Shown piece after piece: positions 1-64,000 of a stretch of DNA of 64,000 nucleotides (position 1 is the stretch's first letter; each line of letters starts with the position of its first letter). The translations under genes were made by a program, and so were the position numbers. The notes beneath the pieces were generated by a model, which worked only from the letters and a program-made list of their open reading frames with translations, made no database searches and was not told the DNA's origin. Origin of the DNA: Verrucomicrobiales bacterium. Lineage in GTDB: Bacteria; Verrucomicrobiota; Verrucomicrobiia; Methylacidiphilales; JAAUTS01. The stretch spans positions 186,001 through 250,000 of the forward strand of contig JAIRPN010000013.1 in NCBI GenBank assembly GCA_031256975.1, in the 5' to 3' direction.

Positions 1-525
1 CACCCAACTGTACAGTTGCGGCTGGCACAGGTCCTCCCAGGTGTTGACCGCCGGCAGTCCGGTCAGTTTCAGCACCTTGTTGTTTTGCAGGATGCCGAAG
101 GAGGACAGGGCCGCCCCATAGAACATATAATCCTTGTCGACAATCGGGAAGCCGCCGATGTCGGCGGGGATTTGCGCCAGCAGGTCGGGAGGCAGTTTGT
201 AGGCGAACAAATGGCCCTTGGCTTTCTGGCTGATGAAGGGATCGACTCCGCCGCCGAACATCAGGTCGACCTGCGCCGAGTCGGGCGTGGCCTCGAAGCT
301 GGCGTTTAGCGCCTTCTCGATTGACGAAGTGCCGCCCAGATCGCGCCAGCGCACTTCGATTTCCCGGCCGGTTTGCTGCCGGTAATATTCGGCGAAGGCG
401 CGGCCGAATTCATAACGCACCCCCTCCCAGTGGGGGGAAACAATGATTAACTCGTCCCCGGCGCGACAGGCCCCGGTCGCTGCCAACAAGGCCAGTACGA
501 TCAGGGTCCGGGAAAACAAGTGCAT
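1..525 (-). CDS. ABC transporter extracellular solute-binding protein (Fe3+/FutA/Fbp-like), 3' end beyond window
   Basis: Manual reverse-strand translation from ATG at 525: MHLFSRTLIVLALLAATGACRAGDELIIVSPHWEGVRYEFGRAFAEYYRQQTGREIEVRWRDLGGTSSIEKAL...; signal peptide plus SBP pattern; not in the ORF track because truncated. Confidence 0.75.
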   Translation of the reverse strand, partial: MHLFSRTLIVLALLAATGACRAGDELIIVSPHWEGVRYEFGRAFAEYYRQQTGREIEVRWRDLGGTSSIEKALNASFEATPDSAQVDLMFGGGVDPFISQKAKGHLFAYKLPPDLLAQIPADIGGFPIVDKDYMFYGAALSSFGILQNNKVLKLTGLPAVNTWEDLCQPQLYSWV

Positions 526-658
526 CGGGGTTATTTTGCGCAATCTGGGTGGTTGTAAAGGTAAAATATGTGACAATTGTGTGATGAAAATGGCACTAAA
601 AATTTGTTGTCAGGCAATATTGGATTATCTTTAATCACCAAATCAAGGGTAACTGCTT

Positions 659-2830
659 ATGAATCCGGTATTTATTTCCATCAACGGAGAGTCGCGTGGT
701 CCTTATACTATCGATGACTTGCGCTTGTTTCATCGCCATGGCGTTTTGACTGCCAAGACCGAGATCTACGACGAGGAGGGCAAGAATTGGCGCCCCTTGG
801 AGCAGCTTCCGGAAATCCAGGCCTCGGTGCTGCGCGTGCCGGAACAGGAAGCCCGTGAATTGCTGGCCAAGCTGGTGGAAATCCAGGCCGGGCTCGCCGA
901 CCATGAATTGCCGCGCGATGAACGGGAAATCCTGGCAAAGGAAATGCAGGGCATCCTGGAGAAATTGCCGCACTGGCTCGGTGCCGCCGACGTGATCGGG
1001 CTGGATGAGTTGAAGGGCATTTTTGAGCCGACCAACAAAAAGGCGCTGGAAGCGGTGAATACCCTCAGCGAGGAGGCGAAGAAGTCCCGCGAGGAACAAA
1101 AACGCCTGCAGGATTTGCTGGTCAAGGCGATTGAGGAACAGGAAGGCCGGCGCCAGTTGCTGGTGGAAATGTTCCGCCAGTCGGTGGACGAGGCCTTTAC
1201 CGACAAGCTCAGCGTCCAGCTCAGCCAGGCCGCGCAACTTAACCAGGCATTGAGCGCGTTGAACAAGGAATTGGAGACCCGCACCGGCTCGCTGGAAGAC
1301 GGGCAGAAATTCCTGGTCGAGTCCTTCCACGCCCGCGAGGACAGTTACAAGAAGACCCTGGAGGAGTTTCGCAGTGCCTGGGGCGAGCACGCGGTGAAGT
1401 TTTCCGGCGCGCTGGCGGGGCATGAACAGAATCTCGAGGTCCAGCTCAAGGCGCTAACCACCAGCCTCGACCAGACCCGGCAAAAAGCCACGACAGAATT
1501 CCAGGCCCTGATCGATTTGCTGCGCGAGGCCTACGAAAAACGCGACGCCAAGGAACAGGAACAATTGCAGGTTTCGCTGACCAAGGAAAAACAACAGGTC
1601 GAGGACCGGGCGACTTTCCGTGCCGCGTTGCTGGCGAAACTGAACAATATCGAGGCCGCCAACAACGAGCTGAAAGCCGCCGCCGAGTCTTCCAACCAAT
1701 ACGCCGAGGAGCAGGAAGCCGCGCTTAACGACAAACTGGAACAATGGATGCAGAATATCCGGGGCCAGTTTGCCGAATTCGCCAAGAGTGACTCCGAAGT
1801 GCACAAAAAATTGCTGGAGAATTTGGAACAATTGGTCGCCGCTAACGGTGAGCTCAAGGCCGCGACCGTTGCGCGTGACAAACAGGCTGGCGAACAACAG
1901 GCCGCCCTGAACGGCAAGCTGGAACAATTGGTCAACGGCCTGCATGCCAATATCGACGGCTTGAAATCATCCGAGGCCGCCGCCAACCAGCTTTCCGGCG
2001 AGCAACACGGTGCGGTGCTGGGCAAGGTGGACCAGGTTTTGCAGGCGCTAAACGCCAAGCTGGAGGCGCAGGACAAGCGGCATCAGGAGCAGTCGGCGGC
2101 ACTAAACGCCAATTTCGAGGGATTGCGCAACAAGGCCGCGGCCGAATTCGCCGCCTTGACAGCCCTGTTGGGTGAAGCCTTTGAAAAACGCCAGGCCGCC
2201 GAGCAGCAACGCCTCAGCGCGCAGATGGAACAGGATCAAAAATCTGCCGCGGCCACCGCCGGTTTGCACCGGCAATTGCAGGAACAGCTTGGCAAGTTGG
2301 AAGCCGCCAACGAGGAACTGAAGAAGAGCATTGCCACGGCCAGTAAGCATTCGGACCAGCACCAGGACGCCTTGTTCAAGCAATTGGATTCCGTGATTAG
2401 CGGCCTGGAAAACAAGTTGACCGCCCTCAAGGCCGAACACCAAAAACAGAATCACGAAAGCTTTGACAACTTGCAGTCGGCGTTGGTCGGCTTGCAGGCC
2501 GACCGCCAGAAAAGCGCCATCGCCCTGCTCAACAACCAGCAGGAAACCAAGGCCGCGCTGCAAAAAATCGCCGCCGAGCAGGCGGGCAAGCCGTTGCGCG
2601 ACGAGCATCATGTCCTTGACAAGGTATCGCGCAACATAGACACCATTTTCGCACACCTGTCGAACCACGAAATTCTGGAGCAGCGCGCCGACGAGGCGCA
2701 GCGCCGGGTCGGTGAGTTGACCGGTTTGCTGGCGCGCCAGCAACAGGCCAACAAGCAACAAGCCCGCTCACTCGCGGTGCTGACCCGCCGGCTGGCTACA
2801 GTGGAAGCGCGTCTGCGGATTGGGAAATAA
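659..2830 (+). CDS. GYF_2-type N-terminal domain protein with very long coiled-coil
   Basis: N-terminus FISINGESRGPYTIDDLRLFHRHGVLTAKTEIYDEEGKNWRPLEQL resembles GYF_2; remainder is Gln/Glu/Ala-rich heptad-like with internal repeats. Confidence 0.75.
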   Translation: MNPVFISINGESRGPYTIDDLRLFHRHGVLTAKTEIYDEEGKNWRPLEQLPEIQASVLRVPEQEARELLAKLVEIQAGLADHELPRDEREILAKEMQGILEKLPHWLGAADVIGLDELKGIFEPTNKKALEAVNTLSEEAKKSREEQKRLQDLLVKAIEEQEGRRQLLVEMFRQSVDEAFTDKLSVQLSQAAQLNQALSALNKELETRTGSLEDGQKFLVESFHAREDSYKKTLEEFRSAWGEHAVKFSGALAGHEQNLEVQLKALTTSLDQTRQKATTEFQALIDLLREAYEKRDAKEQEQLQVSLTKEKQQVEDRATFRAALLAKLNNIEAANNELKAAAESSNQYAEEQEAALNDKLEQWMQNIRGQFAEFAKSDSEVHKKLLENLEQLVAANGELKAATVARDKQAGEQQAALNGKLEQLVNGLHANIDGLKSSEAAANQLSGEQHGAVLGKVDQVLQALNAKLEAQDKRHQEQSAALNANFEGLRNKAAAEFAALTALLGEAFEKRQAAEQQRLSAQMEQDQKSAAATAGLHRQLQEQLGKLEAANEELKKSIATASKHSDQHQDALFKQLDSVISGLENKLTALKAEHQKQNHESFDNLQSALVGLQADRQKSAIALLNNQQETKAALQKIAAEQAGKPLRDEHHVLDKVSRNIDTIFAHLSNHEILEQRADEAQRRVGELTGLLARQQQANKQQARSLAVLTRRLATVEARLRIGK

Positions 2831-2856
2831 TGGCTCCTTCAAGAAGTCAAAAAATT

Positions 2857-2930
2857 AATCGCAGAGGCGCGGAGACACAGAGAAAAACACTTTGAAATGA
2901 ACTCCGTTTCTCCGCGCCTCTGCGGTTAAA
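2857..2930. repeat. Inverted repeat, CGCAGAGGCGCGGAG family, copy 1
   Basis: aatcgcagaggcgcggaga ... tctccgcgcctctgcggtt; same core as copies at 7204 and 26099. Confidence 0.8.
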
Positions 2931-3014
2931 AAGGTGTTTTCCGAAGCTGTCTAATTTCAGCTGCCAAACTCCCCGGAATGTAACTTTGGGAGGTTTTTTC
3001 GCGTTCTGGGCAAT

Positions 3015-3046
3015 AAAAAAGCCGCCGTGGTTAGCGGCGGCTTTTT
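3015..3046. terminator. Bidirectional intrinsic terminator
   Basis: AAAAAAGCCGCC gtggttagc GGCGGCTTTTT between convergent genes. Confidence 0.85.
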
Positions 3047-3069
3047 GGATATTCAGAATCTTGCGGTGT

Positions 3070-4227
3070 TCAGCCAACAAATTTCTTGATGCGGGCCAGA
3101 CCTTGCTCGATGTTGTCCAGGCTGGTGGCGTAGGAGATGCGGATGGTGTTGTCATCGCCGAAGGCGACGCCGGGCACCACGGCCACTTTTTGCTGTTCGA
3201 GCAGCTTCTCGGAAAATTCAACCGAGCCCATGCCGGTCTTGCTGATGTCGATCAGGAAGTAGAAGGCGCCGTTCGGTTTGACGTAGCTGAGCTTGCTGAT
3301 GTCGTCGAGCAATTCGATCACACGGGCGCGGCGCTTGGTGTATTCGGCCAGCATTTCGTCGACACAATCCTGCGGTCCCTTGTACGCGGCGAGCGCGCCT
3401 TTTTGGGCGAAGGAGGTCGGGTTGGAGGTCGAGTGGCTTTGCAGCGAATCGATGGCCTTGGCCACGTTCTTCGGGGCGGCTACATAGCCCAAGCGCCAGC
3501 CGGTCATGGAGTACGGCTTGCTGAAACCGTTGACGGTTAGCGTCAGTTCATAGACTTCCTTGCTGAAGCTGGCGATGGAGCTGTGCTTGGCTCCGTCGTA
3601 GATCAGTTTTTCGTAAATTTCATCGGAAAGGATGTAGATGTCGTCCTCGAGGGCGACTTCTGCCAGGGCGGCCAGTTCGTTCTCGGTGTAGACGACGCCG
3701 GTCGGATTGCCGGGGCTGTTGATGATGACAACCTTGGTCAGCGGGCTGGTGTACTCACGAAACAATTCCGGGGTGAGCTTGTAGCCGTTTTCCGCGGTGG
3801 TCGGGACAATGACGGGTTCGCCGCCGGCCAGTTTGACCATTTCCGGGTAGCTGACCCAGTAAGGGGCGGGAATCAATACTTCGTCACCGGGATTCAGGAC
3901 CGCTAATAGCGCGTTGTAGCAGGAGTGCTTGGCGCCGCAGTTGACGATGATCTGGCTGGGGTCGTAATCGAGATTATTCTCCTTTTTCAGCTTTTCGGAG
4001 ATGGCAGCGCGCAGCTCGGGGATGCCAGAGGAAGGGGTGTATTTGGTGAAGCCGGCTTCCAGGAAGCCCATGGCGGCGGCCTTGATGTGTTCCGGGGTGT
4101 CAAAATCGGGTTCACCGGCACCAAAGCCGATCACGTCCACACCTTCGGCCTTCATGGCCTTGGCCTTCGCATCGACGGCGAGCGTCAGGGAAGGAGTCAA
4201 TTTGCTTACACGTTCTGAAATATCCAT
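3070..4227 (-). CDS. Pyridoxal-phosphate aminotransferase, class I/II (aspartate aminotransferase-like)
   Basis: Full-length 385 aa, NSPGNPTGVVY, NGFSKPYSMTGWRLGY motif with PLP Lys. Confidence 0.92.
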   Translation of the reverse strand: MDISERVSKLTPSLTLAVDAKAKAMKAEGVDVIGFGAGEPDFDTPEHIKAAAMGFLEAGFTKYTPSSGIPELRAAISEKLKKENNLDYDPSQIIVNCGAKHSCYNALLAVLNPGDEVLIPAPYWVSYPEMVKLAGGEPVIVPTTAENGYKLTPELFREYTSPLTKVVIINSPGNPTGVVYTENELAALAEVALEDDIYILSDEIYEKLIYDGAKHSSIASFSKEVYELTLTVNGFSKPYSMTGWRLGYVAAPKNVAKAIDSLQSHSTSNPTSFAQKGALAAYKGPQDCVDEMLAEYTKRRARVIELLDDISKLSYVKPNGAFYFLIDISKTGMGSVEFSEKLLEQQKVAVVPGVAFGDDNTIRISYATSLDNIEQGLARIKKFVG

Positions 4228-4339
4228 AGGGGCTCAAGGCTAGACGAGCCGGAGATGGGAAGCTAGTTAATTTTTTAAACTTAAGAAAATAGCCCTGGTG
4301 ACTTCTGAAAGGGAAAAGCTACGCTAAGGGCGAAGCTTT

Positions 4340-5008
4340 ATGGTTAAATTTCGAACAATGGGACGTTTTCTTGTGCTGGCAATTAGCGTCTTGGGGGCGG
4401 ATATCCGGCTTTTTGCACAGGATACAGTTGAGGAAAGGCAGCAAATTATCGCTAATGGCGAAACGGATGCCCGGGCGGATTTCCAGAAACACGTTTTTCG
4501 CATTGAAAAATACGGGTTACGGCTCGTTCTCGAGGGTGTGGAATCAGATCCATATGAAAAATATCTGCAAGAATATGGGGTTGAGTTCAAGACCATTGGC
4601 GGCGGGTGCGACCCCAACAGTCCGGAAGCTTTGCATGCCCAAGGGTATAATAAGGTCATGGAAAAACTGATTATCGCCAAGTATCAGCGGGATATTTTTC
4701 AGGAAGCCAGAGATTATTTACAAATTTATCTGCAGGGAGTTTCGGGAGCCAAAAAAGATTTTGCCGATGGTATTTACAAGGAGGAAAGCTATGGCATGGG
4801 GTCGGAATGGAGTACGGAGAGGAGCAAATATTTGCAAGAGAAATATCAGGTGGTTTGCAAAGGCGTGGCCGGTTGTGTGGTGACGCCGAAAATCCTGGGA
4901 CACGCGCAAGGATACAATGCGACCATGCAAAAATTGTTGAGAGAGAAATATGGCAAAGATATTTTCAAGGAAGCGGACGACTTTGCCCGGCAACAGACAG
5001 GACGCTAA
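4340..5008 (+). CDS. Hypothetical secreted protein, repeat paralog A
   Basis: Signal-like N-terminus; repeat GYNxxMxKLxxxKYxxDIFxEA. Confidence 0.7.
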   Translation: MVKFRTMGRFLVLAISVLGADIRLFAQDTVEERQQIIANGETDARADFQKHVFRIEKYGLRLVLEGVESDPYEKYLQEYGVEFKTIGGGCDPNSPEALHAQGYNKVMEKLIIAKYQRDIFQEARDYLQIYLQGVSGAKKDFADGIYKEESYGMGSEWSTERSKYLQEKYQVVCKGVAGCVVTPKILGHAQGYNATMQKLLREKYGKDIFKEADDFARQQTGR

Positions 5009-5616
5009 TGGTGAACTTTATGGATGGAAAAATTTGGTTGTTAGCGGCGGGCTTGGTGATTAGTGCCACCGTATCGCCTTGCCGGGCGGAAAAATGGTTC
5101 GCGCCGGATGTGAACCGGGAACTGGATGCCACGGCATCGAATGGCGCGGCGGATGCCAACCGTGACTTTGTCCAAGGGGTATACCAGCAGGAGGTGGTCG
5201 GTGCGCTTTCCGCGGAAGGCGCGGCGCGGGCCCGGTATTTGAAGGATAAATACAATGTGCTGACCAAACCGGTTGGCGGAACGATGGTCACCTCCTTCGA
5301 AACCGACCACGCCAAGAGTTACAATGCGACGATGCAGCAATTGCTGGCGCAGAGGTTTGGCAGGGATGTGTTCAAAGAAGCGGATCAGTTTACCGGGGCC
5401 TATGCCAAGGGAGCCAAGCAAGCCCGGGAGGATTTCGCCAGGGGAGTCCGTGCCTTGCGGAAAGCGGCGGATTCCGATATCGGCAAAACCGGGGCTGAGG
5501 ATGAAGCCCGGGCCGAGGCTAACAACCAACTCACTGGTTACAATGAAACCATGCAGAAATTGCTGGATGACGCTAGTGGTAAAAAGCCTGGCAGGATGAA
5601 TCCTAATTCGCCCTGA
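5008..5616 (+). CDS. Hypothetical secreted protein, repeat paralog B (start overlaps stop of upstream gene, TAATG)
   Basis: MVNFMDGKIWLLAAGLVISATVSPCRAEK...; SYNATMQQLLAQRFGRDVFKEADQF and GYNETMQKLLDD repeats shared with 4340..5008. Confidence 0.7.
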   Translation: MVNFMDGKIWLLAAGLVISATVSPCRAEKWFAPDVNRELDATASNGAADANRDFVQGVYQQEVVGALSAEGAARARYLKDKYNVLTKPVGGTMVTSFETDHAKSYNATMQQLLAQRFGRDVFKEADQFTGAYAKGAKQAREDFARGVRALRKAADSDIGKTGAEDEARAEANNQLTGYNETMQKLLDDASGKKPGRMNPNSP

Positions 5617-5620
5617 AATG

Positions 5621-6244
5621 TTAATAGTGTATTGGTCGATCTTTGATGAATTCGCTGGTATTACCTACCGTATGGACTGCCTTGCCATGCAGAGAATGGT
5701 TGGCGGATTCCAGTAGTACAGTTTCAGCAGGAGAGTTTGTGGTCAAGCCGGGCGTATATTTCCAGCGTAGTTCATGACTTTTCGGCTGGTAGAATAGTTT
5801 GTTGAGATGGTCCAGTTCCGCGCCGCTTTTGTCCTTCAACTCGGTGCTGACGAAATCCTCGAATGAATCGGGATATTTGCCTTCGTGATCGTTGGCGTAG
5901 GCGAACAACATGATCCCGACTTGGCGGATGTCGGCAAGTTCCTTGGTTTGTTTGGCCGACTCCAGCGCTTTGTTGATGCCCGGCACCATTAATCCAGCCA
6001 GGACCCCGGTGGTAAAAATACTTACGGCTGACAGGGCGATGGCGATGATGGCCATCACCATGTTCTTCGTCGCGGGATGTTTTTTCTGCTGGCACAAGCT
6101 GATGGCGCCGCAGATAAACGCAGGGAATCCCGCAAACAGGCCGCAACAAAAGGTTCCCAGAACTCCCAACACAAGGGAGCTAACGGCAAGCTTGCTGGTT
6201 CTGTTGTTTGGCAAGGGAGGACAGGCAGAGTCGTTCATGGGCAA
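5621..6244 (-). CDS. DUF4190-like membrane protein with pseudopilin-like C-terminal part
   Basis: SLVLGVLGTFCCGLFAGFPAFICGAISL two-TM pattern; ALESAKQTKELADIRQVGIMLFAYANDHEGKYPDSFEDF. Confidence 0.65.
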   Translation of the reverse strand: MPMNDSACPPLPNNRTSKLAVSSLVLGVLGTFCCGLFAGFPAFICGAISLCQQKKHPATKNMVMAIIAIALSAVSIFTTGVLAGLMVPGINKALESAKQTKELADIRQVGIMLFAYANDHEGKYPDSFEDFVSTELKDKSGAELDHLNKLFYQPKSHELRWKYTPGLTTNSPAETVLLESANHSLHGKAVHTVGNTSEFIKDRPIHY

Positions 6245-6288
6245 ATATTAAGTCGCTAACCGTGAGCTTGGAAGGTTAAAATGACGGG

Positions 6289-7200
6289 ATGAGATTCTGC
6301 ATGGGTCGGATGATGGTGGCGCTAATGGCGGTTTTGTTGTTGGCGGGATTGCTTGGAAATTCGTCATGGGCGGCCGGGACGCGGCGGGCGCAGCATGTGT
6401 TCATCATTAGCTTTGACCAGGGAGGCGGCGATATTATCAGGAGCCAGCCAGCGCCGGAGTTCAAGAAGATGTTCGCGGATGGCGCGGCGACCTGGCGGGC
6501 TTACACGATCGTGCCGAGCATCACCCTGCCGTCGCACACCTCGATGCTGACCGGAGTTGGAATCCAGGAACACCAGATCGACTGGAATGATTACCAACCG
6601 GACAGGGGAGTGGTGCAGGTGCCGACCATTTTCAGCTTGGCGAAGAAGCAGGGCTTGAGCACGGCGATGTTTGTCGGCAAGGAGAAGTTCAAGCACCTGG
6701 TCCTGCCGAACAGCGTTGATACTTTCTTTGTCGGTGGCAGTTCGGGTGAAATCGCGGCGGAATTCGCCAAGCAAATCGGCAAGCTCAAGCCGGACCTCTG
6801 CTTCATCCACTTCGCCGAGATTGACGGCACCGGCCATAAATACGGCGTTGGCTCGCCCGAGCAGGTCAAGGCGGTCGCCGACTGTGACGCGGCGCTAACG
6901 GTGATCCGCAACGCGGTGAAAAAGGCCGGACTGGAGGATTCCAGCGTGTTCATCCTCACTGCTGATCACGGCGCGCACCCTAATATTAACAAGGACGGCA
7001 CACTGTCCAGTCCGCACGGCAATTCCAAGCACAGCGATGTCGATATCCCATGGGTTGCCTGGGGCAAGGGCGTGAAGAAAAACTTCGCCATTAGCGCCCC
7101 GGTGCTGACCTACGACACTGCGGCGACGGCGATCTGGCTGCTCGGCGTACCGGTTCCCGAAAGCTTCTGGGGTAAGCCGGTGGTCAGTGCGTTTGAATGA
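6289..7200 (+). CDS. Alkaline phosphatase superfamily protein (type I phosphodiesterase/nucleotide pyrophosphatase-like)
   Basis: PSITLPSHTSMLTG nucleophile region, FAEIDGTGHKYG, TADHG metal motifs, signal peptide. Confidence 0.85.
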   Translation: MRFCMGRMMVALMAVLLLAGLLGNSSWAAGTRRAQHVFIISFDQGGGDIIRSQPAPEFKKMFADGAATWRAYTIVPSITLPSHTSMLTGVGIQEHQIDWNDYQPDRGVVQVPTIFSLAKKQGLSTAMFVGKEKFKHLVLPNSVDTFFVGGSSGEIAAEFAKQIGKLKPDLCFIHFAEIDGTGHKYGVGSPEQVKAVADCDAALTVIRNAVKKAGLEDSSVFILTADHGAHPNINKDGTLSSPHGNSKHSDVDIPWVAWGKGVKKNFAISAPVLTYDTAATAIWLLGVPVPESFWGKPVVSAFE

Positions 7201-7203
7201 TTT

Positions 7204-7281
7204 TTCACCGCAGAGGCGCGGAGTGCGCGGAGTTTTTTCTGATATAAATGATCTCTGCGTTCTCCGCGCCTCTGCGGTGAA
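7204..7281. repeat. Inverted repeat, CGCAGAGGCGCGGAG family, copy 2
   Basis: TTCACCGCAGAGGCGCGGAG / CTCCGCGCCTCTGCGGTGAA perfect 20-bp arms. Confidence 0.9.
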
Positions 7282-7286
7282 TTTTT

Positions 7287-7523
7287 ATGTCTATGAATGA
7301 GGAAGTGGCGCGCAAGGATTGGGAAAAGTTACGGGATTGGAAGATGCCGTTCGGGAAATTTGCCGGGCGGCATTTGTATGAGTTGCCTGCCGAATATTTG
7401 TGCTGGTTCGAGCAGAAGGGCTGGCCGGAGGGGGAGCTTGGCAAGTTATTGAGGATTGTGCTTGAGGCCAAGCGCGAGGGAGCGGATGAAGCCTTTGATG
7501 TGTTCCGGCGTCAGGGGAAGTGA
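7287..7523 (+). CDS. DUF3820 family protein
   Basis: KMPFGKFAGRHLYELPAEYLCWFEQKGWPEGELGKLLRIVLE. Confidence 0.75.
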   Translation: MSMNEEVARKDWEKLRDWKMPFGKFAGRHLYELPAEYLCWFEQKGWPEGELGKLLRIVLEAKREGADEAFDVFRRQGK

Positions 7524-7939
7524 TAGGTGGCGCCGTTGTGACGGTAGGCATAGGGGCTTTGGCGCTGGATGCGGCGGAAGAACTGGCTGAAGGTGGCGAT
7601 GGAGCTGAAGCCGAGTTGCCGGGCGATGAGGGTGATGGAGCGGTCGGTGTTGCGCAGGAGATCGCAGGCGGCGATGTGGATGTATTCGTCGATCCAGTCG
7701 CAAGCCCTGAGGCCGGTCATGGCGCGGATGGCGGCGTTGAAGTCGCTGTGCTTGACGAGCCCCATCTTGCGGGCGTGGAACTCGGGCGAACGGCGGCCGT
7801 AGACCATCAACAACTTGGCCAGCAGGTCCATAAAGCTGTTGCCGCTGGAGGGAAGCCCTGCCTCGGGTTCGCGGCGGTTGATATAGAGGGACGCAGGGGT
7901 GATTTTCGGGTAAACAAAGCCGGGGGAGCTCGCAGTCAT
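7511..7939 (-). CDS. AraC-family helix-turn-helix transcriptional regulator
   Basis: IHIAACDLLRNTDRSITLIARQLGFSSIATFSQFFRRIQRQSPYAYR matches the AraC HTH pattern. Confidence 0.8.
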   Translation of the reverse strand: MTASSPGFVYPKITPASLYINRREPEAGLPSSGNSFMDLLAKLLMVYGRRSPEFHARKMGLVKHSDFNAAIRAMTGLRACDWIDEYIHIAACDLLRNTDRSITLIARQLGFSSIATFSQFFRRIQRQSPYAYRHNGATYHFP

Positions 7940-8141
7940 GGTAAGATTATAGGAATTTGATTTATTCGCTCAATCTTAAAGAAATAATTTACTAAATATT
8001 GATATTAACTAAATCATAATAAAAAGATTTATTATACAATATTATTAGGAAAATCTTTATTTAATAAGTTATCAAACAGATGTAGATGATAAATCCTGGC
8101 GTTGTGGTTGTTTCGCCTGGAATGAGAGGCGGGAGCGACGC

Positions 8142-8885
8142 CTATTTGTTTCGCAGCAGGGGCTTGCCGTTAAGGATGACAATATTCTCGTCGGGATTTT
8201 TAACTGCTTCGGCGGAATTGCCGACGGTGTAAACGATCAGGTATTCCTGGGAGCCTTTTTTGAATTTTTCGGCGGATTGCAACAGAATGGTGTTGGATGC
8301 GTCGTTGGTGGTGAGTCCCGGCGTAAGCGTCCAGCGGAGTTGTTTGCCGTTCTTTTGGTAGAGCAGGCGTTTGATTTCCTTGGGAACGACCGGATCGTTT
8401 GTTTTGGCGAAAGCATTGAGATCACTGGGATAGTTGCCGTTGTTTTCATTGGCGTAAACAAGCAAGGTCAGGCCGATTTGTTTGGCGTCGGCCACATCCT
8501 TCATATACGGAAATATGGGGGATCCATAATGGATGGAGGGTAGGCAGAGTGCGGCGGTGACGAATAGCAACCATAGCAGATTAAAAATCATGTCACTGAT
8601 GATGGAGATCAGGCCTTGTTTGATGCGACGAAACTTGAACAGGTAATCCACTCCGTAAAAAAGCGCGGTAAGGCTGAAACAGGCGCCAGCGAAAAAAAGA
8701 ATCAGGGCCAACGGGATAAAAAACGGTCCAACGGGCCTGAGCCAGTCGCCGATGATCAGGCATGATATGCCGGAAACAATGCAATATAAGACGGAGCGGG
8801 TTTTTCGGCGGCAGTTGGCGACGCATGTTGATGCCAGACCAAGCTCGTCGTTGGCGTCGAAGGGGGTGTCGAACGGTGCCGCCAT
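8142..8885 (-). CDS. Membrane protein with pseudopilin-like C-terminal part, paralog of 5621..6244
   Basis: DVADAKQIGLTLLVYANENNGNYPSDLNAF...LRWTLTPGLTTNDASNTILLQSAE vs LADIRQVGIMLFAYANDHEGKYPDSFEDF...LRWKYTPGLTTNSPAETVLLESAN. Confidence 0.65.
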   Translation of the reverse strand: MAAPFDTPFDANDELGLASTCVANCRRKTRSVLYCIVSGISCLIIGDWLRPVGPFFIPLALILFFAGACFSLTALFYGVDYLFKFRRIKQGLISIISDMIFNLLWLLFVTAALCLPSIHYGSPIFPYMKDVADAKQIGLTLLVYANENNGNYPSDLNAFAKTNDPVVPKEIKRLLYQKNGKQLRWTLTPGLTTNDASNTILLQSAEKFKKGSQEYLIVYTVGNSAEAVKNPDENIVILNGKPLLRNK

Positions 8886-8940
8886 TAACGGATGATATGG
8901 CGCTAATGGCGGGAGGGGAAGCTTGTTTTGTGCAAGGTGG

Positions 8941-8996
8941 CACAGACATTCCTGTCTGTGCTTTCAAGGGCAGGGACACAGACAGGAATGTCTGTG
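8941..8996. repeat. Perfect 20-bp inverted repeat (REP/MITE-like) downstream of secA
   Basis: CACAGACATTCCTGTCTGTG (8941-8960) and its exact reverse complement CACAGACAGGAATGTCTGTG (8977-8996), 16-nt spacer. Confidence 0.9.
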
Positions 8997-9005
8997 TTAC
9001 TTTGC

Positions 9006-12000
9006 TTATTTCTCGTCCGCTTTGCCGACGATGGTCCAGCCGCTGACCAGCATGGGTTCGGCTTTTTTGTATTTCACCGTCTGGGTCTCGTTGCCGCGGC
9101 GGATGATGACCATGTCGTTGCGGCCGTACTTGGTTTCGTTGCGGCGGATGGGAAGGTGGATTTCGTCGGCGGGTTTTTCCGCGGGCGCTTCGCTGTTGGC
9201 GGCTTGCGCTTGCGGGGCTTGGTTTTGCAAGGCGGCCAGGAGCCCGCTCATGCCGCTGGCGTCGACGTCCGGGCGCAGGAATTTCTGCGGCAGGGCCTGC
9301 AGGAATTGCTCGAAGGCGGTCAGGCTGCTGCTGGAGCGGAACAGGTTGTTGACGATTTCCTTTTTAATATTCGCCATCAGTTCGGCGAACATGGTGTAGC
9401 CTTCCTGTTTGTATTCGATCAACGGGTCTTTCTGGCCGTGGGCACGCAGGCCGATGGCGGTCTTCAGGCTGTCGATCGCGTAGAGGTGTTCCTGCCAGAG
9501 GCGGTCGATGGCGTTGAGGATGATGTAACGCTCGATGCTCTTGACGGCGTCGGGGTTCTCAAAGCGGATCTTGGTTTCGTAGGCCTGGTGGACGCGGTCT
9601 TTGATCAGGGCAATGATTTGTTCGACCGGCAGGGTCCAGTTGATGTCGTCGCGGGCGATGCCGAGCGGCATGGCGCTGTTGAGCCACTTCAACAGGCCGT
9701 CGACGTCGGGTTCGCCACCCTCGAGGCTGGTTTTGACTTCCTGCTCGATGGTGTCGTTGACTACCTCGAAGACTTCCTCGCGGATGTTCTCGGTGGTGAG
9801 GATGTCGGTGCGGTAGGTGTAGATGACGTTGCGCTGCTGGTTGAGCACGTCGTCATATTGCAAGGTGTGCTTGCGGATCTGGTAATTGCGCTGCTCGACG
9901 CGTTTTTGCGCGTTTTCGACGGTCTTGTTCAGCCAAGGATGGGAGAGGCCTTCGCCTTCCTCCATGCCGAGACGGGTCATCATGGCGGAGATGCGGCGGG
10001 AGTCGCCGAAGTTGCGCATCAGGTCGTCCTCGAAGGAGATGAAGAACTGCGAGGAACCGGGGTCGCCCTGGCGCGAACAACGGCCGCGCAACTGGCGGTC
10101 AATGCGGCGGGATTCGTGGCGCTCGGTGCCGATGACGTGCAACCCGCCGAGTTCGGCGACGCCGGGGCCGAGCTTGATGTCGGTGCCGCGACCCGCCATG
10201 TTGGTGGCGATGGTGACGGAGCCGCGCTGTCCGGCGCGGGCGACGATTTCGGCTTCCTGCTGGTGGTATTTGGCGTTCAGCACGTTGTGCGGAATGTTGT
10301 CGCGGCGCAGCATGCGGGAGAGAATTTCCGAACTTTCCACCGACGCGGTGCCGACCAGCAGAGGCTGGCCCTTGGCGTGGCGCTGCTTGATTTCATCGAC
10401 CAGCGCGGCGAGTTTTTCGCGGCGGGTCTTGAAGATCAGGTCGTCGGCATCCTTGCGGAGGCAGGGACGGTTGGCCGGGATGACCAGCAGGTCCAGCTTG
10501 TAAATATCGCGGAATTCGTTGGCCTCGGTCTCGGCGGTGCCGGTCATGCCGGCGAGTTTGTCGTAAAGACGGAAGTAGTTCTGGATGGTGATGGTCGCCA
10601 ACGTCTGGGTCTCGCGGTCGATCTGCACGCCTTCCTTGGCCTCGACGGCCTGGTGCAAGCCGTCGCTCCAGCGGCGGCCCGGCATGATGCGGCCGGTATA
10701 TTCGTCGACGATGACCACTTTGTTTTCCTGCACGACGTAATGCACGTCCTTTTCAAACACGCAGTAGGCGCGGAGCAATTGGGAAATATTATGGATGCGC
10801 TGGCTGGCGTCGTCGTACTTGAGCTGCGCGTCCTGCTTGGCCTTGGCTTTTTGCTCGGGCGAAAGATTCGGATCGTGGTCGATGTCGTGATTGATGGTGA
10901 TCAGGTCCGGCATCACGAAGGCGTCGGGTTCGTTGGGGTTGAGAAACTCGCGGCCCATTTCCGACAGGTCGGCCTCGCTGCTTTTTTCCTCGATGGTGAA
11001 ATAGAGTTCTTCCTTGAGCTTGTAGAGCTCGGTCTTGCGCGAATCCTGGTACAACGCCAGTTCGGCGTCGTCGATGGCGCGGCGGGTGGCGGGTTCTTCC
11101 ATCGCCTTGAGCAGGATTTTATTGCGCGGCATGCCCATCTTGACCTTGAACAACAGGTGAGCGCCCTCGGCGACCTTGCCGGCTTCCATCAATTCCTTGC
11201 CGCGATTGGCTTCCTCGGAGAGGAAGGAGTGCTGTTTGCGCACCAGGCTGGCGACGGCGGGTTTGAACTTGTCGTACTGGTGGGTGGAGACGGTGGCCGG
11301 GCCGCTAATGATCAGCGGGGTACGGGCTTCGTCGATCAGGATGCTGTCGACTTCGTCAATGATGGCGTAGGGATGTCCGCGCTGGACCTGGTCCTCGACG
11401 CGGGTGGCAAGGCCGTTGTCGCGCAGGTAGTCGAAACCAAATTCGCTGTTGGTGCCATAGGCGATGTCGGCGGCGTATTGCACGCGGCGCTCATCGGGAT
11501 TCTGGCCGTTTTGCAGGCAGCCGACGGTCAGGCCGAGGTAACGGTACACTTCGCCCATCCATTCCGAGTCGCGGGCGGCGAGGTAATCGTTGACGGTGAC
11601 CACGTGGACGCCTTTCGCCGTCAGCGCGTTCAAGTAGGTGGGCAGGGTGGCAACCAGGGTTTTACCTTCGCCGGTGGCCATTTCGGAAATTTTGCCCTGA
11701 TGCAGGGCGATACCGCCGATCAACTGCACATCGAAGGGAATCATTTCCCAGATAATCGGCTGGCCGCGAACGATGATTTCGCGCTTGGCGTTGGTGAAGC
11801 GGCGGCAGCAGTTCTTGACGGCGGCAAAGGCCTCGGGCAGCAGGTTGTCGAGGGTCTCGCCATTGGCGAGGCGCTGGCGGAACTCGACGGTCTTGGCCTG
11901 CAACTGCTCGTCGGACAGCGACTGGTATTGCTGTTCGAATTGGTTGATGCGCGCCACGAGCGGCAACAAACTTTTGACCACGCGTTGGTTGCGACTGCCG

Positions 12001-12029
12001 ATAACCTTACTGATAAACCACTGCAACAT
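9006..12029 (-). CDS. secA: Preprotein translocase subunit SecA
   Basis: MLQWFISKVIGSRNQR start, EMATGEGKTLVATLP, VNDYLAARDSEWM, GRGTDIKLG, RQLRGRCSRQGDPGSS. Confidence 0.97.
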   Translation of the reverse strand: MLQWFISKVIGSRNQRVVKSLLPLVARINQFEQQYQSLSDEQLQAKTVEFRQRLANGETLDNLLPEAFAAVKNCCRRFTNAKREIIVRGQPIIWEMIPFDVQLIGGIALHQGKISEMATGEGKTLVATLPTYLNALTAKGVHVVTVNDYLAARDSEWMGEVYRYLGLTVGCLQNGQNPDERRVQYAADIAYGTNSEFGFDYLRDNGLATRVEDQVQRGHPYAIIDEVDSILIDEARTPLIISGPATVSTHQYDKFKPAVASLVRKQHSFLSEEANRGKELMEAGKVAEGAHLLFKVKMGMPRNKILLKAMEEPATRRAIDDAELALYQDSRKTELYKLKEELYFTIEEKSSEADLSEMGREFLNPNEPDAFVMPDLITINHDIDHDPNLSPEQKAKAKQDAQLKYDDASQRIHNISQLLRAYCVFEKDVHYVVQENKVVIVDEYTGRIMPGRRWSDGLHQAVEAKEGVQIDRETQTLATITIQNYFRLYDKLAGMTGTAETEANEFRDIYKLDLLVIPANRPCLRKDADDLIFKTRREKLAALVDEIKQRHAKGQPLLVGTASVESSEILSRMLRRDNIPHNVLNAKYHQQEAEIVARAGQRGSVTIATNMAGRGTDIKLGPGVAELGGLHVIGTERHESRRIDRQLRGRCSRQGDPGSSQFFISFEDDLMRNFGDSRRISAMMTRLGMEEGEGLSHPWLNKTVENAQKRVEQRNYQIRKHTLQYDDVLNQQRNVIYTYRTDILTTENIREEVFEVVNDTIEQEVKTSLEGGEPDVDGLLKWLNSAMPLGIARDDINWTLPVEQIIALIKDRVHQAYETKIRFENPDAVKSIERYIILNAIDRLWQEHLYAIDSLKTAIGLRAHGQKDPLIEYKQEGYTMFAELMANIKKEIVNNLFRSSSSLTAFEQFLQALPQKFLRPDVDASGMSGLLAALQNQAPQAQAANSEAPAEKPADEIHLPIRRNETKYGRNDMVIIRRGNETQTVKYKKAEPMLVSGWTIVGKADEK

Positions 12030-12156
12030 AGAGCCGTTAATGGTGACACAGCGGGAGCAGCGTGGCAATAGTGGATGTAGGGGCTAATTTCAGCCTTTTC
12101 AACCGGGAATTTGACAATGCCGTTGACTTGGTTAGCAGAACGTTTAACCAATAGTC

Positions 12157-13518
12157 ATGACTTTCTTGCATTTGGCGTCCAGTTGTCGTGTATGGGGTTT
12201 GGTGTTGTGCGCGGTGATGAGTGCGGCTGTTTCGTCATTAGCGGGCGAGGCGAACCCGCGCGGGCCGGTGGCGGAGACTTTTGAGGAAGCTTGGGCGAAG
12301 ATGAAACCGTTTGACGGCACGCGCGCTCCCGGCGGGGTGGATACCTCGACCGTGGACGGCAAGATCATCGTCGGTTACCAAGGCTGGTTTTTTACACCGG
12401 GCGACGGTTCGGGTCGCGGCTGGGTGCATTTTGCAGGCGGCAATTTCAGCGACGGCAAGGCGACCGTCGACATGTGGCCGGACATGAGCGAGGCGACGCC
12501 CGCCGAGCGATACGAGACCGGTTTCAAATATCCCGACGGCAGCCCGGCGACGGTATTCAGTTCCTACAACCCGCTAACGGTCAACCGCCATTTCAAATGG
12601 ATGGCGGATTACGGCATCGACGGTGCGTTCGTGCAACGCTTCATCTCCGGCACGCGCAATCCGAAATCCTTCGACGCCAACAACGCGGTGCTGGACAATG
12701 TGCGTCGCGCCGCCAACGCCAACGGCCGCACCTTCGCCGTCATGTACGACCTCAGCGGCATGCGCCCTGCCGAGGCGCTAACCATCATCTCCAAGGATTG
12801 GTCGGCGCTGGTCGACCGCATGCAAATCACCAGGGACCCGTCCTACCAGCGCCATCACGGCAAGCCGCTGGTGATCCTGTGGGGTGTTGGTTTTGGCCGC
12901 AAATACACCACCGCCGAAATTTCCGAAGCCGTCGACTTTTTGCAACACGACCCGAAATACGGCGGCAACGCGGTGATGCTCGGCACGCCCAGTGCCTGGC
13001 GGACCGGCAAGGGGGATGCGCAAAAAGATCCCGACCTGGAGGCCTTAATCAAGAAAGTCGACATTGTCAGCCCCTGGAGCGTCAACCGTTACAAATCGCC
13101 CGAGGCTTTCCAGCGCTGCCTCGACAGCTACGGCAAGGAAGACCTCGCCTGGTGCAACGAAAACAAAGTCGGTTATATGCCGGTGATCTTTCCCGGTTTC
13201 AGTTGGAACAACCTGATGGACACCCGCGGCCGTGACGCCCGCAAGGAAGCCGTGCCGCGCGGTGACGGCACCTTTTTCTGGAGCCAGGGCAACGGCTGGA
13301 TCAAGGCTGGTGCGAAAATGATCTACATCGCCATGTTTGACGAAATCGACGAAGGCACTGCTATTTTCAAGGTTAGCGGTAATCCGCCGCCGCCTGGCAA
13401 AAGCAGTTTTGTCACCAACGAGGGCATGCCGCCTGATCAATACCTGTGGCTGGCGGGACAGCTTGGCAGGACCTTGCGCAAGGAAATTCCGTCACAAGAC
13501 GCGGTACCGAAGCGCTAA
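12157..13518 (+). CDS. Secreted glycoside hydrolase, GH99/GH71-like
   Basis: KIIVGYQGWFFTPGDG, HFKWMADYGIDGAFVQRF, AMFDEIDEGTAIFK. Confidence 0.7.
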   Translation: MTFLHLASSCRVWGLVLCAVMSAAVSSLAGEANPRGPVAETFEEAWAKMKPFDGTRAPGGVDTSTVDGKIIVGYQGWFFTPGDGSGRGWVHFAGGNFSDGKATVDMWPDMSEATPAERYETGFKYPDGSPATVFSSYNPLTVNRHFKWMADYGIDGAFVQRFISGTRNPKSFDANNAVLDNVRRAANANGRTFAVMYDLSGMRPAEALTIISKDWSALVDRMQITRDPSYQRHHGKPLVILWGVGFGRKYTTAEISEAVDFLQHDPKYGGNAVMLGTPSAWRTGKGDAQKDPDLEALIKKVDIVSPWSVNRYKSPEAFQRCLDSYGKEDLAWCNENKVGYMPVIFPGFSWNNLMDTRGRDARKEAVPRGDGTFFWSQGNGWIKAGAKMIYIAMFDEIDEGTAIFKVSGNPPPPGKSSFVTNEGMPPDQYLWLAGQLGRTLRKEIPSQDAVPKR

Positions 13519-13533
13519 TGGTCGGGGTTTAAA

Positions 13534-13601
13534 TTTTTACAGGAAGAACATGGAGTTCACGAAGAAATAATTCCATGCTCTCCGTGAGCTCCCTGTAAAA
13601 A
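13534..13601. terminator. Inverted repeat between convergent genes, candidate bidirectional terminator
   Basis: TTTTTACAGG ... CCTGTAAAAA arms with further pairing inside. Confidence 0.6.
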
Positions 13602-13621
13602 AATCTTCATCTTTCTGGCAG

Positions 13622-14416
13622 TTAGCGTTTAATTGGCAGCCATTTCAGGACATTTTGAATCATCGTATCCCAATAACCCCAATCATGTGCGCCGGGGCCT
13701 TCCTCGTAGATCAGATCCAAGCCCAGATTGAGGACATGATCGCGGAAGCGCAGGTTGTCCTGATACAAAAAATCCTCGGTGCCGCAGCATTGGTATAACT
13801 GGGGAGCGGGTTTGCCGTCGGCCTTGAGCTGCGCGGCGAGGTGAAACAAATCCTTGTCGGTGCCGCCAACGGAGAAGTCATTGCCGAAGATGGCGCCGAC
13901 CCGCCTGGCGCTTAGCGGGCCGTCATTGATGACGCGTTTGACCGGATAGTTCAAATCCGCCACGCCCGACAGCGAGGCGGCGGCGGAATATTTTTCCGGC
14001 AACGCAAGGCCGAGCCGCAGCGCGCCGTAACCGCCCATCGACAATCCCGCGGCGAACGTATTTTCGCGGCCCTCGGCGACAGGGAACCAGGACTTGCAAA
14101 GACGCGGCAATTCCTCGCTGATGAAGGTCCAGTAATTCATGCCCGATTCGGTGTTTTGGTAATAGCTTAAATCCACGCGCGGCATCACCACGATGAGGCC
14201 GAGTTGCGCGGCATGGCGTTCGATCGAGGTGCGGCGCAGCCAGATGGTTTCGTCGTCCGACCAGCCGTGCAGCAGGTAAAGAATCGGGTAACTGGTTCGT
14301 GCCGCCGCGCCCGCCATGTCGACTTGTGCCGCCGAGGTAGGCTGCGGGAGCAGCACATTCATGGAAGTGGACAGGCCGAGCGATTCGGCGAAGAAATTGA
14401 CGTGCAGTAAGGCCAT
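13622..14416 (-). CDS. Alpha/beta hydrolase esterase (FrmB/EstA-like)
   Basis: YLLHGWSDDETIWLRRTSIER, AAGLSMGGYGALRLGL, GAHDWGYWD. Confidence 0.88.
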   Translation of the reverse strand: MALLHVNFFAESLGLSTSMNVLLPQPTSAAQVDMAGAAARTSYPILYLLHGWSDDETIWLRRTSIERHAAQLGLIVVMPRVDLSYYQNTESGMNYWTFISEELPRLCKSWFPVAEGRENTFAAGLSMGGYGALRLGLALPEKYSAAASLSGVADLNYPVKRVINDGPLSARRVGAIFGNDFSVGGTDKDLFHLAAQLKADGKPAPQLYQCCGTEDFLYQDNLRFRDHVLNLGLDLIYEEGPGAHDWGYWDTMIQNVLKWLPIKR

Positions 14417-14466
14417 GGGGAAAAATTAGCGATACGCGCCCGTCTGCAAATCAAAATGATTTGCAT

Positions 14467-15594
<1,128 letters not shown>

Positions 15595-15595
15595 A

Positions 15596-16984
15596 ATGAA
15601 TTACCGTGACTGGATGCACTATAACCGAAGCCGTTCGGTAAAGGAAGATTCTTCCGTACCGGATGAGGTATTTGTACAGCGCCTGTGGTTTGAGGAGCTT
15701 TACCGCAACCCGCTAACGACGAGGGATGGCCGGAAAATCCGGGTCTTGCAGCCGGGTTTTTGGAACCGCGAGGCGGGGCCGGATTTTTTCCATGCCGCGA
15801 TCCTCGATGAGAACGGACGACTGCAAACCGGGGCGGTTGAAATTGATCTCGGCCCGCAGCAATGGCGACAGCATCATCACGCCGTGAATCCGGATTACAA
15901 CCGGGTGATTCTGCACGTGGTCTGGCAGGCGGGAGCCCGGGATTTTTACCCGGCGACCGACGCTAACCGCGAAGTGCCGCAGGTGGAATTGTCGTCACAA
16001 CTGAAATTTCCCCCGGCGGAACTGCGCGGGCACTTTTCATCCGGTCCGGGCGAACGGGAAATCGGCGCCCGTCGTGGTGCCTGCGCGGAGCTGCTGTCGG
16101 GCTTGGGGGACGAATCGGTGTCGCGTATCTTGGATGACGCCGGCGAATACCGTTTCTCGCAAAAACAGCGGCTGTTCCAACTGAAAGCCGAGGCCTTGGG
16201 CGAGGAACAGGCCTTGTGGCTGGGCGTGGCGGAAGCCATGGGATTCTCGAGGAACCGGGCGGCGTTTCGCGGATTGGCGCAACGGGTCGCCATTGGCGTG
16301 TTGCAGGAACTGGACAATGACTTGCAGCGCGAGGCGTTGCTGTTCGGCGTGGCGGGTTTCATGCCGGGCGCAACCTTGCCGGAGAGCCTGGCGGCATCAA
16401 GTTATGCGCGCGGCTTGTGGGAAGAGTGGTGGTGGCAGCGCGCGGGCTGGCAGGAGCGGGTGATTCCGCGCGAGGTTTGGAAATTTGGCGGTGTGCGGCC
16501 GTTGAACCGCCCGGAACGACGGGTGGCGCTAATGGCGAAATTGTCGTCGCCGGAAAACTGGCGGCTGTTTTTGCGCTTGGCGCGGATCGGGGATTACGAA
16601 TTGCTGAAGGATTTTTTCGCGGGACTGGCGCATGATTTTTGGGACAGGTATTGCACCTTGCCGGGCCTGCCGCTGGCGGAACCGGCGGCCTTGCTTGGCG
16701 GGGGGCGCTTGTCCGCGTTGTTGTTCAATACGATATGGCCCTTGGCGTCGCATGGCAATGCGGACGAGGTGACGCAACAATTGCGGATGGCTGTTAGCGG
16801 CGGACAAAACCGCCTGCAAAAAATCGCGGCGGCGCGCCTGTTGGGGGAGCGTCCCTTGCGCGGGCTGAAAAGCTCACTGCTGGGACAGGAAGGGTTGCTG
16901 CAGATTTACCGTGACTTCTGCCTGTGCGATTACAGCCAGTGCCGTGACTGCGGGTTTTCGTCGTTGGTGAAAAAGTATCTTTGA
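15596..16984 (+). CDS. DUF2851 family protein
   Basis: MNYRDWMHYNRSRSVKEDSSVPDEVFVQRLWFEELYRNPLTTRDGRKIRVLQPGFWNREAGPDFFHAAI; start trimmed from the ORF-track start at 15461. Confidence 0.8.
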   Translation: MNYRDWMHYNRSRSVKEDSSVPDEVFVQRLWFEELYRNPLTTRDGRKIRVLQPGFWNREAGPDFFHAAILDENGRLQTGAVEIDLGPQQWRQHHHAVNPDYNRVILHVVWQAGARDFYPATDANREVPQVELSSQLKFPPAELRGHFSSGPGEREIGARRGACAELLSGLGDESVSRILDDAGEYRFSQKQRLFQLKAEALGEEQALWLGVAEAMGFSRNRAAFRGLAQRVAIGVLQELDNDLQREALLFGVAGFMPGATLPESLAASSYARGLWEEWWWQRAGWQERVIPREVWKFGGVRPLNRPERRVALMAKLSSPENWRLFLRLARIGDYELLKDFFAGLAHDFWDRYCTLPGLPLAEPAALLGGGRLSALLFNTIWPLASHGNADEVTQQLRMAVSGGQNRLQKIAAARLLGERPLRGLKSSLLGQEGLLQIYRDFCLCDYSQCRDCGFSSLVKKYL

Positions 16985-16992
16985 GGAGTTTC

Positions 16993-18951
16993 TTATGGCT
17001 CGTTTTTCGCCTTCAGCGAAATCACCGGGCTGTAATGGTCGGTAAATTCCGCGCTCCACCAATTGCCGGTTTCCCACCAGTCGCCAAATTTGCTGAAATG
17101 ATATTCGTACAGATTGGTGCGCAGGTAGCGTGGCGGGTGGTCGGGGAAGGGATTATTGGCCAGCAGCGAGGTGACTTGTGGCGAATTGTGCAACAAGCGC
17201 TGGCAAAAGGCGATGAACCACGGCGTTTGCTCGAAATTGCCGAGCGCGGCGAACCACAATTGGAAGTCGAGCCGCGGCAGGTAGGGCTGGCAGAAAGAGG
17301 GCATTTCGCCGGTATTGCCGGGTTTCCATTTGAAGGAATAGTCGAACCAGGTGGTGCCGTCGTCGCTGCCCTGCAAGGTGATTTCCTGCCGCTTGGTGGT
17401 CATTACCGCGAACAGTCCATAGCTGTTGACCGAACGGAACGGCGTGGCCAGTTCATTGGCCCAGGTGATTGGCGCAGGCCAGTTGATGCGGGCGCCGAGA
17501 TTGAATAATGTGTCGGGAACAGTCAGGATTGCCAGCCATAACGACAGCGGAACCAGTACATACCAGCGCCAGCGGAGCAGGGCTAAGCTCTTTCGTTCAC
17601 CCTGAACTTGTCGAAGGGTGGAATTATTTCCCTTGGTTTTGTCGTCCTTCGACAAGCTCAGGATGAGCGGGATGCGGTGGCGGATGAATGAAAAGATTTT
17701 CCGCCAAGTGACGTCATCCACCAGCCACAGGCAAATTGCCACGGTTAGCGGGTTGAAGAAGCCGTAATTGCCGGTGAGAAAGATCAGGATTTGCAGCAGG
17801 ACGAACCCGCAGGCGGCGGTGAGTTGCAGTCGTCGCGGGGCGTAAATACATAAGGGCAACAGCACCTCAATGAACAAGGTGGCGATCACCGCAAATTGCA
17901 GCATCCAGGGCGGTAGTTGGTGAATGAAGAACGCTAATGGCGAGGGCAGCGGTTGGGTTTCGAAATGATACTGCAACGCGGTCAGGTGGTGCCAGGTTTC
18001 GTCGCCGCTGAGCAATTTCAACGCGCCCGAGGAAAACAGCAGCCGGAACAACAGCCACAGCAACAGCCAGCGGGCGAGAATCGGGGCTTGATGGTTGGTG
18101 TTTTTTCGCCAGCGCCACGCTAACGGCGAAATGAAAATACCCAGAAACCCGGCCTCCAGCAACAGAGCGTCCCATTGGAAACTAAGAAAGACGTTGCCGA
18201 TATTGACCAGCGACAAATACAGGAACCACAACAGGAAGAATCCGAGCGCCGGGGCAAGATCAAAAAAGACCGCCACCGCAAGCAGCATGCCCGTTGCGCA
18301 AACCGCCTGCAGCATGAAGTCGCTGCTGCTGATCCAGAAGACGGTGGGGATTTTGTAAAACGCCAGCAGGTCGTAATAAGCGTAGGCGTTTTCCAGCAGC
18401 GAGGAAGCCGGGGTAATGCCATTCGGGCCGACCAGTCCGGTGATTTGCCCGAACAGGTTGGCGAAGGCGATGAAGAAGATCACCGCCAGGCTTTTGGCGA
18501 ACAACCGGGTGCTGATTGAATATGCGGGAATTTCGCCGCGCAGGCCGCTAACGGTGAGATCGAGTTTGGACAAACCGCTGCGATGTTTGGCGACAAAACA
18601 GTAAACGGCCTCGCACAATGGCGCGGTCGCGCGATAAATCCAGCGCAGCACTTTGCCGAGCCGGTGTTGCGCCAGCGCCTCGAAACAGCCGCGCGCGGCG
18701 GAATGGACTTCACCGTTGGCGTCGATGTATTGGATCGAAGCGTCGAATTCCCCGCTCGAAATCTCGGGAAATTTCCCCGCCACTTCCTGTGAGGTGGCGA
18801 TTTCAAGCCTGTCGCCCGTGACCTGTTGCAGCCGTCGCACCCATTTCAGGCAGAATCCGCAGTCGCCGTCATAAATGAACAGAGGCTTGCGCGGGACGGA
18901 TTTGACACGACGCGGAGGCAGGGAGGACATGGAATTTAGTTTAAGAGCCAA
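16993..18951 (-). CDS. DCC (DUF393) thiol-disulfide domain fused to lipase maturation factor-like membrane protein
   Basis: PLFIYDGDCGFCLKWVRRL N-terminal DCC motif; C-terminal LMF features NLFGQITGLVGPNGITPA, SFQWDALLLEAGFL, FEQTPWFIAFCQRLL. Confidence 0.85.
   Translation of the reverse strand: MALKLNSMSSLPPRRVKSVPRKPLFIYDGDCGFCLKWVRRLQQVTGDRLEIATSQEVAGKFPEISSGEFDASIQYIDANGEVHSAARGCFEALAQHRLGKVLRWIYRATAPLCEAVYCFVAKHRSGLSKLDLTVSGLRGEIPAYSISTRLFAKSLAVIFFIAFANLFGQITGLVGPNGITPASSLLENAYAYYDLLAFYKIPTVFWISSSDFMLQAVCATGMLLAVAVFFDLAPALGFFLLWFLYLSLVNIGNVFLSFQWDALLLEAGFLGIFISPLAWRWRKNTNHQAPILARWLLLWLLFRLLFSSGALKLLSGDETWHHLTALQYHFETQPLPSPLAFFIHQLPPWMLQFAVIATLFIEVLLPLCIYAPRRLQLTAACGFVLLQILIFLTGNYGFFNPLTVAICLWLVDDVTWRKIFSFIRHRIPLILSLSKDDKTKGNNSTLRQVQGERKSLALLRWRWYVLVPLSLWLAILTVPDTLFNLGARINWPAPITWANELATPFRSVNSYGLFAVMTTKRQEITLQGSDDGTTWFDYSFKWKPGNTGEMPSFCQPYLPRLDFQLWFAALGNFEQTPWFIAFCQRLLHNSPQVTSLLANNPFPDHPPRYLRTNLYEYHFSKFGDWWETGNWWSAEFTDHYSPVISLKAKNEP
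17594..17670. repeat. Interspersed palindromic repeat (CCTTCGACAAGCTCAGG type) inside a CDS
   Basis: CCTGAACTTGTCGAAGG ... CCTTCGACAAGCTCAGG near-perfect inverted arms; translated as LILSLSKDDKTKGNNSTLRQVQGER. Confidence 0.9.
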
Positions 18952-18997
18952 AAACGAAAGTGCAATGCCGGGCTGTTTTCGCTAAACTGCCCGGCTG

Positions 18998-19714
18998 ATG
19001 AATTATTCGGTGCTGAAGGTTAGCGTCATGGCGCAGACGGCATCGCTGGCGTTGCATGCGGCGGTGATTGTCGGCGGCGGGCTGCTGTTCCTGCAGCCCG
19101 CGCAATTCGGCATGGACAACGGCCAGGGCGGGGCGACGGGTCTGGCCTCACGGCAGATCCTGCAGGCCGAGGTGCAACTCAATGATTTACATTCGTCAAC
19201 CACCAACCGGACGGTCGACAAAAATGATGCTACGGATGAACTGTCGCCCGTGCCCGATCCTGACGCCGATGTTACGGTCAACACGACTCCCGCAGCTTCC
19301 GCGGCGCAAGGCGTCAATTCCAATGATTTTCCGGTGTCACAGGTAACCGAGTATCGTCCGGCCGACGAGAAACCCTCGGTCGGTTCGCCCGGCACGCTGA
19401 CGGCGAAGATGTTCGCTGCCGGCAACGGCGGGGCCAAGACCGCCGCGCAACCGGTCTATTTGCACAACCCGCCGCCGTCTTATCCGACCAGCGCCCGCGA
19501 AAGAAGCCAGGAAGGCCGCGTGCTATTGCGCGTCAGCATTGGCGTGGACGGCGCGGTTAGCGGTATCAAGGTGCAAAGGACCTCCGGTTACCCGGTGCTC
19601 GATGACGCGGCGCTGGCGGCGGTGCGAAAGTGGGTTTTCTCGCCCGCGACTATCGGTGGCGTGAAAGTGGAGGACACCATCGACCTGCCCATCGTGTTTT
19701 CACTGAAGAAGTGA
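18998..19714 (+). CDS. TonB-family energy transducer
   Basis: PPPSYPTSARERSQEGRVLLRVSIGVDGAVSGIKVQRTSGYPVLDDAALAAVRKWVFSPA. Confidence 0.88.
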   Translation: MNYSVLKVSVMAQTASLALHAAVIVGGGLLFLQPAQFGMDNGQGGATGLASRQILQAEVQLNDLHSSTTNRTVDKNDATDELSPVPDPDADVTVNTTPAASAAQGVNSNDFPVSQVTEYRPADEKPSVGSPGTLTAKMFAAGNGGAKTAAQPVYLHNPPPSYPTSARERSQEGRVLLRVSIGVDGAVSGIKVQRTSGYPVLDDAALAAVRKWVFSPATIGGVKVEDTIDLPIVFSLKK

Positions 19715-19754
19715 AAGGTTTGCCGATTTTAAATTTGGGTTTAGCTTTAGCGTT

Positions 19755-20387
19755 ATGATTTCGACCAAGAGCAAGATTGTGTTGGTGTGGCTGGTGGCGT
19801 TGCTGCTGTGCGGTTTGATCGCGTTGGCTTCGTATTTTTTCTTCTCCCGCCTGCAGGAAAGTTCGGTCCGCCCGGCCGGCACCTTCAAAAAGGTGCCGGA
19901 CTTTGAATTCACCGAGCGCACTGGCAAGCCCTTCAATTCAAAAGAGCTGAAGGGCAAAATCTGGGTGGCGGATTTCATCTTCACCCGTTGCCCGGGGCAA
20001 TGCCTGTCGATGTCGCGGCATTTTGCCCAGTTGCAAAAAATCCTGCCCAAGCGCGATGACGTGGTGCTAGTGTCGTTTTCCATCGACTCGAATTACGACA
20101 CGCCGCAAATTTTATCGAACTACGCCGACGGTTATGAAGCCGAGGCCAACCGCTGGTTTTTCCTCACCGGTGACCAGGAAAAGATTCACCAACTGGTGAT
20201 TAGCGGCTTCCTGTTGCCGATCGCCAAGACTCCCGAGGAACGCGTGGCACTGGAAGGCGGTTTCACCCACAGCAGCCGTTTCGTGGTCATCGACCGCGAA
20301 GGCAACATCCGCAGCTACGTCGAAGGCCTCAGCGAGGATTCTCCCAAGGACACCCTTGCAGCAATTCATGCGTTGCTGAAGGAATAG
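19755..20387 (+). CDS. SCO1/SenC-like copper/thioredoxin-fold protein
   Basis: VADFIFTRCPGQCLSMSRHFAQLQ with CxxxC, conserved His in FTHSSRFVVIDREG. Confidence 0.9.
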   Translation: MISTKSKIVLVWLVALLLCGLIALASYFFFSRLQESSVRPAGTFKKVPDFEFTERTGKPFNSKELKGKIWVADFIFTRCPGQCLSMSRHFAQLQKILPKRDDVVLVSFSIDSNYDTPQILSNYADGYEAEANRWFFLTGDQEKIHQLVISGFLLPIAKTPEERVALEGGFTHSSRFVVIDREGNIRSYVEGLSEDSPKDTLAAIHALLKE

Positions 20388-20392
20388 ATGGA

Positions 20393-20662
20393 TTACATTT
20401 TCGGCTTGTAAAACACCGCCACGTTGCCGACTTGGTGGACGATAATACTGTCAGTCAATTCGGCCAGTTTGGCGGTTAGCGCCTTTTTTTCATCCTTGTG
20501 CGCGGCAAATTGGACTTTCAACAAGGGATGACTTTCCTGGGTGTGGCGGAATTCCGCCAGAAACTCCTCACTCAGGGCGTGTTTGCCGACCTTTAATACC
20601 GGGTTCAGGCGCTGGGCCTTGGCTTTGAGATCTTGCAATTCAGTTTTGGTCAGGGTGGTCAT
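20393..20662 (-). CDS. YhbY/CRM-domain RNA-binding protein
   Basis: LKAKAQRLNPVLKVGKHALSEEFLAEFRHTQESHPLLKVQF...VGNVAVFYKP. Confidence 0.82.
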   Translation of the reverse strand: MTTLTKTELQDLKAKAQRLNPVLKVGKHALSEEFLAEFRHTQESHPLLKVQFAAHKDEKKALTAKLAELTDSIIVHQVGNVAVFYKPKM

Positions 20663-20707
20663 CAACCCGAGCGTAGCAGGTTTCCGGCCTGCCACGCAGC
20701 ACAATTT

Positions 20708-21691
20708 TTAGCGGTGGCCTCCGCCAAAATGGCTGGGCATGGGCCGCGGCATCGGTCGCGGCTGTGGATGAAACGCGGGTTGCGGGGCCGGGCCGGGCGA
20801 AGGATGGTAACCTGCGGGAGGTCCGTGCGGTGGTTGCGGGCCCGGATGTGGATGTGGGTTGGGGCTTGGACCAGGGTGCGGCGGAGGTCCGGGATGTGGC
20901 CCGGGCGGGCCGGGAGGATGCGGGCCGGGGCCTGGTCCGGGCGGATGAGGGGGACCCGGAGGGTGTGGCCGTGGCGGAGGAGGAGGTGGCGGATAATACC
21001 AAGGGTTGTACCACGGATAGTAGCTGCCAAAGCCAATGCCGATGGAAAAGCTTGGACCACTGTCAACATAGACAGGCGAAGTGTAGGTGGTGCCGGGCTG
21101 GGAAACGGTGGTGGTCGTGGTGGTTTGCGTGGTCGTGCCGCTGGTGGTTGTGGCTTCGCTGTCGTTGGCGGCGGTCAATTCGCCGCCAGGCAGGGTGGAA
21201 CGGTGCTGGATGACGCTGCCCAGGGTATTGTCGAGCCGTTCGGACATTTGTTGCAATCCGCCGATTTCATTGTTAGCGGCCACGGCGGCGTTAATCTGGT
21301 CGGGGGTGGCGAGGTGGGTGCTGCTGTCGAGGCTGTATTTGGCACGGATGTTGGTGGCAAGGGTCTGGATTTGCACCACGCGATCATGAAACTCGGCGAT
21401 GTCCGATTTTACCGCGGCGGATTTCTTGTTGAGGTCGTTGACGTCAATCTGATCGGCGGTTTGCGCGTCGTAGGCCGCGGTCAACGCGTTGCGATAGGAG
21501 GCGGTATCGGCGTTGGCCAGTTCGCGTGCTGATTTTGCCGCGTCGATCAACGGCTGGGCGCTTTGCTGGAACTCGGCCTGCGCTTGTTGCAGGTCCTGCG
21601 CATTAGGATCGGCGTGGAGTGACGCGACACAAAGCAGCAGGGTGGAAAGGAAGACTAGACAACGGCACGACACTGGGGATTGCGTGTTCAT
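20708..21691 (-). CDS. Secreted Pro/Gly-rich hypothetical protein (paralog 1)
   Basis: Signal peptide, TTTQTTTTTTVSQPGTTYTSPVYVDSG, PPPPPPPRPHPPGPP tail. Confidence 0.6.
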   Translation of the reverse strand: MNTQSPVSCRCLVFLSTLLLCVASLHADPNAQDLQQAQAEFQQSAQPLIDAAKSARELANADTASYRNALTAAYDAQTADQIDVNDLNKKSAAVKSDIAEFHDRVVQIQTLATNIRAKYSLDSSTHLATPDQINAAVAANNEIGGLQQMSERLDNTLGSVIQHRSTLPGGELTAANDSEATTTSGTTTQTTTTTTVSQPGTTYTSPVYVDSGPSFSIGIGFGSYYPWYNPWYYPPPPPPPRPHPPGPPHPPGPGPGPHPPGPPGPHPGPPPHPGPSPNPHPHPGPQPPHGPPAGYHPSPGPAPQPAFHPQPRPMPRPMPSHFGGGHR

Positions 21692-21747
21692 AATGGTTGC
21701 TATGGCTTAAACATAAACCCGGACGGATAGCCCCGCAACCGGGAATT

Positions 21748-22878
21748 TCACAGGCTCACGAAATCGCGGTTGGCGTCCGGCAGGCGCAGCAGGTCGCGCC
21801 AGGCCTCGAGCGTGAGCAGGCCGCGATGATGGAAGAACACGGTCTGGGCGAAGCGGCGAAACAGGGGTTGGTTCAGGGCGAAATCGAGCAGGGCGTTGGG
21901 CGGGGTCAGGGTTTCGAAACCGCGGCGCAGGAGGTTTTTAAAGGCATAGGAGGGAAGTTGACGGCGGATTTGTTGCCAGGGGTCGGGGCCGCCGTCGAGC
22001 AGGTGGTTGGCAATGGCGACGCCGGCGAGGCGCCCAAGTTCCAGCGCGGGATGGATGCCGCCCGCGGTTAGCGGTGAAACGGTGCCAGCGGCATCGCCCA
22101 GCAACAGGGCGGACGCTAATGGCGGGTGATGCAGGGTGCCGCCCGCGGGGATGAGGCCGCCGCGCTGTCCGGTGCAGGTGGCGTCGCCAAAGTCGAAGAT
22201 TTTGCGCAGCCGGCCGATGAATTCATCCAGCCGCGGGGCGTGACGTTCGGAGGTGGCGAGGCCGATTTGCGTGCCGTGCACGCCCGGTACGGCCCAGCCG
22301 ATGTAACCACGGGCAAAATGGGAATCCAGAAAGACGTGCAGGAAATCGGGTTCCAAACCGCGCACGTTGTCCCATTCCTGTTCCACGCCAAGCAGAAATT
22401 TACGGTTGGCGGGGACTTGCAGGGTGGACGCTAACCGTGATCTGGCGCCATCCGCGCCGACCAGATAACGGGCGCTAACGGTGAAATCGGGGAGACTCCA
22501 GCCCTGCGGGTTTTTTTGACAGTCGCGGAAGGTGGAATCGCAACGGATCTCGGCGCCGCTGTTAGCGGCCTGTTCCGCCAGCCAGCCTAACAATCCGGTA
22601 GTGTCGGTAGCGAGGAAGTAGTAGCCGGGCGAGTGGAGGTCGATGAAGTTGAGGTTGGGGCTGTAGAGCCGGACCTTGTGGATTTTGCGGACGAACTTTT
22701 CCGGGAAGTCGAAGCGGTCGGCGACTTCCTTGACCAGGATGCCGGTGGTGTGCGGCTTGGCGCCGATGAAGGGCTTGCGCTCGAATACGACGGTTTTTGC
22801 GCCGCGCACCGCGGCAGCTTGGGCACAAACGAGTCCGGCGAAGCCGCCGCCGATGATGGCAAGGTCGATTTGTCGCAT
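21748..22878 (-). CDS. FAD-dependent oxidoreductase (geranylgeranyl reductase-like)
   Basis: DLAIIGGGFAGLVCAQAAAVRGAKTVVFERKP, LLLGDAAGTVSPLTAGGIHPALELG. Confidence 0.88.
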   Translation of the reverse strand: MRQIDLAIIGGGFAGLVCAQAAAVRGAKTVVFERKPFIGAKPHTTGILVKEVADRFDFPEKFVRKIHKVRLYSPNLNFIDLHSPGYYFLATDTTGLLGWLAEQAANSGAEIRCDSTFRDCQKNPQGWSLPDFTVSARYLVGADGARSRLASTLQVPANRKFLLGVEQEWDNVRGLEPDFLHVFLDSHFARGYIGWAVPGVHGTQIGLATSERHAPRLDEFIGRLRKIFDFGDATCTGQRGGLIPAGGTLHHPPLASALLLGDAAGTVSPLTAGGIHPALELGRLAGVAIANHLLDGGPDPWQQIRRQLPSYAFKNLLRRGFETLTPPNALLDFALNQPLFRRFAQTVFFHHRGLLTLEAWRDLLRLPDANRDFVSL

Positions 22879-22915
22879 TTGATGGTTAGCGTAGGGGTTT
22901 CGCCGTTGGCGTCAA

Positions 22916-24628
22916 TCAGCGATGTCTACCGCCGCCACCTCCGCCGCCGGGGCCGGGCGCATTGTTGGAACGCGAGGGTTGCGAGGGCGGGCTGGAGGGT
23001 TGGAAAGAGGACCGGCTTGGCTGTTCCTGGCGCGGCGCGGGTGCCGGCCGTGAGGGAGGCGGTGAATAGGAACGGGACGGTGCCGATTCGGGCCGGTTCG
23101 GCGGGGTGTAAGTCGGCGCCGGGCGGCTGTTGTTCGAACGGGAATTGTTGTTATTGGCGGGAGGTGTGTAGACGGGCCTGGAGTTATTGCCGGGCGTGGG
23201 ACGCTGTTGTTGCCAGGACGGACGGGTGGAATCCGGCGTGGGTCTGCTGCTTGGCGCGGGTGACGGCGATGTGGCATTGCCGGGATGGTTGGGCGCGACG
23301 TAGGCCGGGGAATTGTTGTTAGCGGGCGTAACAGCATCGGTGGTCGCCGGCCGGTTTTGCGGACGGGACGGGCTTTGCTGCCAAGGCAGGTTGCGCGGGT
23401 TCGGGCGATTGCTGTCGTCGGCCGGAATGGTGATGGTATTGCGTGGCGGCGTGGGGAGCGAAGGTTTCGACTGTGAACCGGAACCGGGGCGGGGTAGCTG
23501 GTTGTCGGGCTTTGGTCTCACCGGATTGGACGGCTGGGTCCAGGGAGGATTATTGCCGGGGAATGGTTTGTCAGGTTTCGGCCTGCCGGGGTTGGATGGC
23601 TGGGTCCAAGGCGGAGGATTGTTGCCGGGGAAGGGTTTGCCGGGAGGAGGGCCGGGCGGTCTCGGCGGTTTGGGGCCATGATCGTGGTTGTGAGGAGGGC
23701 CGGGCGGATGTGGCGGTCGGGGTGGCGGCGGATAATAACGATTTTTGTAACCCCAGTAAGGATAATAATAGGAGGTGGCCCAGAACGGGTCGTAGGAGCT
23801 GTAACCGAACCAGAGACTGACGGTGGGGGTGTAGTAACCGGTGTCGTAATAAACCGGGTCGGTGTATACGGAGCCGGGTTGCGAGGTAACGGTCGTGGTG
23901 GTCTGGGTGGTGGTGCTGGATACCACGGTATCGGCGGACGTTTGGTCGTTAGCGTCGGTGGGGGGAGGATTGGTGGCGCTAACGCTGGCGTAGGCTTCGC
24001 TGCCGGCCAGGCGGTCGCGGTAATCGTCAATGCCGGCGAGGGTGTTGTCAAAGCGTTCGCTGAGACGCTGGTATTTGCCGAACTGGTCCTTGATGTCACT
24101 GATCTGGTTGATTTGTTCGGGGGTCAGGGAACTGATCAGCGGATCAATGCGCGGGTAGGTTTGCTGGAAATCGGCGAGGTCCTGCTTCAATGCGTTGGAC
24201 TTGGCGGTTAGCGCGTCCATGTCGATCTCGCTGGAACGGTTGGCCAGATAGGAAGAAGTCGCCGCTTCGCGCAGGGCGGTGGCGTGTTCGGTGGCCCGGT
24301 CGAGCAACGCTTGCAGGTCGCTGACAAATTTCTGGCATTCGGCGGGCAGGTCCTCGGGCGGTGGCTGCGGTGCGGCGGGCTGGTTGTCCGCAGTGCTTGC
24401 GGCCGGTGTCGCGATTAGCGGCCGCAACAGGTCGAGCCGCTTGTCCTCGACCGCCTTGATTGTTGCCGGGGCGTGGTGTTGCGTGACTGTCAGGTAAGCA
24501 CCGGCGCCGATGCCGACTGCGCCTAGGGCAACCAATGAACCGCAGGCAATGCCGTAAGCAAACGGGTTGCGGTCTTTCCAACTGGTTTTAAGGCCGGATT
24601 GCGGATTGGGATTTTCGGGTGCAGTCAT
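22916..24628 (-). CDS. Pro/Asn/Ser-rich hypothetical protein with TM segment (paralog 2)
   Basis: TTTQTTTTVTSQPGSVYTDPVYYDTG block shared with 20708..21691; long PRPP/NNSRP tail. Confidence 0.6.
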   Translation of the reverse strand: MTAPENPNPQSGLKTSWKDRNPFAYGIACGSLVALGAVGIGAGAYLTVTQHHAPATIKAVEDKRLDLLRPLIATPAASTADNQPAAPQPPPEDLPAECQKFVSDLQALLDRATEHATALREAATSSYLANRSSEIDMDALTAKSNALKQDLADFQQTYPRIDPLISSLTPEQINQISDIKDQFGKYQRLSERFDNTLAGIDDYRDRLAGSEAYASVSATNPPPTDANDQTSADTVVSSTTTQTTTTVTSQPGSVYTDPVYYDTGYYTPTVSLWFGYSSYDPFWATSYYYPYWGYKNRYYPPPPRPPHPPGPPHNHDHGPKPPRPPGPPPGKPFPGNNPPPWTQPSNPGRPKPDKPFPGNNPPWTQPSNPVRPKPDNQLPRPGSGSQSKPSLPTPPRNTITIPADDSNRPNPRNLPWQQSPSRPQNRPATTDAVTPANNNSPAYVAPNHPGNATSPSPAPSSRPTPDSTRPSWQQQRPTPGNNSRPVYTPPANNNNSRSNNSRPAPTYTPPNRPESAPSRSYSPPPSRPAPAPRQEQPSRSSFQPSSPPSQPSRSNNAPGPGGGGGGGRHR

Positions 24629-24780
24629 TTATTTTACCTGGTTAAGTATCTGCCATTACAAACAGCCGGGCAAGAAAAAGGTTACAAGCCCCTTTGGCGG
24701 AAGGCAAAGTTTGTTTCGCCAGCCGCCGGATGCTGCGTATAATTTCCCCCTAACTATTTGCAGGCGTTTTGGTTGAATTT

Positions 24781-26172
24781 ATGGCTAATGACAAGATTAC
24801 GGTAATCGGCGCGGGATTGGCAGGGGCGGAAGCGGCCTGGCAAATCGCTCGTCGCGGGGTCGCGGTGCGGTTGTTTGAGATGCGGCCCAAGGTGCCGACA
24901 CCCGCGCATGCGACCGGTCATTTTGCCGAATTGGTGTGCAGCAATTCGTTCGGTTCGGTGTTGCCCGACCGGGCGGCGGGACAGTTGAAATGGGAGATGG
25001 AGCAGATGGGTTCGCTAATCCTGAGCTCGGCGCAACAGACCGCGGTGCCGGCAGGCGGGGCGCTGGCGGTGGACCGTGAGAAATTTTCCGAGCTGGTGAC
25101 TGCGCGGTTGGCGGCGGAACCGCTGGTGGAGATTGTGCGCGAGGAAGTGACCGGGCTGCCCGCTAACGGTGAAATCGCGGTGGTGGCGTCGGGACCGTTG
25201 ACCAGTTCGTCGTTGGCGTCGTCGATTGCCGGATTGACCGGGGAGAAACATTTGTATTTTTACGACGCGCTGGCGCCGATTGTTGATGCGGAGTCGATTG
25301 ATAGGAATATCTGCTGGCAGGCTTCGCGTTATTCGGATAACGACGCTAACGGTGAGGGAGATTATTTGAACTGCCCGTTGAACGAGGCGGAGTACCACGC
25401 ATTTGTCGACGCATTGTTAGCGGCGGAGAAAATCCCGCTGAAGGATTTTGAGAAACAGGAGGAATGTTTCTTCGAAGGGTGCCTGCCGATCGAGGTGCTG
25501 GCCTCGCGCGGGCGTGACGCGCTGGCTTACGGGCCGATGTCGCCGAAGGGCCTGGACGATCCGCGGACCGGTCGCTGGCCGCATGCGGTGGTGCAATTGC
25601 GGCAGGACAATGTGGCGGGCTCCTTGTACAATCTGGTCGGTTTCCAGACCAACATGAAATGGGGCGAGCAGGAACGGGTGCTGCGGCTGATCCCCGGTTT
25701 GCAAAACGCGGAGTTCGTACGGCTGGGACAAATGCATCGCAATACCTTCATTAATTCGCCCTCGCTGTTAGCGCCCTCGTTGGAGCTGAAGAAGCAACCG
25801 GGACTGTTCTTCGGCGGGCAGATCACCGGGGTGGAAGGTTACATGGGAAACGCGGCGACCGGATTGTTAGCGGGTCTCAACGCGGTGCGGCGCTTGCGCG
25901 GTGAAACTTTGCTGGAACTGCCGCTAACGACCATGCTGGGGGCCTTGTGCCACTATATTACCCATGCCGAGGCGAAACATTTCCAGCCGATGAAAGCGAA
26001 CTTTGGCCTGATGCCGCCATTGGCGAAACAGGTGCGGCAGAAACGCGCGCGTTACGAAGCGTATGCCAAACGGGCGCAGGAGGATTTTCTGGGCACGTTC
26101 AACGCAGAGGCGCGGAGCACGCGGGGTTTTGATTTTATGGTGGACGCAAATCATCCGCCACTTCACCGTTAG
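24781..26172 (+). CDS. trmFO: tRNA (uracil-5-)-methyltransferase TrmFO
   Basis: [78 protein letters not shown]. Confidence 0.96.
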
Positions 26173-26209
26173 TGTTCTAACTCGGAGTTCTCAGCGCCTC
26201 TGCGTTGAA
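26099..26209. repeat. Inverted repeat, CGCAGAGGCGCGGAG family, copy 3, left arm inside trmFO
   Basis: TTCAACGCAGAGGCGC / GCGCCTCTGCGTTGAA. Confidence 0.88.
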
Positions 26210-26956
26210 TCAATTGAGTTTATTTAAAATTTCCTCGGGAATGTCGTAGTTGGCATGGACGTTTTGCACGTCGTCATGGTCCTCGAGTTTGTCGATCAGC
26301 GTCATGAGCGACTTGGCGGTGTCGAGGTCGGTGACGGGGACGGCGTTGTCGGGGATGAAGGTGAGTTTGCTGGCGCTAATGGCGAGGTTGGCGGTCTTGA
26401 GGGCTTTTTCCACGGCGTCGAATTTTTCCACGGGGGCGATGACTTCGATCTGGTTATTGGCGGCGGATTTGATGTCGTCGGGTTCGGCCTCGAGGGTGAC
26501 TTCAAGCACCCGGTCCTCGCTGGCGCCGCTAACGACGAAGTAGGCTTTCTTTTTGAACATCCAGGCGACGCTGCCGGGGGTGCCGAGGTTGCCGTGGTAC
26601 TTGGCGAAGACGGAGCGGATTTCGGCGGCGGTGCGGTTTTTGTTGTCGCTCATGGTCTCGACGACGAGGGCGACACCGCCTGGGCCGTAACCCTCGTAGG
26701 TCAATTCTTCGTAGTTGGCGCCCTCGAGCCCGCCGGCGCCTTTTTTGACGGCGTGGTCGATGCGGTCGTTGGGCATGGATTCGCTGCGGGCGGCGCTAAT
26801 GGCGGCGCGCAGGCGGGGATTGAAATTGGGGTCGCCCCCGCCGAGCTTGGCGGCGACGGTGATTTCGCGGGAGTACTTGGAAAAGAGTTTGGCCCGCACC
26901 GCGTCGACGGCGTTTTTTCTGCGGGCAACGTTTGCTGCGTGACTGTGTCCGGCCAT
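26210..26956 (-). CDS. YebC/PmpR family transcriptional/translation regulator
   Basis: MAGHSHAANVARRKNAVDAVRAKLFSKYSREITVAAKLGGGDPNFNPRLR... Confidence 0.95.
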   Translation of the reverse strand: MAGHSHAANVARRKNAVDAVRAKLFSKYSREITVAAKLGGGDPNFNPRLRAAISAARSESMPNDRIDHAVKKGAGGLEGANYEELTYEGYGPGGVALVVETMSDNKNRTAAEIRSVFAKYHGNLGTPGSVAWMFKKKAYFVVSGASEDRVLEVTLEAEPDDIKSAANNQIEVIAPVEKFDAVEKALKTANLAISASKLTFIPDNAVPVTDLDTAKSLMTLIDKLEDHDDVQNVHANYDIPEEILNKLN

Positions 26957-27110
26957 GGGGTGTTTATTGAAACAAGCGGCGGCAGGGGTTGTCAACGGCG
27001 GATGGAATCCGCTTTAATGGCGATGGGGGTAATCCATTAAGCGGGTTAATTGAAAAAAAACTGAGGTTTCCGTTGCCAAGCGTGTTTCGTTTCCCTAGGT
27101 TTTACCATCG

Positions 27111-28940
27111 ATGGATAGCGACCTTCAGCAGATAGTGGAGACCAAGCAACTTCCCGCGCACCTGGCTCCTAAACTTGAAAAACTCACCCCGAACACTTGC
27201 TGCGAACACCGTAGCTGGGGTGTGGGCAAAATCCGAGAGTGGGATCTCGTCATGGGGAAAGTGGTCATTGATTTCGCCGGCAAGCCCGGGCACACCATGG
27301 AATTCGAATATGCCGCCACGTCGCTAATCCCCTTGGACGGCGAGCATATCGAAACCAAGAAACTGGGCGATTTGAATGCGGTCAAGGAATTGGCGGCGAA
27401 GGACCCCGGCGCTTTGATGCAAATCACCGTTCGCAGCCTTGGCAAACAGGCCAATGCGGTGAAGATCCAGTCGGTGTTGTCGCCTTCCGTCATTAGCGAT
27501 GCCGATTGGAAGAAGTGGTGGGACAGCGCCAAGCGCGCGATGAAGAAGGACGAACGTTTCGTCATCCCGAGCAAGCGCACCGAGCCGATTTTGTTCCACG
27601 ACGTCGCGCCCGATTACAAGGAAGAAGCTTTTAGCGCGGTGATCAAGGCGGTCGGCCCGAAAGCCGAGCTGGTTGCGGTTGAACAATTGATCAAGCATGC
27701 CAAGGTGCTGGACGAAGCAGCGTTGCAGAATGTTATCAACGACATCGACCAGACCATTGCCAAGACCCCGAGTTCGCAACTGGTCTCGGCGGTTGAATTG
27801 GCGTTGGGTCGTGACGAACTGGTGCAGGAATCCGGCAAGGTCGACAAGTTCGGTTCCGCCAGCATCAACAAATACATTCCGAAGGATGCCAAGGCGTTCG
27901 TCGGCCTGGCCGAGCAATTGGCTGCCGGCAAGCAGGGCAAATTCGTCGAGCGCACCGCGGAAATTCTCAAGGAACGCTGGCACGGTTTTGCGGCGGACAT
28001 CCTGCCCTACGCCAACGGCCGTATCGCCGAAGTGGTGATTGATTCGTACAAGAAGGACAATCGCGTCGAGGAAATCCTCGAGGTGCTGGGCCGTCTGATC
28101 CGCGAACGCAAGCTGCACTATGATTTCCTGATCTGGTTGTCGAAGAATCGCAAGGCCGCGGAATTCAAGCCGCTGGTGAATGTGCAGTTGTTCTACGCGA
28201 TTCTGTCGGTGCTGGAACTCGACACGCTGGAAGGCAGTCGCAAATCCGGACGCTTGCAGGATTTGTTGATCTCCAACAAGGAACTGGTGAAGGATTTGCT
28301 CCAAGGCGCGCGCGAGGATGAAGTTCGCGACGTGACCCGTGCGATCATGCTCAGCCCGGTGTTCGAGGAACTCGACAAGCGTTCGCTGTTGGCGACCTTG
28401 GTGAAGCTCTATCCGTTCGTACAGGCGATGATCATCGGTCAGGACAATAAGTCGGAAGGCTCCGCGTTGGTGGTGTCACTTGACAGTCTGACCAAACGCA
28501 AGTCCGAATTGGAAGAAATCGTCAGCAAGAAAATTCCTGACAATACCCGCGACATCGCGGTGGCCCGTTCCTACGGCGACTTGCGCGAAAATAGCGAATT
28601 CAAGGCGGCGAAGGAAATGCAGGCGGTATTGTTGCGCCGTCGCGCCGAACTGGAAGCCATGTTGCTACGTGCGCAGCCGACCGATTTCAAGGCCGCAGAC
28701 ACCTCCTCGGTCAACATTGGTACCGTGGTGGAATTGTCGGATGTCGCCAATGGCGAAAAACTAACCTACACCGTGCTGGGTGCCTGGGACAGCGCGCCGG
28801 ACCAGGGGATTATCTCCTATCTCACGCCGGTGGCGCAGGCCTTGCACAAGAAGACCGTGGGTGAAACCGCGGACCTGACCCTGGAAAGCGGCGGTCATCG
28901 CAAGGTCAGGATCGAGTCGATCAAGGCCTACAACCCGTAA
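27111..28940 (+). CDS. GreA/GreB-family C-terminal domain protein with large N-terminal extension
   Basis: C-terminal ARSYGDLRENSEFKAAKEMQAVLLRRRAELEAML...GTVVELSDVANGEKLTYTVLGAWDSAPDQGIISYLTPVAQAL. Confidence 0.88.
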   Translation: MDSDLQQIVETKQLPAHLAPKLEKLTPNTCCEHRSWGVGKIREWDLVMGKVVIDFAGKPGHTMEFEYAATSLIPLDGEHIETKKLGDLNAVKELAAKDPGALMQITVRSLGKQANAVKIQSVLSPSVISDADWKKWWDSAKRAMKKDERFVIPSKRTEPILFHDVAPDYKEEAFSAVIKAVGPKAELVAVEQLIKHAKVLDEAALQNVINDIDQTIAKTPSSQLVSAVELALGRDELVQESGKVDKFGSASINKYIPKDAKAFVGLAEQLAAGKQGKFVERTAEILKERWHGFAADILPYANGRIAEVVIDSYKKDNRVEEILEVLGRLIRERKLHYDFLIWLSKNRKAAEFKPLVNVQLFYAILSVLELDTLEGSRKSGRLQDLLISNKELVKDLLQGAREDEVRDVTRAIMLSPVFEELDKRSLLATLVKLYPFVQAMIIGQDNKSEGSALVVSLDSLTKRKSELEEIVSKKIPDNTRDIAVARSYGDLRENSEFKAAKEMQAVLLRRRAELEAMLLRAQPTDFKAADTSSVNIGTVVELSDVANGEKLTYTVLGAWDSAPDQGIISYLTPVAQALHKKTVGETADLTLESGGHRKVRIESIKAYNP

Positions 28941-30648
<1,708 letters not shown>

Positions 30649-30663
30649 GAGTAAGTTGAATGT

Positions 30664-31065
30664 TTACTTGGTTTCTATTACAAATATTGCTTGTTTCGTA
30701 TTAGATTCTCCGAAATCCCATACACCACGGTAGGTTCCAAATTCATCGCGATTTAAACCAATACCTGAGCTAATTTGATCCCCATCTTTGCAGAATAGGG
30801 TAAATTCAACCAACATTCTGGTGCTATTTTCTGAATAGCTAATTTTACCGATTTTTACTTTCTCCACATCACGTTTTTTACTCATGATGATATTATCCCC
30901 TGCAAGGGTGCTAAAGGCATAATTAAAAGATTCTATTACAGTTTTTTCTACTTGTTTATTAGATGGATGTGAAAAATGAGAACTGCCAGATATGCGATTA
31001 AGATATCCGTTAAGAAGAATCGCTCCACTAATCATAAAGGCGGCAATAAGGACAGTAAGCTTCAT
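30664..31065 (-). CDS. Hypothetical membrane-anchored protein, locally AT-rich
   Basis: ORF with start trimmed to MKLTVLIAAFMISGAILLNGYL; composition differs from neighbours. Confidence 0.5.
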   Translation of the reverse strand: MKLTVLIAAFMISGAILLNGYLNRISGSSHFSHPSNKQVEKTVIESFNYAFSTLAGDNIIMSKKRDVEKVKIGKISYSENSTRMLVEFTLFCKDGDQISSGIGLNRDEFGTYRGVWDFGESNTKQAIFVIETK

Positions 31066-31185
31066 ATATGATAAACGAAACTTTAAAGTTTGAAGGTTGA
31101 TTAGCAAGTATTTTGCGGACATGGTCATTAGCGTCTGCACATTCTCGATTGTCAGAACATTAATTTTGCCTATATTGGAAAAACC

Positions 31186-32166
31186 ATGAAAACTCCTATC
31201 CGTGTTGCTGTCACCGGTGCTGCCGGTCAAATTAGTTACTCACTGTTATTCCGCATCGCTTCCGGTGCGATGTTTGGTCCCGAGCAACCGGTCATTTTGC
31301 AGCTGATCGAAGTTCCCGTGGAAAAAGCCATGAAGGCGCTCGACGGCGTGGCGATGGAGCTGGATGATTGCGCGTTTCCCCTGCTCAAGGGCATGGTGCT
31401 GACCAGCGACGCGAAGGTCGGATTCAAGGATGCCAACTGGTGTTTGCTGGTGGGCGCCAAGCCCCGCGGCCCCGGCATGGAGCGTGCCGATTTGCTCAAG
31501 GACAACGGCAAGATTTTCATCGAACAAGGCAAGATCATCGATGCGGTTGCCGCGGATGACGCGCGCATCGCGGTGGTGGGCAACCCCGCCAACACCAATT
31601 GCATGATCGCCGCCAGCCAGGCCAAGCGCCTGCCCGCCGACCGCTTCACCGCGATGGTGCGCCTCGACCAGAATCGCGCGCAAACCCAGCTGGCCAAGAA
31701 GGCCGGCGTGGATTTGACCGCAGTGAAAAATATCTTCATTTACGGCAATCACAGCCCGACCATGTATCCGGCCTACCCGCATGCCACCATCAATGGCAAG
31801 CCGGTGACCGAAGTCATCACTGACAAGGAATGGCTGAAAGGCCCGTTCTGCGAAACGGTCGGCAAACGCGGTGCGGCGATCATTGCGGCGCGCGGTGCCT
31901 CTTCGGCGGCCTCGGCGGCGAATGCGCTGGTTGACCATGTGCGTGATTTGATGACCCCCGGCGCTATTCATTCCGTCGCGGTAAAATCGAACGGCGCTTA
32001 TGGTTTCGATCCGAACGTCTGGGCGGGCATGCCGGTTCGTACCACCGGCCCCGGCGCCTACGAAGTCATCACCGATTACAAGATGTGCGAATTCTGCCAG
32101 TCGAAGATCGCGGCGACCAACAAGGAACTTGTTGAAGAGCGCGCGGCGGTTGCCGATATGTTGTAA
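31186..32166 (+). CDS. mdh: Malate dehydrogenase
   Basis: [63 protein letters not shown]. Confidence 0.97.
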
Positions 32167-32185
32167 TCCGGCATGAAATTTATCA

Positions 32186-32218
32186 AAAGGCTGCCTGAGA
32201 GATCGGGCAGCCTTTTTT
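32186..32218 (+). terminator. Intrinsic terminator after mdh
   Basis: AAAAGGCTGCC tgagagatc GGGCAGCCTTTTTTG. Confidence 0.9.
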
Positions 32219-32231
32219 GTTTACCCCTGAC

Positions 32232-33122
32232 ATGAAACCCGGATTGTTACGAACCTTTGCCATTGTCGGCGCTTTTACCCTGGGCGCGATTGTGCCGCAG
32301 GCCTCGTCGTTAGCGTGGGTGATCCGCTGGTTGATCATGGCGATGCTGTTCATCACTTTCCTGCAAATTCGTTTTTCCCGCCAGTCGCTAACCGCGAGCC
32401 ATGTTTATCTGTTGCTTGCCAATTTTATCATGGGTTTTGCCGGCCTGGGTATCGGCTGGCTGCTGGGCAATCGTGACATCATGCTGGCGGCGTTCTTTGC
32501 CGGCATTACCCCGACGGCGACCGCAGCGCCGGTGATTGTCGGGTTCCTGCGCGGAAAGGTGGAATATGTGGTGATTGCGTTTCTGCTGACCAACGTGGTG
32601 ATTGCGGCATTTCTGCCGGTACTGTTGCCATGGGTGTTGGACGTGTCCACGGATGGCATTTACCTGCACGTGGCGCAAAGCGTCGGACTGGTGGTGTTTG
32701 CGCCGATGCTGGGGGCTTGGGTGCTGCGGAAACTTCATCATCAATCGACGCATTGGCCGAGCAAGCTGCGCAACGTGTCGTTTGGCATGTGGGTGCTGGC
32801 GTTGTTCCTGATCACGGCGAATGCGTCGGATTTTTTCCGCCAGGAAGCTTCCGCTGAACCTTTGATTCTGGCGAAGATCGGCCTGGTGAGCATGCTGGTG
32901 TGCGCGTTGAATTTTTTGCTGGGGGCCTGGATTGGCGGCAAGGAATTCCGCCGCGAGGCCAGCCAGTCGCTCGGCCAGAAAAACACCACCTTCACGATTT
33001 ATCTGGCGATGGTCTACGCCAATCCCCTGGTCGCGCTGGGACCGACCTTCTATGTGCTGTGGCACAATTTATGGAATTCGTTCCAACTCTACCAGGCGGA
33101 ACAAAAACGCCCGGAACGCTAA
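32232..33122 (+). CDS. Bile acid:sodium symporter family transporter
   Basis: Polytopic; GITPTATAAPVIVGFLRGKVEYVVIAFLLTNVVIA. Confidence 0.75.
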   Translation: MKPGLLRTFAIVGAFTLGAIVPQASSLAWVIRWLIMAMLFITFLQIRFSRQSLTASHVYLLLANFIMGFAGLGIGWLLGNRDIMLAAFFAGITPTATAAPVIVGFLRGKVEYVVIAFLLTNVVIAAFLPVLLPWVLDVSTDGIYLHVAQSVGLVVFAPMLGAWVLRKLHHQSTHWPSKLRNVSFGMWVLALFLITANASDFFRQEASAEPLILAKIGLVSMLVCALNFLLGAWIGGKEFRREASQSLGQKNTTFTIYLAMVYANPLVALGPTFYVLWHNLWNSFQLYQAEQKRPER

Positions 33123-33135
33123 TGGCGAAGTTGGA

Positions 33136-34773
33136 TCACCTTTTGAAGAATTTGGTCGTTAGCGTCCGGTAAATGCGTTGCGCTTCATCCAGCTTGAGCA
33201 ACCAGGCAGAACCGAAATAAGTGGCGGCGCCGATGCCGCTGATGACAAAAGCCTGGATGATGTAGGCGATGCCCTGGCCCTTGAAAATCCCGACATGAAC
33301 GTCGTGCAGCCAGACCGACAGGGTGTCGGCGAACAACCAGTTCAACATGTACACCATGCCGGCCATGACGAAAGTCGCGGCAAGAATCTTGGCGAGGGAA
33401 ATGAAGAAGGTTTTGTCAAACGGGTTGCCGATCAAGCGGTATAACCAAAACCATAACTGGAATGAGTTTAACAAGGCGACAATGGAAATGGAAAGCGGCA
33501 GGCTGTAGAGACCCAGATTGAATACACGGATAAAGCAGTAGTTGAGTAAAATATTTAATAGGATTCCGCTAATACTGATACGGACGGGAGTCCATACCTT
33601 ATTCAGGGCGTAAAAGGTGGGTGCCAGGACTTTGATGGCAGAGTAGCCGATGAGCCCGATCGAATAGTAACGCAGCAGCGTGGCGGTCTGGGCCGTATCG
33701 GCGGAATGGTAGGCGCCATGTTGAAACAATGCGCCGATGATGGGGGTGGCCATTAGCGCCAAGCCAACACTGGACGGAATGGCGAGTAACAACATGTAGC
33801 GTAACCCCTCCTGGATGCTGTGTTTGAATTCGTCGAGATTGTTCAATGCAGCGGAACGGGAAACGGAGGGCAACATCACGGTGGAAATCGCCACGCCGAA
33901 CATGCCGATGGGCATTTGCATCAGGCGGAAGGCATTGTCCAGCCAGGTGACTGCGCCATTACCAAATCCCGTGGCAAAATAGGTGGAAACCAAAACATTA
34001 ACCTGTACGGCGGCCGCGCCGACGATGGCGGGTATCATCAGGAACAGGATTTTTTTCAGCCCGGAATCCTGCAGGTCGAAAATCCAGGTGAAACGAAAAC
34101 CGAATTTGCGGGCGCGCGGGATTTGCGCCGCCCACTGTGCGAGTCCGCCGAGCAGCACGCCGATGGCGAAGCCGGTGACGCATTTTTCCTTGTCCTGAAA
34201 GGTCGGGTCGAAACACCAGGCGATGGCGCCGCCGGCGACAATGGAGATGATGTTGAAGGCCATCGAGGCCGAGGCGGGCAGGCCGAAACTGCCGAGACTG
34301 TTGAGCAATCCCATATACAAGGCGGCCAGTGCGGCAAACAGGATGAAAGGAAACATGATCTGGGTCAGTTTCACCGTTAGCGCCAGTTTGCCCGCGGTCT
34401 CGGCGAAGCCGGGGGCGATGAGATGGACCAGCGGGCCGCTAAACAGGATACCCAGCAGACAGATCAGGCTGAGCGAGACAACCAGGATATTGAACACCAG
34501 ATTGGCCAGTCGCAGGGCGGATTCCTTGCCCTCGGTGGCCATTTTTTGCGAGAAGGTGGTGACAAAGGCGGCGGAGAGGGCGCCCTCGGCAAACAGGTCG
34601 CGCAACAAGTTGGGGATTCGGAAGGCGACCTTTAGCGCGTCGAGCTCGCGGCTGGCGCCGAAGACGAAGCTGAGTACCATTTCGCGGACCAGTCCGAGGA
34701 TACGGGAACCGAACACCGCCGCCATGATCTTGGTGGCGGATTTGGCGGTGCTGGGCTTTTGGGGGTCCGGCAT
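33136..34773 (-). CDS. murJ: Lipid II flippase MurJ (MviN)
   Basis: FGASRELDALKVAFRIPNLLRDLFAEGALSAAFVTTFSQ; LRYMLLLAIPSSVGLALMATPIIGALFQHGAY. Confidence 0.95.
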   Translation of the reverse strand: MPDPQKPSTAKSATKIMAAVFGSRILGLVREMVLSFVFGASRELDALKVAFRIPNLLRDLFAEGALSAAFVTTFSQKMATEGKESALRLANLVFNILVVSLSLICLLGILFSGPLVHLIAPGFAETAGKLALTVKLTQIMFPFILFAALAALYMGLLNSLGSFGLPASASMAFNIISIVAGGAIAWCFDPTFQDKEKCVTGFAIGVLLGGLAQWAAQIPRARKFGFRFTWIFDLQDSGLKKILFLMIPAIVGAAAVQVNVLVSTYFATGFGNGAVTWLDNAFRLMQMPIGMFGVAISTVMLPSVSRSAALNNLDEFKHSIQEGLRYMLLLAIPSSVGLALMATPIIGALFQHGAYHSADTAQTATLLRYYSIGLIGYSAIKVLAPTFYALNKVWTPVRISISGILLNILLNYCFIRVFNLGLYSLPLSISIVALLNSFQLWFWLYRLIGNPFDKTFFISLAKILAATFVMAGMVYMLNWLFADTLSVWLHDVHVGIFKGQGIAYIIQAFVISGIGAATYFGSAWLLKLDEAQRIYRTLTTKFFKR

Positions 34774-34823
34774 TTGGGATATTCTAGTAACTCGGAACCA
34801 CGAAGTCACGAAGACACTAAGGC

Positions 34824-35435
34824 CTATTTTTTGGCATCCAGCCGGGAGATTTGCCAGCCGAAGCCGCCTTGGCTGATGCCGCCTTTGAATAGGTGATTTT
34901 GCAAGGCGCCGATCAGGCTGTAGGGCGGAGGATTTTGCAGAAGTTTGCTGTTAGCGTGCTGGATCAGTTCGCCGTCGAGCGGTTGGGTGCTGCCGCTAAC
35001 GGTGAGTTGGTGGTTAGCGTCGAATTGAGCCTTGGCTTTTTCCACCAGGCGGAGTTGAAGATTGGGGTAGTTTTTGCCGAAACGGACCAGTTGGCCGCCG
35101 AAGTTGCGGACTTGGTTCAATTGGTAGCCGCTAACGGCCGGGGTGCCGTTTTTCACGGCGCTGAGGCTTTGTTGCAATTCGGCAGAAAGCTCGTCGTTGG
35201 CGTCGAGGAACAACACCCAGTCGCGGGTGGCTTTTTGCAGGGCCAGGGCATTGCCGTTGGCGTTGTCCGGATTGCGGATGAAACGGGCGTTGAAATCGGT
35301 GGCGATGAACGGGGTGCGGTCGCTGCTGCCGTTGTCGATGATGACGATTTCGTCGGCGATGCCGCGGACGCTTTGCAGGCAGCGCGCGAGGGACGGTTCC
35401 GCATTCAGGGTGGTCAGGCAGACGCTAATGTTCAT
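34824..35435 (-). CDS. Glycosyltransferase family 2
   Basis: NISVCLTTLNAEPSLARCLQSVRGIADEIVIIDNGSSDRT, WVLFLDANDELSAEL. Confidence 0.88.
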   Translation of the reverse strand: MNISVCLTTLNAEPSLARCLQSVRGIADEIVIIDNGSSDRTPFIATDFNARFIRNPDNANGNALALQKATRDWVLFLDANDELSAELQQSLSAVKNGTPAVSGYQLNQVRNFGGQLVRFGKNYPNLQLRLVEKAKAQFDANHQLTVSGSTQPLDGELIQHANSKLLQNPPPYSLIGALQNHLFKGGISQGGFGWQISRLDAKK

Positions 35436-35476
35436 AAGGGAGTGAATCTAGAGAGCAGTTTTCCAAAAGGCAAGTG

Positions 35477-35541
35477 TCTCACGCAGGGATGCGGGGTACG
35501 CGGAATGCGTTGTTATTTTAAAATAACAACCCTGCGTGAGA
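35477..35541. repeat. Nested inverted repeat with 22-bp AT-rich palindrome
   Basis: TCTCACGCAGGG ... CCCTGCGTGAGA enclosing GTTGTTATTTTAAAATAACAAC (35509-35530). Confidence 0.85.
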
Positions 35542-36549
35542 TCAAAGCTTTTTCAAACAGGCTTCGGTGACTTGCTGGACGCTAATGGCGAGCATGCAGC
35601 GGTTGTCGAGCGGGCATTCGCGCAGGAAGCATGGGCTGCAGGGAACGTGTTCGCGAATCACGGTGACTGAATCGCCGAGCGGCCCGGTGAGGCGCGGTTC
35701 GGTGGAGCCGAAGACGGCGACGGCGGGAGTGCCGAACATGGCGGCAACATGCATGGCCCCGCTGTCGTTACACAGCGCCAACCGTGAGTTGGCGATTAGC
35801 GTGAGAAATTCGGCCAGGGTGGTTTTGCCGGTGAGATCACGGATCGGTTTGCTGCACTGGATTTTCAGGCGCGAGGCGATTTCCTGGTCGCCCTTGGTGC
35901 CGAGGACGAGCACTTCAAGGTCGTGCTTGGCGCGGATGCGGTTGACGGTTTGCGCATAACGCTCGGTGAGCCAGCGCTTGGCGGGACCGTATTCGGCGCC
36001 GGGGCAAAGTGCCAGATAAGGTTTGGTGGTTAGCGTCGAAGGAGCCGGTTTTGGCACCGGGCTGAAGCGCGGGGTGTTGGTGATTTGTTCCAGTTGCAGA
36101 GACTGGTGGGAAGGATCGGTGGAGGTTTGTTCGAGTTGTTGCAACAGGTGAAGATAATGGTTAGCGTGATGAACGTAGCCTTTCACTTGCGACGGATGAG
36201 GCCAACTGCGGGTGAGCAGCCAGCGGCGGTTGTGGCCGTGGAACCCGTAGCGTTTCGGGATGCCGGCGAGGAAGGGTTCCAATCCGGTCTTGAGTGAATT
36301 GGGGAAGATAATCGCGGCATCGAATTTTTTCGGGCGCAGGGACTTGGCGGTGGCGCGGATCCTGGCCTGCACCGGAATGACTTCGCGGATTTGCGGAATC
36401 AGCCGCCAGAAATCGGTGAGCTTTTCCGGGCAGAGAATGGCGGGTTTGCAGCCGCTAATGGCGAGTTGCTGGACGGCGGGCAGGGTCATGACGGCGTCGC
36501 CGAGCCAGTTGGGGCTGCGCAGGAGAAGGTTGGTGTGGGCGCTAATCAT
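35542..36549 (-). CDS. Glycosyltransferase family 9 (heptosyltransferase-like)
   Basis: LLLRSPNWLGDAVMTLPAVQQL; LCPGAEYGPAKRWLTERYAQ; NDSGAMHVAAMFGTPAVAVFGSTEP. Confidence 0.93.
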   Translation of the reverse strand: MISAHTNLLLRSPNWLGDAVMTLPAVQQLAISGCKPAILCPEKLTDFWRLIPQIREVIPVQARIRATAKSLRPKKFDAAIIFPNSLKTGLEPFLAGIPKRYGFHGHNRRWLLTRSWPHPSQVKGYVHHANHYLHLLQQLEQTSTDPSHQSLQLEQITNTPRFSPVPKPAPSTLTTKPYLALCPGAEYGPAKRWLTERYAQTVNRIRAKHDLEVLVLGTKGDQEIASRLKIQCSKPIRDLTGKTTLAEFLTLIANSRLALCNDSGAMHVAAMFGTPAVAVFGSTEPRLTGPLGDSVTVIREHVPCSPCFLRECPLDNRCMLAISVQQVTEACLKKL

Positions 36550-36680
36550 GACGGCAACGCTTTGTTTTTAGCGGCAAAAGAAAGGGAAGGAAATAAAAAG
36601 AAGTCGGCGGGGTTTCACGTCGCATAATGGCAAATGCATTTTTATTGCTTCGAAGCAGATTTTTGGTTAGATGGGAGGAT

Positions 36681-39600
36681 ATGAGTCGATTAAAATACGG
36701 CCTTTGTGGCTTGATTTTGCTTTGCGCGGGGAGTGTCGGTTTTTCATCCGGCGTTAATGATCCTGCCGGTGTTCCCGTGCATTTCACAGCAGAGCAGGCG
36801 GGCTTTGTTACCTTGGTGGTTGAGGACCAGCAGGGCAACCGGATCAAGAATTTGACTTTCGACCAGCCGGTGCAGGCGGGCGACAATGTGATTTATTGGG
36901 ATGGCTCGTCGCTGGACGGCACCGCTTCCCCCGGCACTTATTCGGTGCGCGGAATTTTTCACCAAGGCATTGTCCCGAAACTGGAGTATTCGATTTATTC
37001 CCCCGGCACGCCGCCCTGGCCGACGGCGGACAATACCGGCGGCTGGCTGGCGGATCATACCGCCCCGGCGGGGGCGTTGTTTTTGCCGAATGGCAGTCCG
37101 TGGGGCGGCAAGAGTGACCAACCGATGATGCTGTTGGCGGCGGATTCGGCGGAGGCGGGACATGCGCTGATGTGGACGGACTTGAACGGCAGGAAACTGG
37201 GCGGCGAGAAGATTCGCGGCTGGAATGGCGGCATTGGGCTGGCCCGCGATATTGGCGCCCAGGCGAATCCGGATCATGTTGCCTATACGGTTTATGTGAA
37301 GAATCCGAGTCGTGATTTTGGCGCGAAGGATCCGGGCGGCCTGCTGGTCTACGCGATCACCAAGTCGGGCGTCGAATTGCTGGACACGGTGATCGGCGGG
37401 ATTCAGGTGCATGACGCGTTCCGGCAGTTGAACGCGCTGGCGGCCTACAACGGGTTGCTGGTGCTGTCGAATCCCAAGGCGAATGAATTGGTGGTGTTTA
37501 ATGTGCGCGGCGCGGTGAAAGCGCATTTTGCGACGATTAAATTGGACAAGCCGGGCGGGTTGGCGTTTGAGCCTGACGGCAAGTTACTGGCGGTCACCAA
37601 TGGCGAGATCAGGCGCTTTGCGGTGCAGAACAACTGGAAGTCCTGCACGTTGACCGGGGGACAGACGGTAGTTAGCGCCAAGGATTTGCTGGAGCCGAAA
37701 CAAATCATCGAGGTGAACGGCGAGATTTATGTCAGCGACTGGGGCAAGAGCCATCAGGTGAAGGTGTTTGACGCCGCCAATGGCAAACTGTTGCGCGTGA
37801 TTGGCAAGGCGGGCGGGCCGCAGATCGGCGATTATGACGAGCAGTGCATGGCGCATCCGCTCGGCATTAGCGTCGATTCCAAGGGCGTGCTGTGGGTGGC
37901 GGAGAACGATTACCTGCCCAAGCGCATCAGCCGTTGGGAGGCAAAGACCGGGAAATTCATCAACGCGTGGTACGGACCGACGCAGTACGGCGGCGGCGGG
38001 TTTGCCGACCCGAAGGATCTGAGCCGCGCGTATTATCCGTCGGTCGGCAATCCGGGCAGTTTTGGCCTGCTGGAATTCAAGGTTGACCTGCAGAGCGGGA
38101 CTTCGTCGCTAACGGCGGTGCGTTACCGTTATCCCGACCCGAAGAACAATATGATCAGTTACTACGGCTATGACCGCGCGCCGATCTTTTTCCCGGATGA
38201 CATGGCCGCGCTGGGTTCGCACGGCGGTACGACACCGGGGCAGACGTTTTACTATCAGGGACGGCAGTATTTCACCAATGCCTACAACACATATTGGTAC
38301 AACCAGGGCAGCCAGACCGTGCTGTGGATTCTAGAAAATGGGGTGTGCCGTCCGATTGCCGCCTGTGGCTGGGTGTGGAGCGGCGCGCACCGCTGGCCGA
38401 AGCTGGATGAGCCCGACATCAAAAAGAATATTCCCACCGACGGCAAGCCGGATGATGTGTTTTATGTGTGGACCGACCTGAACCATGATCATGCGGTGCA
38501 GGCGGATGAAATGCAATTTTTCCGCCCGTCATTGACGGCTTACCAGGGCGTGATTTTCCAGCCGGATCTTTCCATCGTTAGCGGCGCGCCGTTCCAGATT
38601 CCGGCGACGGTGGATGAGAAGGGCGTGCCGGTTTATGACTTTGCCAAGCTGCGCTTGCTGGCGGATACCAAGACGCCGATCGGCGGCGACGTCGCGTTGA
38701 GCCCGGACGGCTGGACGATCCTGGATTGCAAGGGTTACAAGGACGGGCAACTGCGCTGGACCTTGGCGACGAATGCGGACAAGACGCCGCCGAAGGGGCC
38801 GGGCGATTTGAAAGACCCGAAACGCATGCTGGGGTACCCGGTCAAGGCCGCTAATGGCGAGGCCGGCTGGCTGGTGGCGCGTTATTCCTACATGGGTGAA
38901 ATCTATGTTTATTCGACCGACGGGATTTTGGTCGCCACGCTGGGCGCGGACGCGAGGCAGTCACCGTTCTGGCCTTATGCCAAGGAAGAGAAAGGCATGG
39001 CGATCACCGGCTTGACTTTTGACGCGGAGCATTTCTGGCCGTTCATGTTCGGCAATGACAACGGCAATGTTTACCTGTGCGTGGGAAAGTGGCATAGTTC
39101 GATCGTGAAGCTGGACGGGCTTGACAAGGTGAAGCGCGTGGATTTGGGCAAGGTTGTCCTGAGCGACCTAATCCTGAAGGAAGTGGCTTCGGCGCGCGAA
39201 CGCAAGGCGTCGCAGGATGCGTTGCGCGACCAGGTTCCGGTCTCGTCGTTAGCGTCGGCCAAGGTTGACGGCAAACTGAACCAATGGCCGGCGAACAAGT
39301 GGGCGTTGATCAATGACAAATGTTCGTTCCAGCTCGCCGTTAGCGGCGACAAACTGGTGGTGGCCTACCAGACCGACCAGCCGGATTTATTGCAGAATTC
39401 CGCCGCGGAATTTCCCTTTGCGTTCACCCAGGGCGGCGGGCTTGACCTGATGCTGCGCAGCGGTGGCAGCGGGGCGAGCCGGGAGCCGGGAATCGGCGAC
39501 ATCCGCTTGTTCGTAACCAAGAAGGACGGCAAGACCCTGGCGGTCTTGTATCGCCAAAAGGCCGCCAATGGCGGCAACAAGCAGGTCTTTGCCTCGCCGG

Positions 39601-39875
39601 TGGGACAGGTGGTTTTTGACGATGTGCAGAACGTCAGCCAATCGGTTCAGGTGGCGCAGGACGGCGGTAATTATGAATTCTCGGTACCGTTGTCGGTGCT
39701 GGGACTGAATGATCCGGCCGGAAAATTTTTCCGCGGCGATGTCGGCTTGGTGTTGGGCAACGGCAGCAAGGCACGGGCGCGCATTTACTGGCACAACAAG
39801 GAAGACTCCATGTGTGCCGACGTGCCGAGCGAGGCGAGGCTGAACCCGGGCCAATGGGGTTTGTTTAAATTTTGA
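36681..39875 (+). CDS. Large secreted beta-propeller/FlgD-Ig-like protein with C-terminal CBM9-like part
   Basis: Signal peptide; GDNVIYWDGSSLDGTASPGTYSVRGIFHQG; NHL-like repeats; C-terminal AKVDGKLNQWPANKWALINDKCSFQLAVSGDKLVVAYQT. Confidence 0.65.
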   Translation: MSRLKYGLCGLILLCAGSVGFSSGVNDPAGVPVHFTAEQAGFVTLVVEDQQGNRIKNLTFDQPVQAGDNVIYWDGSSLDGTASPGTYSVRGIFHQGIVPKLEYSIYSPGTPPWPTADNTGGWLADHTAPAGALFLPNGSPWGGKSDQPMMLLAADSAEAGHALMWTDLNGRKLGGEKIRGWNGGIGLARDIGAQANPDHVAYTVYVKNPSRDFGAKDPGGLLVYAITKSGVELLDTVIGGIQVHDAFRQLNALAAYNGLLVLSNPKANELVVFNVRGAVKAHFATIKLDKPGGLAFEPDGKLLAVTNGEIRRFAVQNNWKSCTLTGGQTVVSAKDLLEPKQIIEVNGEIYVSDWGKSHQVKVFDAANGKLLRVIGKAGGPQIGDYDEQCMAHPLGISVDSKGVLWVAENDYLPKRISRWEAKTGKFINAWYGPTQYGGGGFADPKDLSRAYYPSVGNPGSFGLLEFKVDLQSGTSSLTAVRYRYPDPKNNMISYYGYDRAPIFFPDDMAALGSHGGTTPGQTFYYQGRQYFTNAYNTYWYNQGSQTVLWILENGVCRPIAACGWVWSGAHRWPKLDEPDIKKNIPTDGKPDDVFYVWTDLNHDHAVQADEMQFFRPSLTAYQGVIFQPDLSIVSGAPFQIPATVDEKGVPVYDFAKLRLLADTKTPIGGDVALSPDGWTILDCKGYKDGQLRWTLATNADKTPPKGPGDLKDPKRMLGYPVKAANGEAGWLVARYSYMGEIYVYSTDGILVATLGADARQSPFWPYAKEEKGMAITGLTFDAEHFWPFMFGNDNGNVYLCVGKWHSSIVKLDGLDKVKRVDLGKVVLSDLILKEVASARERKASQDALRDQVPVSSLASAKVDGKLNQWPANKWALINDKCSFQLAVSGDKLVVAYQTDQPDLLQNSAAEFPFAFTQGGGLDLMLRSGGSGASREPGIGDIRLFVTKKDGKTLAVLYRQKAANGGNKQVFASPVGQVVFDDVQNVSQSVQVAQDGGNYEFSVPLSVLGLNDPAGKFFRGDVGLVLGNGSKARARIYWHNKEDSMCADVPSEARLNPGQWGLFKF

Positions 39876-39896
39876 GGAGTGAAGAGTGAAATTTTT

Positions 39897-40661
39897 ATGA
39901 ATAGATCATATGTCGGGGCCATTGTTTGCCTCAATTTGTTGTGCGCCGGTGTCTTTGCTGGCGAGGCGCTAATCACCAAGGACCGGCCGGTCAAAATCAT
40001 GCCGGTGGGCGATTCGATTACCGAGGGCAAATACACGCAGGGCGGGTATCGCCAGCCGTTGTTGCAGTTGTTGAAGTCGGGGGGCTATGAGGTGACCTTT
40101 GTCGGCAAGGAAGACAATGGTGAGGCGGCCAATGAGACGGGCTTTTCCAAGGGGATGACGAACGCCAACCATGAAGGTTACGGCAGTGCGAGGATCGTGA
40201 TGTTGCTGAACGGCGGAACGGTGGAGGGTCACACGGCCCTGCCGATCAAGACCACAATGGAGAATAACAAGCCGGACGTCGTGCTGGTCATGCTGGGAAC
40301 CAACGATGTGATGGGCGGGGTGCCGGCCAAGACCATGCAGGAAACGATGGAAAAACTGCTGGACGGGATCTTCGCGGCAAACAAGGACGCGGCGGTGGTG
40401 TTGGCGAGCATTCCGCCGATTACCAGGCCGGGGTTGGAAGCGAAAAACAAGGCGGTGGACGAGTATAACCGGCTGGTGCCGAAAATCGTGGAGAAAGAAC
40501 AGGGGAAGGGACGCAAGATCGCATTCGCTGATATGCATTCGGTGTTTCCCAACGGGGAAGGCTTGACCGGCGACAAGGTTCATCCGAACGCGGAAGGATA
40601 CAAGGGGATGGCGGCGTTGTGGTATTCGGTATTGACGGCGACAGCAAATAACCCCGATTAG
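39897..40661 (+). CDS. SGNH/GDSL hydrolase family protein
   Basis: KIMPVGDSITEGKYTQGGYRQPLL; VLVMLGTNDV; DKVHPNAEGYKGMA. Confidence 0.92.
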   Translation: MNRSYVGAIVCLNLLCAGVFAGEALITKDRPVKIMPVGDSITEGKYTQGGYRQPLLQLLKSGGYEVTFVGKEDNGEAANETGFSKGMTNANHEGYGSARIVMLLNGGTVEGHTALPIKTTMENNKPDVVLVMLGTNDVMGGVPAKTMQETMEKLLDGIFAANKDAAVVLASIPPITRPGLEAKNKAVDEYNRLVPKIVEKEQGKGRKIAFADMHSVFPNGEGLTGDKVHPNAEGYKGMAALWYSVLTATANNPD

Positions 40662-40675
40662 CGAAGTTATTTGAA

Positions 40676-40714
40676 AACAAAAAAAGAGGCGTGGTTGTTA
40701 CCACGCCTCTTTTG
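40676..40714. terminator. Bidirectional intrinsic terminator
   Basis: AAAAAAAGAGGCGTGGT tgtt ACCACGCCTCTTTTG between convergent genes. Confidence 0.93.
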
Positions 40715-40737
40715 CTAAACCGATGGTTCGATCGCCG

Positions 40738-41265
40738 TTAGCGGATCACGCCGAATTCGGCGCGGCGGTTGGCGGCCCAGGCCGACTCGTTTTCGCCCTG
40801 TTGGGCGGGACGTTCCTTGCCGTAGGAAATGGTGGTTAGCGCGGCGGAATTGGCGCCGAGGCCGAGCAGATAATCGCGGGTGGCGATGGCGCGGCGTTCG
40901 CCGAGGGCGACGTTGTATTGAATCGTGCCGCGGCTGTCGGTGTGGCCGGCGATGACCAGCTTGGCATTCGGATTTTCACTCAGCCATTTGGCAACGGCTT
41001 CGAGTTTCGGGCGCTCGCTGGCCTTGATGGTAAAGCTGTCGAAATCGAAGTGAACGATGTAGGCTTGCAGGACGCTGTAATCGGCGCTGTCGGGATTGAC
41101 GCCGTCCGGCAGGCGGTTCATGGCGACATTGCTGTCCAACGGCAGGGTGCCGCCGTCACCGGCAGTGCCACCCGTGCCGTCGCCGTCGATTTTTTTATGG
41201 CTGTTGGAGCAGGCAGCCAGGCCCAAGGTTAGCGTCGCGGCGATGAGGTAAAGATACTTTTTCAT
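40738..41265 (-). CDS. OmpA-family peptidoglycan-associated lipoprotein (Pal)
   Basis: Lipobox LGLAACSN; HFDFDSFTIKASERPKLEAVAKWL, VIAGHTDSRGTIQYNVALGERRA. Confidence 0.92.
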   Translation of the reverse strand: MKKYLYLIAATLTLGLAACSNSHKKIDGDGTGGTAGDGGTLPLDSNVAMNRLPDGVNPDSADYSVLQAYIVHFDFDSFTIKASERPKLEAVAKWLSENPNAKLVIAGHTDSRGTIQYNVALGERRAIATRDYLLGLGANSAALTTISYGKERPAQQGENESAWAANRRAEFGVIR

Positions 41266-41286
41266 AATTTTTATTGGATGGGTTGG

Positions 41287-42456
41287 TTATTTTGAAGCAT
41301 TCGGTTCGGAACAATTTGACAGACCGTTGTCGATTTGTACAGATTTTTTTGTCTTCGAGTCGATCAGGTAAAGCTTGCCGCCGCGGGAGAACACCAGATG
41401 GCGGGAGTCTCGGCACCAAGAGGGGGTTTCGTTGTTGCCGGAGGCGGTCAGGACGCTTTGCTGGCCGGTGGCAATGTCGCTAACGGCGATCTGGAAGGTG
41501 CCGGCGGTGCGGACGGTGTAGGCGAGCAACTTGCCGTCGGATGACCAGTCGGGCTCGGTGGTGTAGCTGGAGAAGGTGTTGAAGCGCTGGGCCGCGCCGC
41601 CACCGGCGGGCATGAGGTAGATTTGCGGGGCGCCGCGGTCGTCGGAGACATAGGCGATTTGCGAACCGTCGGGCGAATAGACCGGGGTGGCCTCGGAACC
41701 GATGGTGCGGGTGAGGCGTTGCGGATCGCCGCCATTGGCGCCGATGGTGTAGAGTTCCGGGTTGCCGTCCTTGGAAAGGGTCAGGGCGATGCGGGAACCG
41801 TCAGGGGAGAAGCTGCCGCCGGAGTTGATGCCGGGATAGAAGGCGACGCGGCTGCGGTTATTAGCGGCGAGATCGATGATCCAAGTGTCGGCGTAACCGC
41901 TTTTCCACGAGGTGGAGACGATCTTGTTGCCTTGTTTGTTGAATTTCGGCCCGAGGTTGAGCGAGTTGTCATTGGTCAGCGAGCGCACCACGCCGCCGTC
42001 GATGTCCATCAGATAAAGGTCCTTGATTTCCTTCGGCTTGGTGGTTTTTTGCACCACGAAGACCACCTTGCTGGTGGCGATGCCGGGCAGGCCGGTGACG
42101 GCCTCGACAATGGCGTCGGTGAATTGGTGGGTGGCGCTGCGCCAGTCGCCGGAGAAGTTCTTGGTGAAGACCTGCCCGCTGGCGGTGCTGAGAGTGCCGG
42201 TAAGACCGTTCGCGGTTAGCGTCCCCTTGGCGATAAATTGGGCGGAATCGGCCGGGGTGACGTTAAAGGCGCCGTGCATTTTGAAGTCGTTTTGGATTAT
42301 GGCGGTGGCTTTGGAAGCGTCGGCGCCGCCGCTAATGACGGCGTTGATATTGTATTGATTGCCCTGGGTAATTTCGATCTGTGCAGTGGCGAAATTGGCG
42401 GACAAAAAGACGCTAATGGCAAAGAGGCTAAGTCCCTTGATTAGAAGCTGATTCAT
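41287..42456 (-). CDS. tolB: TolB-like beta-propeller translocation protein
   Basis: GGSFSPDGSRIALTLSKDGNPELYTIGANGGDPQRLTRTIGSEATPVYSPDGSQIAYVSDDRGAPQIYLMPAGGG. Confidence 0.92.
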   Translation of the reverse strand: MNQLLIKGLSLFAISVFLSANFATAQIEITQGNQYNINAVISGGADASKATAIIQNDFKMHGAFNVTPADSAQFIAKGTLTANGLTGTLSTASGQVFTKNFSGDWRSATHQFTDAIVEAVTGLPGIATSKVVFVVQKTTKPKEIKDLYLMDIDGGVVRSLTNDNSLNLGPKFNKQGNKIVSTSWKSGYADTWIIDLAANNRSRVAFYPGINSGGSFSPDGSRIALTLSKDGNPELYTIGANGGDPQRLTRTIGSEATPVYSPDGSQIAYVSDDRGAPQIYLMPAGGGAAQRFNTFSSYTTEPDWSSDGKLLAYTVRTAGTFQIAVSDIATGQQSVLTASGNNETPSWCRDSRHLVFSRGGKLYLIDSKTKKSVQIDNGLSNCSEPNASK

Positions 42457-42536
42457 AACCGAGAGACAATTGCAGCATTTTTACGAAAATGCGAGTAAAA
42501 ACTGGTTGTGGCAACCAGTTGGGAACAGGCGTGATT

Positions 42537-44297
42537 TTAGGGAGAAAATTGAAAAAGGGCGAAATTTTCTGCCAAATCGGCCGGTAGAGGAAGTTGCTTG
42601 ATCCAAGGTGGCAATTGGCCGATTTTGAGGAGGTTATAAAATGATTTGTCGCTTACGGTGATATCCGAGGTTTTCAAATTGATCAGGACGAGGGTGATAT
42701 GCTTGGCCAGAAGCTGCTGCCGGGCGGAATCGAGGTCTTCGTTGGTGAATAAGTGGTAAACATAAAGAATACCATCGGCATTGCGATGGCTTCCGGTGGC
42801 AATGACCGAGAAGGGAGTGCGGTAAACAATTTCGGTGCCGTAGTTGCAGCTTGCGGCGATGACCTGCGGTGAATTCGCGAAAGGCTGGGCATTCATCCAG
42901 TCGCAAAGTTCAGGGATTTGGTTTTTGGTATTATGCTTGGCCAGACTGGGCGAATTCTTGGGGGTGAGCAATACACCGAGTGCGAAATTGCCCACGGCGA
43001 AACAAATAATCACCACACAGCGTACCAAGGGATAAAAATTTTTCCGCACCCGCCGGCAAAGATGGTCTATCAGGAAATAAATGAATCCGACAAAGGGAAT
43101 CAGGGCGACCGCCTCGGAATACAGGATCCATCGGGCCTGCGCAATGGCCAGCAGGGCAAAGACCAGGTTGATTGCCAGCAAGTAAATCCAGATTGACCGG
43201 GTATGAGGATCGGAAGTTTTCCGGATTTTGTGGATGCTCCGGGGAATGCCGAATATCGCGGGAAACAGCCAAAGGGCCAATTGGCCCGGCAGGTCCGACC
43301 ATGGGGAATAAAGATGCTGGTATTCCTGGATATGGTTAAACCACATTTTTACCAGGATGGGATCAATGTTGGCGGTTGGGCCCAGGATGAATTGGGGATT
43401 AAGCAGTTCCGCGATGCCGAAGACAATGAAACCGCCGCATAAACCAAAGGCGATTTTCTGTTTCAGGGAGGGGAGAGAAAGCCGTGATGCCAGCAGCCAG
43501 AAGAGCCATACACTAATGAACACTGTCAGATGGACCAGTGAAAAACGGTCGAGTTCCTGAAAGTTCCAGCGCTGCGGGGGGACATGAACCAGATAAAGCA
43601 AGAGGCTCCAGATGGCGATGCCAGCTGAATACCACAGGGCTTTTTTCGCGGCATGCGGGGTACCGGTTAACCAAAGGATGCCAAACACCAGATAACTGAT
43701 GCCGGTTGAAATCAAAGCCTCGATGCTGATGGCCATCGCCAGGCTTTGTGAAAGTGACGCCAGCAGGGCGCTGGTCGGGCGTACGGTGTTTTCCGCCAGC
43801 AGCTTGGTCATGCCGCCCAGGCTGAGCATCATCAGCAGGATCAACAGTCCGTGGTGATCGGGCCGGGCAAACATGCTGTAAATGACGATTGAGGGCTGCA
43901 GAATATAAAACAAGGAACTGAGTATCCGTTCGCGGCTGGATAACACCGGTTTCCCCGCCCAGACGATGACGAGGCACCCCAAGGCCAGGCAAAGCGGGCT
44001 GATAATGGCGGCCCACCAAAAAATACCGGCCTTGATGCCGATGAGTTTGCCGAGAATCAGGCCGCCGCCAAGAATCAGGGCGTCCAATAAACGGCTCCAT
44101 TGGGTGGTTTCTGGATGTTGCGGGTTATCCCGGGGCAGGGTGTTGTCGTACCAGCCGACGCCGTGTTGCAACTGGTCGACCAGATTCAGGCGGGTGTAGA
44201 CATCCTGGTCGAAGGACTTCATGCCTGACAAGTAAATGGATATAGTAATGACAAGGGCAAACAGGGCGAAGAGCCACGCGGAACGATATGCGGACAT
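42537..44297 (-). CDS. Polytopic GT-C-fold glycosyltransferase-like protein (STT3/AglB-like features)
   Basis: First-loop acidic SFDQDVYTRLNLVDQL, FARPDHHGLLILLMML (DHH-type motif), about 12 hydrophobic segments. Confidence 0.65.
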   Translation of the reverse strand: MSAYRSAWLFALFALVITISIYLSGMKSFDQDVYTRLNLVDQLQHGVGWYDNTLPRDNPQHPETTQWSRLLDALILGGGLILGKLIGIKAGIFWWAAIISPLCLALGCLVIVWAGKPVLSSRERILSSLFYILQPSIVIYSMFARPDHHGLLILLMMLSLGGMTKLLAENTVRPTSALLASLSQSLAMAISIEALISTGISYLVFGILWLTGTPHAAKKALWYSAGIAIWSLLLYLVHVPPQRWNFQELDRFSLVHLTVFISVWLFWLLASRLSLPSLKQKIAFGLCGGFIVFGIAELLNPQFILGPTANIDPILVKMWFNHIQEYQHLYSPWSDLPGQLALWLFPAIFGIPRSIHKIRKTSDPHTRSIWIYLLAINLVFALLAIAQARWILYSEAVALIPFVGFIYFLIDHLCRRVRKNFYPLVRCVVIICFAVGNFALGVLLTPKNSPSLAKHNTKNQIPELCDWMNAQPFANSPQVIAASCNYGTEIVYRTPFSVIATGSHRNADGILYVYHLFTNEDLDSARQQLLAKHITLVLINLKTSDITVSDKSFYNLLKIGQLPPWIKQLPLPADLAENFALFQFSP

Positions 44298-44410
44298 AAG
44301 ATAATTTGCGAAAGGCTAAAAGTCACATACTCCGTCAAAGCTTGCAAACATAAAACGGCATAAAGTAACCAAGCAATCGAAAGGCAATGAAACAGGGAAA
44401 TAAAGCCGTC

Positions 44411-44437
44411 CTTGATGGGCAATATTTGCCCATCAAG
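44411..44437. terminator. Inverted repeat, candidate terminator
   Basis: CTTGATGGGCAA tat TTGCCCATCAAG followed by gaggctcttttttc. Confidence 0.6.
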
Positions 44438-44633
44438 AGGCTCTTTTTTCCTGCATAAAAGTAAGCTTGCCTTTATCAATCTCTTATTTTAAAGGGGATT
44501 CCGGTGTTAAGGGCAAGTTGGCATGCCAGCCGCTAATTATTAACCGATGAACAGCAGAATATCCAGACCGCATAAAGCGATGGGTGCTTTCTGGGGGAAG
44601 GGTAGGCTGCGGCAGTATCGATGGGGGAGTTTG

Positions 44634-44822
44634 ATGCGGCGTTCAAATGTTGCATGGAACTTTATCCGCGGAGTGGGCGCAAGGGGGCAAACTTTGGTGG
44701 AGTACTCTTTGATATTGTTTTTGATCACCTTGGTACTCGTCGCATTGCTTGTGGCGATCAGCGGAGATGTATCGGTCATGTTTGACAAGATTAAGAACGC
44801 GGTACTGGGTGTGAACACATAA
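44634..44822 (+). CDS. Flp/Fap-type pilin-like protein (ORF could start at 44547)
   Basis: ARGQTLVEYSLILFLITLVLVALLVAISGDVSVMFDKIKNAV. Confidence 0.75.
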   Translation: MRRSNVAWNFIRGVGARGQTLVEYSLILFLITLVLVALLVAISGDVSVMFDKIKNAVLGVNT

Positions 44823-44849
44823 ACCAAAACAAAAAACAGGAATAAAAAT

Positions 44850-45038
44850 ATGATTACCAAATTCTATACGAAAATGATCAGCCAACTCGTTCACCTGAAG
44901 AGCAAAAAAGGCCAAACCCTGGTTGAATACGGTTTGATCCTCGCCTTGGTTGCCATCGTTGTGATCGCTGTTTTGACCGCTTTGGGCGGCAAGCTGACCA
45001 ACATCTTCAATTCCGTCAGCACCACTCTGGGCAGCTAA
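44850..45038 (+). CDS. Flp family type IVb pilin
   Basis: SKKGQTLVEYGLILALVAIVVIAVLTALGGKLTNIFNSVSTTL. Confidence 0.92.
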   Translation: MITKFYTKMISQLVHLKSKKGQTLVEYGLILALVAIVVIAVLTALGGKLTNIFNSVSTTLGS

Positions 45039-45072
45039 GCCCGGATTAGATTTAATTACGTAATTGAATAAG

Positions 45073-45104
45073 AATAGCCCCGGGAACTCCCGGGGCTATT
45101 TCTA
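45073..45104 (+). terminator. Hairpin terminator after Flp pilin
   Basis: ATAGCCCCGGG aact CCCGGGGCTAT ttc. Confidence 0.8.
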
Positions 45105-45125
45105 TTTGGGAGTGGCCCTTGATCT

Positions 45126-46805
45126 TTATTGCCGGGTACGCAATTGATCAATCCGTTGATTCAAGCGTTCGGTGGTTGATTGAAACCAGCTCATATTTTC
45201 CGGGGTTATCGGCTCGACGGGCATTTCCTGTGGCCTGACTCCGCGACTCTTTTTTAATGCACGGTTCCATGCGGCGAGGTCAAAGGCCTGCAACACATTG
45301 GCCTCATGTACTGGCAAGTCGTTGATTTCTTTTAAATAGGAGAGCCAGTGTTCCGGCAGGGCAATTGGCCGGCCGGAGTTTTGAGAGTTTCGTTCGAAAA
45401 TCAAAAGCGAATTGTTTGCGTGGATTAATTTCCATTTGGAATTGGGTTGGTACAACAACCAGAGCCATCTTGCGGTAAATTCGTCAATCACCCAGGCATC
45501 GACTTCCAGGTGGTCGAGCGCATAAGCAACCGCTTCCGGGTGCAGCTGCAGGAAATAATAATAACGAAGATTGTCCTCCGCGTAGTGTCCCGAACAAGTG
45601 TCTTGAAACGGATGAAGCCTCCCATTCAATGTCTGCGCGAAGGAGGCATTGGCGACATCAGACATCATGAAGGCTTGCGGCTTGTGGTCGGCCAGCCAGT
45701 TCAGCGCGGAAGAAGTGGCGGCGAAGTCCCGTTGCCTGGCGATGAATTTTTGGATCGACAGGATTTGGAAGATACCGATCCACGAGGCAAATGCCAGGCA
45801 GATTGCAAATAATGTGACAGGCGTGACGGTAAGGAAAGGTTTGCCCGGATGTTTAATCACCAGCAGAATCAACAGCAGGCAGGAGGCCAGCAGGGCGATG
45901 TGTCGCATGGAAATCATGCCGAGGACGAATAGGGCCAAGAGCAAAAAGACCAGCCATCCGGTTCGCAGGAAAGTGTCCCTGGATGAAAAAATTCTTTTTA
46001 ACCCGCAGAACAGCATGATGACACTCAGGCAGATCATGCCGGGACTGGGCGGCCACAGTTCGCCGTTGATATCCACCGAGAGCTTGTTCGATTGATTGAG
46101 CAGGGGTCTCAGCAGATTGAGCCACCCGTCGGGATGCAAAAAAGGAGTGATCAGGCATATCAAGCCGGATGGGAACAGGATGCCGTAAAATCCGTCACGG
46201 TTTCTTTGATGAAAGAACCACTGCCACAAGGCCCAGCAGCCCAGCATGAAAATGCCGAGAATGTATGAGCTATGGGAATTGGACCAAATTAACAACGAGG
46301 CAAAAATAATTAGCCAGAACCAGATGGGTTTGCGTGGTTGGGGAGGGGAATACCGGCACAAAAAGTAACCAAGGCCGACCAATGCCAAAATAGCCGCAAT
46401 TTCTGCGCGATAATTGATGCGAATATAAAAAATGACGAAAATAAAGGCCAATGGGACAAACCACAACGGGTTATCCTGCCGGCGTTTGTACAGCAGGCAA
46501 GCCAGGGGGGCCAAAAAGCAAAAGATCAAGATGCCGAAGGAGATCCAGACCAGATGGTGCCCCCCGATATGGTAAAGGGTGCCGATGAGCAATTCATAAA
46601 ACCGGTACTCATGGGGATAAGGCGCAGCCGGTAATCCGAATGCATATAGGGGTCCGTCAATGGCTTTGCCGCCCAACAACCAAAGTCCTTCTTCAACTTG
46701 CCACCAGTAATCCGGGAAATTATTCGGACGAAATGCCACCAAAATGGCCCACAGCATGAAAAAACCGAGGATGATCTTTTCAAAACAATTCGTCAATTTT
46801 TGCAC
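45126..46805 (-). CDS. Polytopic GT-C-like membrane protein (start uncertain; ORF open to 47051)
   Basis: DYWWQVEEGLWLLGGKAIDGPLYAFG...HEYRFYELLIGTLYHIGG resembles the DxWWHLxxG...HEWLxELLLxLxYxxGG family. Confidence 0.6.
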   Translation of the reverse strand: MQKLTNCFEKIILGFFMLWAILVAFRPNNFPDYWWQVEEGLWLLGGKAIDGPLYAFGLPAAPYPHEYRFYELLIGTLYHIGGHHLVWISFGILIFCFLAPLACLLYKRRQDNPLWFVPLAFIFVIFYIRINYRAEIAAILALVGLGYFLCRYSPPQPRKPIWFWLIIFASLLIWSNSHSSYILGIFMLGCWALWQWFFHQRNRDGFYGILFPSGLICLITPFLHPDGWLNLLRPLLNQSNKLSVDINGELWPPSPGMICLSVIMLFCGLKRIFSSRDTFLRTGWLVFLLLALFVLGMISMRHIALLASCLLLILLVIKHPGKPFLTVTPVTLFAICLAFASWIGIFQILSIQKFIARQRDFAATSSALNWLADHKPQAFMMSDVANASFAQTLNGRLHPFQDTCSGHYAEDNLRYYYFLQLHPEAVAYALDHLEVDAWVIDEFTARWLWLLYQPNSKWKLIHANNSLLIFERNSQNSGRPIALPEHWLSYLKEINDLPVHEANVLQAFDLAAWNRALKKSRGVRPQEMPVEPITPENMSWFQSTTERLNQRIDQLRTRQ

Positions 46806-46953
46806 TCGAAAGTATGTCCACGAAAACAGGGGCAGTTCAAGATCGAATCGTTCCGGGAGTAAAGCCGGGTGTCTTGCGAAAAAATAAGGCAGGGACAAGC
46901 ATTGCTTGCAAATAAAGGGGAACACATTGATCTGCCGCCACCGCTTTCCAAAA

Positions 46954-46992
46954 GTGACGGAAATGTGACGGCGTCGCCATAAATTCGTAACA
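46954..46992. promoter_or_regulatory. Candidate Pho box upstream of porin (and of divergent GT-C gene)
   Basis: GTGACGG-AAAT-GTGACGG 7-4-7 direct repeat (complement CCGTCAC-ATTT-CCGTCAC, like CTGTCAT-N4-CTGTCAT), followed by TTCGTAACA. Confidence 0.55.
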
Positions 46993-47076
46993 ATCGACTT
47001 CCATCTTCTTTGGCGTCTTGAGGCATTCCGCGGGGGTGCCGCACGGGACAATAAAACTCAAGGAGGAAATACTTAG

Positions 47077-48468
47077 ATGAAACGTGAATTTATACGATGG
47101 GGCCTGGCGGCGGGCTTTGCTGCCGTTTCGGCGGTCGGCGCCTTTGCGCAGCAGGCTGGCCAGCAGGGAGCGGTTGGCGACGGCTTGATTGACGCGCTGG
47201 TGAAAAAGGGCGTGTTGACTTACCAGGAAGCGGAGGACATCCGCACAGACTTGAAGAATGAATACCAGGCAACCCCCGGTGGTTTCCTGACCGTGGGTTC
47301 TCCCGCGGTGACCGGTCTGCGTTTGTACGGTGATGCCCGTTTGCGTTACCAATACAACAACATTCAGACCATGAACGGCACCCCGAACCATGACCAGGAT
47401 CGCTACCGTTACCGCATCCGTATCGGTGCCGATTATACCTTCGCGGAAAACTGGAAAGCCGGCGTGCGTTTGGAAACGGCCACCAAGTCCGACTCCACCA
47501 ACCAGGACTTCGGCGGTTACTTCAGCAAGGATGGCGACAGCATTTACGTCGGTCTCGCTTACTTGGAATATGAAACCAAGACCCCGTCGCTCTTCGGCAA
47601 TTCCTTCGCGGATTATTTCGACCTGCGCGCGGGCAAGCACTTGCAGCCCTTCACGCTGAATGACATGCTGTGGGATTCGGATATCAACCCGGAAGGTTTC
47701 TCCGAGCAGATCGGCTGGACTGACGTGTTTACCGACGGCTTGGGCGTGACTCTGCGCGGCGGCGAATACATCACCTCCAACTCCAAGAATGACACCGGCT
47801 ACCAGAACACCGGCGGCACCAAGGGTTCCGACCAGTTCCTGTTTGTGGCCCAGGCCGAGGCCAAGTACAGCTTTGACAAGAACACTTCGCTGTTGGTGGC
47901 TCCCGCCTTCATCAAGGAAACCAACGGTTTGGCCACCGGTGCCAACCAGGACGGCGGCGCGATCTTCGACAAGCAGAACAATATTCCCTTTGTCGGCAAT
48001 ATCGACGTGATCACCATCCCGGTGCAATTCGGCTGGAAAATGTGGGACCTGCCCAACAAGGCTTACGGTTCCTGGGGTTACAATTTCTCGGCTGACGACT
48101 GGGCGCACCAAGTCGGTCTGGTCAACGGCGGCGGCAACCAACTCTGGAACCTGGGTTACCAGATCGGTAATGCCAGCAAGAAGGGCACCTGGCAGGTCGG
48201 CATTGAATGGCGTTACATCGAAGCCGGTGCCTACAGCACCTGGCTGCAGGATTCCGACTGGGCGGCCAGCTACCAGAACCAGCAAGGTCCCGTGCTGAGC
48301 GCCAAGTATGCCTTCACCGACAACATCAGCGGCGGTGTCACCTGGTTCCACAGCAGCCCGATCAAGGACAACAGCGGCGTGACTGCGGTCAACGGCGTGA
48401 CCGCCTCCAGCGGCGCCAAGATCGGCGTGACCGACACCATCCAGGTCGACCTGAGCTGGAAGTTCTAA
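47077..48468 (+). CDS. Putative outer-membrane porin
   Basis: Signal peptide; GLRLYGDARLRYQYNN...RYRYRIRIGADYTFAENWKAGVRLETA; C-terminal DTIQVDLSWKF aromatic end. Confidence 0.85.
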   Translation: MKREFIRWGLAAGFAAVSAVGAFAQQAGQQGAVGDGLIDALVKKGVLTYQEAEDIRTDLKNEYQATPGGFLTVGSPAVTGLRLYGDARLRYQYNNIQTMNGTPNHDQDRYRYRIRIGADYTFAENWKAGVRLETATKSDSTNQDFGGYFSKDGDSIYVGLAYLEYETKTPSLFGNSFADYFDLRAGKHLQPFTLNDMLWDSDINPEGFSEQIGWTDVFTDGLGVTLRGGEYITSNSKNDTGYQNTGGTKGSDQFLFVAQAEAKYSFDKNTSLLVAPAFIKETNGLATGANQDGGAIFDKQNNIPFVGNIDVITIPVQFGWKMWDLPNKAYGSWGYNFSADDWAHQVGLVNGGGNQLWNLGYQIGNASKKGTWQVGIEWRYIEAGAYSTWLQDSDWAASYQNQQGPVLSAKYAFTDNISGGVTWFHSSPIKDNSGVTAVNGVTASSGAKIGVTDTIQVDLSWKF

Positions 48469-48547
48469 TTTATACATCGCTAGCGGTGGCATGGCTTGAA
48501 ACCATGCCGCCAACGGCAACCCAAACTCTAAGGACACAAGGAATATT

Positions 48548-49558
48548 ATGTTGAAAAAAATTATCGCAGCAGTTTTATTGGCCTCGGTCACCACACTGAC
48601 CGCCAAGGCTGACGTGCAAATCGGCGGCGCGGGTAGCTCGTTTGATTACCCGGCCCTGATGAAGTGGTTCAAGTACTACGCCAAGGTTGACAAGGACACC
48701 ACCTTTAACTACCAGTCCGTCGGCTCCGGCGGTGGTATCAAGGCGTTCTATGACCGCACCGTGGACTTCGGCGCGACCGACGCGTTCCTCAAGGACGACA
48801 AGCTAGCCCAATCCCCTGCCGGCCCGATCCTGCACATCCCGATCGTGGCGGGTGCCGTGGTTCTGGCTTACAACCTGCCTGACAGTCCGAAGCTGGTGTT
48901 GAACAACCAAGTGGTTGCCGACATCTTCCTTGGCAAGATCAAGAAGTGGAATGATCCCGCCATTGCGGCTCTGAATTCCGGCGTTTCGCTGCCGGCCAAG
49001 GACATCGTGGTCGTGCATCGTTCCGACGCCTCCGGCACCACCTTCATCTTCACCGACTATCTTTCGAAGGTCAGCGACGAGTGGAAGAGCAAGGTCGGCA
49101 ACGACACCACTGTCAAATGGCCGACCGGTCTCGGTGGCAAGGGCAATGACGGCATCAGCGGCCAGGTCAAGCAATTGCCCGGCGCGATTGGTTATGTCGA
49201 ACTCGCCTATGCCGAGCAAAACCACCTCCCCTACGCTGACCTCATCAACAAGGCTGGCAACCGCGTGAAGGCCACCCCGGCCGCGGTTTCCGCCGCCATG
49301 GCGACCGCCACCATCCCGGACGACTTCCGTTTCTCGATGGTAAACGCCCCCGGTGCCGAAGCCTGGCCGATTGCTGGTCCGAGCTGGGTGATTATCTACG
49401 TCAACCAGAAGGACGCTGCCAAGGGCAAAGCCCTGGTCAACTTCCTGAAATGGGCCGTGGTTGAAGGTCAAGAAATCACCCCGATCATGGATTACGCTCC
49501 GCTGCCGAAGGAATTGCAGAAACGCATCCTCGCCAAGCTGGCGCAGGTCAAATATTGA
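48548..49558 (+). CDS. pstS: Phosphate ABC transporter substrate-binding protein PstS
   Basis: IGGAGSSFDYPALMKWF, VDFGATDAFLKDD, HRSDASGTTFIFTDYLSKVS. Confidence 0.97.
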   Translation: MLKKIIAAVLLASVTTLTAKADVQIGGAGSSFDYPALMKWFKYYAKVDKDTTFNYQSVGSGGGIKAFYDRTVDFGATDAFLKDDKLAQSPAGPILHIPIVAGAVVLAYNLPDSPKLVLNNQVVADIFLGKIKKWNDPAIAALNSGVSLPAKDIVVVHRSDASGTTFIFTDYLSKVSDEWKSKVGNDTTVKWPTGLGGKGNDGISGQVKQLPGAIGYVELAYAEQNHLPYADLINKAGNRVKATPAAVSAAMATATIPDDFRFSMVNAPGAEAWPIAGPSWVIIYVNQKDAAKGKALVNFLKWAVVEGQEITPIMDYAPLPKELQKRILAKLAQVKY

Positions 49559-49569
49559 TCTGAAGGATT

Positions 49570-49612
49570 TCACAGGCGCGGGGGAGGGTCTCGATCCATC
49601 CCCGCGCCTTTT
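49570..49612 (+). terminator. Hairpin terminator after pstS
   Basis: AGGCGCGGGG ... CCCCGCGCCTTTTCC. Confidence 0.8.
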
Positions 49613-49823
49613 CCTTATTACGACACAAGCCCCTTTGCGCCCAGACTATAGCCCGACGGGGCTTGCAGGTAAAAATCCCCCTAACGGTCTGGCGTCTTTG
49701 TGTTTTTCCGGATGAACTCCCTTTGTTACAGAATGGGGGATCACACCGAGCCGGGATGTGGTGCACACCGGAATAGGATGGAAGGCGAAAACAAAGCCGC
49801 CTAAACCGAGAAAATGGGAAAAT

Positions 49824-49841
49824 CGTAACACAATCGTAACA
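49824..49841. promoter_or_regulatory. Candidate Pho box upstream of pstC
   Basis: CGTAACA-CAAT-CGTAACA, perfect 7-4-7 direct repeat (11-bp period), about 45 nt upstream of ATG. Confidence 0.6.
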
Positions 49842-49884
49842 ATTTCGCCACAAACCGGCTTCATACTCCCTTTACTTTCCAATT

Positions 49885-50865
49885 ATGTCCAACGCTACTC
49901 TCGCCGTGCCACCGGCTCCACCGCAAGCGCCCGCCAAAAAATGGGGCGATCAGGCATTCAAACTCATCACACTGCTGGCATCGCTTAGCATCATTGTGTT
50001 GATCGTGGCGCTCGGTTACATCCTGTACGATTCTTCCAAGCTTTCCATTAATAAATTTGGCTTTGGCTTCATCACCGGTACCAACTGGGACTCGGTGGCG
50101 GGAATCTTCGGGGCGCTGCCCTACATCTATGGAACACTGTCTTCCTCGCTGATCGGTTTGCTGATTGCCGTGCCGCTGAGTGTTGCCACCGCCGCCTATC
50201 TCACCGACCTCGCGCCGGTCTGGCTGCGCCAGCCGGTGGTGTCGATCATCGAAATGCTGGCGGCGGTGCCCAGTGTCATCTGGGGTTTGTGGGCGATCCT
50301 GGTGATGGTGCCGTTTTTGCGTGATTATATTTACCCGACTATGCAGAAGGTGCTAGAACCGATTCCCTTGATCGGGCAGTTGTTTTCCGGTCCGATTTAT
50401 GGCGTTGGCATCTTATCCTCCGGGATCATTCTGGCGGTGATGATCATCCCGATTATTACCTCGGTATCCCGCGAAATTCTGCGTTCGGTACCGAACATCC
50501 AGCGCGAGGCCGCCTATGCCTTGGGCGCCACCCGCTGGGAAGTGACCCGCATCGCGGTGCTCAGCTACGCCAAGCGCGGTTTGCTCGGTGCATCGGTGCT
50601 CGGTCTGGGCCGTGCATTGGGCGAGACCATGGCGGTCACCATGGTGATCGGCAACAAATCCGACATCAGCGCCTCGCTGTTCGCCCCCGGTTACAGTCTG
50701 GCGAGTGTCATTGCCAATGAATTCGGCGATGCCACCACGCCGATGCACCAAAGCGCGCTGGCGGAACTGGCCCTGGTACTGCTCGGCGTGACGCTAACGG
50801 TCAACATTGCTGCCATGCTGCTGGTCAAGACTTTCACCACCAAAGAAACCCGGAGGGTTGCCTAA
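49885..50865 (+). CDS. pstC: Phosphate ABC transporter permease PstC
   Basis: EMLAAVPSVIWGLWAI; REAAYALGATRWEVTRIAVLSYAKRGLLGASVLGLGRALGETMAV. Confidence 0.97.
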   Translation: MSNATLAVPPAPPQAPAKKWGDQAFKLITLLASLSIIVLIVALGYILYDSSKLSINKFGFGFITGTNWDSVAGIFGALPYIYGTLSSSLIGLLIAVPLSVATAAYLTDLAPVWLRQPVVSIIEMLAAVPSVIWGLWAILVMVPFLRDYIYPTMQKVLEPIPLIGQLFSGPIYGVGILSSGIILAVMIIPIITSVSREILRSVPNIQREAAYALGATRWEVTRIAVLSYAKRGLLGASVLGLGRALGETMAVTMVIGNKSDISASLFAPGYSLASVIANEFGDATTPMHQSALAELALVLLGVTLTVNIAAMLLVKTFTTKETRRVA

Positions 50866-51734
50866 TGAGTACGACTTCGTTATTAGCCTCATCGCGCCAG
50901 AACAACCATTTGTGGCGCAAGATCAAGAACTGGCTCATGGTCAGTTCCTCCATCGGCAGCGCGCTGCTGGTGATTCTGCCGCTGGGACTGGTGCTGTTTT
51001 ACCTGGTGTACAAGGGTGCCGCGGCAATCAACCTCGGATTTTTCACCAACGTGCCTGCGCCTCCGGGTGATACCGACGGCGGCATGGCCAACGCGATTGT
51101 CGGTTCGTTCCTGTTACTCGGCATGGCGGTATTGGTTGGCGCCCCGATGGGCATCCTGGGCGGGATTTATTTGTCGGAATACGGCAATGAGAAGCTGAAC
51201 GGCGCGATCCGTTTCTGTGCCGATGTGTTGAACGGGGTGCCGTCGATTGTCTGGAGCATCATTGTTTATGAGGTATTGGTGGTGCCGATGCGCGGTTATT
51301 CGTTGCTGTCGGGCGGCATTGCACTTGGACTGATGATGATCCCGCTGGTGCTGCGCACGACTGAGGAAGTCCTGGTCTTGGTGCCCAACAGTTACCGCGA
51401 GGCGGCGCTGGCGCTCGGCATCGCCCGCTGGCAAATCATCGTAAAAATCGTGGTGGCCACCGCTTACAAGGGGATCATCACCGCGGTGCTGGTGGCCGGC
51501 GCCCGCATCGCCGGTGAAACCGCGCCGCTGTTGTTCACCGCCTTTGGCAATTTGAACTGGTGCACCGGGCTTAACCAGCCGGTGGCGGCCCTGCCCCTGC
51601 AGATTTACGCCTATGCGATCTCGGCCTACGAAGACTGGCACCGCCAGGCCTGGGCCGGGGCATTGGTGTTGATCGGATTCGTATTTATTATCAACATTTC
51701 CGTAAGGTTCATGACCCGCGAAAGAAAGGCTTAG
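50865..51734 (+). CDS. pstA: Phosphate ABC transporter permease PstA
   Basis: DVLNGVPSIVWSIIVYE; REAALALGIARWQIIVKIVVATAYKGIITAVLVAGARIAGETAPLLFTAFGN. Confidence 0.97.
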   Translation: MSTTSLLASSRQNNHLWRKIKNWLMVSSSIGSALLVILPLGLVLFYLVYKGAAAINLGFFTNVPAPPGDTDGGMANAIVGSFLLLGMAVLVGAPMGILGGIYLSEYGNEKLNGAIRFCADVLNGVPSIVWSIIVYEVLVVPMRGYSLLSGGIALGLMMIPLVLRTTEEVLVLVPNSYREAALALGIARWQIIVKIVVATAYKGIITAVLVAGARIAGETAPLLFTAFGNLNWCTGLNQPVAALPLQIYAYAISAYEDWHRQAWAGALVLIGFVFIINISVRFMTRERKA

Positions 51735-51740
51735 AATTTT

Positions 51741-52583
51741 ATGGAGGGAGTAGCTATGGTACCCAAAATTATGAAAGATGAAGTTGCTGCGGTGAATAAC
51801 GAAGAGGAAAATGTGCAGGAGGCGGCGACGGTGTCGCTCGATGTCAACGACCTGTGCCTGTGGTACGGCAAGCACCAGGCCCTGTACGATGTTTCCATCA
51901 AGATCCCGGCCAACAAGTCGACCGCCATCATCGGCCCGAGCGGTTGCGGCAAGTCGACCCTGCTGCGCACGTTCAACCGCATGCATGAGGTCAGTCCCGG
52001 TGCGCGGATGAGCGGCAAGGTGCATCTGTTCGGCGAGGATTTGTATTCGCCCGAGATCGACCCGACCATCCTGCGCCGCCGCGTGGGCATGGTGTTCCAG
52101 AAGTCCAATCCGTTCCCGACCATGACCATCCGCGAGAACGTGCTGGTGGGGCTGCGACTCAACGGCGTGCGCGACAAGAAGATTCTCAACGAGCGGCTTG
52201 AATCCTGCCTGCGCATGGCGGCGTTGTGGGACGAGGTGAAGGACCATCTCGACCGCCCCGGCACCGGACTGTCCGGCGGCCAGCAACAGCGTCTTTGCAT
52301 CGCACGCGCGATGGCGATGGAGCCGGAAGTGCTGTTGATGGACGAACCCTGCTCGGCGCTCGATCCGATTGCCACGATGAAGATCGAGGAATTGATCACC
52401 ACGCTAAAGACCAAGTGCACGGTGGTCATCGTCACCCACAACATGCAACAGGCGGGCCGTTGCTCCGATTTCACCGCGTTCATGTACCTGGGCAAGCTGG
52501 TCGAGTTCGACCGAACCGAGAAGATTTTCACCAACCCGGACAAACAACAGACCGAGGATTACATTACCGGACGTTTTGGTTGA
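51741..52583 (+). CDS. pstB: Phosphate ABC transporter ATP-binding protein PstB
   Basis: [52 protein letters not shown]. Confidence 0.98.
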
Positions 52584-52631
52584 TAAATACCGGTTACTTA
52601 ACGCATCATATTCACTTCAATCTCACATATT

Positions 52632-53324
52632 ATGGAACAAGAACGTTTGGAACACATGCGCGGCATTTTTAAGGGTTCACTGTTGAACCTCAAGGACACC
52701 CTGTTGATGATGGCGAGCCTCACCGACCGCAATTTGACAATGGCGCTGAGCTCTTATCTCGAACGCGACGACAACAAGGCGCAATCGGTGGAGACCGAGG
52801 ACAATGTCGTCGACCGTCTGGAAATCGAAATCGACGAAATGGTGGTGACTTATCTCGCCACCCACGGCCCGATGGCCACCGAATGCCGCATGGCGTTCTG
52901 CGCGTCGAAGATTTCCCCCGCGCTGGAAGGCATTGCCGACCAGGCGGTGAGCATCGCCCGCCGCGCCCGTCATTTGAACGGCCTGGCCGAGGTGCAGTCG
53001 GGAGTCGACATCCTGCCGATGGGCAAGATCGTGCTGTCGATGATCCGCGAGGCGATCAACGCGTTTCTCGAGGTGAATCCCGAGAAGGCCGCGCCGATCG
53101 TGCTGCTGGACAAGCAGGTGGACGAAATGAACCGCGATAACGAGCGCACGCTGCACCGCATTATGGCGGAACAGACCCAGAACATTCCCGCCTACATCCA
53201 CATCATGTTCATTTCCCGCGCGCTGGAAAAGTGCGGCGACTACGCCAAGCAAATCGCCGAGGAAGTGCATTACTTGTACACCGCGCAGGACATCCGCCAT
53301 GAGCGGAACACGGCGGGCAAATGA
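52632..53324 (+). CDS. phoU: Phosphate signaling complex protein PhoU
   Basis: Position after pstB; ETEDNVVDRLEIEIDEMVVTYLATHGPMATECRMAFCASKISPALEGIADQAVSIARR. Confidence 0.95.
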   Translation: MEQERLEHMRGIFKGSLLNLKDTLLMMASLTDRNLTMALSSYLERDDNKAQSVETEDNVVDRLEIEIDEMVVTYLATHGPMATECRMAFCASKISPALEGIADQAVSIARRARHLNGLAEVQSGVDILPMGKIVLSMIREAINAFLEVNPEKAAPIVLLDKQVDEMNRDNERTLHRIMAEQTQNIPAYIHIMFISRALEKCGDYAKQIAEEVHYLYTAQDIRHERNTAGK

Positions 53325-53422
53325 CGCCAACGGTGAAATTGTTTCACCGGGTTGATGGTTAGCGTGGTAACGGGAAGATAAAGATTTCGCTTTGCCCGCG
53401 GGCGGAAATTCCGCTAAAGCTT

Positions 53423-53451
53423 TCATCGCAAACGCAACCCGTTTGCGATGA
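53423..53451 (+). promoter_or_regulatory. 12-bp perfect stem-loop covering the start codon of the permease gene
   Basis: TCATCGCAAACG caacc CGTTTGCGATGA; ATG at 53448 and 53451 lie in or at the end of the 3' arm. Confidence 0.7.
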
Positions 53452-54848
53452 TGGAAAACCAAAACGCTCCCCAATCGGAACGCCAGCTTCGGCGTAATCT
53501 CAGCAATCGTCACATCCAGTTGATCGCCATTGGCGGCGCGATTGGCACCGGCCTGTTCATGGGTTCCGGCAAGACCATCAGCCTCGCCGGGCCGTCGATC
53601 ATCTTCGTGTACATGATCATCGGCTTCATGCTGTTCTTCGTCATGCGCGCGCTGGGCGAGTTGCTGCTTTCCAACCTGAATTACAAGTCGTTCATTGACT
53701 TTTCCGAGGACTTGCTCGGGCCTTGGGCGGGATTTTTCATGGGCTGGACCTACTGGTTCTGCTGGATTGTCACCGGCATGTCGGACGTGGTGGCGATTTC
53801 CGCCCGCTATGTGCCGTTTTTCTTTCCCGACTGCCCGCACTGGCTGTCGTCCCTGCTGTTGATCCTGCTGTTCCTCGGGTTGAACTTGGTGGCGGTCCGG
53901 GCGTTCGGCGAGACGGAATTCTGGTTCGCGATCATCAAGGTAGTGTTGATCGTGGCGCTTATTTTCATCGGGTTATATATGGTGGTGACGGGATTCAAGT
54001 CGCCCTCGGGATCGGTGGCGTCTTACGCGAATTTGTGGCGCGACGGCGGGATGTTCCCGCACGGGTTGATGGGATTTCTGGCCGGGTTTCAGATCGCGGT
54101 ATTCGCCTATGTGGGTATTGAACTGGTGGGAACGACCGCGGCGGAGACACGCGATCCGGTGAAGGTGTTGCCGCGCGCGATCAACGCGATTCCGTTGCGG
54201 GTGTTCGCGTTTTATGTGCTGTCGCTAATCACCATCATGGCGATCACGCCATGGTCCTCGGTGGTGGCGGATCAAAGCCCCTTTGTCGAACTGTTCCTGC
54301 TGGCGGGCATTCCCTCCGCGGCGCTGGTGGTGAACTTCGTGGTGCTGACCTCGGCGGCCTCATCCGCCAACAGCGGCATCTTCTCGACCAGCCGCATGAT
54401 TTACGGCCTGGCAACGGAAGGCGACGCGCCAAAACCGTTCCGGGTTTTGTCGAAACGCGCCGTCCCGGCCCGCGCGCTGTTGTTTTCCTGCATCTGCCTG
54501 TTTGGCGGCGTCGGGTTGAATTATCTGGTGCCGAACATCGTGACGGCCTTCACCATCATCACTACTCTGTCGGCGGTGCTGTTCATCTTCGTGTGGTCGG
54601 TGATCATGTTCTCGTACTTGGTGTACCGCAGGAAGCGTCCTGAGTTGCATGAGAAGTCGGTCTATAAAATGCCGGGAGGACGTTTCATGTGCTGGGTTTG
54701 CCTGGCCTTTTTCGTGTTCATCCTGGTGGTGTTGTGCCTGGAGGATGATACAAGGCAGGCTCTAATGGCGGCGCCGGTTTGGTTCGTGGTGCTGGGACTC
54801 GCCTATTTCTTCCTGCGCAAGGGCAAGAAGCAGGGTACGCGGGCCTGA
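53448..54848 (+). CDS. Amino acid permease (APC superfamily)
   Basis: LRRNLSNRHIQLIAIGGAIGTGLFMGSGKTISLAGPS, ELVGTTAAETRDPVKVLPRAINAIPLRV. Confidence 0.95.
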   Translation: MMENQNAPQSERQLRRNLSNRHIQLIAIGGAIGTGLFMGSGKTISLAGPSIIFVYMIIGFMLFFVMRALGELLLSNLNYKSFIDFSEDLLGPWAGFFMGWTYWFCWIVTGMSDVVAISARYVPFFFPDCPHWLSSLLLILLFLGLNLVAVRAFGETEFWFAIIKVVLIVALIFIGLYMVVTGFKSPSGSVASYANLWRDGGMFPHGLMGFLAGFQIAVFAYVGIELVGTTAAETRDPVKVLPRAINAIPLRVFAFYVLSLITIMAITPWSSVVADQSPFVELFLLAGIPSAALVVNFVVLTSAASSANSGIFSTSRMIYGLATEGDAPKPFRVLSKRAVPARALLFSCICLFGGVGLNYLVPNIVTAFTIITTLSAVLFIFVWSVIMFSYLVYRRKRPELHEKSVYKMPGGRFMCWVCLAFFVFILVVLCLEDDTRQALMAAPVWFVVLGLAYFFLRKGKKQGTRA

Positions 54849-54850
54849 GT

Positions 54851-55381
54851 TCAGGCCCTGGCGGGTTTGCCGAAGATCATGTCGACCATCAGCTCCGAGG
54901 TGATGGTTTCCAAGTCCGCGCGCAAGGCGGGGATGTCGGTGCCGGCGGGAATATGCAGGGTGGCACTGGCCTGGAACAGGGGTTCGGCGGACATTGGCGC
55001 GCTGAGCCGTTCGGTGGTGAGTTCCTCCACGTTGACTTTGTGACGCGCCAGCGCCTTGGTGATTTCGCTGACAATGCCGGGGCGGTCCTGGCCGATCAAT
55101 TCGATGGAAACCTTGGCGATATCTGCTGTTTCATCGTTGGCGGTTTCCGGATTGGCGATGACGGCGATGTTCTGCGACTCGAGTTTTTGCAAGGCCGCTA
55201 ATAGCGGGACTTCGTTGTTGGCGTCGATTTCCACCCGCAGGATGCCGGCAAATTGCCCGCCCAGTTTGCACATCCGGCTTTCCAGCCAGTTGCCGCCATG
55301 TTCGCGGACGAGGGAGGCGACGTTGTCCACCAAACCGGGGCGGTCTGGGCCGATGATGGTCATAACCAGGTAGTGGTTCAT
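54851..55381 (-). CDS. ACT-domain protein, glycine cleavage system repressor (GcvR)-like
   Basis: MNHYLVMTIIGPDRPGLVDNVASLVREHGGNWLESRMCKLGGQFAGILRVEI, second ACT domain VSIELIGQDRPGIVSEITKALA. Confidence 0.85.
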   Translation of the reverse strand: MNHYLVMTIIGPDRPGLVDNVASLVREHGGNWLESRMCKLGGQFAGILRVEIDANNEVPLLAALQKLESQNIAVIANPETANDETADIAKVSIELIGQDRPGIVSEITKALARHKVNVEELTTERLSAPMSAEPLFQASATLHIPAGTDIPALRADLETITSELMVDMIFGKPARA

Positions 55382-55434
55382 GCAGGGCGCAATATAGTCC
55401 TTGTTTGCGCAAAACCCAACCAATAAATTGGGTC

Positions 55435-56112
55435 ATGGTCGAATTAGTGGTGGCAAGGTACCAGGAGGACATCGCCTGGGTGCGCAATGTGCCGGAAAGC
55501 GTGCGCGCAACCGTGTACAACAAGGGATTGCCCTTGGCGCCGGACTGGCGCGGGGTGATAGTTTTGCCGAACATCGGCCGCGAGGCGCACACTTATTTAT
55601 ATCACATCATTAACCACTACGATTCTTTGGCGGATTTGACCGTGTTCACCCAGGGCAAGCCCTTCGACCACGCGCCGGATTTGCACAAGGTGTTGCGCGC
55701 CGCCGCTAACGGCGAGCTGGAGGTTGGCGACTTCAAATGGCTGGGTTTTTTGGTGGATACGGATGACAAACGCGGGCGCAGGTTGTTCGTGCCGTGGAGC
55801 AAGAATCCGTCGCGGGAGGAGCTGCCGCTGGACGAATTTTACCGGGAATTGTTCGGCGGGGAATCCCCGGAAAGCTTTCGCTTTTACGGCGGGGCGCAGT
55901 TCGTGGTTAGCGCCGCCTGCGTGCGCCGCCGGCCGCGGGAGTTTTACCAGCGGGCGCTGGACTTGGCGGAAAGTTGGCCGCTGGCGGCGCACTGTCTGGA
56001 ACGGCTGTGGGACCGGGTGTTTGGCGTCAGCGGGGTGACGGACGAGTTGATGAACGGCCGGGATACGGTTTATTTAAAACAGATCAAGGATAAGCAACCT
56101 TATGGCTATTGA
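55435..56112 (+). CDS. DUF3431 domain-containing protein
   Basis: VVARYQEDIAWVRNVPESVRATVYNKG...PNIGREAHTYLYHIINHYDSLADLTVFTQGKPFDHAPDL. Confidence 0.8.
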   Translation: MVELVVARYQEDIAWVRNVPESVRATVYNKGLPLAPDWRGVIVLPNIGREAHTYLYHIINHYDSLADLTVFTQGKPFDHAPDLHKVLRAAANGELEVGDFKWLGFLVDTDDKRGRRLFVPWSKNPSREELPLDEFYRELFGGESPESFRFYGGAQFVVSAACVRRRPREFYQRALDLAESWPLAAHCLERLWDRVFGVSGVTDELMNGRDTVYLKQIKDKQPYGY

Positions 56113-57262
56113 ACGAATCTATCTGGATCATCTGGCGACAACCCCGCTGTTAGCGGCGGCGCGTGAGGCGATGCTGCCTTTCCTGCAGGAGGAATTTGGT
56201 CTGCCGATGGGGCTGTACCGCGAGGGTGCCCGCGCGGGCAGGGCGGTGGCCAGGGCGCGTGAGCAACTGGCCGCGATGATTGGCGCGAAACGGGTGGATG
56301 AGATCATCTTCACCTCGAACGGTTCGGAGGCCTGCAATCTGGCGCTGAAGGGGCTGGCGTTCAAGCACGCTAACGGCGGGAAAAGGCACATTGTTTCATC
56401 GTTAGCGGAACATCCGGCGGTGGCGGAGTCGCTGAAGTTTTTGGAGAAACTGGGCTGGAAGATTTCACGCGTCGGCGTCGATGTGGCAGGTTTTGTTGAC
56501 CCGGCGGAAATCGGCAAAGTCTTGCGGCCTGACACGCTGTTGGTGGCCACGCATTTGTCGAACCACGACTCCGGCGCAGTGCAAAGCGTGAAGGAAATCG
56601 CGCGGTTGGCACACGCCAACGGCAGTCTGGTGTTTTGCGACGCGATGACGGCGGGCGGCTGGCTGGCCGTTAGCGTCGGGGATTTGGACGTGGATTTGCT
56701 GTCACTTTCGCCGCATCGTTTTTTCGGACCGAAGGGTGTCGGGGTGCTGTACAAAAGATCGTTGTTGGCGTTGGAATCGCTGATCCACGGCGGCAAGCAG
56801 GAGGACGGGCAGCGGGCGGGTTCGCTTAACGTAGCGGCGATTGTCGGTGCCGGAGTGGCGGCGGAACAGATTGGCGGCGCCATGGCGGATTACGCGGCGA
56901 AGTGCCGTGCATTGACCAAAATCTTGTGGGAGAATATCGAGGCCAAAGTTCCCCAGGTGAAGTTGAACGGCCCGCCGGTCGGCGCTAACCGTGATCCCCG
57001 GCATTTGAATGTCAGCTTTGAGGGGATCGAGGGCGAGGCGCTGATGCTGTGGCTGGATTTGAACGGCATCAGCGTGGCGGCGAACACCGGTTGCGCGACG
57101 CAGACCAGCAAGTTGTCGCCGACGCTGATGGCGATGGGTCTGAGTTCGTCACTGGCGGCGGGGTCGATTTTGCTGTCGCCGTCGCCGGAACAAACGCCCG
57201 GGGAGATGGTGCTTGCCGCTGAGAAAATTGCCAAGGGAGTGGCGAAAATCAGAAGCTTGTAA
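56102..57262 (+). CDS. Cysteine desulfurase (NifS/IscS) family protein with PLP-Lys to Arg substitution
   Basis: IYLDHLATTPL, TSNGSEACNLALKG, LAEHPAV, FCDAMTAGG, SPHRFFGPKGVGVLY (R at Schiff-base K), Cys in NTGCATQTS. Confidence 0.88.
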   Translation: MAIERIYLDHLATTPLLAAAREAMLPFLQEEFGLPMGLYREGARAGRAVARAREQLAAMIGAKRVDEIIFTSNGSEACNLALKGLAFKHANGGKRHIVSSLAEHPAVAESLKFLEKLGWKISRVGVDVAGFVDPAEIGKVLRPDTLLVATHLSNHDSGAVQSVKEIARLAHANGSLVFCDAMTAGGWLAVSVGDLDVDLLSLSPHRFFGPKGVGVLYKRSLLALESLIHGGKQEDGQRAGSLNVAAIVGAGVAAEQIGGAMADYAAKCRALTKILWENIEAKVPQVKLNGPPVGANRDPRHLNVSFEGIEGEALMLWLDLNGISVAANTGCATQTSKLSPTLMAMGLSSSLAAGSILLSPSPEQTPGEMVLAAEKIAKGVAKIRSL

Positions 57263-57306
57263 AAAAACTTCGCCTCCCGCGGCGTTCGTGTTTAAATTGG
57301 AAGTTT

Positions 57307-58368
57307 ATGGCCACTCAGGAGCAGATTTTAGAGGCGCTGAAACAAGTTAAATACCCGGGTTATAGTCGCGACATTGTGTCGTTCGGGTTGGTGAAGGGGG
57401 TGGAGTTTGTTGCTCCGAAGGGGACCGTCATTAGCGTTGAACTAAGCACGGCTGACGCCAATATTCCCCGCATCCTGCAGGAACAGATTGTCGAGACGGT
57501 TTGCCGGATTCCGGGATTTTCCGAGGAACAGCGGCCGGTGGATGTGCGGATCAAGGTCAACGCACCGGCGCAACCGGCGGCACAGGCGGGGTCGTTGCCG
57601 CAAACCGGATTGCCGGGGGTGAAACACATTGTGGCGGTGGCCAGCGGCAAGGGCGGCGTCGGCAAATCGACGGTGGCGGCGAACCTGACGGCGGCGTTCA
57701 AGTCGCTGGGGTTCAAGGTTGGCTTGTGCGACTGCGATTTGTACGGGCCGAGCATGGGCCTGATGTTTGGCACTGCGGAACGCCCGACCATGGGCGATGA
57801 CGAGTTGATCAATCCGGTGGAGGTCCAAGGGATCAAGCTGATGAGCATGGGTCTGCTGGTGGAGGATGAATCGCCGGTGATTTTGCGCGGACCGATGGTG
57901 ACGCGTTACACCCAGCAATTTTTGCGCAGCGTGAACTGGGGTGAACTGGACGTGCTGGTGCTGGACTTGCCGCCGGGAACGGGCGACATCCAGTTGACCA
58001 TCGTGCAGACTTTGTCGTTGAGCGGCGCGGTGATTGTCAGCACACCGCAGGAAGTGGCGTTGATCGACGCCCGCAAGGCGGTGAAGATGTTCCACAAGGT
58101 GAATGTGCCGATCCTGGGCATCGTCGAGAACATGAGCTATTTCCTTTGCCCTGATAACAATAAACGTTATGACATTTTCGGCAGCGGCGGCGGCAGGCGG
58201 GAAGCGGAAAAACTGGGCGTTCCGCTGCTGGGTGAGATACCGCTGGAAATGGCCGCACGCGAGGCGGGGGATCAGGGAAAACCGGTGGTTTGGCGTGATT
58301 CGTCAACGCTAACGGCCAAAACTTTCGTTGCGGTTGCGGAAAAACTGAAAAATATCTTATTCGGTTAA
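57307..58368 (+). CDS. Mrp/NBP35 (ApbC) family P-loop ATPase
   Basis: DUF59-like N-terminus; VASGKGGVGKSTVAANL; LDLPPGTGDIQLTIVQTL; NMSYFLCPDNNKRYDIFGSGGG. Confidence 0.95.
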   Translation: MATQEQILEALKQVKYPGYSRDIVSFGLVKGVEFVAPKGTVISVELSTADANIPRILQEQIVETVCRIPGFSEEQRPVDVRIKVNAPAQPAAQAGSLPQTGLPGVKHIVAVASGKGGVGKSTVAANLTAAFKSLGFKVGLCDCDLYGPSMGLMFGTAERPTMGDDELINPVEVQGIKLMSMGLLVEDESPVILRGPMVTRYTQQFLRSVNWGELDVLVLDLPPGTGDIQLTIVQTLSLSGAVIVSTPQEVALIDARKAVKMFHKVNVPILGIVENMSYFLCPDNNKRYDIFGSGGGRREAEKLGVPLLGEIPLEMAAREAGDQGKPVVWRDSSTLTAKTFVAVAEKLKNILFG

Positions 58369-58478
58369 ACAATGGCAACGTCTTGTCGTGGAAGAGATTA
58401 ATCAGAGATGGAGCAGTTGAAATTTTTGCGACATTAAGTATTTGAGGTTATAGTATTGACAGATTACGGGGGTTTGTT

Positions 58479-58706
58479 GTGAATAGTAGGGATAACATGA
58501 GTGTGAATTCTAACGATACCGAACTGTATTTTAAGAATTCGGCGTTATACCGTGAGTTTCTGGCTGAACGCGAAGAGATCCTGAAACATAAATGGATCGA
58601 AAGTGAAAAAGCCGGGCACGACATCGGGTTTGAAAAGGCCTTGCTGGATTGGATTGTGAAGCACCGGGCGACCTGGCGTAATGCGCGCAAGCCCCAGTCT
58701 TCCTGA
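58479..58706 (+). CDS. Conserved-looking small hypothetical protein
   Basis: WIESEKAGHDIGFEKALLDWIVKHRATWRNARK; plausible ORF with coding composition. Confidence 0.55.
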   Translation: MNSRDNMSVNSNDTELYFKNSALYREFLAEREEILKHKWIESEKAGHDIGFEKALLDWIVKHRATWRNARKPQSS

Positions 58707-58735
58707 CAGCAGGGCGCTCATGGTGAACCTTTAAT

Positions 58736-58753
58736 ATGGTCCGGTGAGGCCAT
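58736..58753 (+). promoter_or_regulatory. Predicted PyrR RNA-binding hairpin at the pyrR Shine-Dalgarno
   Basis: AUGGUCCGGUGAGGCCAU fits ARUCCnGnGAGGYU with a covarying closing pair; aaggag SD 3 nt downstream. Confidence 0.75.
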
Positions 58754-58765
58754 AAAGGAGCAAAA

Positions 58766-59302
58766 GTGCATAAAATTGTAATGGATGCGGCCGCCATTGA
58801 CAGGTCGCTGAATCGTCTCGCCCACGAAATTCTGGAGCGAAGCCCCGAGGGAGTGGCCCTTGGATTTGTCGGTATTCACACGCGCGGCGTGCCACTGGCT
58901 GAGCGCCTTGCCAAATTGACCCAAAAATTCGACCCGTCGCGGCCGGTGCTGCCGGTGGGGCAATTGGATATTTCCTTCCATCGTGATGACATCGGGCGCG
59001 CAAAGCCCGCGCCGAAGATCACCGACATCGCCTTTGACGTGGACAAAGAGCATGTGATTTTGGTCGACGACGTGTTTTTCACCGGTCGCAGCGTGCGTGC
59101 CGCGCTCAACGCCCTGGTCGACATCGGCCGCGCCAAAACCGTGCGACTGGCGGTGCTGGTGGATCGCGGTCACCGGCAGTTGCCGATCCGTGCGGATTAT
59201 GTCGGCAAGAATATTCCCACCTCAATCGAGGAAAAAGTCGAAGTCCGTCTCTCGGAAATCGACGCTAATGACGAAGTCATCGTTAGCGGAGGTACGGTAT
59301 GA
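58766..59302 (+). CDS. pyrR: Bifunctional pyr operon regulator/uracil phosphoribosyltransferase PyrR (GTG start)
   Basis: LGFVGIHTRGVPLAERL, VLPVGQLDISFHRDD, VILVDDVFFTGRSVRAALNAL. Confidence 0.96.
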   Translation: MHKIVMDAAAIDRSLNRLAHEILERSPEGVALGFVGIHTRGVPLAERLAKLTQKFDPSRPVLPVGQLDISFHRDDIGRAKPAPKITDIAFDVDKEHVILVDDVFFTGRSVRAALNALVDIGRAKTVRLAVLVDRGHRQLPIRADYVGKNIPTSIEEKVEVRLSEIDANDEVIVSGGTV

Positions 59303-60234
59303 AATGGACGCGGAAAGATTTCATTGATATCCAAAGTTTGAGCCGTGAGGAGATTGAGCTGGTGCTCGATACGGCGGCTTCGTTCAAGAAGGTGCTGGAA
59401 CGGCCGATCAAAAAAGTTCCCTCGCTGCGCGGCAAAACGGTGGTGAATTTGTTCATTGAACCGAGCACGCGCACGCGCGTGTCGTTTGAACTGGCGGCGC
59501 AGAATTTGAGCGCCGACGTGATCAGCATGGCGGCGGAAAGCAGTTCGTTCAAGAAAGGCGAGACACTGAAGGACACGGCGCTGAATTTGCAGGCGCTAAA
59601 CGCCGAGTTCATTGTCATCCGCCACAGCGCGGCGGGCGCGGCGCAGTTTCTGGCGGAACGCTTGAACGCCCATGTGATCAACGCCGGTGATGGTGCGCAT
59701 GAGCATCCGACGCAGGCGATGCTGGACACCTTTACCATCCGCGAAAAACTTGGGACGCTGGAGGGGAAACACATCTTGATCGTTGGCGATATTCTTTACA
59801 GCCGGGTGGCGCGTTCGGATATCTGGTCGCTGACCAAGCTCGGCGCGAAGGTCACTCTGGTCGGACCGACCACCTTGCTGCCGGAACATTTCCGCGACAT
59901 GGGGGTTGGCGTGGTGCATGACCTCGACAGCGTGCTGCCGCAGGCCGACGTGATCAACCTGTTGCGCATCCAGCACGAGCGCCAGAGCAAGGCGGCATTC
60001 CCGTCGCTCGGGGAATATATCGGCGTGTATGGCCTGACCCGCGAGCGCTTCAAGAAGTGCAAGCCGGACGTGATGATCATGCATCCCGGCCCGATCAACC
60101 GTGGGGTCGAGATCGAAAGTGATCTGGCCGACTGCGGGAATTCGGTGATTTTACAACAGGTAACCAACGGCTTGGCCGTGCGCATGGCGGTACTCTATCT
60201 GGTCAGCGGCGGCGCGGTGGGAGGTGTCGAATGA
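59299..60234 (+). CDS. pyrB: Aspartate carbamoyltransferase catalytic subunit
   Basis: FIEPSTRTRVSFELAAQNL, IRHSAAGAAQFLAER, GDGAHEHPTQAMLDTFT, MHPGPINRGVEI. Confidence 0.98.
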   Translation: MKWTRKDFIDIQSLSREEIELVLDTAASFKKVLERPIKKVPSLRGKTVVNLFIEPSTRTRVSFELAAQNLSADVISMAAESSSFKKGETLKDTALNLQALNAEFIVIRHSAAGAAQFLAERLNAHVINAGDGAHEHPTQAMLDTFTIREKLGTLEGKHILIVGDILYSRVARSDIWSLTKLGAKVTLVGPTTLLPEHFRDMGVGVVHDLDSVLPQADVINLLRIQHERQSKAAFPSLGEYIGVYGLTRERFKKCKPDVMIMHPGPINRGVEIESDLADCGNSVILQQVTNGLAVRMAVLYLVSGGAVGGVE

Positions 60235-61526
60235 GCAAGGCATTTTTATTCAAGGGCGGACGGGTGATCGATCCCGCCAATGGTGAGGACACGGTGCGCG
60301 ATCTCAAGGTCGAGAACGGCAAAATCGTCAAAGAATTTTCCGTCGCTAACGGCGAAATCGAAACCATCGACGCTAACGGCAAGGTGGTTTGCCCGGGCTT
60401 GATCGACATTCACGTGCACTTGCGCGAGCCGGGACAAACCGCCAAGGAAACCATCGCCACCGGGACGCAATCCGCCGCGGCTGGCGGTTTCACCACGGTG
60501 GTGGCGATGCCGAACACGACGCCGCCGGTGGACAGCACGGCGACGGTGAGCTGGATTATCCAGCGAGCCAGGGAAACCGGCGTGGTCAATGTGTACCCGA
60601 CGGGTTGCATTTCGCAGGGCATGGCGGGCGAGTTGCTGGCGCCGATCGGTTCGCTGAAAAAAGCCGGCGTGGTGGCGATCACGGACGACGGCAAGTGCAT
60701 CCAGAACAACGAGCTGATGCGCCGCGCGCTGGAATATGCCAGGATGTTCAACCTGGTGGTGATGGATCACTGCCAGGATTATGCGCTAACGGCGGGCGGG
60801 GTGATGAACGAGGGTTATTGGTCGACGGTGCTGGGATTGAAGGGCTGGCCGGCGATTGCCGAGGAGATTATCATCGCGCGGAATGCGATGCTGGCCGAGT
60901 TGACCGGTTGCCGCGTGCATTGCCAGCATGTCACCAGTGCGGGCGGCGTGCGCATCATCCGCGAGGCCAAGCAGCGCGGGGTACCGATCAGCGGCGAGAT
61001 TTGCGCGCACCATATCGCACTGACCGACGAGTCGCTGAAGGGTTACAATTCGGATTTCAAGATGAATCCGCCGTTGCGCACGCAACGGGATATCGAGGCA
61101 TTATTGACGGGTTTTGCCGACGGCACGATCGAATATCTGGCCAGCGACCACGCACCGCATTGCAATTACGAGAAGGAAGTTGAAATTGCCGACGCGCCGT
61201 TCGGGATTGTCGGGCTGGAGACCGAGTTCGCCCTGTTCAACACCAAGATCGCCAAGGCGGGAATCAGTTCGTTGCCGAAGGTGATCGAGGCGCTAACGGT
61301 GAAGGCGGCCAGGCTGCTGGACCTGCCGAAAGGCACGCTAACGGTGGGCGCCGACGCGGATGTGACGGTCCTTGACCCCGAGTTGCGTTGGACGGTGCGG
61401 AAGACACAATTGCTGTCGAAGTCAAAAAACACGCCGTTTGACGGAACGGAATTGACGGGACGTGCTATTTTTACGATGGTTAGCGGGCGGCCGGTGTGGT
61501 CGCTGGAGAAGGGAATTTTGGTTTGA
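60231..61526 (+). CDS. pyrC: Dihydroorotase
   Basis: CPGLIDIHVHLREPGQTAKETIATGTQSAAAGGFTTVVAMPNT; ASDHAPH; DAPFGIVGLETEF. Confidence 0.97.
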   Translation: MSKAFLFKGGRVIDPANGEDTVRDLKVENGKIVKEFSVANGEIETIDANGKVVCPGLIDIHVHLREPGQTAKETIATGTQSAAAGGFTTVVAMPNTTPPVDSTATVSWIIQRARETGVVNVYPTGCISQGMAGELLAPIGSLKKAGVVAITDDGKCIQNNELMRRALEYARMFNLVVMDHCQDYALTAGGVMNEGYWSTVLGLKGWPAIAEEIIIARNAMLAELTGCRVHCQHVTSAGGVRIIREAKQRGVPISGEICAHHIALTDESLKGYNSDFKMNPPLRTQRDIEALLTGFADGTIEYLASDHAPHCNYEKEVEIADAPFGIVGLETEFALFNTKIAKAGISSLPKVIEALTVKAARLLDLPKGTLTVGADADVTVLDPELRWTVRKTQLLSKSKNTPFDGTELTGRAIFTMVSGRPVWSLEKGILV

Positions 61527-61534
61527 GCGAAAAT

Positions 61535-62695
61535 ATGAAGGCAATATTGGCATTAGAAGACGGAACGGTTTTTCACGGCACCTCGATTGGCGCGAAAGGT
61601 ACGCGTCTGGGTGAGGTTTGTTTCAACACCTCGATGACGGGTTACCAGGAAATTCTGACCGATCCTTCTTACAAGGGACAGATCATTACCATGACTTATC
61701 CCGAAATTGGCAATTACGGTGTCAACGAAAAGGACGTGGAATCCTGGGCTGTGCATGCCTCGGGTTTCGTGGTGCGCCAGCTTTCGCCGTTAGCGTCGAA
61801 TTTCCGCAGCAGCAAGGATTTGGGGTCTTACCTGACCGAGAATGACGTGGTTGGCATCGAAGGCGTGGATACGCGCGCGCTGACCAAGAAGCTCCGCGTT
61901 AGCGGCGCGATGAAGGGCGTGATCACCACCGAAAATGTTTCCGACGAGGAAGCGGTGAAAAAAGCCCGCGATTGGCAGGGAATTGTCGGTGTCGATACGG
62001 TAAAGGAAGTCACCTGCAAGAAATCTTACAAATGGGACGCTAACAACGAGGATCCCGCCAGCTGGTATGACAATTACCAGCTCGCCAACGATCCGACCCT
62101 GGACAAGTTGAAGCCCGCCAAATACAACATCGTGGCGATCGATTGCGGCATCAAATACAACATCCTGCGCCGTTTGCGCGAGCAGGGCCTGGCCTCGACG
62201 GTGGTTCCGGCCACCGCCAGCGCAGCGGAAATTCTGGCGTTGAAGCCGGATGGCGTGTTTCTGGCCAACGGTCCCGGCGATCCGTCGGCCCTGACTTATG
62301 TGCATGAAACAGTGCGCGGACTGCTCGGCAAGGTGCCGTTATTCGGCATTTGCCTCGGACACCAGATGCTGGCCCACGCTTACGGCGGCAAGACCTTCAA
62401 GTTGAAATTTGGCCATCGTGGTGGCAACCAGCCGGTGAAGGATTTGCGCGACGGCAAGGTGACCATCACCTCGCAGAACCATGGTTTCGCGGTGGATTCC
62501 GACTCGCTTGATCCCGGGGAGGTTGAAATTACCCACATCAACCTGAACGACGGCACCTGCGAGGGTATGCGCCACAAGAAATACAACGCCTTCTCGGTGC
62601 AATACCATCCCGAGGCGGCGCCCGGTCCGCATGACGCGAATTATTTCTTCGCCGAATTTCGTAAAGAGATTGAACGATTCAAGGAAAAGATGTAA
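61535..62695 (+). CDS. carA: Carbamoyl-phosphate synthase small subunit
   Basis: AILALEDGTVFHGTSIGAKGTRLGEVCFNTSMTGYQEILTDPSYKGQIITMTYP; FGICLGHQMLAHAYGG. Confidence 0.98.
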   Translation: MKAILALEDGTVFHGTSIGAKGTRLGEVCFNTSMTGYQEILTDPSYKGQIITMTYPEIGNYGVNEKDVESWAVHASGFVVRQLSPLASNFRSSKDLGSYLTENDVVGIEGVDTRALTKKLRVSGAMKGVITTENVSDEEAVKKARDWQGIVGVDTVKEVTCKKSYKWDANNEDPASWYDNYQLANDPTLDKLKPAKYNIVAIDCGIKYNILRRLREQGLASTVVPATASAAEILALKPDGVFLANGPGDPSALTYVHETVRGLLGKVPLFGICLGHQMLAHAYGGKTFKLKFGHRGGNQPVKDLRDGKVTITSQNHGFAVDSDSLDPGEVEITHINLNDGTCEGMRHKKYNAFSVQYHPEAAPGPHDANYFFAEFRKEIERFKEKM

Positions 62696-62721
62696 TTTCA
62701 ACTGTCAACGGATAGGAACAC

Positions 62722-63234
62722 ATGGCCAGACTGATTGCTCAAACCCCCGAACTTGCAGGACAGATTTATGAACTCGACAGCCCGTTGCTGACCTTTGGTC
62801 GCGCGGAAGACAACGTCCTGTCCATTCCCCACGGCAGCATTTCCAGTCATCACGGGGAGTTCCGGCTCGATGGCAGCGATTACCGCTTGGTAGACATCGG
62901 GTCAACCAATGGCAGCAAAGTGAATGATGCCCCGGTCACCAACCATCTGTTGCGCCATGGCGACTTGGTGATGCTGGGCAACGCCTTATTTGAATACCAA
63001 TCGCAGGCTCCCACGACTGCCGCGCCGACCGCGCCGCTGCCGCCGTCGGGCGAACGCATAGCGCTGGGCATGAATCAATCCGGGGTTGGCCGTCCGGCAT
63101 CGTTTGTCAATTTGGTGGCTATTAGCAAGCCCAGCAAGAGCGGCGGGAAAAAACTCCCGCTGTTGTTGATCATCGGCATCGTCGTGGTCCTGCTTGCCGG
63201 CGGTTACCTGGCTTACAGCACCTTCATGTCCTGA
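62722..63234 (+). CDS. FHA-domain protein with C-terminal TM tail anchor
   Basis: LLTFGRAEDNVLSIPHGSISSHHGEFRLDGSDYRLVDIGSTNGSKVN; C-terminal LPLLLIIGIVVVLLAGGYLAYS. Confidence 0.9.
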   Translation: MARLIAQTPELAGQIYELDSPLLTFGRAEDNVLSIPHGSISSHHGEFRLDGSDYRLVDIGSTNGSKVNDAPVTNHLLRHGDLVMLGNALFEYQSQAPTTAAPTAPLPPSGERIALGMNQSGVGRPASFVNLVAISKPSKSGGKKLPLLLIIGIVVVLLAGGYLAYSTFMS

Positions 63235-63330
63235 AGCTGATTCGGGACTCACCACGGAACATATCCAGCCCTTGGCGGCGTGAAGTTCTGATTGTCCAAC
63301 TTGGCGATTAGCGTTAGCATGACTGCCTTT

Positions 63331-64000
63331 ATGTCGGAAAAATACTACATCACCACGGCGATTGATTACGTGAACGGCAATCCGCATCTCGGTCATGCCT
63401 ACGAGAAGGTGTTGACCGACGTGCTGGCGCGCTACCACCGCCGCCACGGTGAACAGGTGTTTTTCCTGACCGGGCTCGACGAGCACGGCATCAAGGTGCA
63501 GCAGAGCGCGCAGAAACAGGGCCGCGACCCGCAGGAGTTTTGCGACGCGATGGCCGCTAATTTCGAGAATCTGTACCGCAAGCTGAACGTGTCATTTGAC
63601 GATTTCGTGCGCACCACCCAGCCGCGACACAAGATCGTGGTGCAGCGCATTCTGCAAAAATTGCATGACGCCGGGGAAATTTACAAGGGTGTGTACCAGG
63701 GTTTTTACAGTCCGCGCCAGGAACAGTTCCTGACCGAGAAGGATCGCGGTGCCGACGGCAAGTTCCCGGAGATTTTCGGCGAGGTTATCGAACTGAAGGA
63801 AGACGTTTACTACTTCAAGCTCGCCAAGCACCAGGAATGGCTGGTCGAGCATTTGAAGAAAAATCCGGACTGGATTTTCCCGAATTTCCGCACCAAGGAA
63901 GTATTGGGCGCGCTGGAAAACCCGATTCCCGACCTGTGCATTTCCCGCCCGAAGGCCCGGCTTAGCTGGGGTATTCCGCTGCCCTTTGACGGGGAGCAGG
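63331..64000 (+). CDS. metG: Methionyl-tRNA synthetase, 5' part (runs off window)
   Basis: MSEKYYITTAIDYVNGNPHLGHAYEKVLTDVLARYHRRHGEQVFFLTGLDEHGIKVQQ; absent from the ORF track because truncated; start could be 63319. Confidence 0.96.
   Translation, partial: MSEKYYITTAIDYVNGNPHLGHAYEKVLTDVLARYHRRHGEQVFFLTGLDEHGIKVQQSAQKQGRDPQEFCDAMAANFENLYRKLNVSFDDFVRTTQPRHKIVVQRILQKLHDAGEIYKGVYQGFYSPRQEQFLTEKDRGADGKFPEIFGEVIELKEDVYYFKLAKHQEWLVEHLKKNPDWIFPNFRTKEVLGALENPIPDLCISRPKARLSWGIPLPFDGEQ

Follow-up and report, generated by a model that had tools for sequence, protein, structure and literature searches.

The locus analysed here raises the question of what a protein built like a cysteine desulfurase of the IscS/NifS type can do when the lysine that forms the Schiff base with PLP is missing, and whether such a protein still has a place in Fe-S cluster assembly.

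Gene, product and active-site residues

Analysis of the window (the whole stretch of 64,000 nucleotides of DNA) showed an open frame without interruption at 56102..57262 on the plus strand, and its translation gave a Lys-less class-V aminotransferase/NifS-IscS protein of 386 aa that belongs to the IscU-less branch of the SPHR clade described below. The protein showed full-length homology to IscS/NifS with the class-V aminotransferase fold, and matched Pfam Aminotran_5 at E 3.5e-55. The best NCBIfam family was NifS (TIGR03402) with 323.4 bits, which is below the curated cut-off of 530.75, and IscS (TIGR02006) followed with 247.2 bits, below the curated cut-off of 643.2. The predicted structure (43 sequences) was a complete IscS fold with a mean pLDDT of 93.6, in which pLDDT fell below 50 over at least 3 residues solely at 333-335, beside the loop Cys331. 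The model superposed on A. fulgidus IscS (4hvk) at 1.4 A over 382 columns and on human NFS1 in the ISCU complex at ~1.9 A.

Residue numbers follow E. coli IscS and IscU sequences that we take to be the reference ones, and the numbering of the window protein equals that of E. coli IscS up to residue 206. The IscS numbers agree with those published (PMC9978102).

The PLP-lysine motif of the window protein is LSLSPHRFFGPKG (SPHRFFGPKG), with the His-Arg codons CATCGT at 56714-56719. The first-pass annotation had read an arginine at the position of the PLP lysine, and the alignment agreed: the codon CGT for Arg206 at 56717..56719 (plus strand, as for all codons given here) falls exactly on K206 of IscS, the Schiff-base lysine. 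A different lysine as the PLP site was rejected on this alignment, and the Lys of GPKG was rejected as a substitute because canonical enzymes also have it, beside K206. The same annotation had claimed that the His, Asp and active-site Cys are kept and that Gln has become Thr, and all four were found, namely the PLP-stacking His104 (56411..56413), Asp180 (56639..56641), the loop Cys331 (57092..57094; equal to IscS C328 and invariant in the clade) and Thr183 in place of the catalytic Gln183 (56648..56650). Three changes came in addition to these: His155 replaces N155 (NNE to NHD; 56564..56566), Trp187 stands where canonical IscS has Lys (56660..56662; clade-specific, 51 of 54 members), and Leu357 replaces Arg354, a residue of substrate positioning (57170..57172).

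Extent of the clade and retention of residues

Orthologs from the window's family, at 61-70% identity, all carried SPHR. Profile searches covered Verrucomicrobiota and showed a clade member in 72 of 385 genomes sampled from the class (E <= 1e-120), and a scan of the genome collection with the single window protein gave six loci. All members formed one clade in the tree (support 100/100). The clade is large and spread across the class, and is not a chance mutation. A spread over the whole phylum was rejected, as the loci listed outside the class in a second sample were Lys-bearing canonical copies alone. No description of the clade was found in a literature search, which had subscription journals largely outside its reach.

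At the site of IscS K206, the 54 distinct clade members had R (48), K (3), G (2) or H (1), which gives a basic residue in 52 of the 54. An isolated mutation, which the first-pass annotation had weighed for this site, was not borne out by this survey and was rejected, since R is common to genera and families. Sequencing error was also rejected because the codon at site 206 is CGN in 51 of 57 members and R recurs in the relatives at 61-70% identity. Q183 and N155 were kept in none of the 54 members and R354 in two, and the loop Cys (C328) and D180 were kept in all 54 and H104 in 51. H104, D180, S203, H205 and T/S at 76 and 243 were mostly retained, with T243 itself in 41 of 54. Canonical copies retained K206, Q183, N155, R354, C328, D180 and H104 throughout (31/31).

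The three K-bearing members (L082, L083 and L093, family f19) have the lysine codons AAA/AAG, are nested deep in the Arg clade and are still without Q183 and R354. A basic residue at 206, and not the Schiff base, therefore seems to matter, and the Lys of these members looks like an exchange of one basic residue for another and not like preserved catalysis. In two members of family f7 (L038 in genome G022 and L143 in genome G021), the SxHK motif was wholly erased (FRGCGGAVG and FRGCGGPVG) and His104 was Ser, with the loop Cys retained.

Predicted activity

The activity of E. coli IscS is abolished by mutating His104, Asp180, Gln183, Lys206 or Cys328, with zero desulfurase activity for K206A, Q183E and H104Q, and R354K is active (PMC9978102). 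Two of these five required residues are missing in the clade, and N155 and R354 are lost besides. Because E. coli IscS requires Lys206 and Gln183, desulfurase activity of the clade is, judged from its residues, very unlikely.

His104, Asp180 and most phosphate-site residues remain, and therefore non-covalent binding of PLP, without a Schiff base, would be possible in the window protein. Bound in this way, PLP might support a different reaction or slow desulfuration (for instance of a carboxylate-free substrate), with His104 as the base. The mostly retained residues at 76, 104, 180, 203, 205 and 243 and the basic residue at 206 are in keeping with such chemistry, and the K206A variant of E. coli IscS retains some PLP binding, with slow adduct formation (PMC9978102). 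However, Q183, N155 and R354 are lost too, the K206A, Q183E and H104Q enzymes are inactive as desulfurases (PMC9978102), two members have lost the whole motif and kept the Cys, and A. fulgidus IscS is inactive with the same three losses (PMC7585200); catalysis by PLP bound without a Schiff base is held to be decidedly improbable. The proposal of the first-pass annotation, a PLP-independent scaffold or a repurposed Fe-S enzyme, fared unevenly. Repurposing gained from the clade-wide R, the further catalytic losses and the adjacent IscU and Mrp genes, and independence from PLP lost ground, as His104, Asp180 and most phosphate-site residues are still in place.

Comparison with known systems

A. 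fulgidus IscS, to which the window protein had been likened at the outset, is reported to be devoid of desulfurase activity and to supply a Cys as ligand of the [2Fe-2S] cluster on IscU (PMC7585200). The likeness was upheld. The A. fulgidus protein (PDB 4EB5, 4EB7 and 4HVK; IscS2) shares with the window protein the IscS fold, the loss of Lys206, Gln183 and Arg354 and the retention of the loop Cys. Chain 4eb5 has A for Q183, D for K206, N for H205 and L for R354 and keeps the Cys; the query for this match was a relative's sequence together with an A. fulgidus IscS fragment, and the evidence lies in the residues of the chain and not in the score. The two proteins differ in that A. fulgidus IscS has Asp at 206, Asn at 205 and the canonical N155, whereas the window protein has Arg, His and His at these sites. 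They also differ in that A. fulgidus IscS has an IscU partner, whereas the window's genome is without true IscU and the genomes of 33 relatives have it.

A. fulgidus IscS is archaeal and was placed outside the verrucomicrobial clade (100/100), so common descent was unsupported and the same three losses appear, from this tree, to have arisen at least twice, by convergence. By its sequence, the window protein is a member of the IscS fold family that stands outside the active desulfurases and, by descent, outside the A. fulgidus lineage. In another archaeal protein, Methanosarcina acetivorans IscS1, the catalytic Lys is reported missing as in the window protein, a likeness taken from the published description, and that protein is reported to pair with an IscU (PMC7585200). 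The active IscS/NifS proteins (TIGR03402, TIGR02006) are full-length homologues, and their active-site Lys, Gln, Asn and Arg are absent from the window protein. The minimal ISC system (MIS; IscS and IscU without chaperones) is matched by the IscU-linked relatives, which likewise have iscU and the Lys-less gene and no HscB; however, the S subunit of MIS is described as a cysteine desulfurase (PMC12192291), whereas the Lys-less clade protein is without the catalytic residues.

Genes adjoining the Lys-less gene

A true iscU was located directly upstream of the Lys-less gene in many relatives, and on the opposite side of it in genome G357. The cluster ligands C37, D39, C63, H105 and C106 were intact in all linked IscU proteins (21/21). 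Pattern matching and inspection showed a C-terminal tail of the form SPMWxEFxxGxIDS..., which resembles the tail of E. coli IscS, in 12 of 12 IscU-linked copies, one of which reads SPVW, and in 0 of 31 unlinked ones.

The first-pass annotation had described an overlapping DUF3431 gene and a following Mrp/ApbC gene, and both were as described. The Mrp/ApbC gene, for an Fe-S carrier of the NUBPL type, is at 57307..58368 (plus strand), 44 bp downstream of the Lys-less gene. It was found 3' of the Lys-less gene in 16 of the 40 loci with enough sequence; this linkage occurs in IscU-linked and unlinked lineages and is missing in over half of the loci. A two-hybrid test showed an interaction of H. 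pylori ApbC, an Mrp homologue, with NifS (PMC8144621), which makes contact between Mrp and its Lys-less neighbour plausible. Genes resembling pyrR, pyrB, pyrC and carA follow in this order after Mrp at 58766-62695, and the same pyr genes were seen downstream in the loci of several relatives (clusters 2, 3, 6 and 13).

The DUF3431 gene (E 1.9e-19) is at 55405..56112 on the plus strand, where the frame list gives it a TTG start codon, and it overlaps the start of the Lys-less gene by 11 bp. It was beside the Lys-less gene in the window alone and at no other locus examined, and was rejected as a functional partner. Because the linkage is not conserved, this neighbour is probably irrelevant.

Distribution of IscU and SufB/D

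Among the 73 carrier genomes, 33 contained true IscU and 40 contained none, and in the 33 it adjoined the Lys-less gene wherever the assembly allowed. SufB/D was missing in 31 of the 33 IscU-positive carriers and present in all 40 IscU-less carriers (Fisher p ~1e-18), a p value that overstates the case as the carrier genomes are related; the 73 genomes are not independent observations because IscU linkage needs one change on the gene tree. The same search found SufB/D in every control genome (14 of 14). Missing contigs do not account for the absence of SUF, since one of the SUF-less genomes is a single contig (G266, with a K-bearing member) and many are >90% complete. The sole NifU_N protein found in a SUF-less genome was usually the IscU that is linked to the Lys-less gene. 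This adjacency in relatives without SUF, where IscU is the only scaffold found, suggests that the clade probably takes part in the assembly or transfer of clusters and makes no sulfur itself.

HscB was found in 0 of 35 genomes, with a match in the E. coli control, and a full ISC system was rejected on its absence. Genome G040 (family f8) was the sole well-assembled IscU-linked genome that also had a full SufB/D pair, and a partial SufB/D match was seen in G029.

In those carrier genomes for which the other copies were inspected, an IscS paralog that has the Lys but not the IscU tail was present at another place, and it is the likely sulfur source. With such a paralog at hand, the Lys-less protein might form heterodimers with it as a structural or regulatory subunit, and would either complete the PLP phosphate site of its partner across the dimer interface or direct that partner to IscU. 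T243 of IscS reaches the cofactor of the other subunit. Its retention in most of the clade, together with a length and predicted fold that are fully IscS-like, would suit a subunit of this kind. However, the paralogs are encoded elsewhere in the genome, the Lys-less clade is distant from the Lys-bearing one (35-37% identity within the window's family), and a heterodimer seems unlikely.

The window copy and its genome

The window's genome is ~87% complete. Besides the Lys-less gene it contains a NifS-like copy with the Lys (C12:254950); a second, canonical copy was what the first-pass annotation had proposed to look for. Two different class-V NifS-like genes were observed in tandem in this genome at G000:C12:254140-256074 on the minus strand, one with the canonical Lys and the other just a weak match (L004). 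SufS adjoins a SufU-like protein (C12:295783 and 296958), which is the sole NifU_N protein of the genome, and SufB/D is at C8:292695-295027. True IscU was not found in this ~87% complete genome, four relatives of the same genus gave the same IscU picture, and both the IscU tail and IscU are absent from the window's family.

The dN/dS of the window gene against its relatives was 0.24-0.32. Lower values were obtained for the Lys-bearing paralog (0.15-0.16) and for four pairs of IscU-linked copies (0.03-0.11). The window gene evolves faster than these, yet constraint is clear. In the SUF-bearing genomes without IscU, including the window's, the gene may be a slowly eroding relic of an old IscU partner, with little function left. 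The missing tail and IscU, the raised dN/dS, the long branches and the loss of the motif from some lineages are what erosion would leave, but the frames are intact, the Cys and D180 are kept in every member, dN/dS is well below 1 and the Mrp linkage is retained, and a relic looks quite unlikely.

Proposed role and implications

The preferred reading, to which we give a probability of roughly 60%, is that the Lys-less protein is a non-catalytic IscS which acts as an IscU partner and Cys ligand, and that the window copy is a descendant which lacks IscU and is linked to Mrp, an order of events that we infer. With the Schiff-base Lys, Gln183 and Arg354 gone and the mobile-loop Cys kept, the protein would carry out no PLP-dependent desulfuration. 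The IscU-linked members would dock IscU through the fold and the conserved C-terminal tail, and their loop Cys would either ligate the cluster or relay persulfide. The sulfur would come from the separate Lys-bearing IscS paralog, and Mrp/ApbC would carry the cluster onward. The window's copy, which has no IscU or IscU tail and a full SUF set in its genome, would probably have a Cys-based role with the linked Mrp. A role like that of A. fulgidus IscS is likely for the IscU-linked relatives. It is less certain for the copy in the window, which may work with Mrp or may be in the course of erosion. Several points count against the preferred reading: a protein that never binds PLP would hardly be expected to conserve His104, Asp180 and most of the phosphate site, no true IscU was found in the window's genome as a partner, the IscU linkage amounts to one change on the gene tree, and Mrp is not linked in more than half of the loci.

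For the SUF-less members, a large share of the class, it is an even question whether their sole detected scaffold, one IscU without SufB/D or HscB, adjoins a sulfur-incompetent IscS such that sulfur and scaffold duties are split between paralogs, an arrangement that would have evolved independently of A. fulgidus through loss of the same three residues.

A Lys-less, cluster-ligating IscS has so far been an oddity from A. fulgidus, suspected in one methanogen. A bacterial clade with parallel losses, an adjacent iscU and often no SUF would make the non-catalytic role of IscS directly testable, and the K-bearing L082, L083 and L093 offer a natural test of whether Lys alone matters. The proteins of the clade are easily annotated as cysteine desulfurases, by which the sulfur source of many genomes would be misassigned. 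If the preferred reading is true, sulfur supply and cluster scaffolding would be separable between paralogs.
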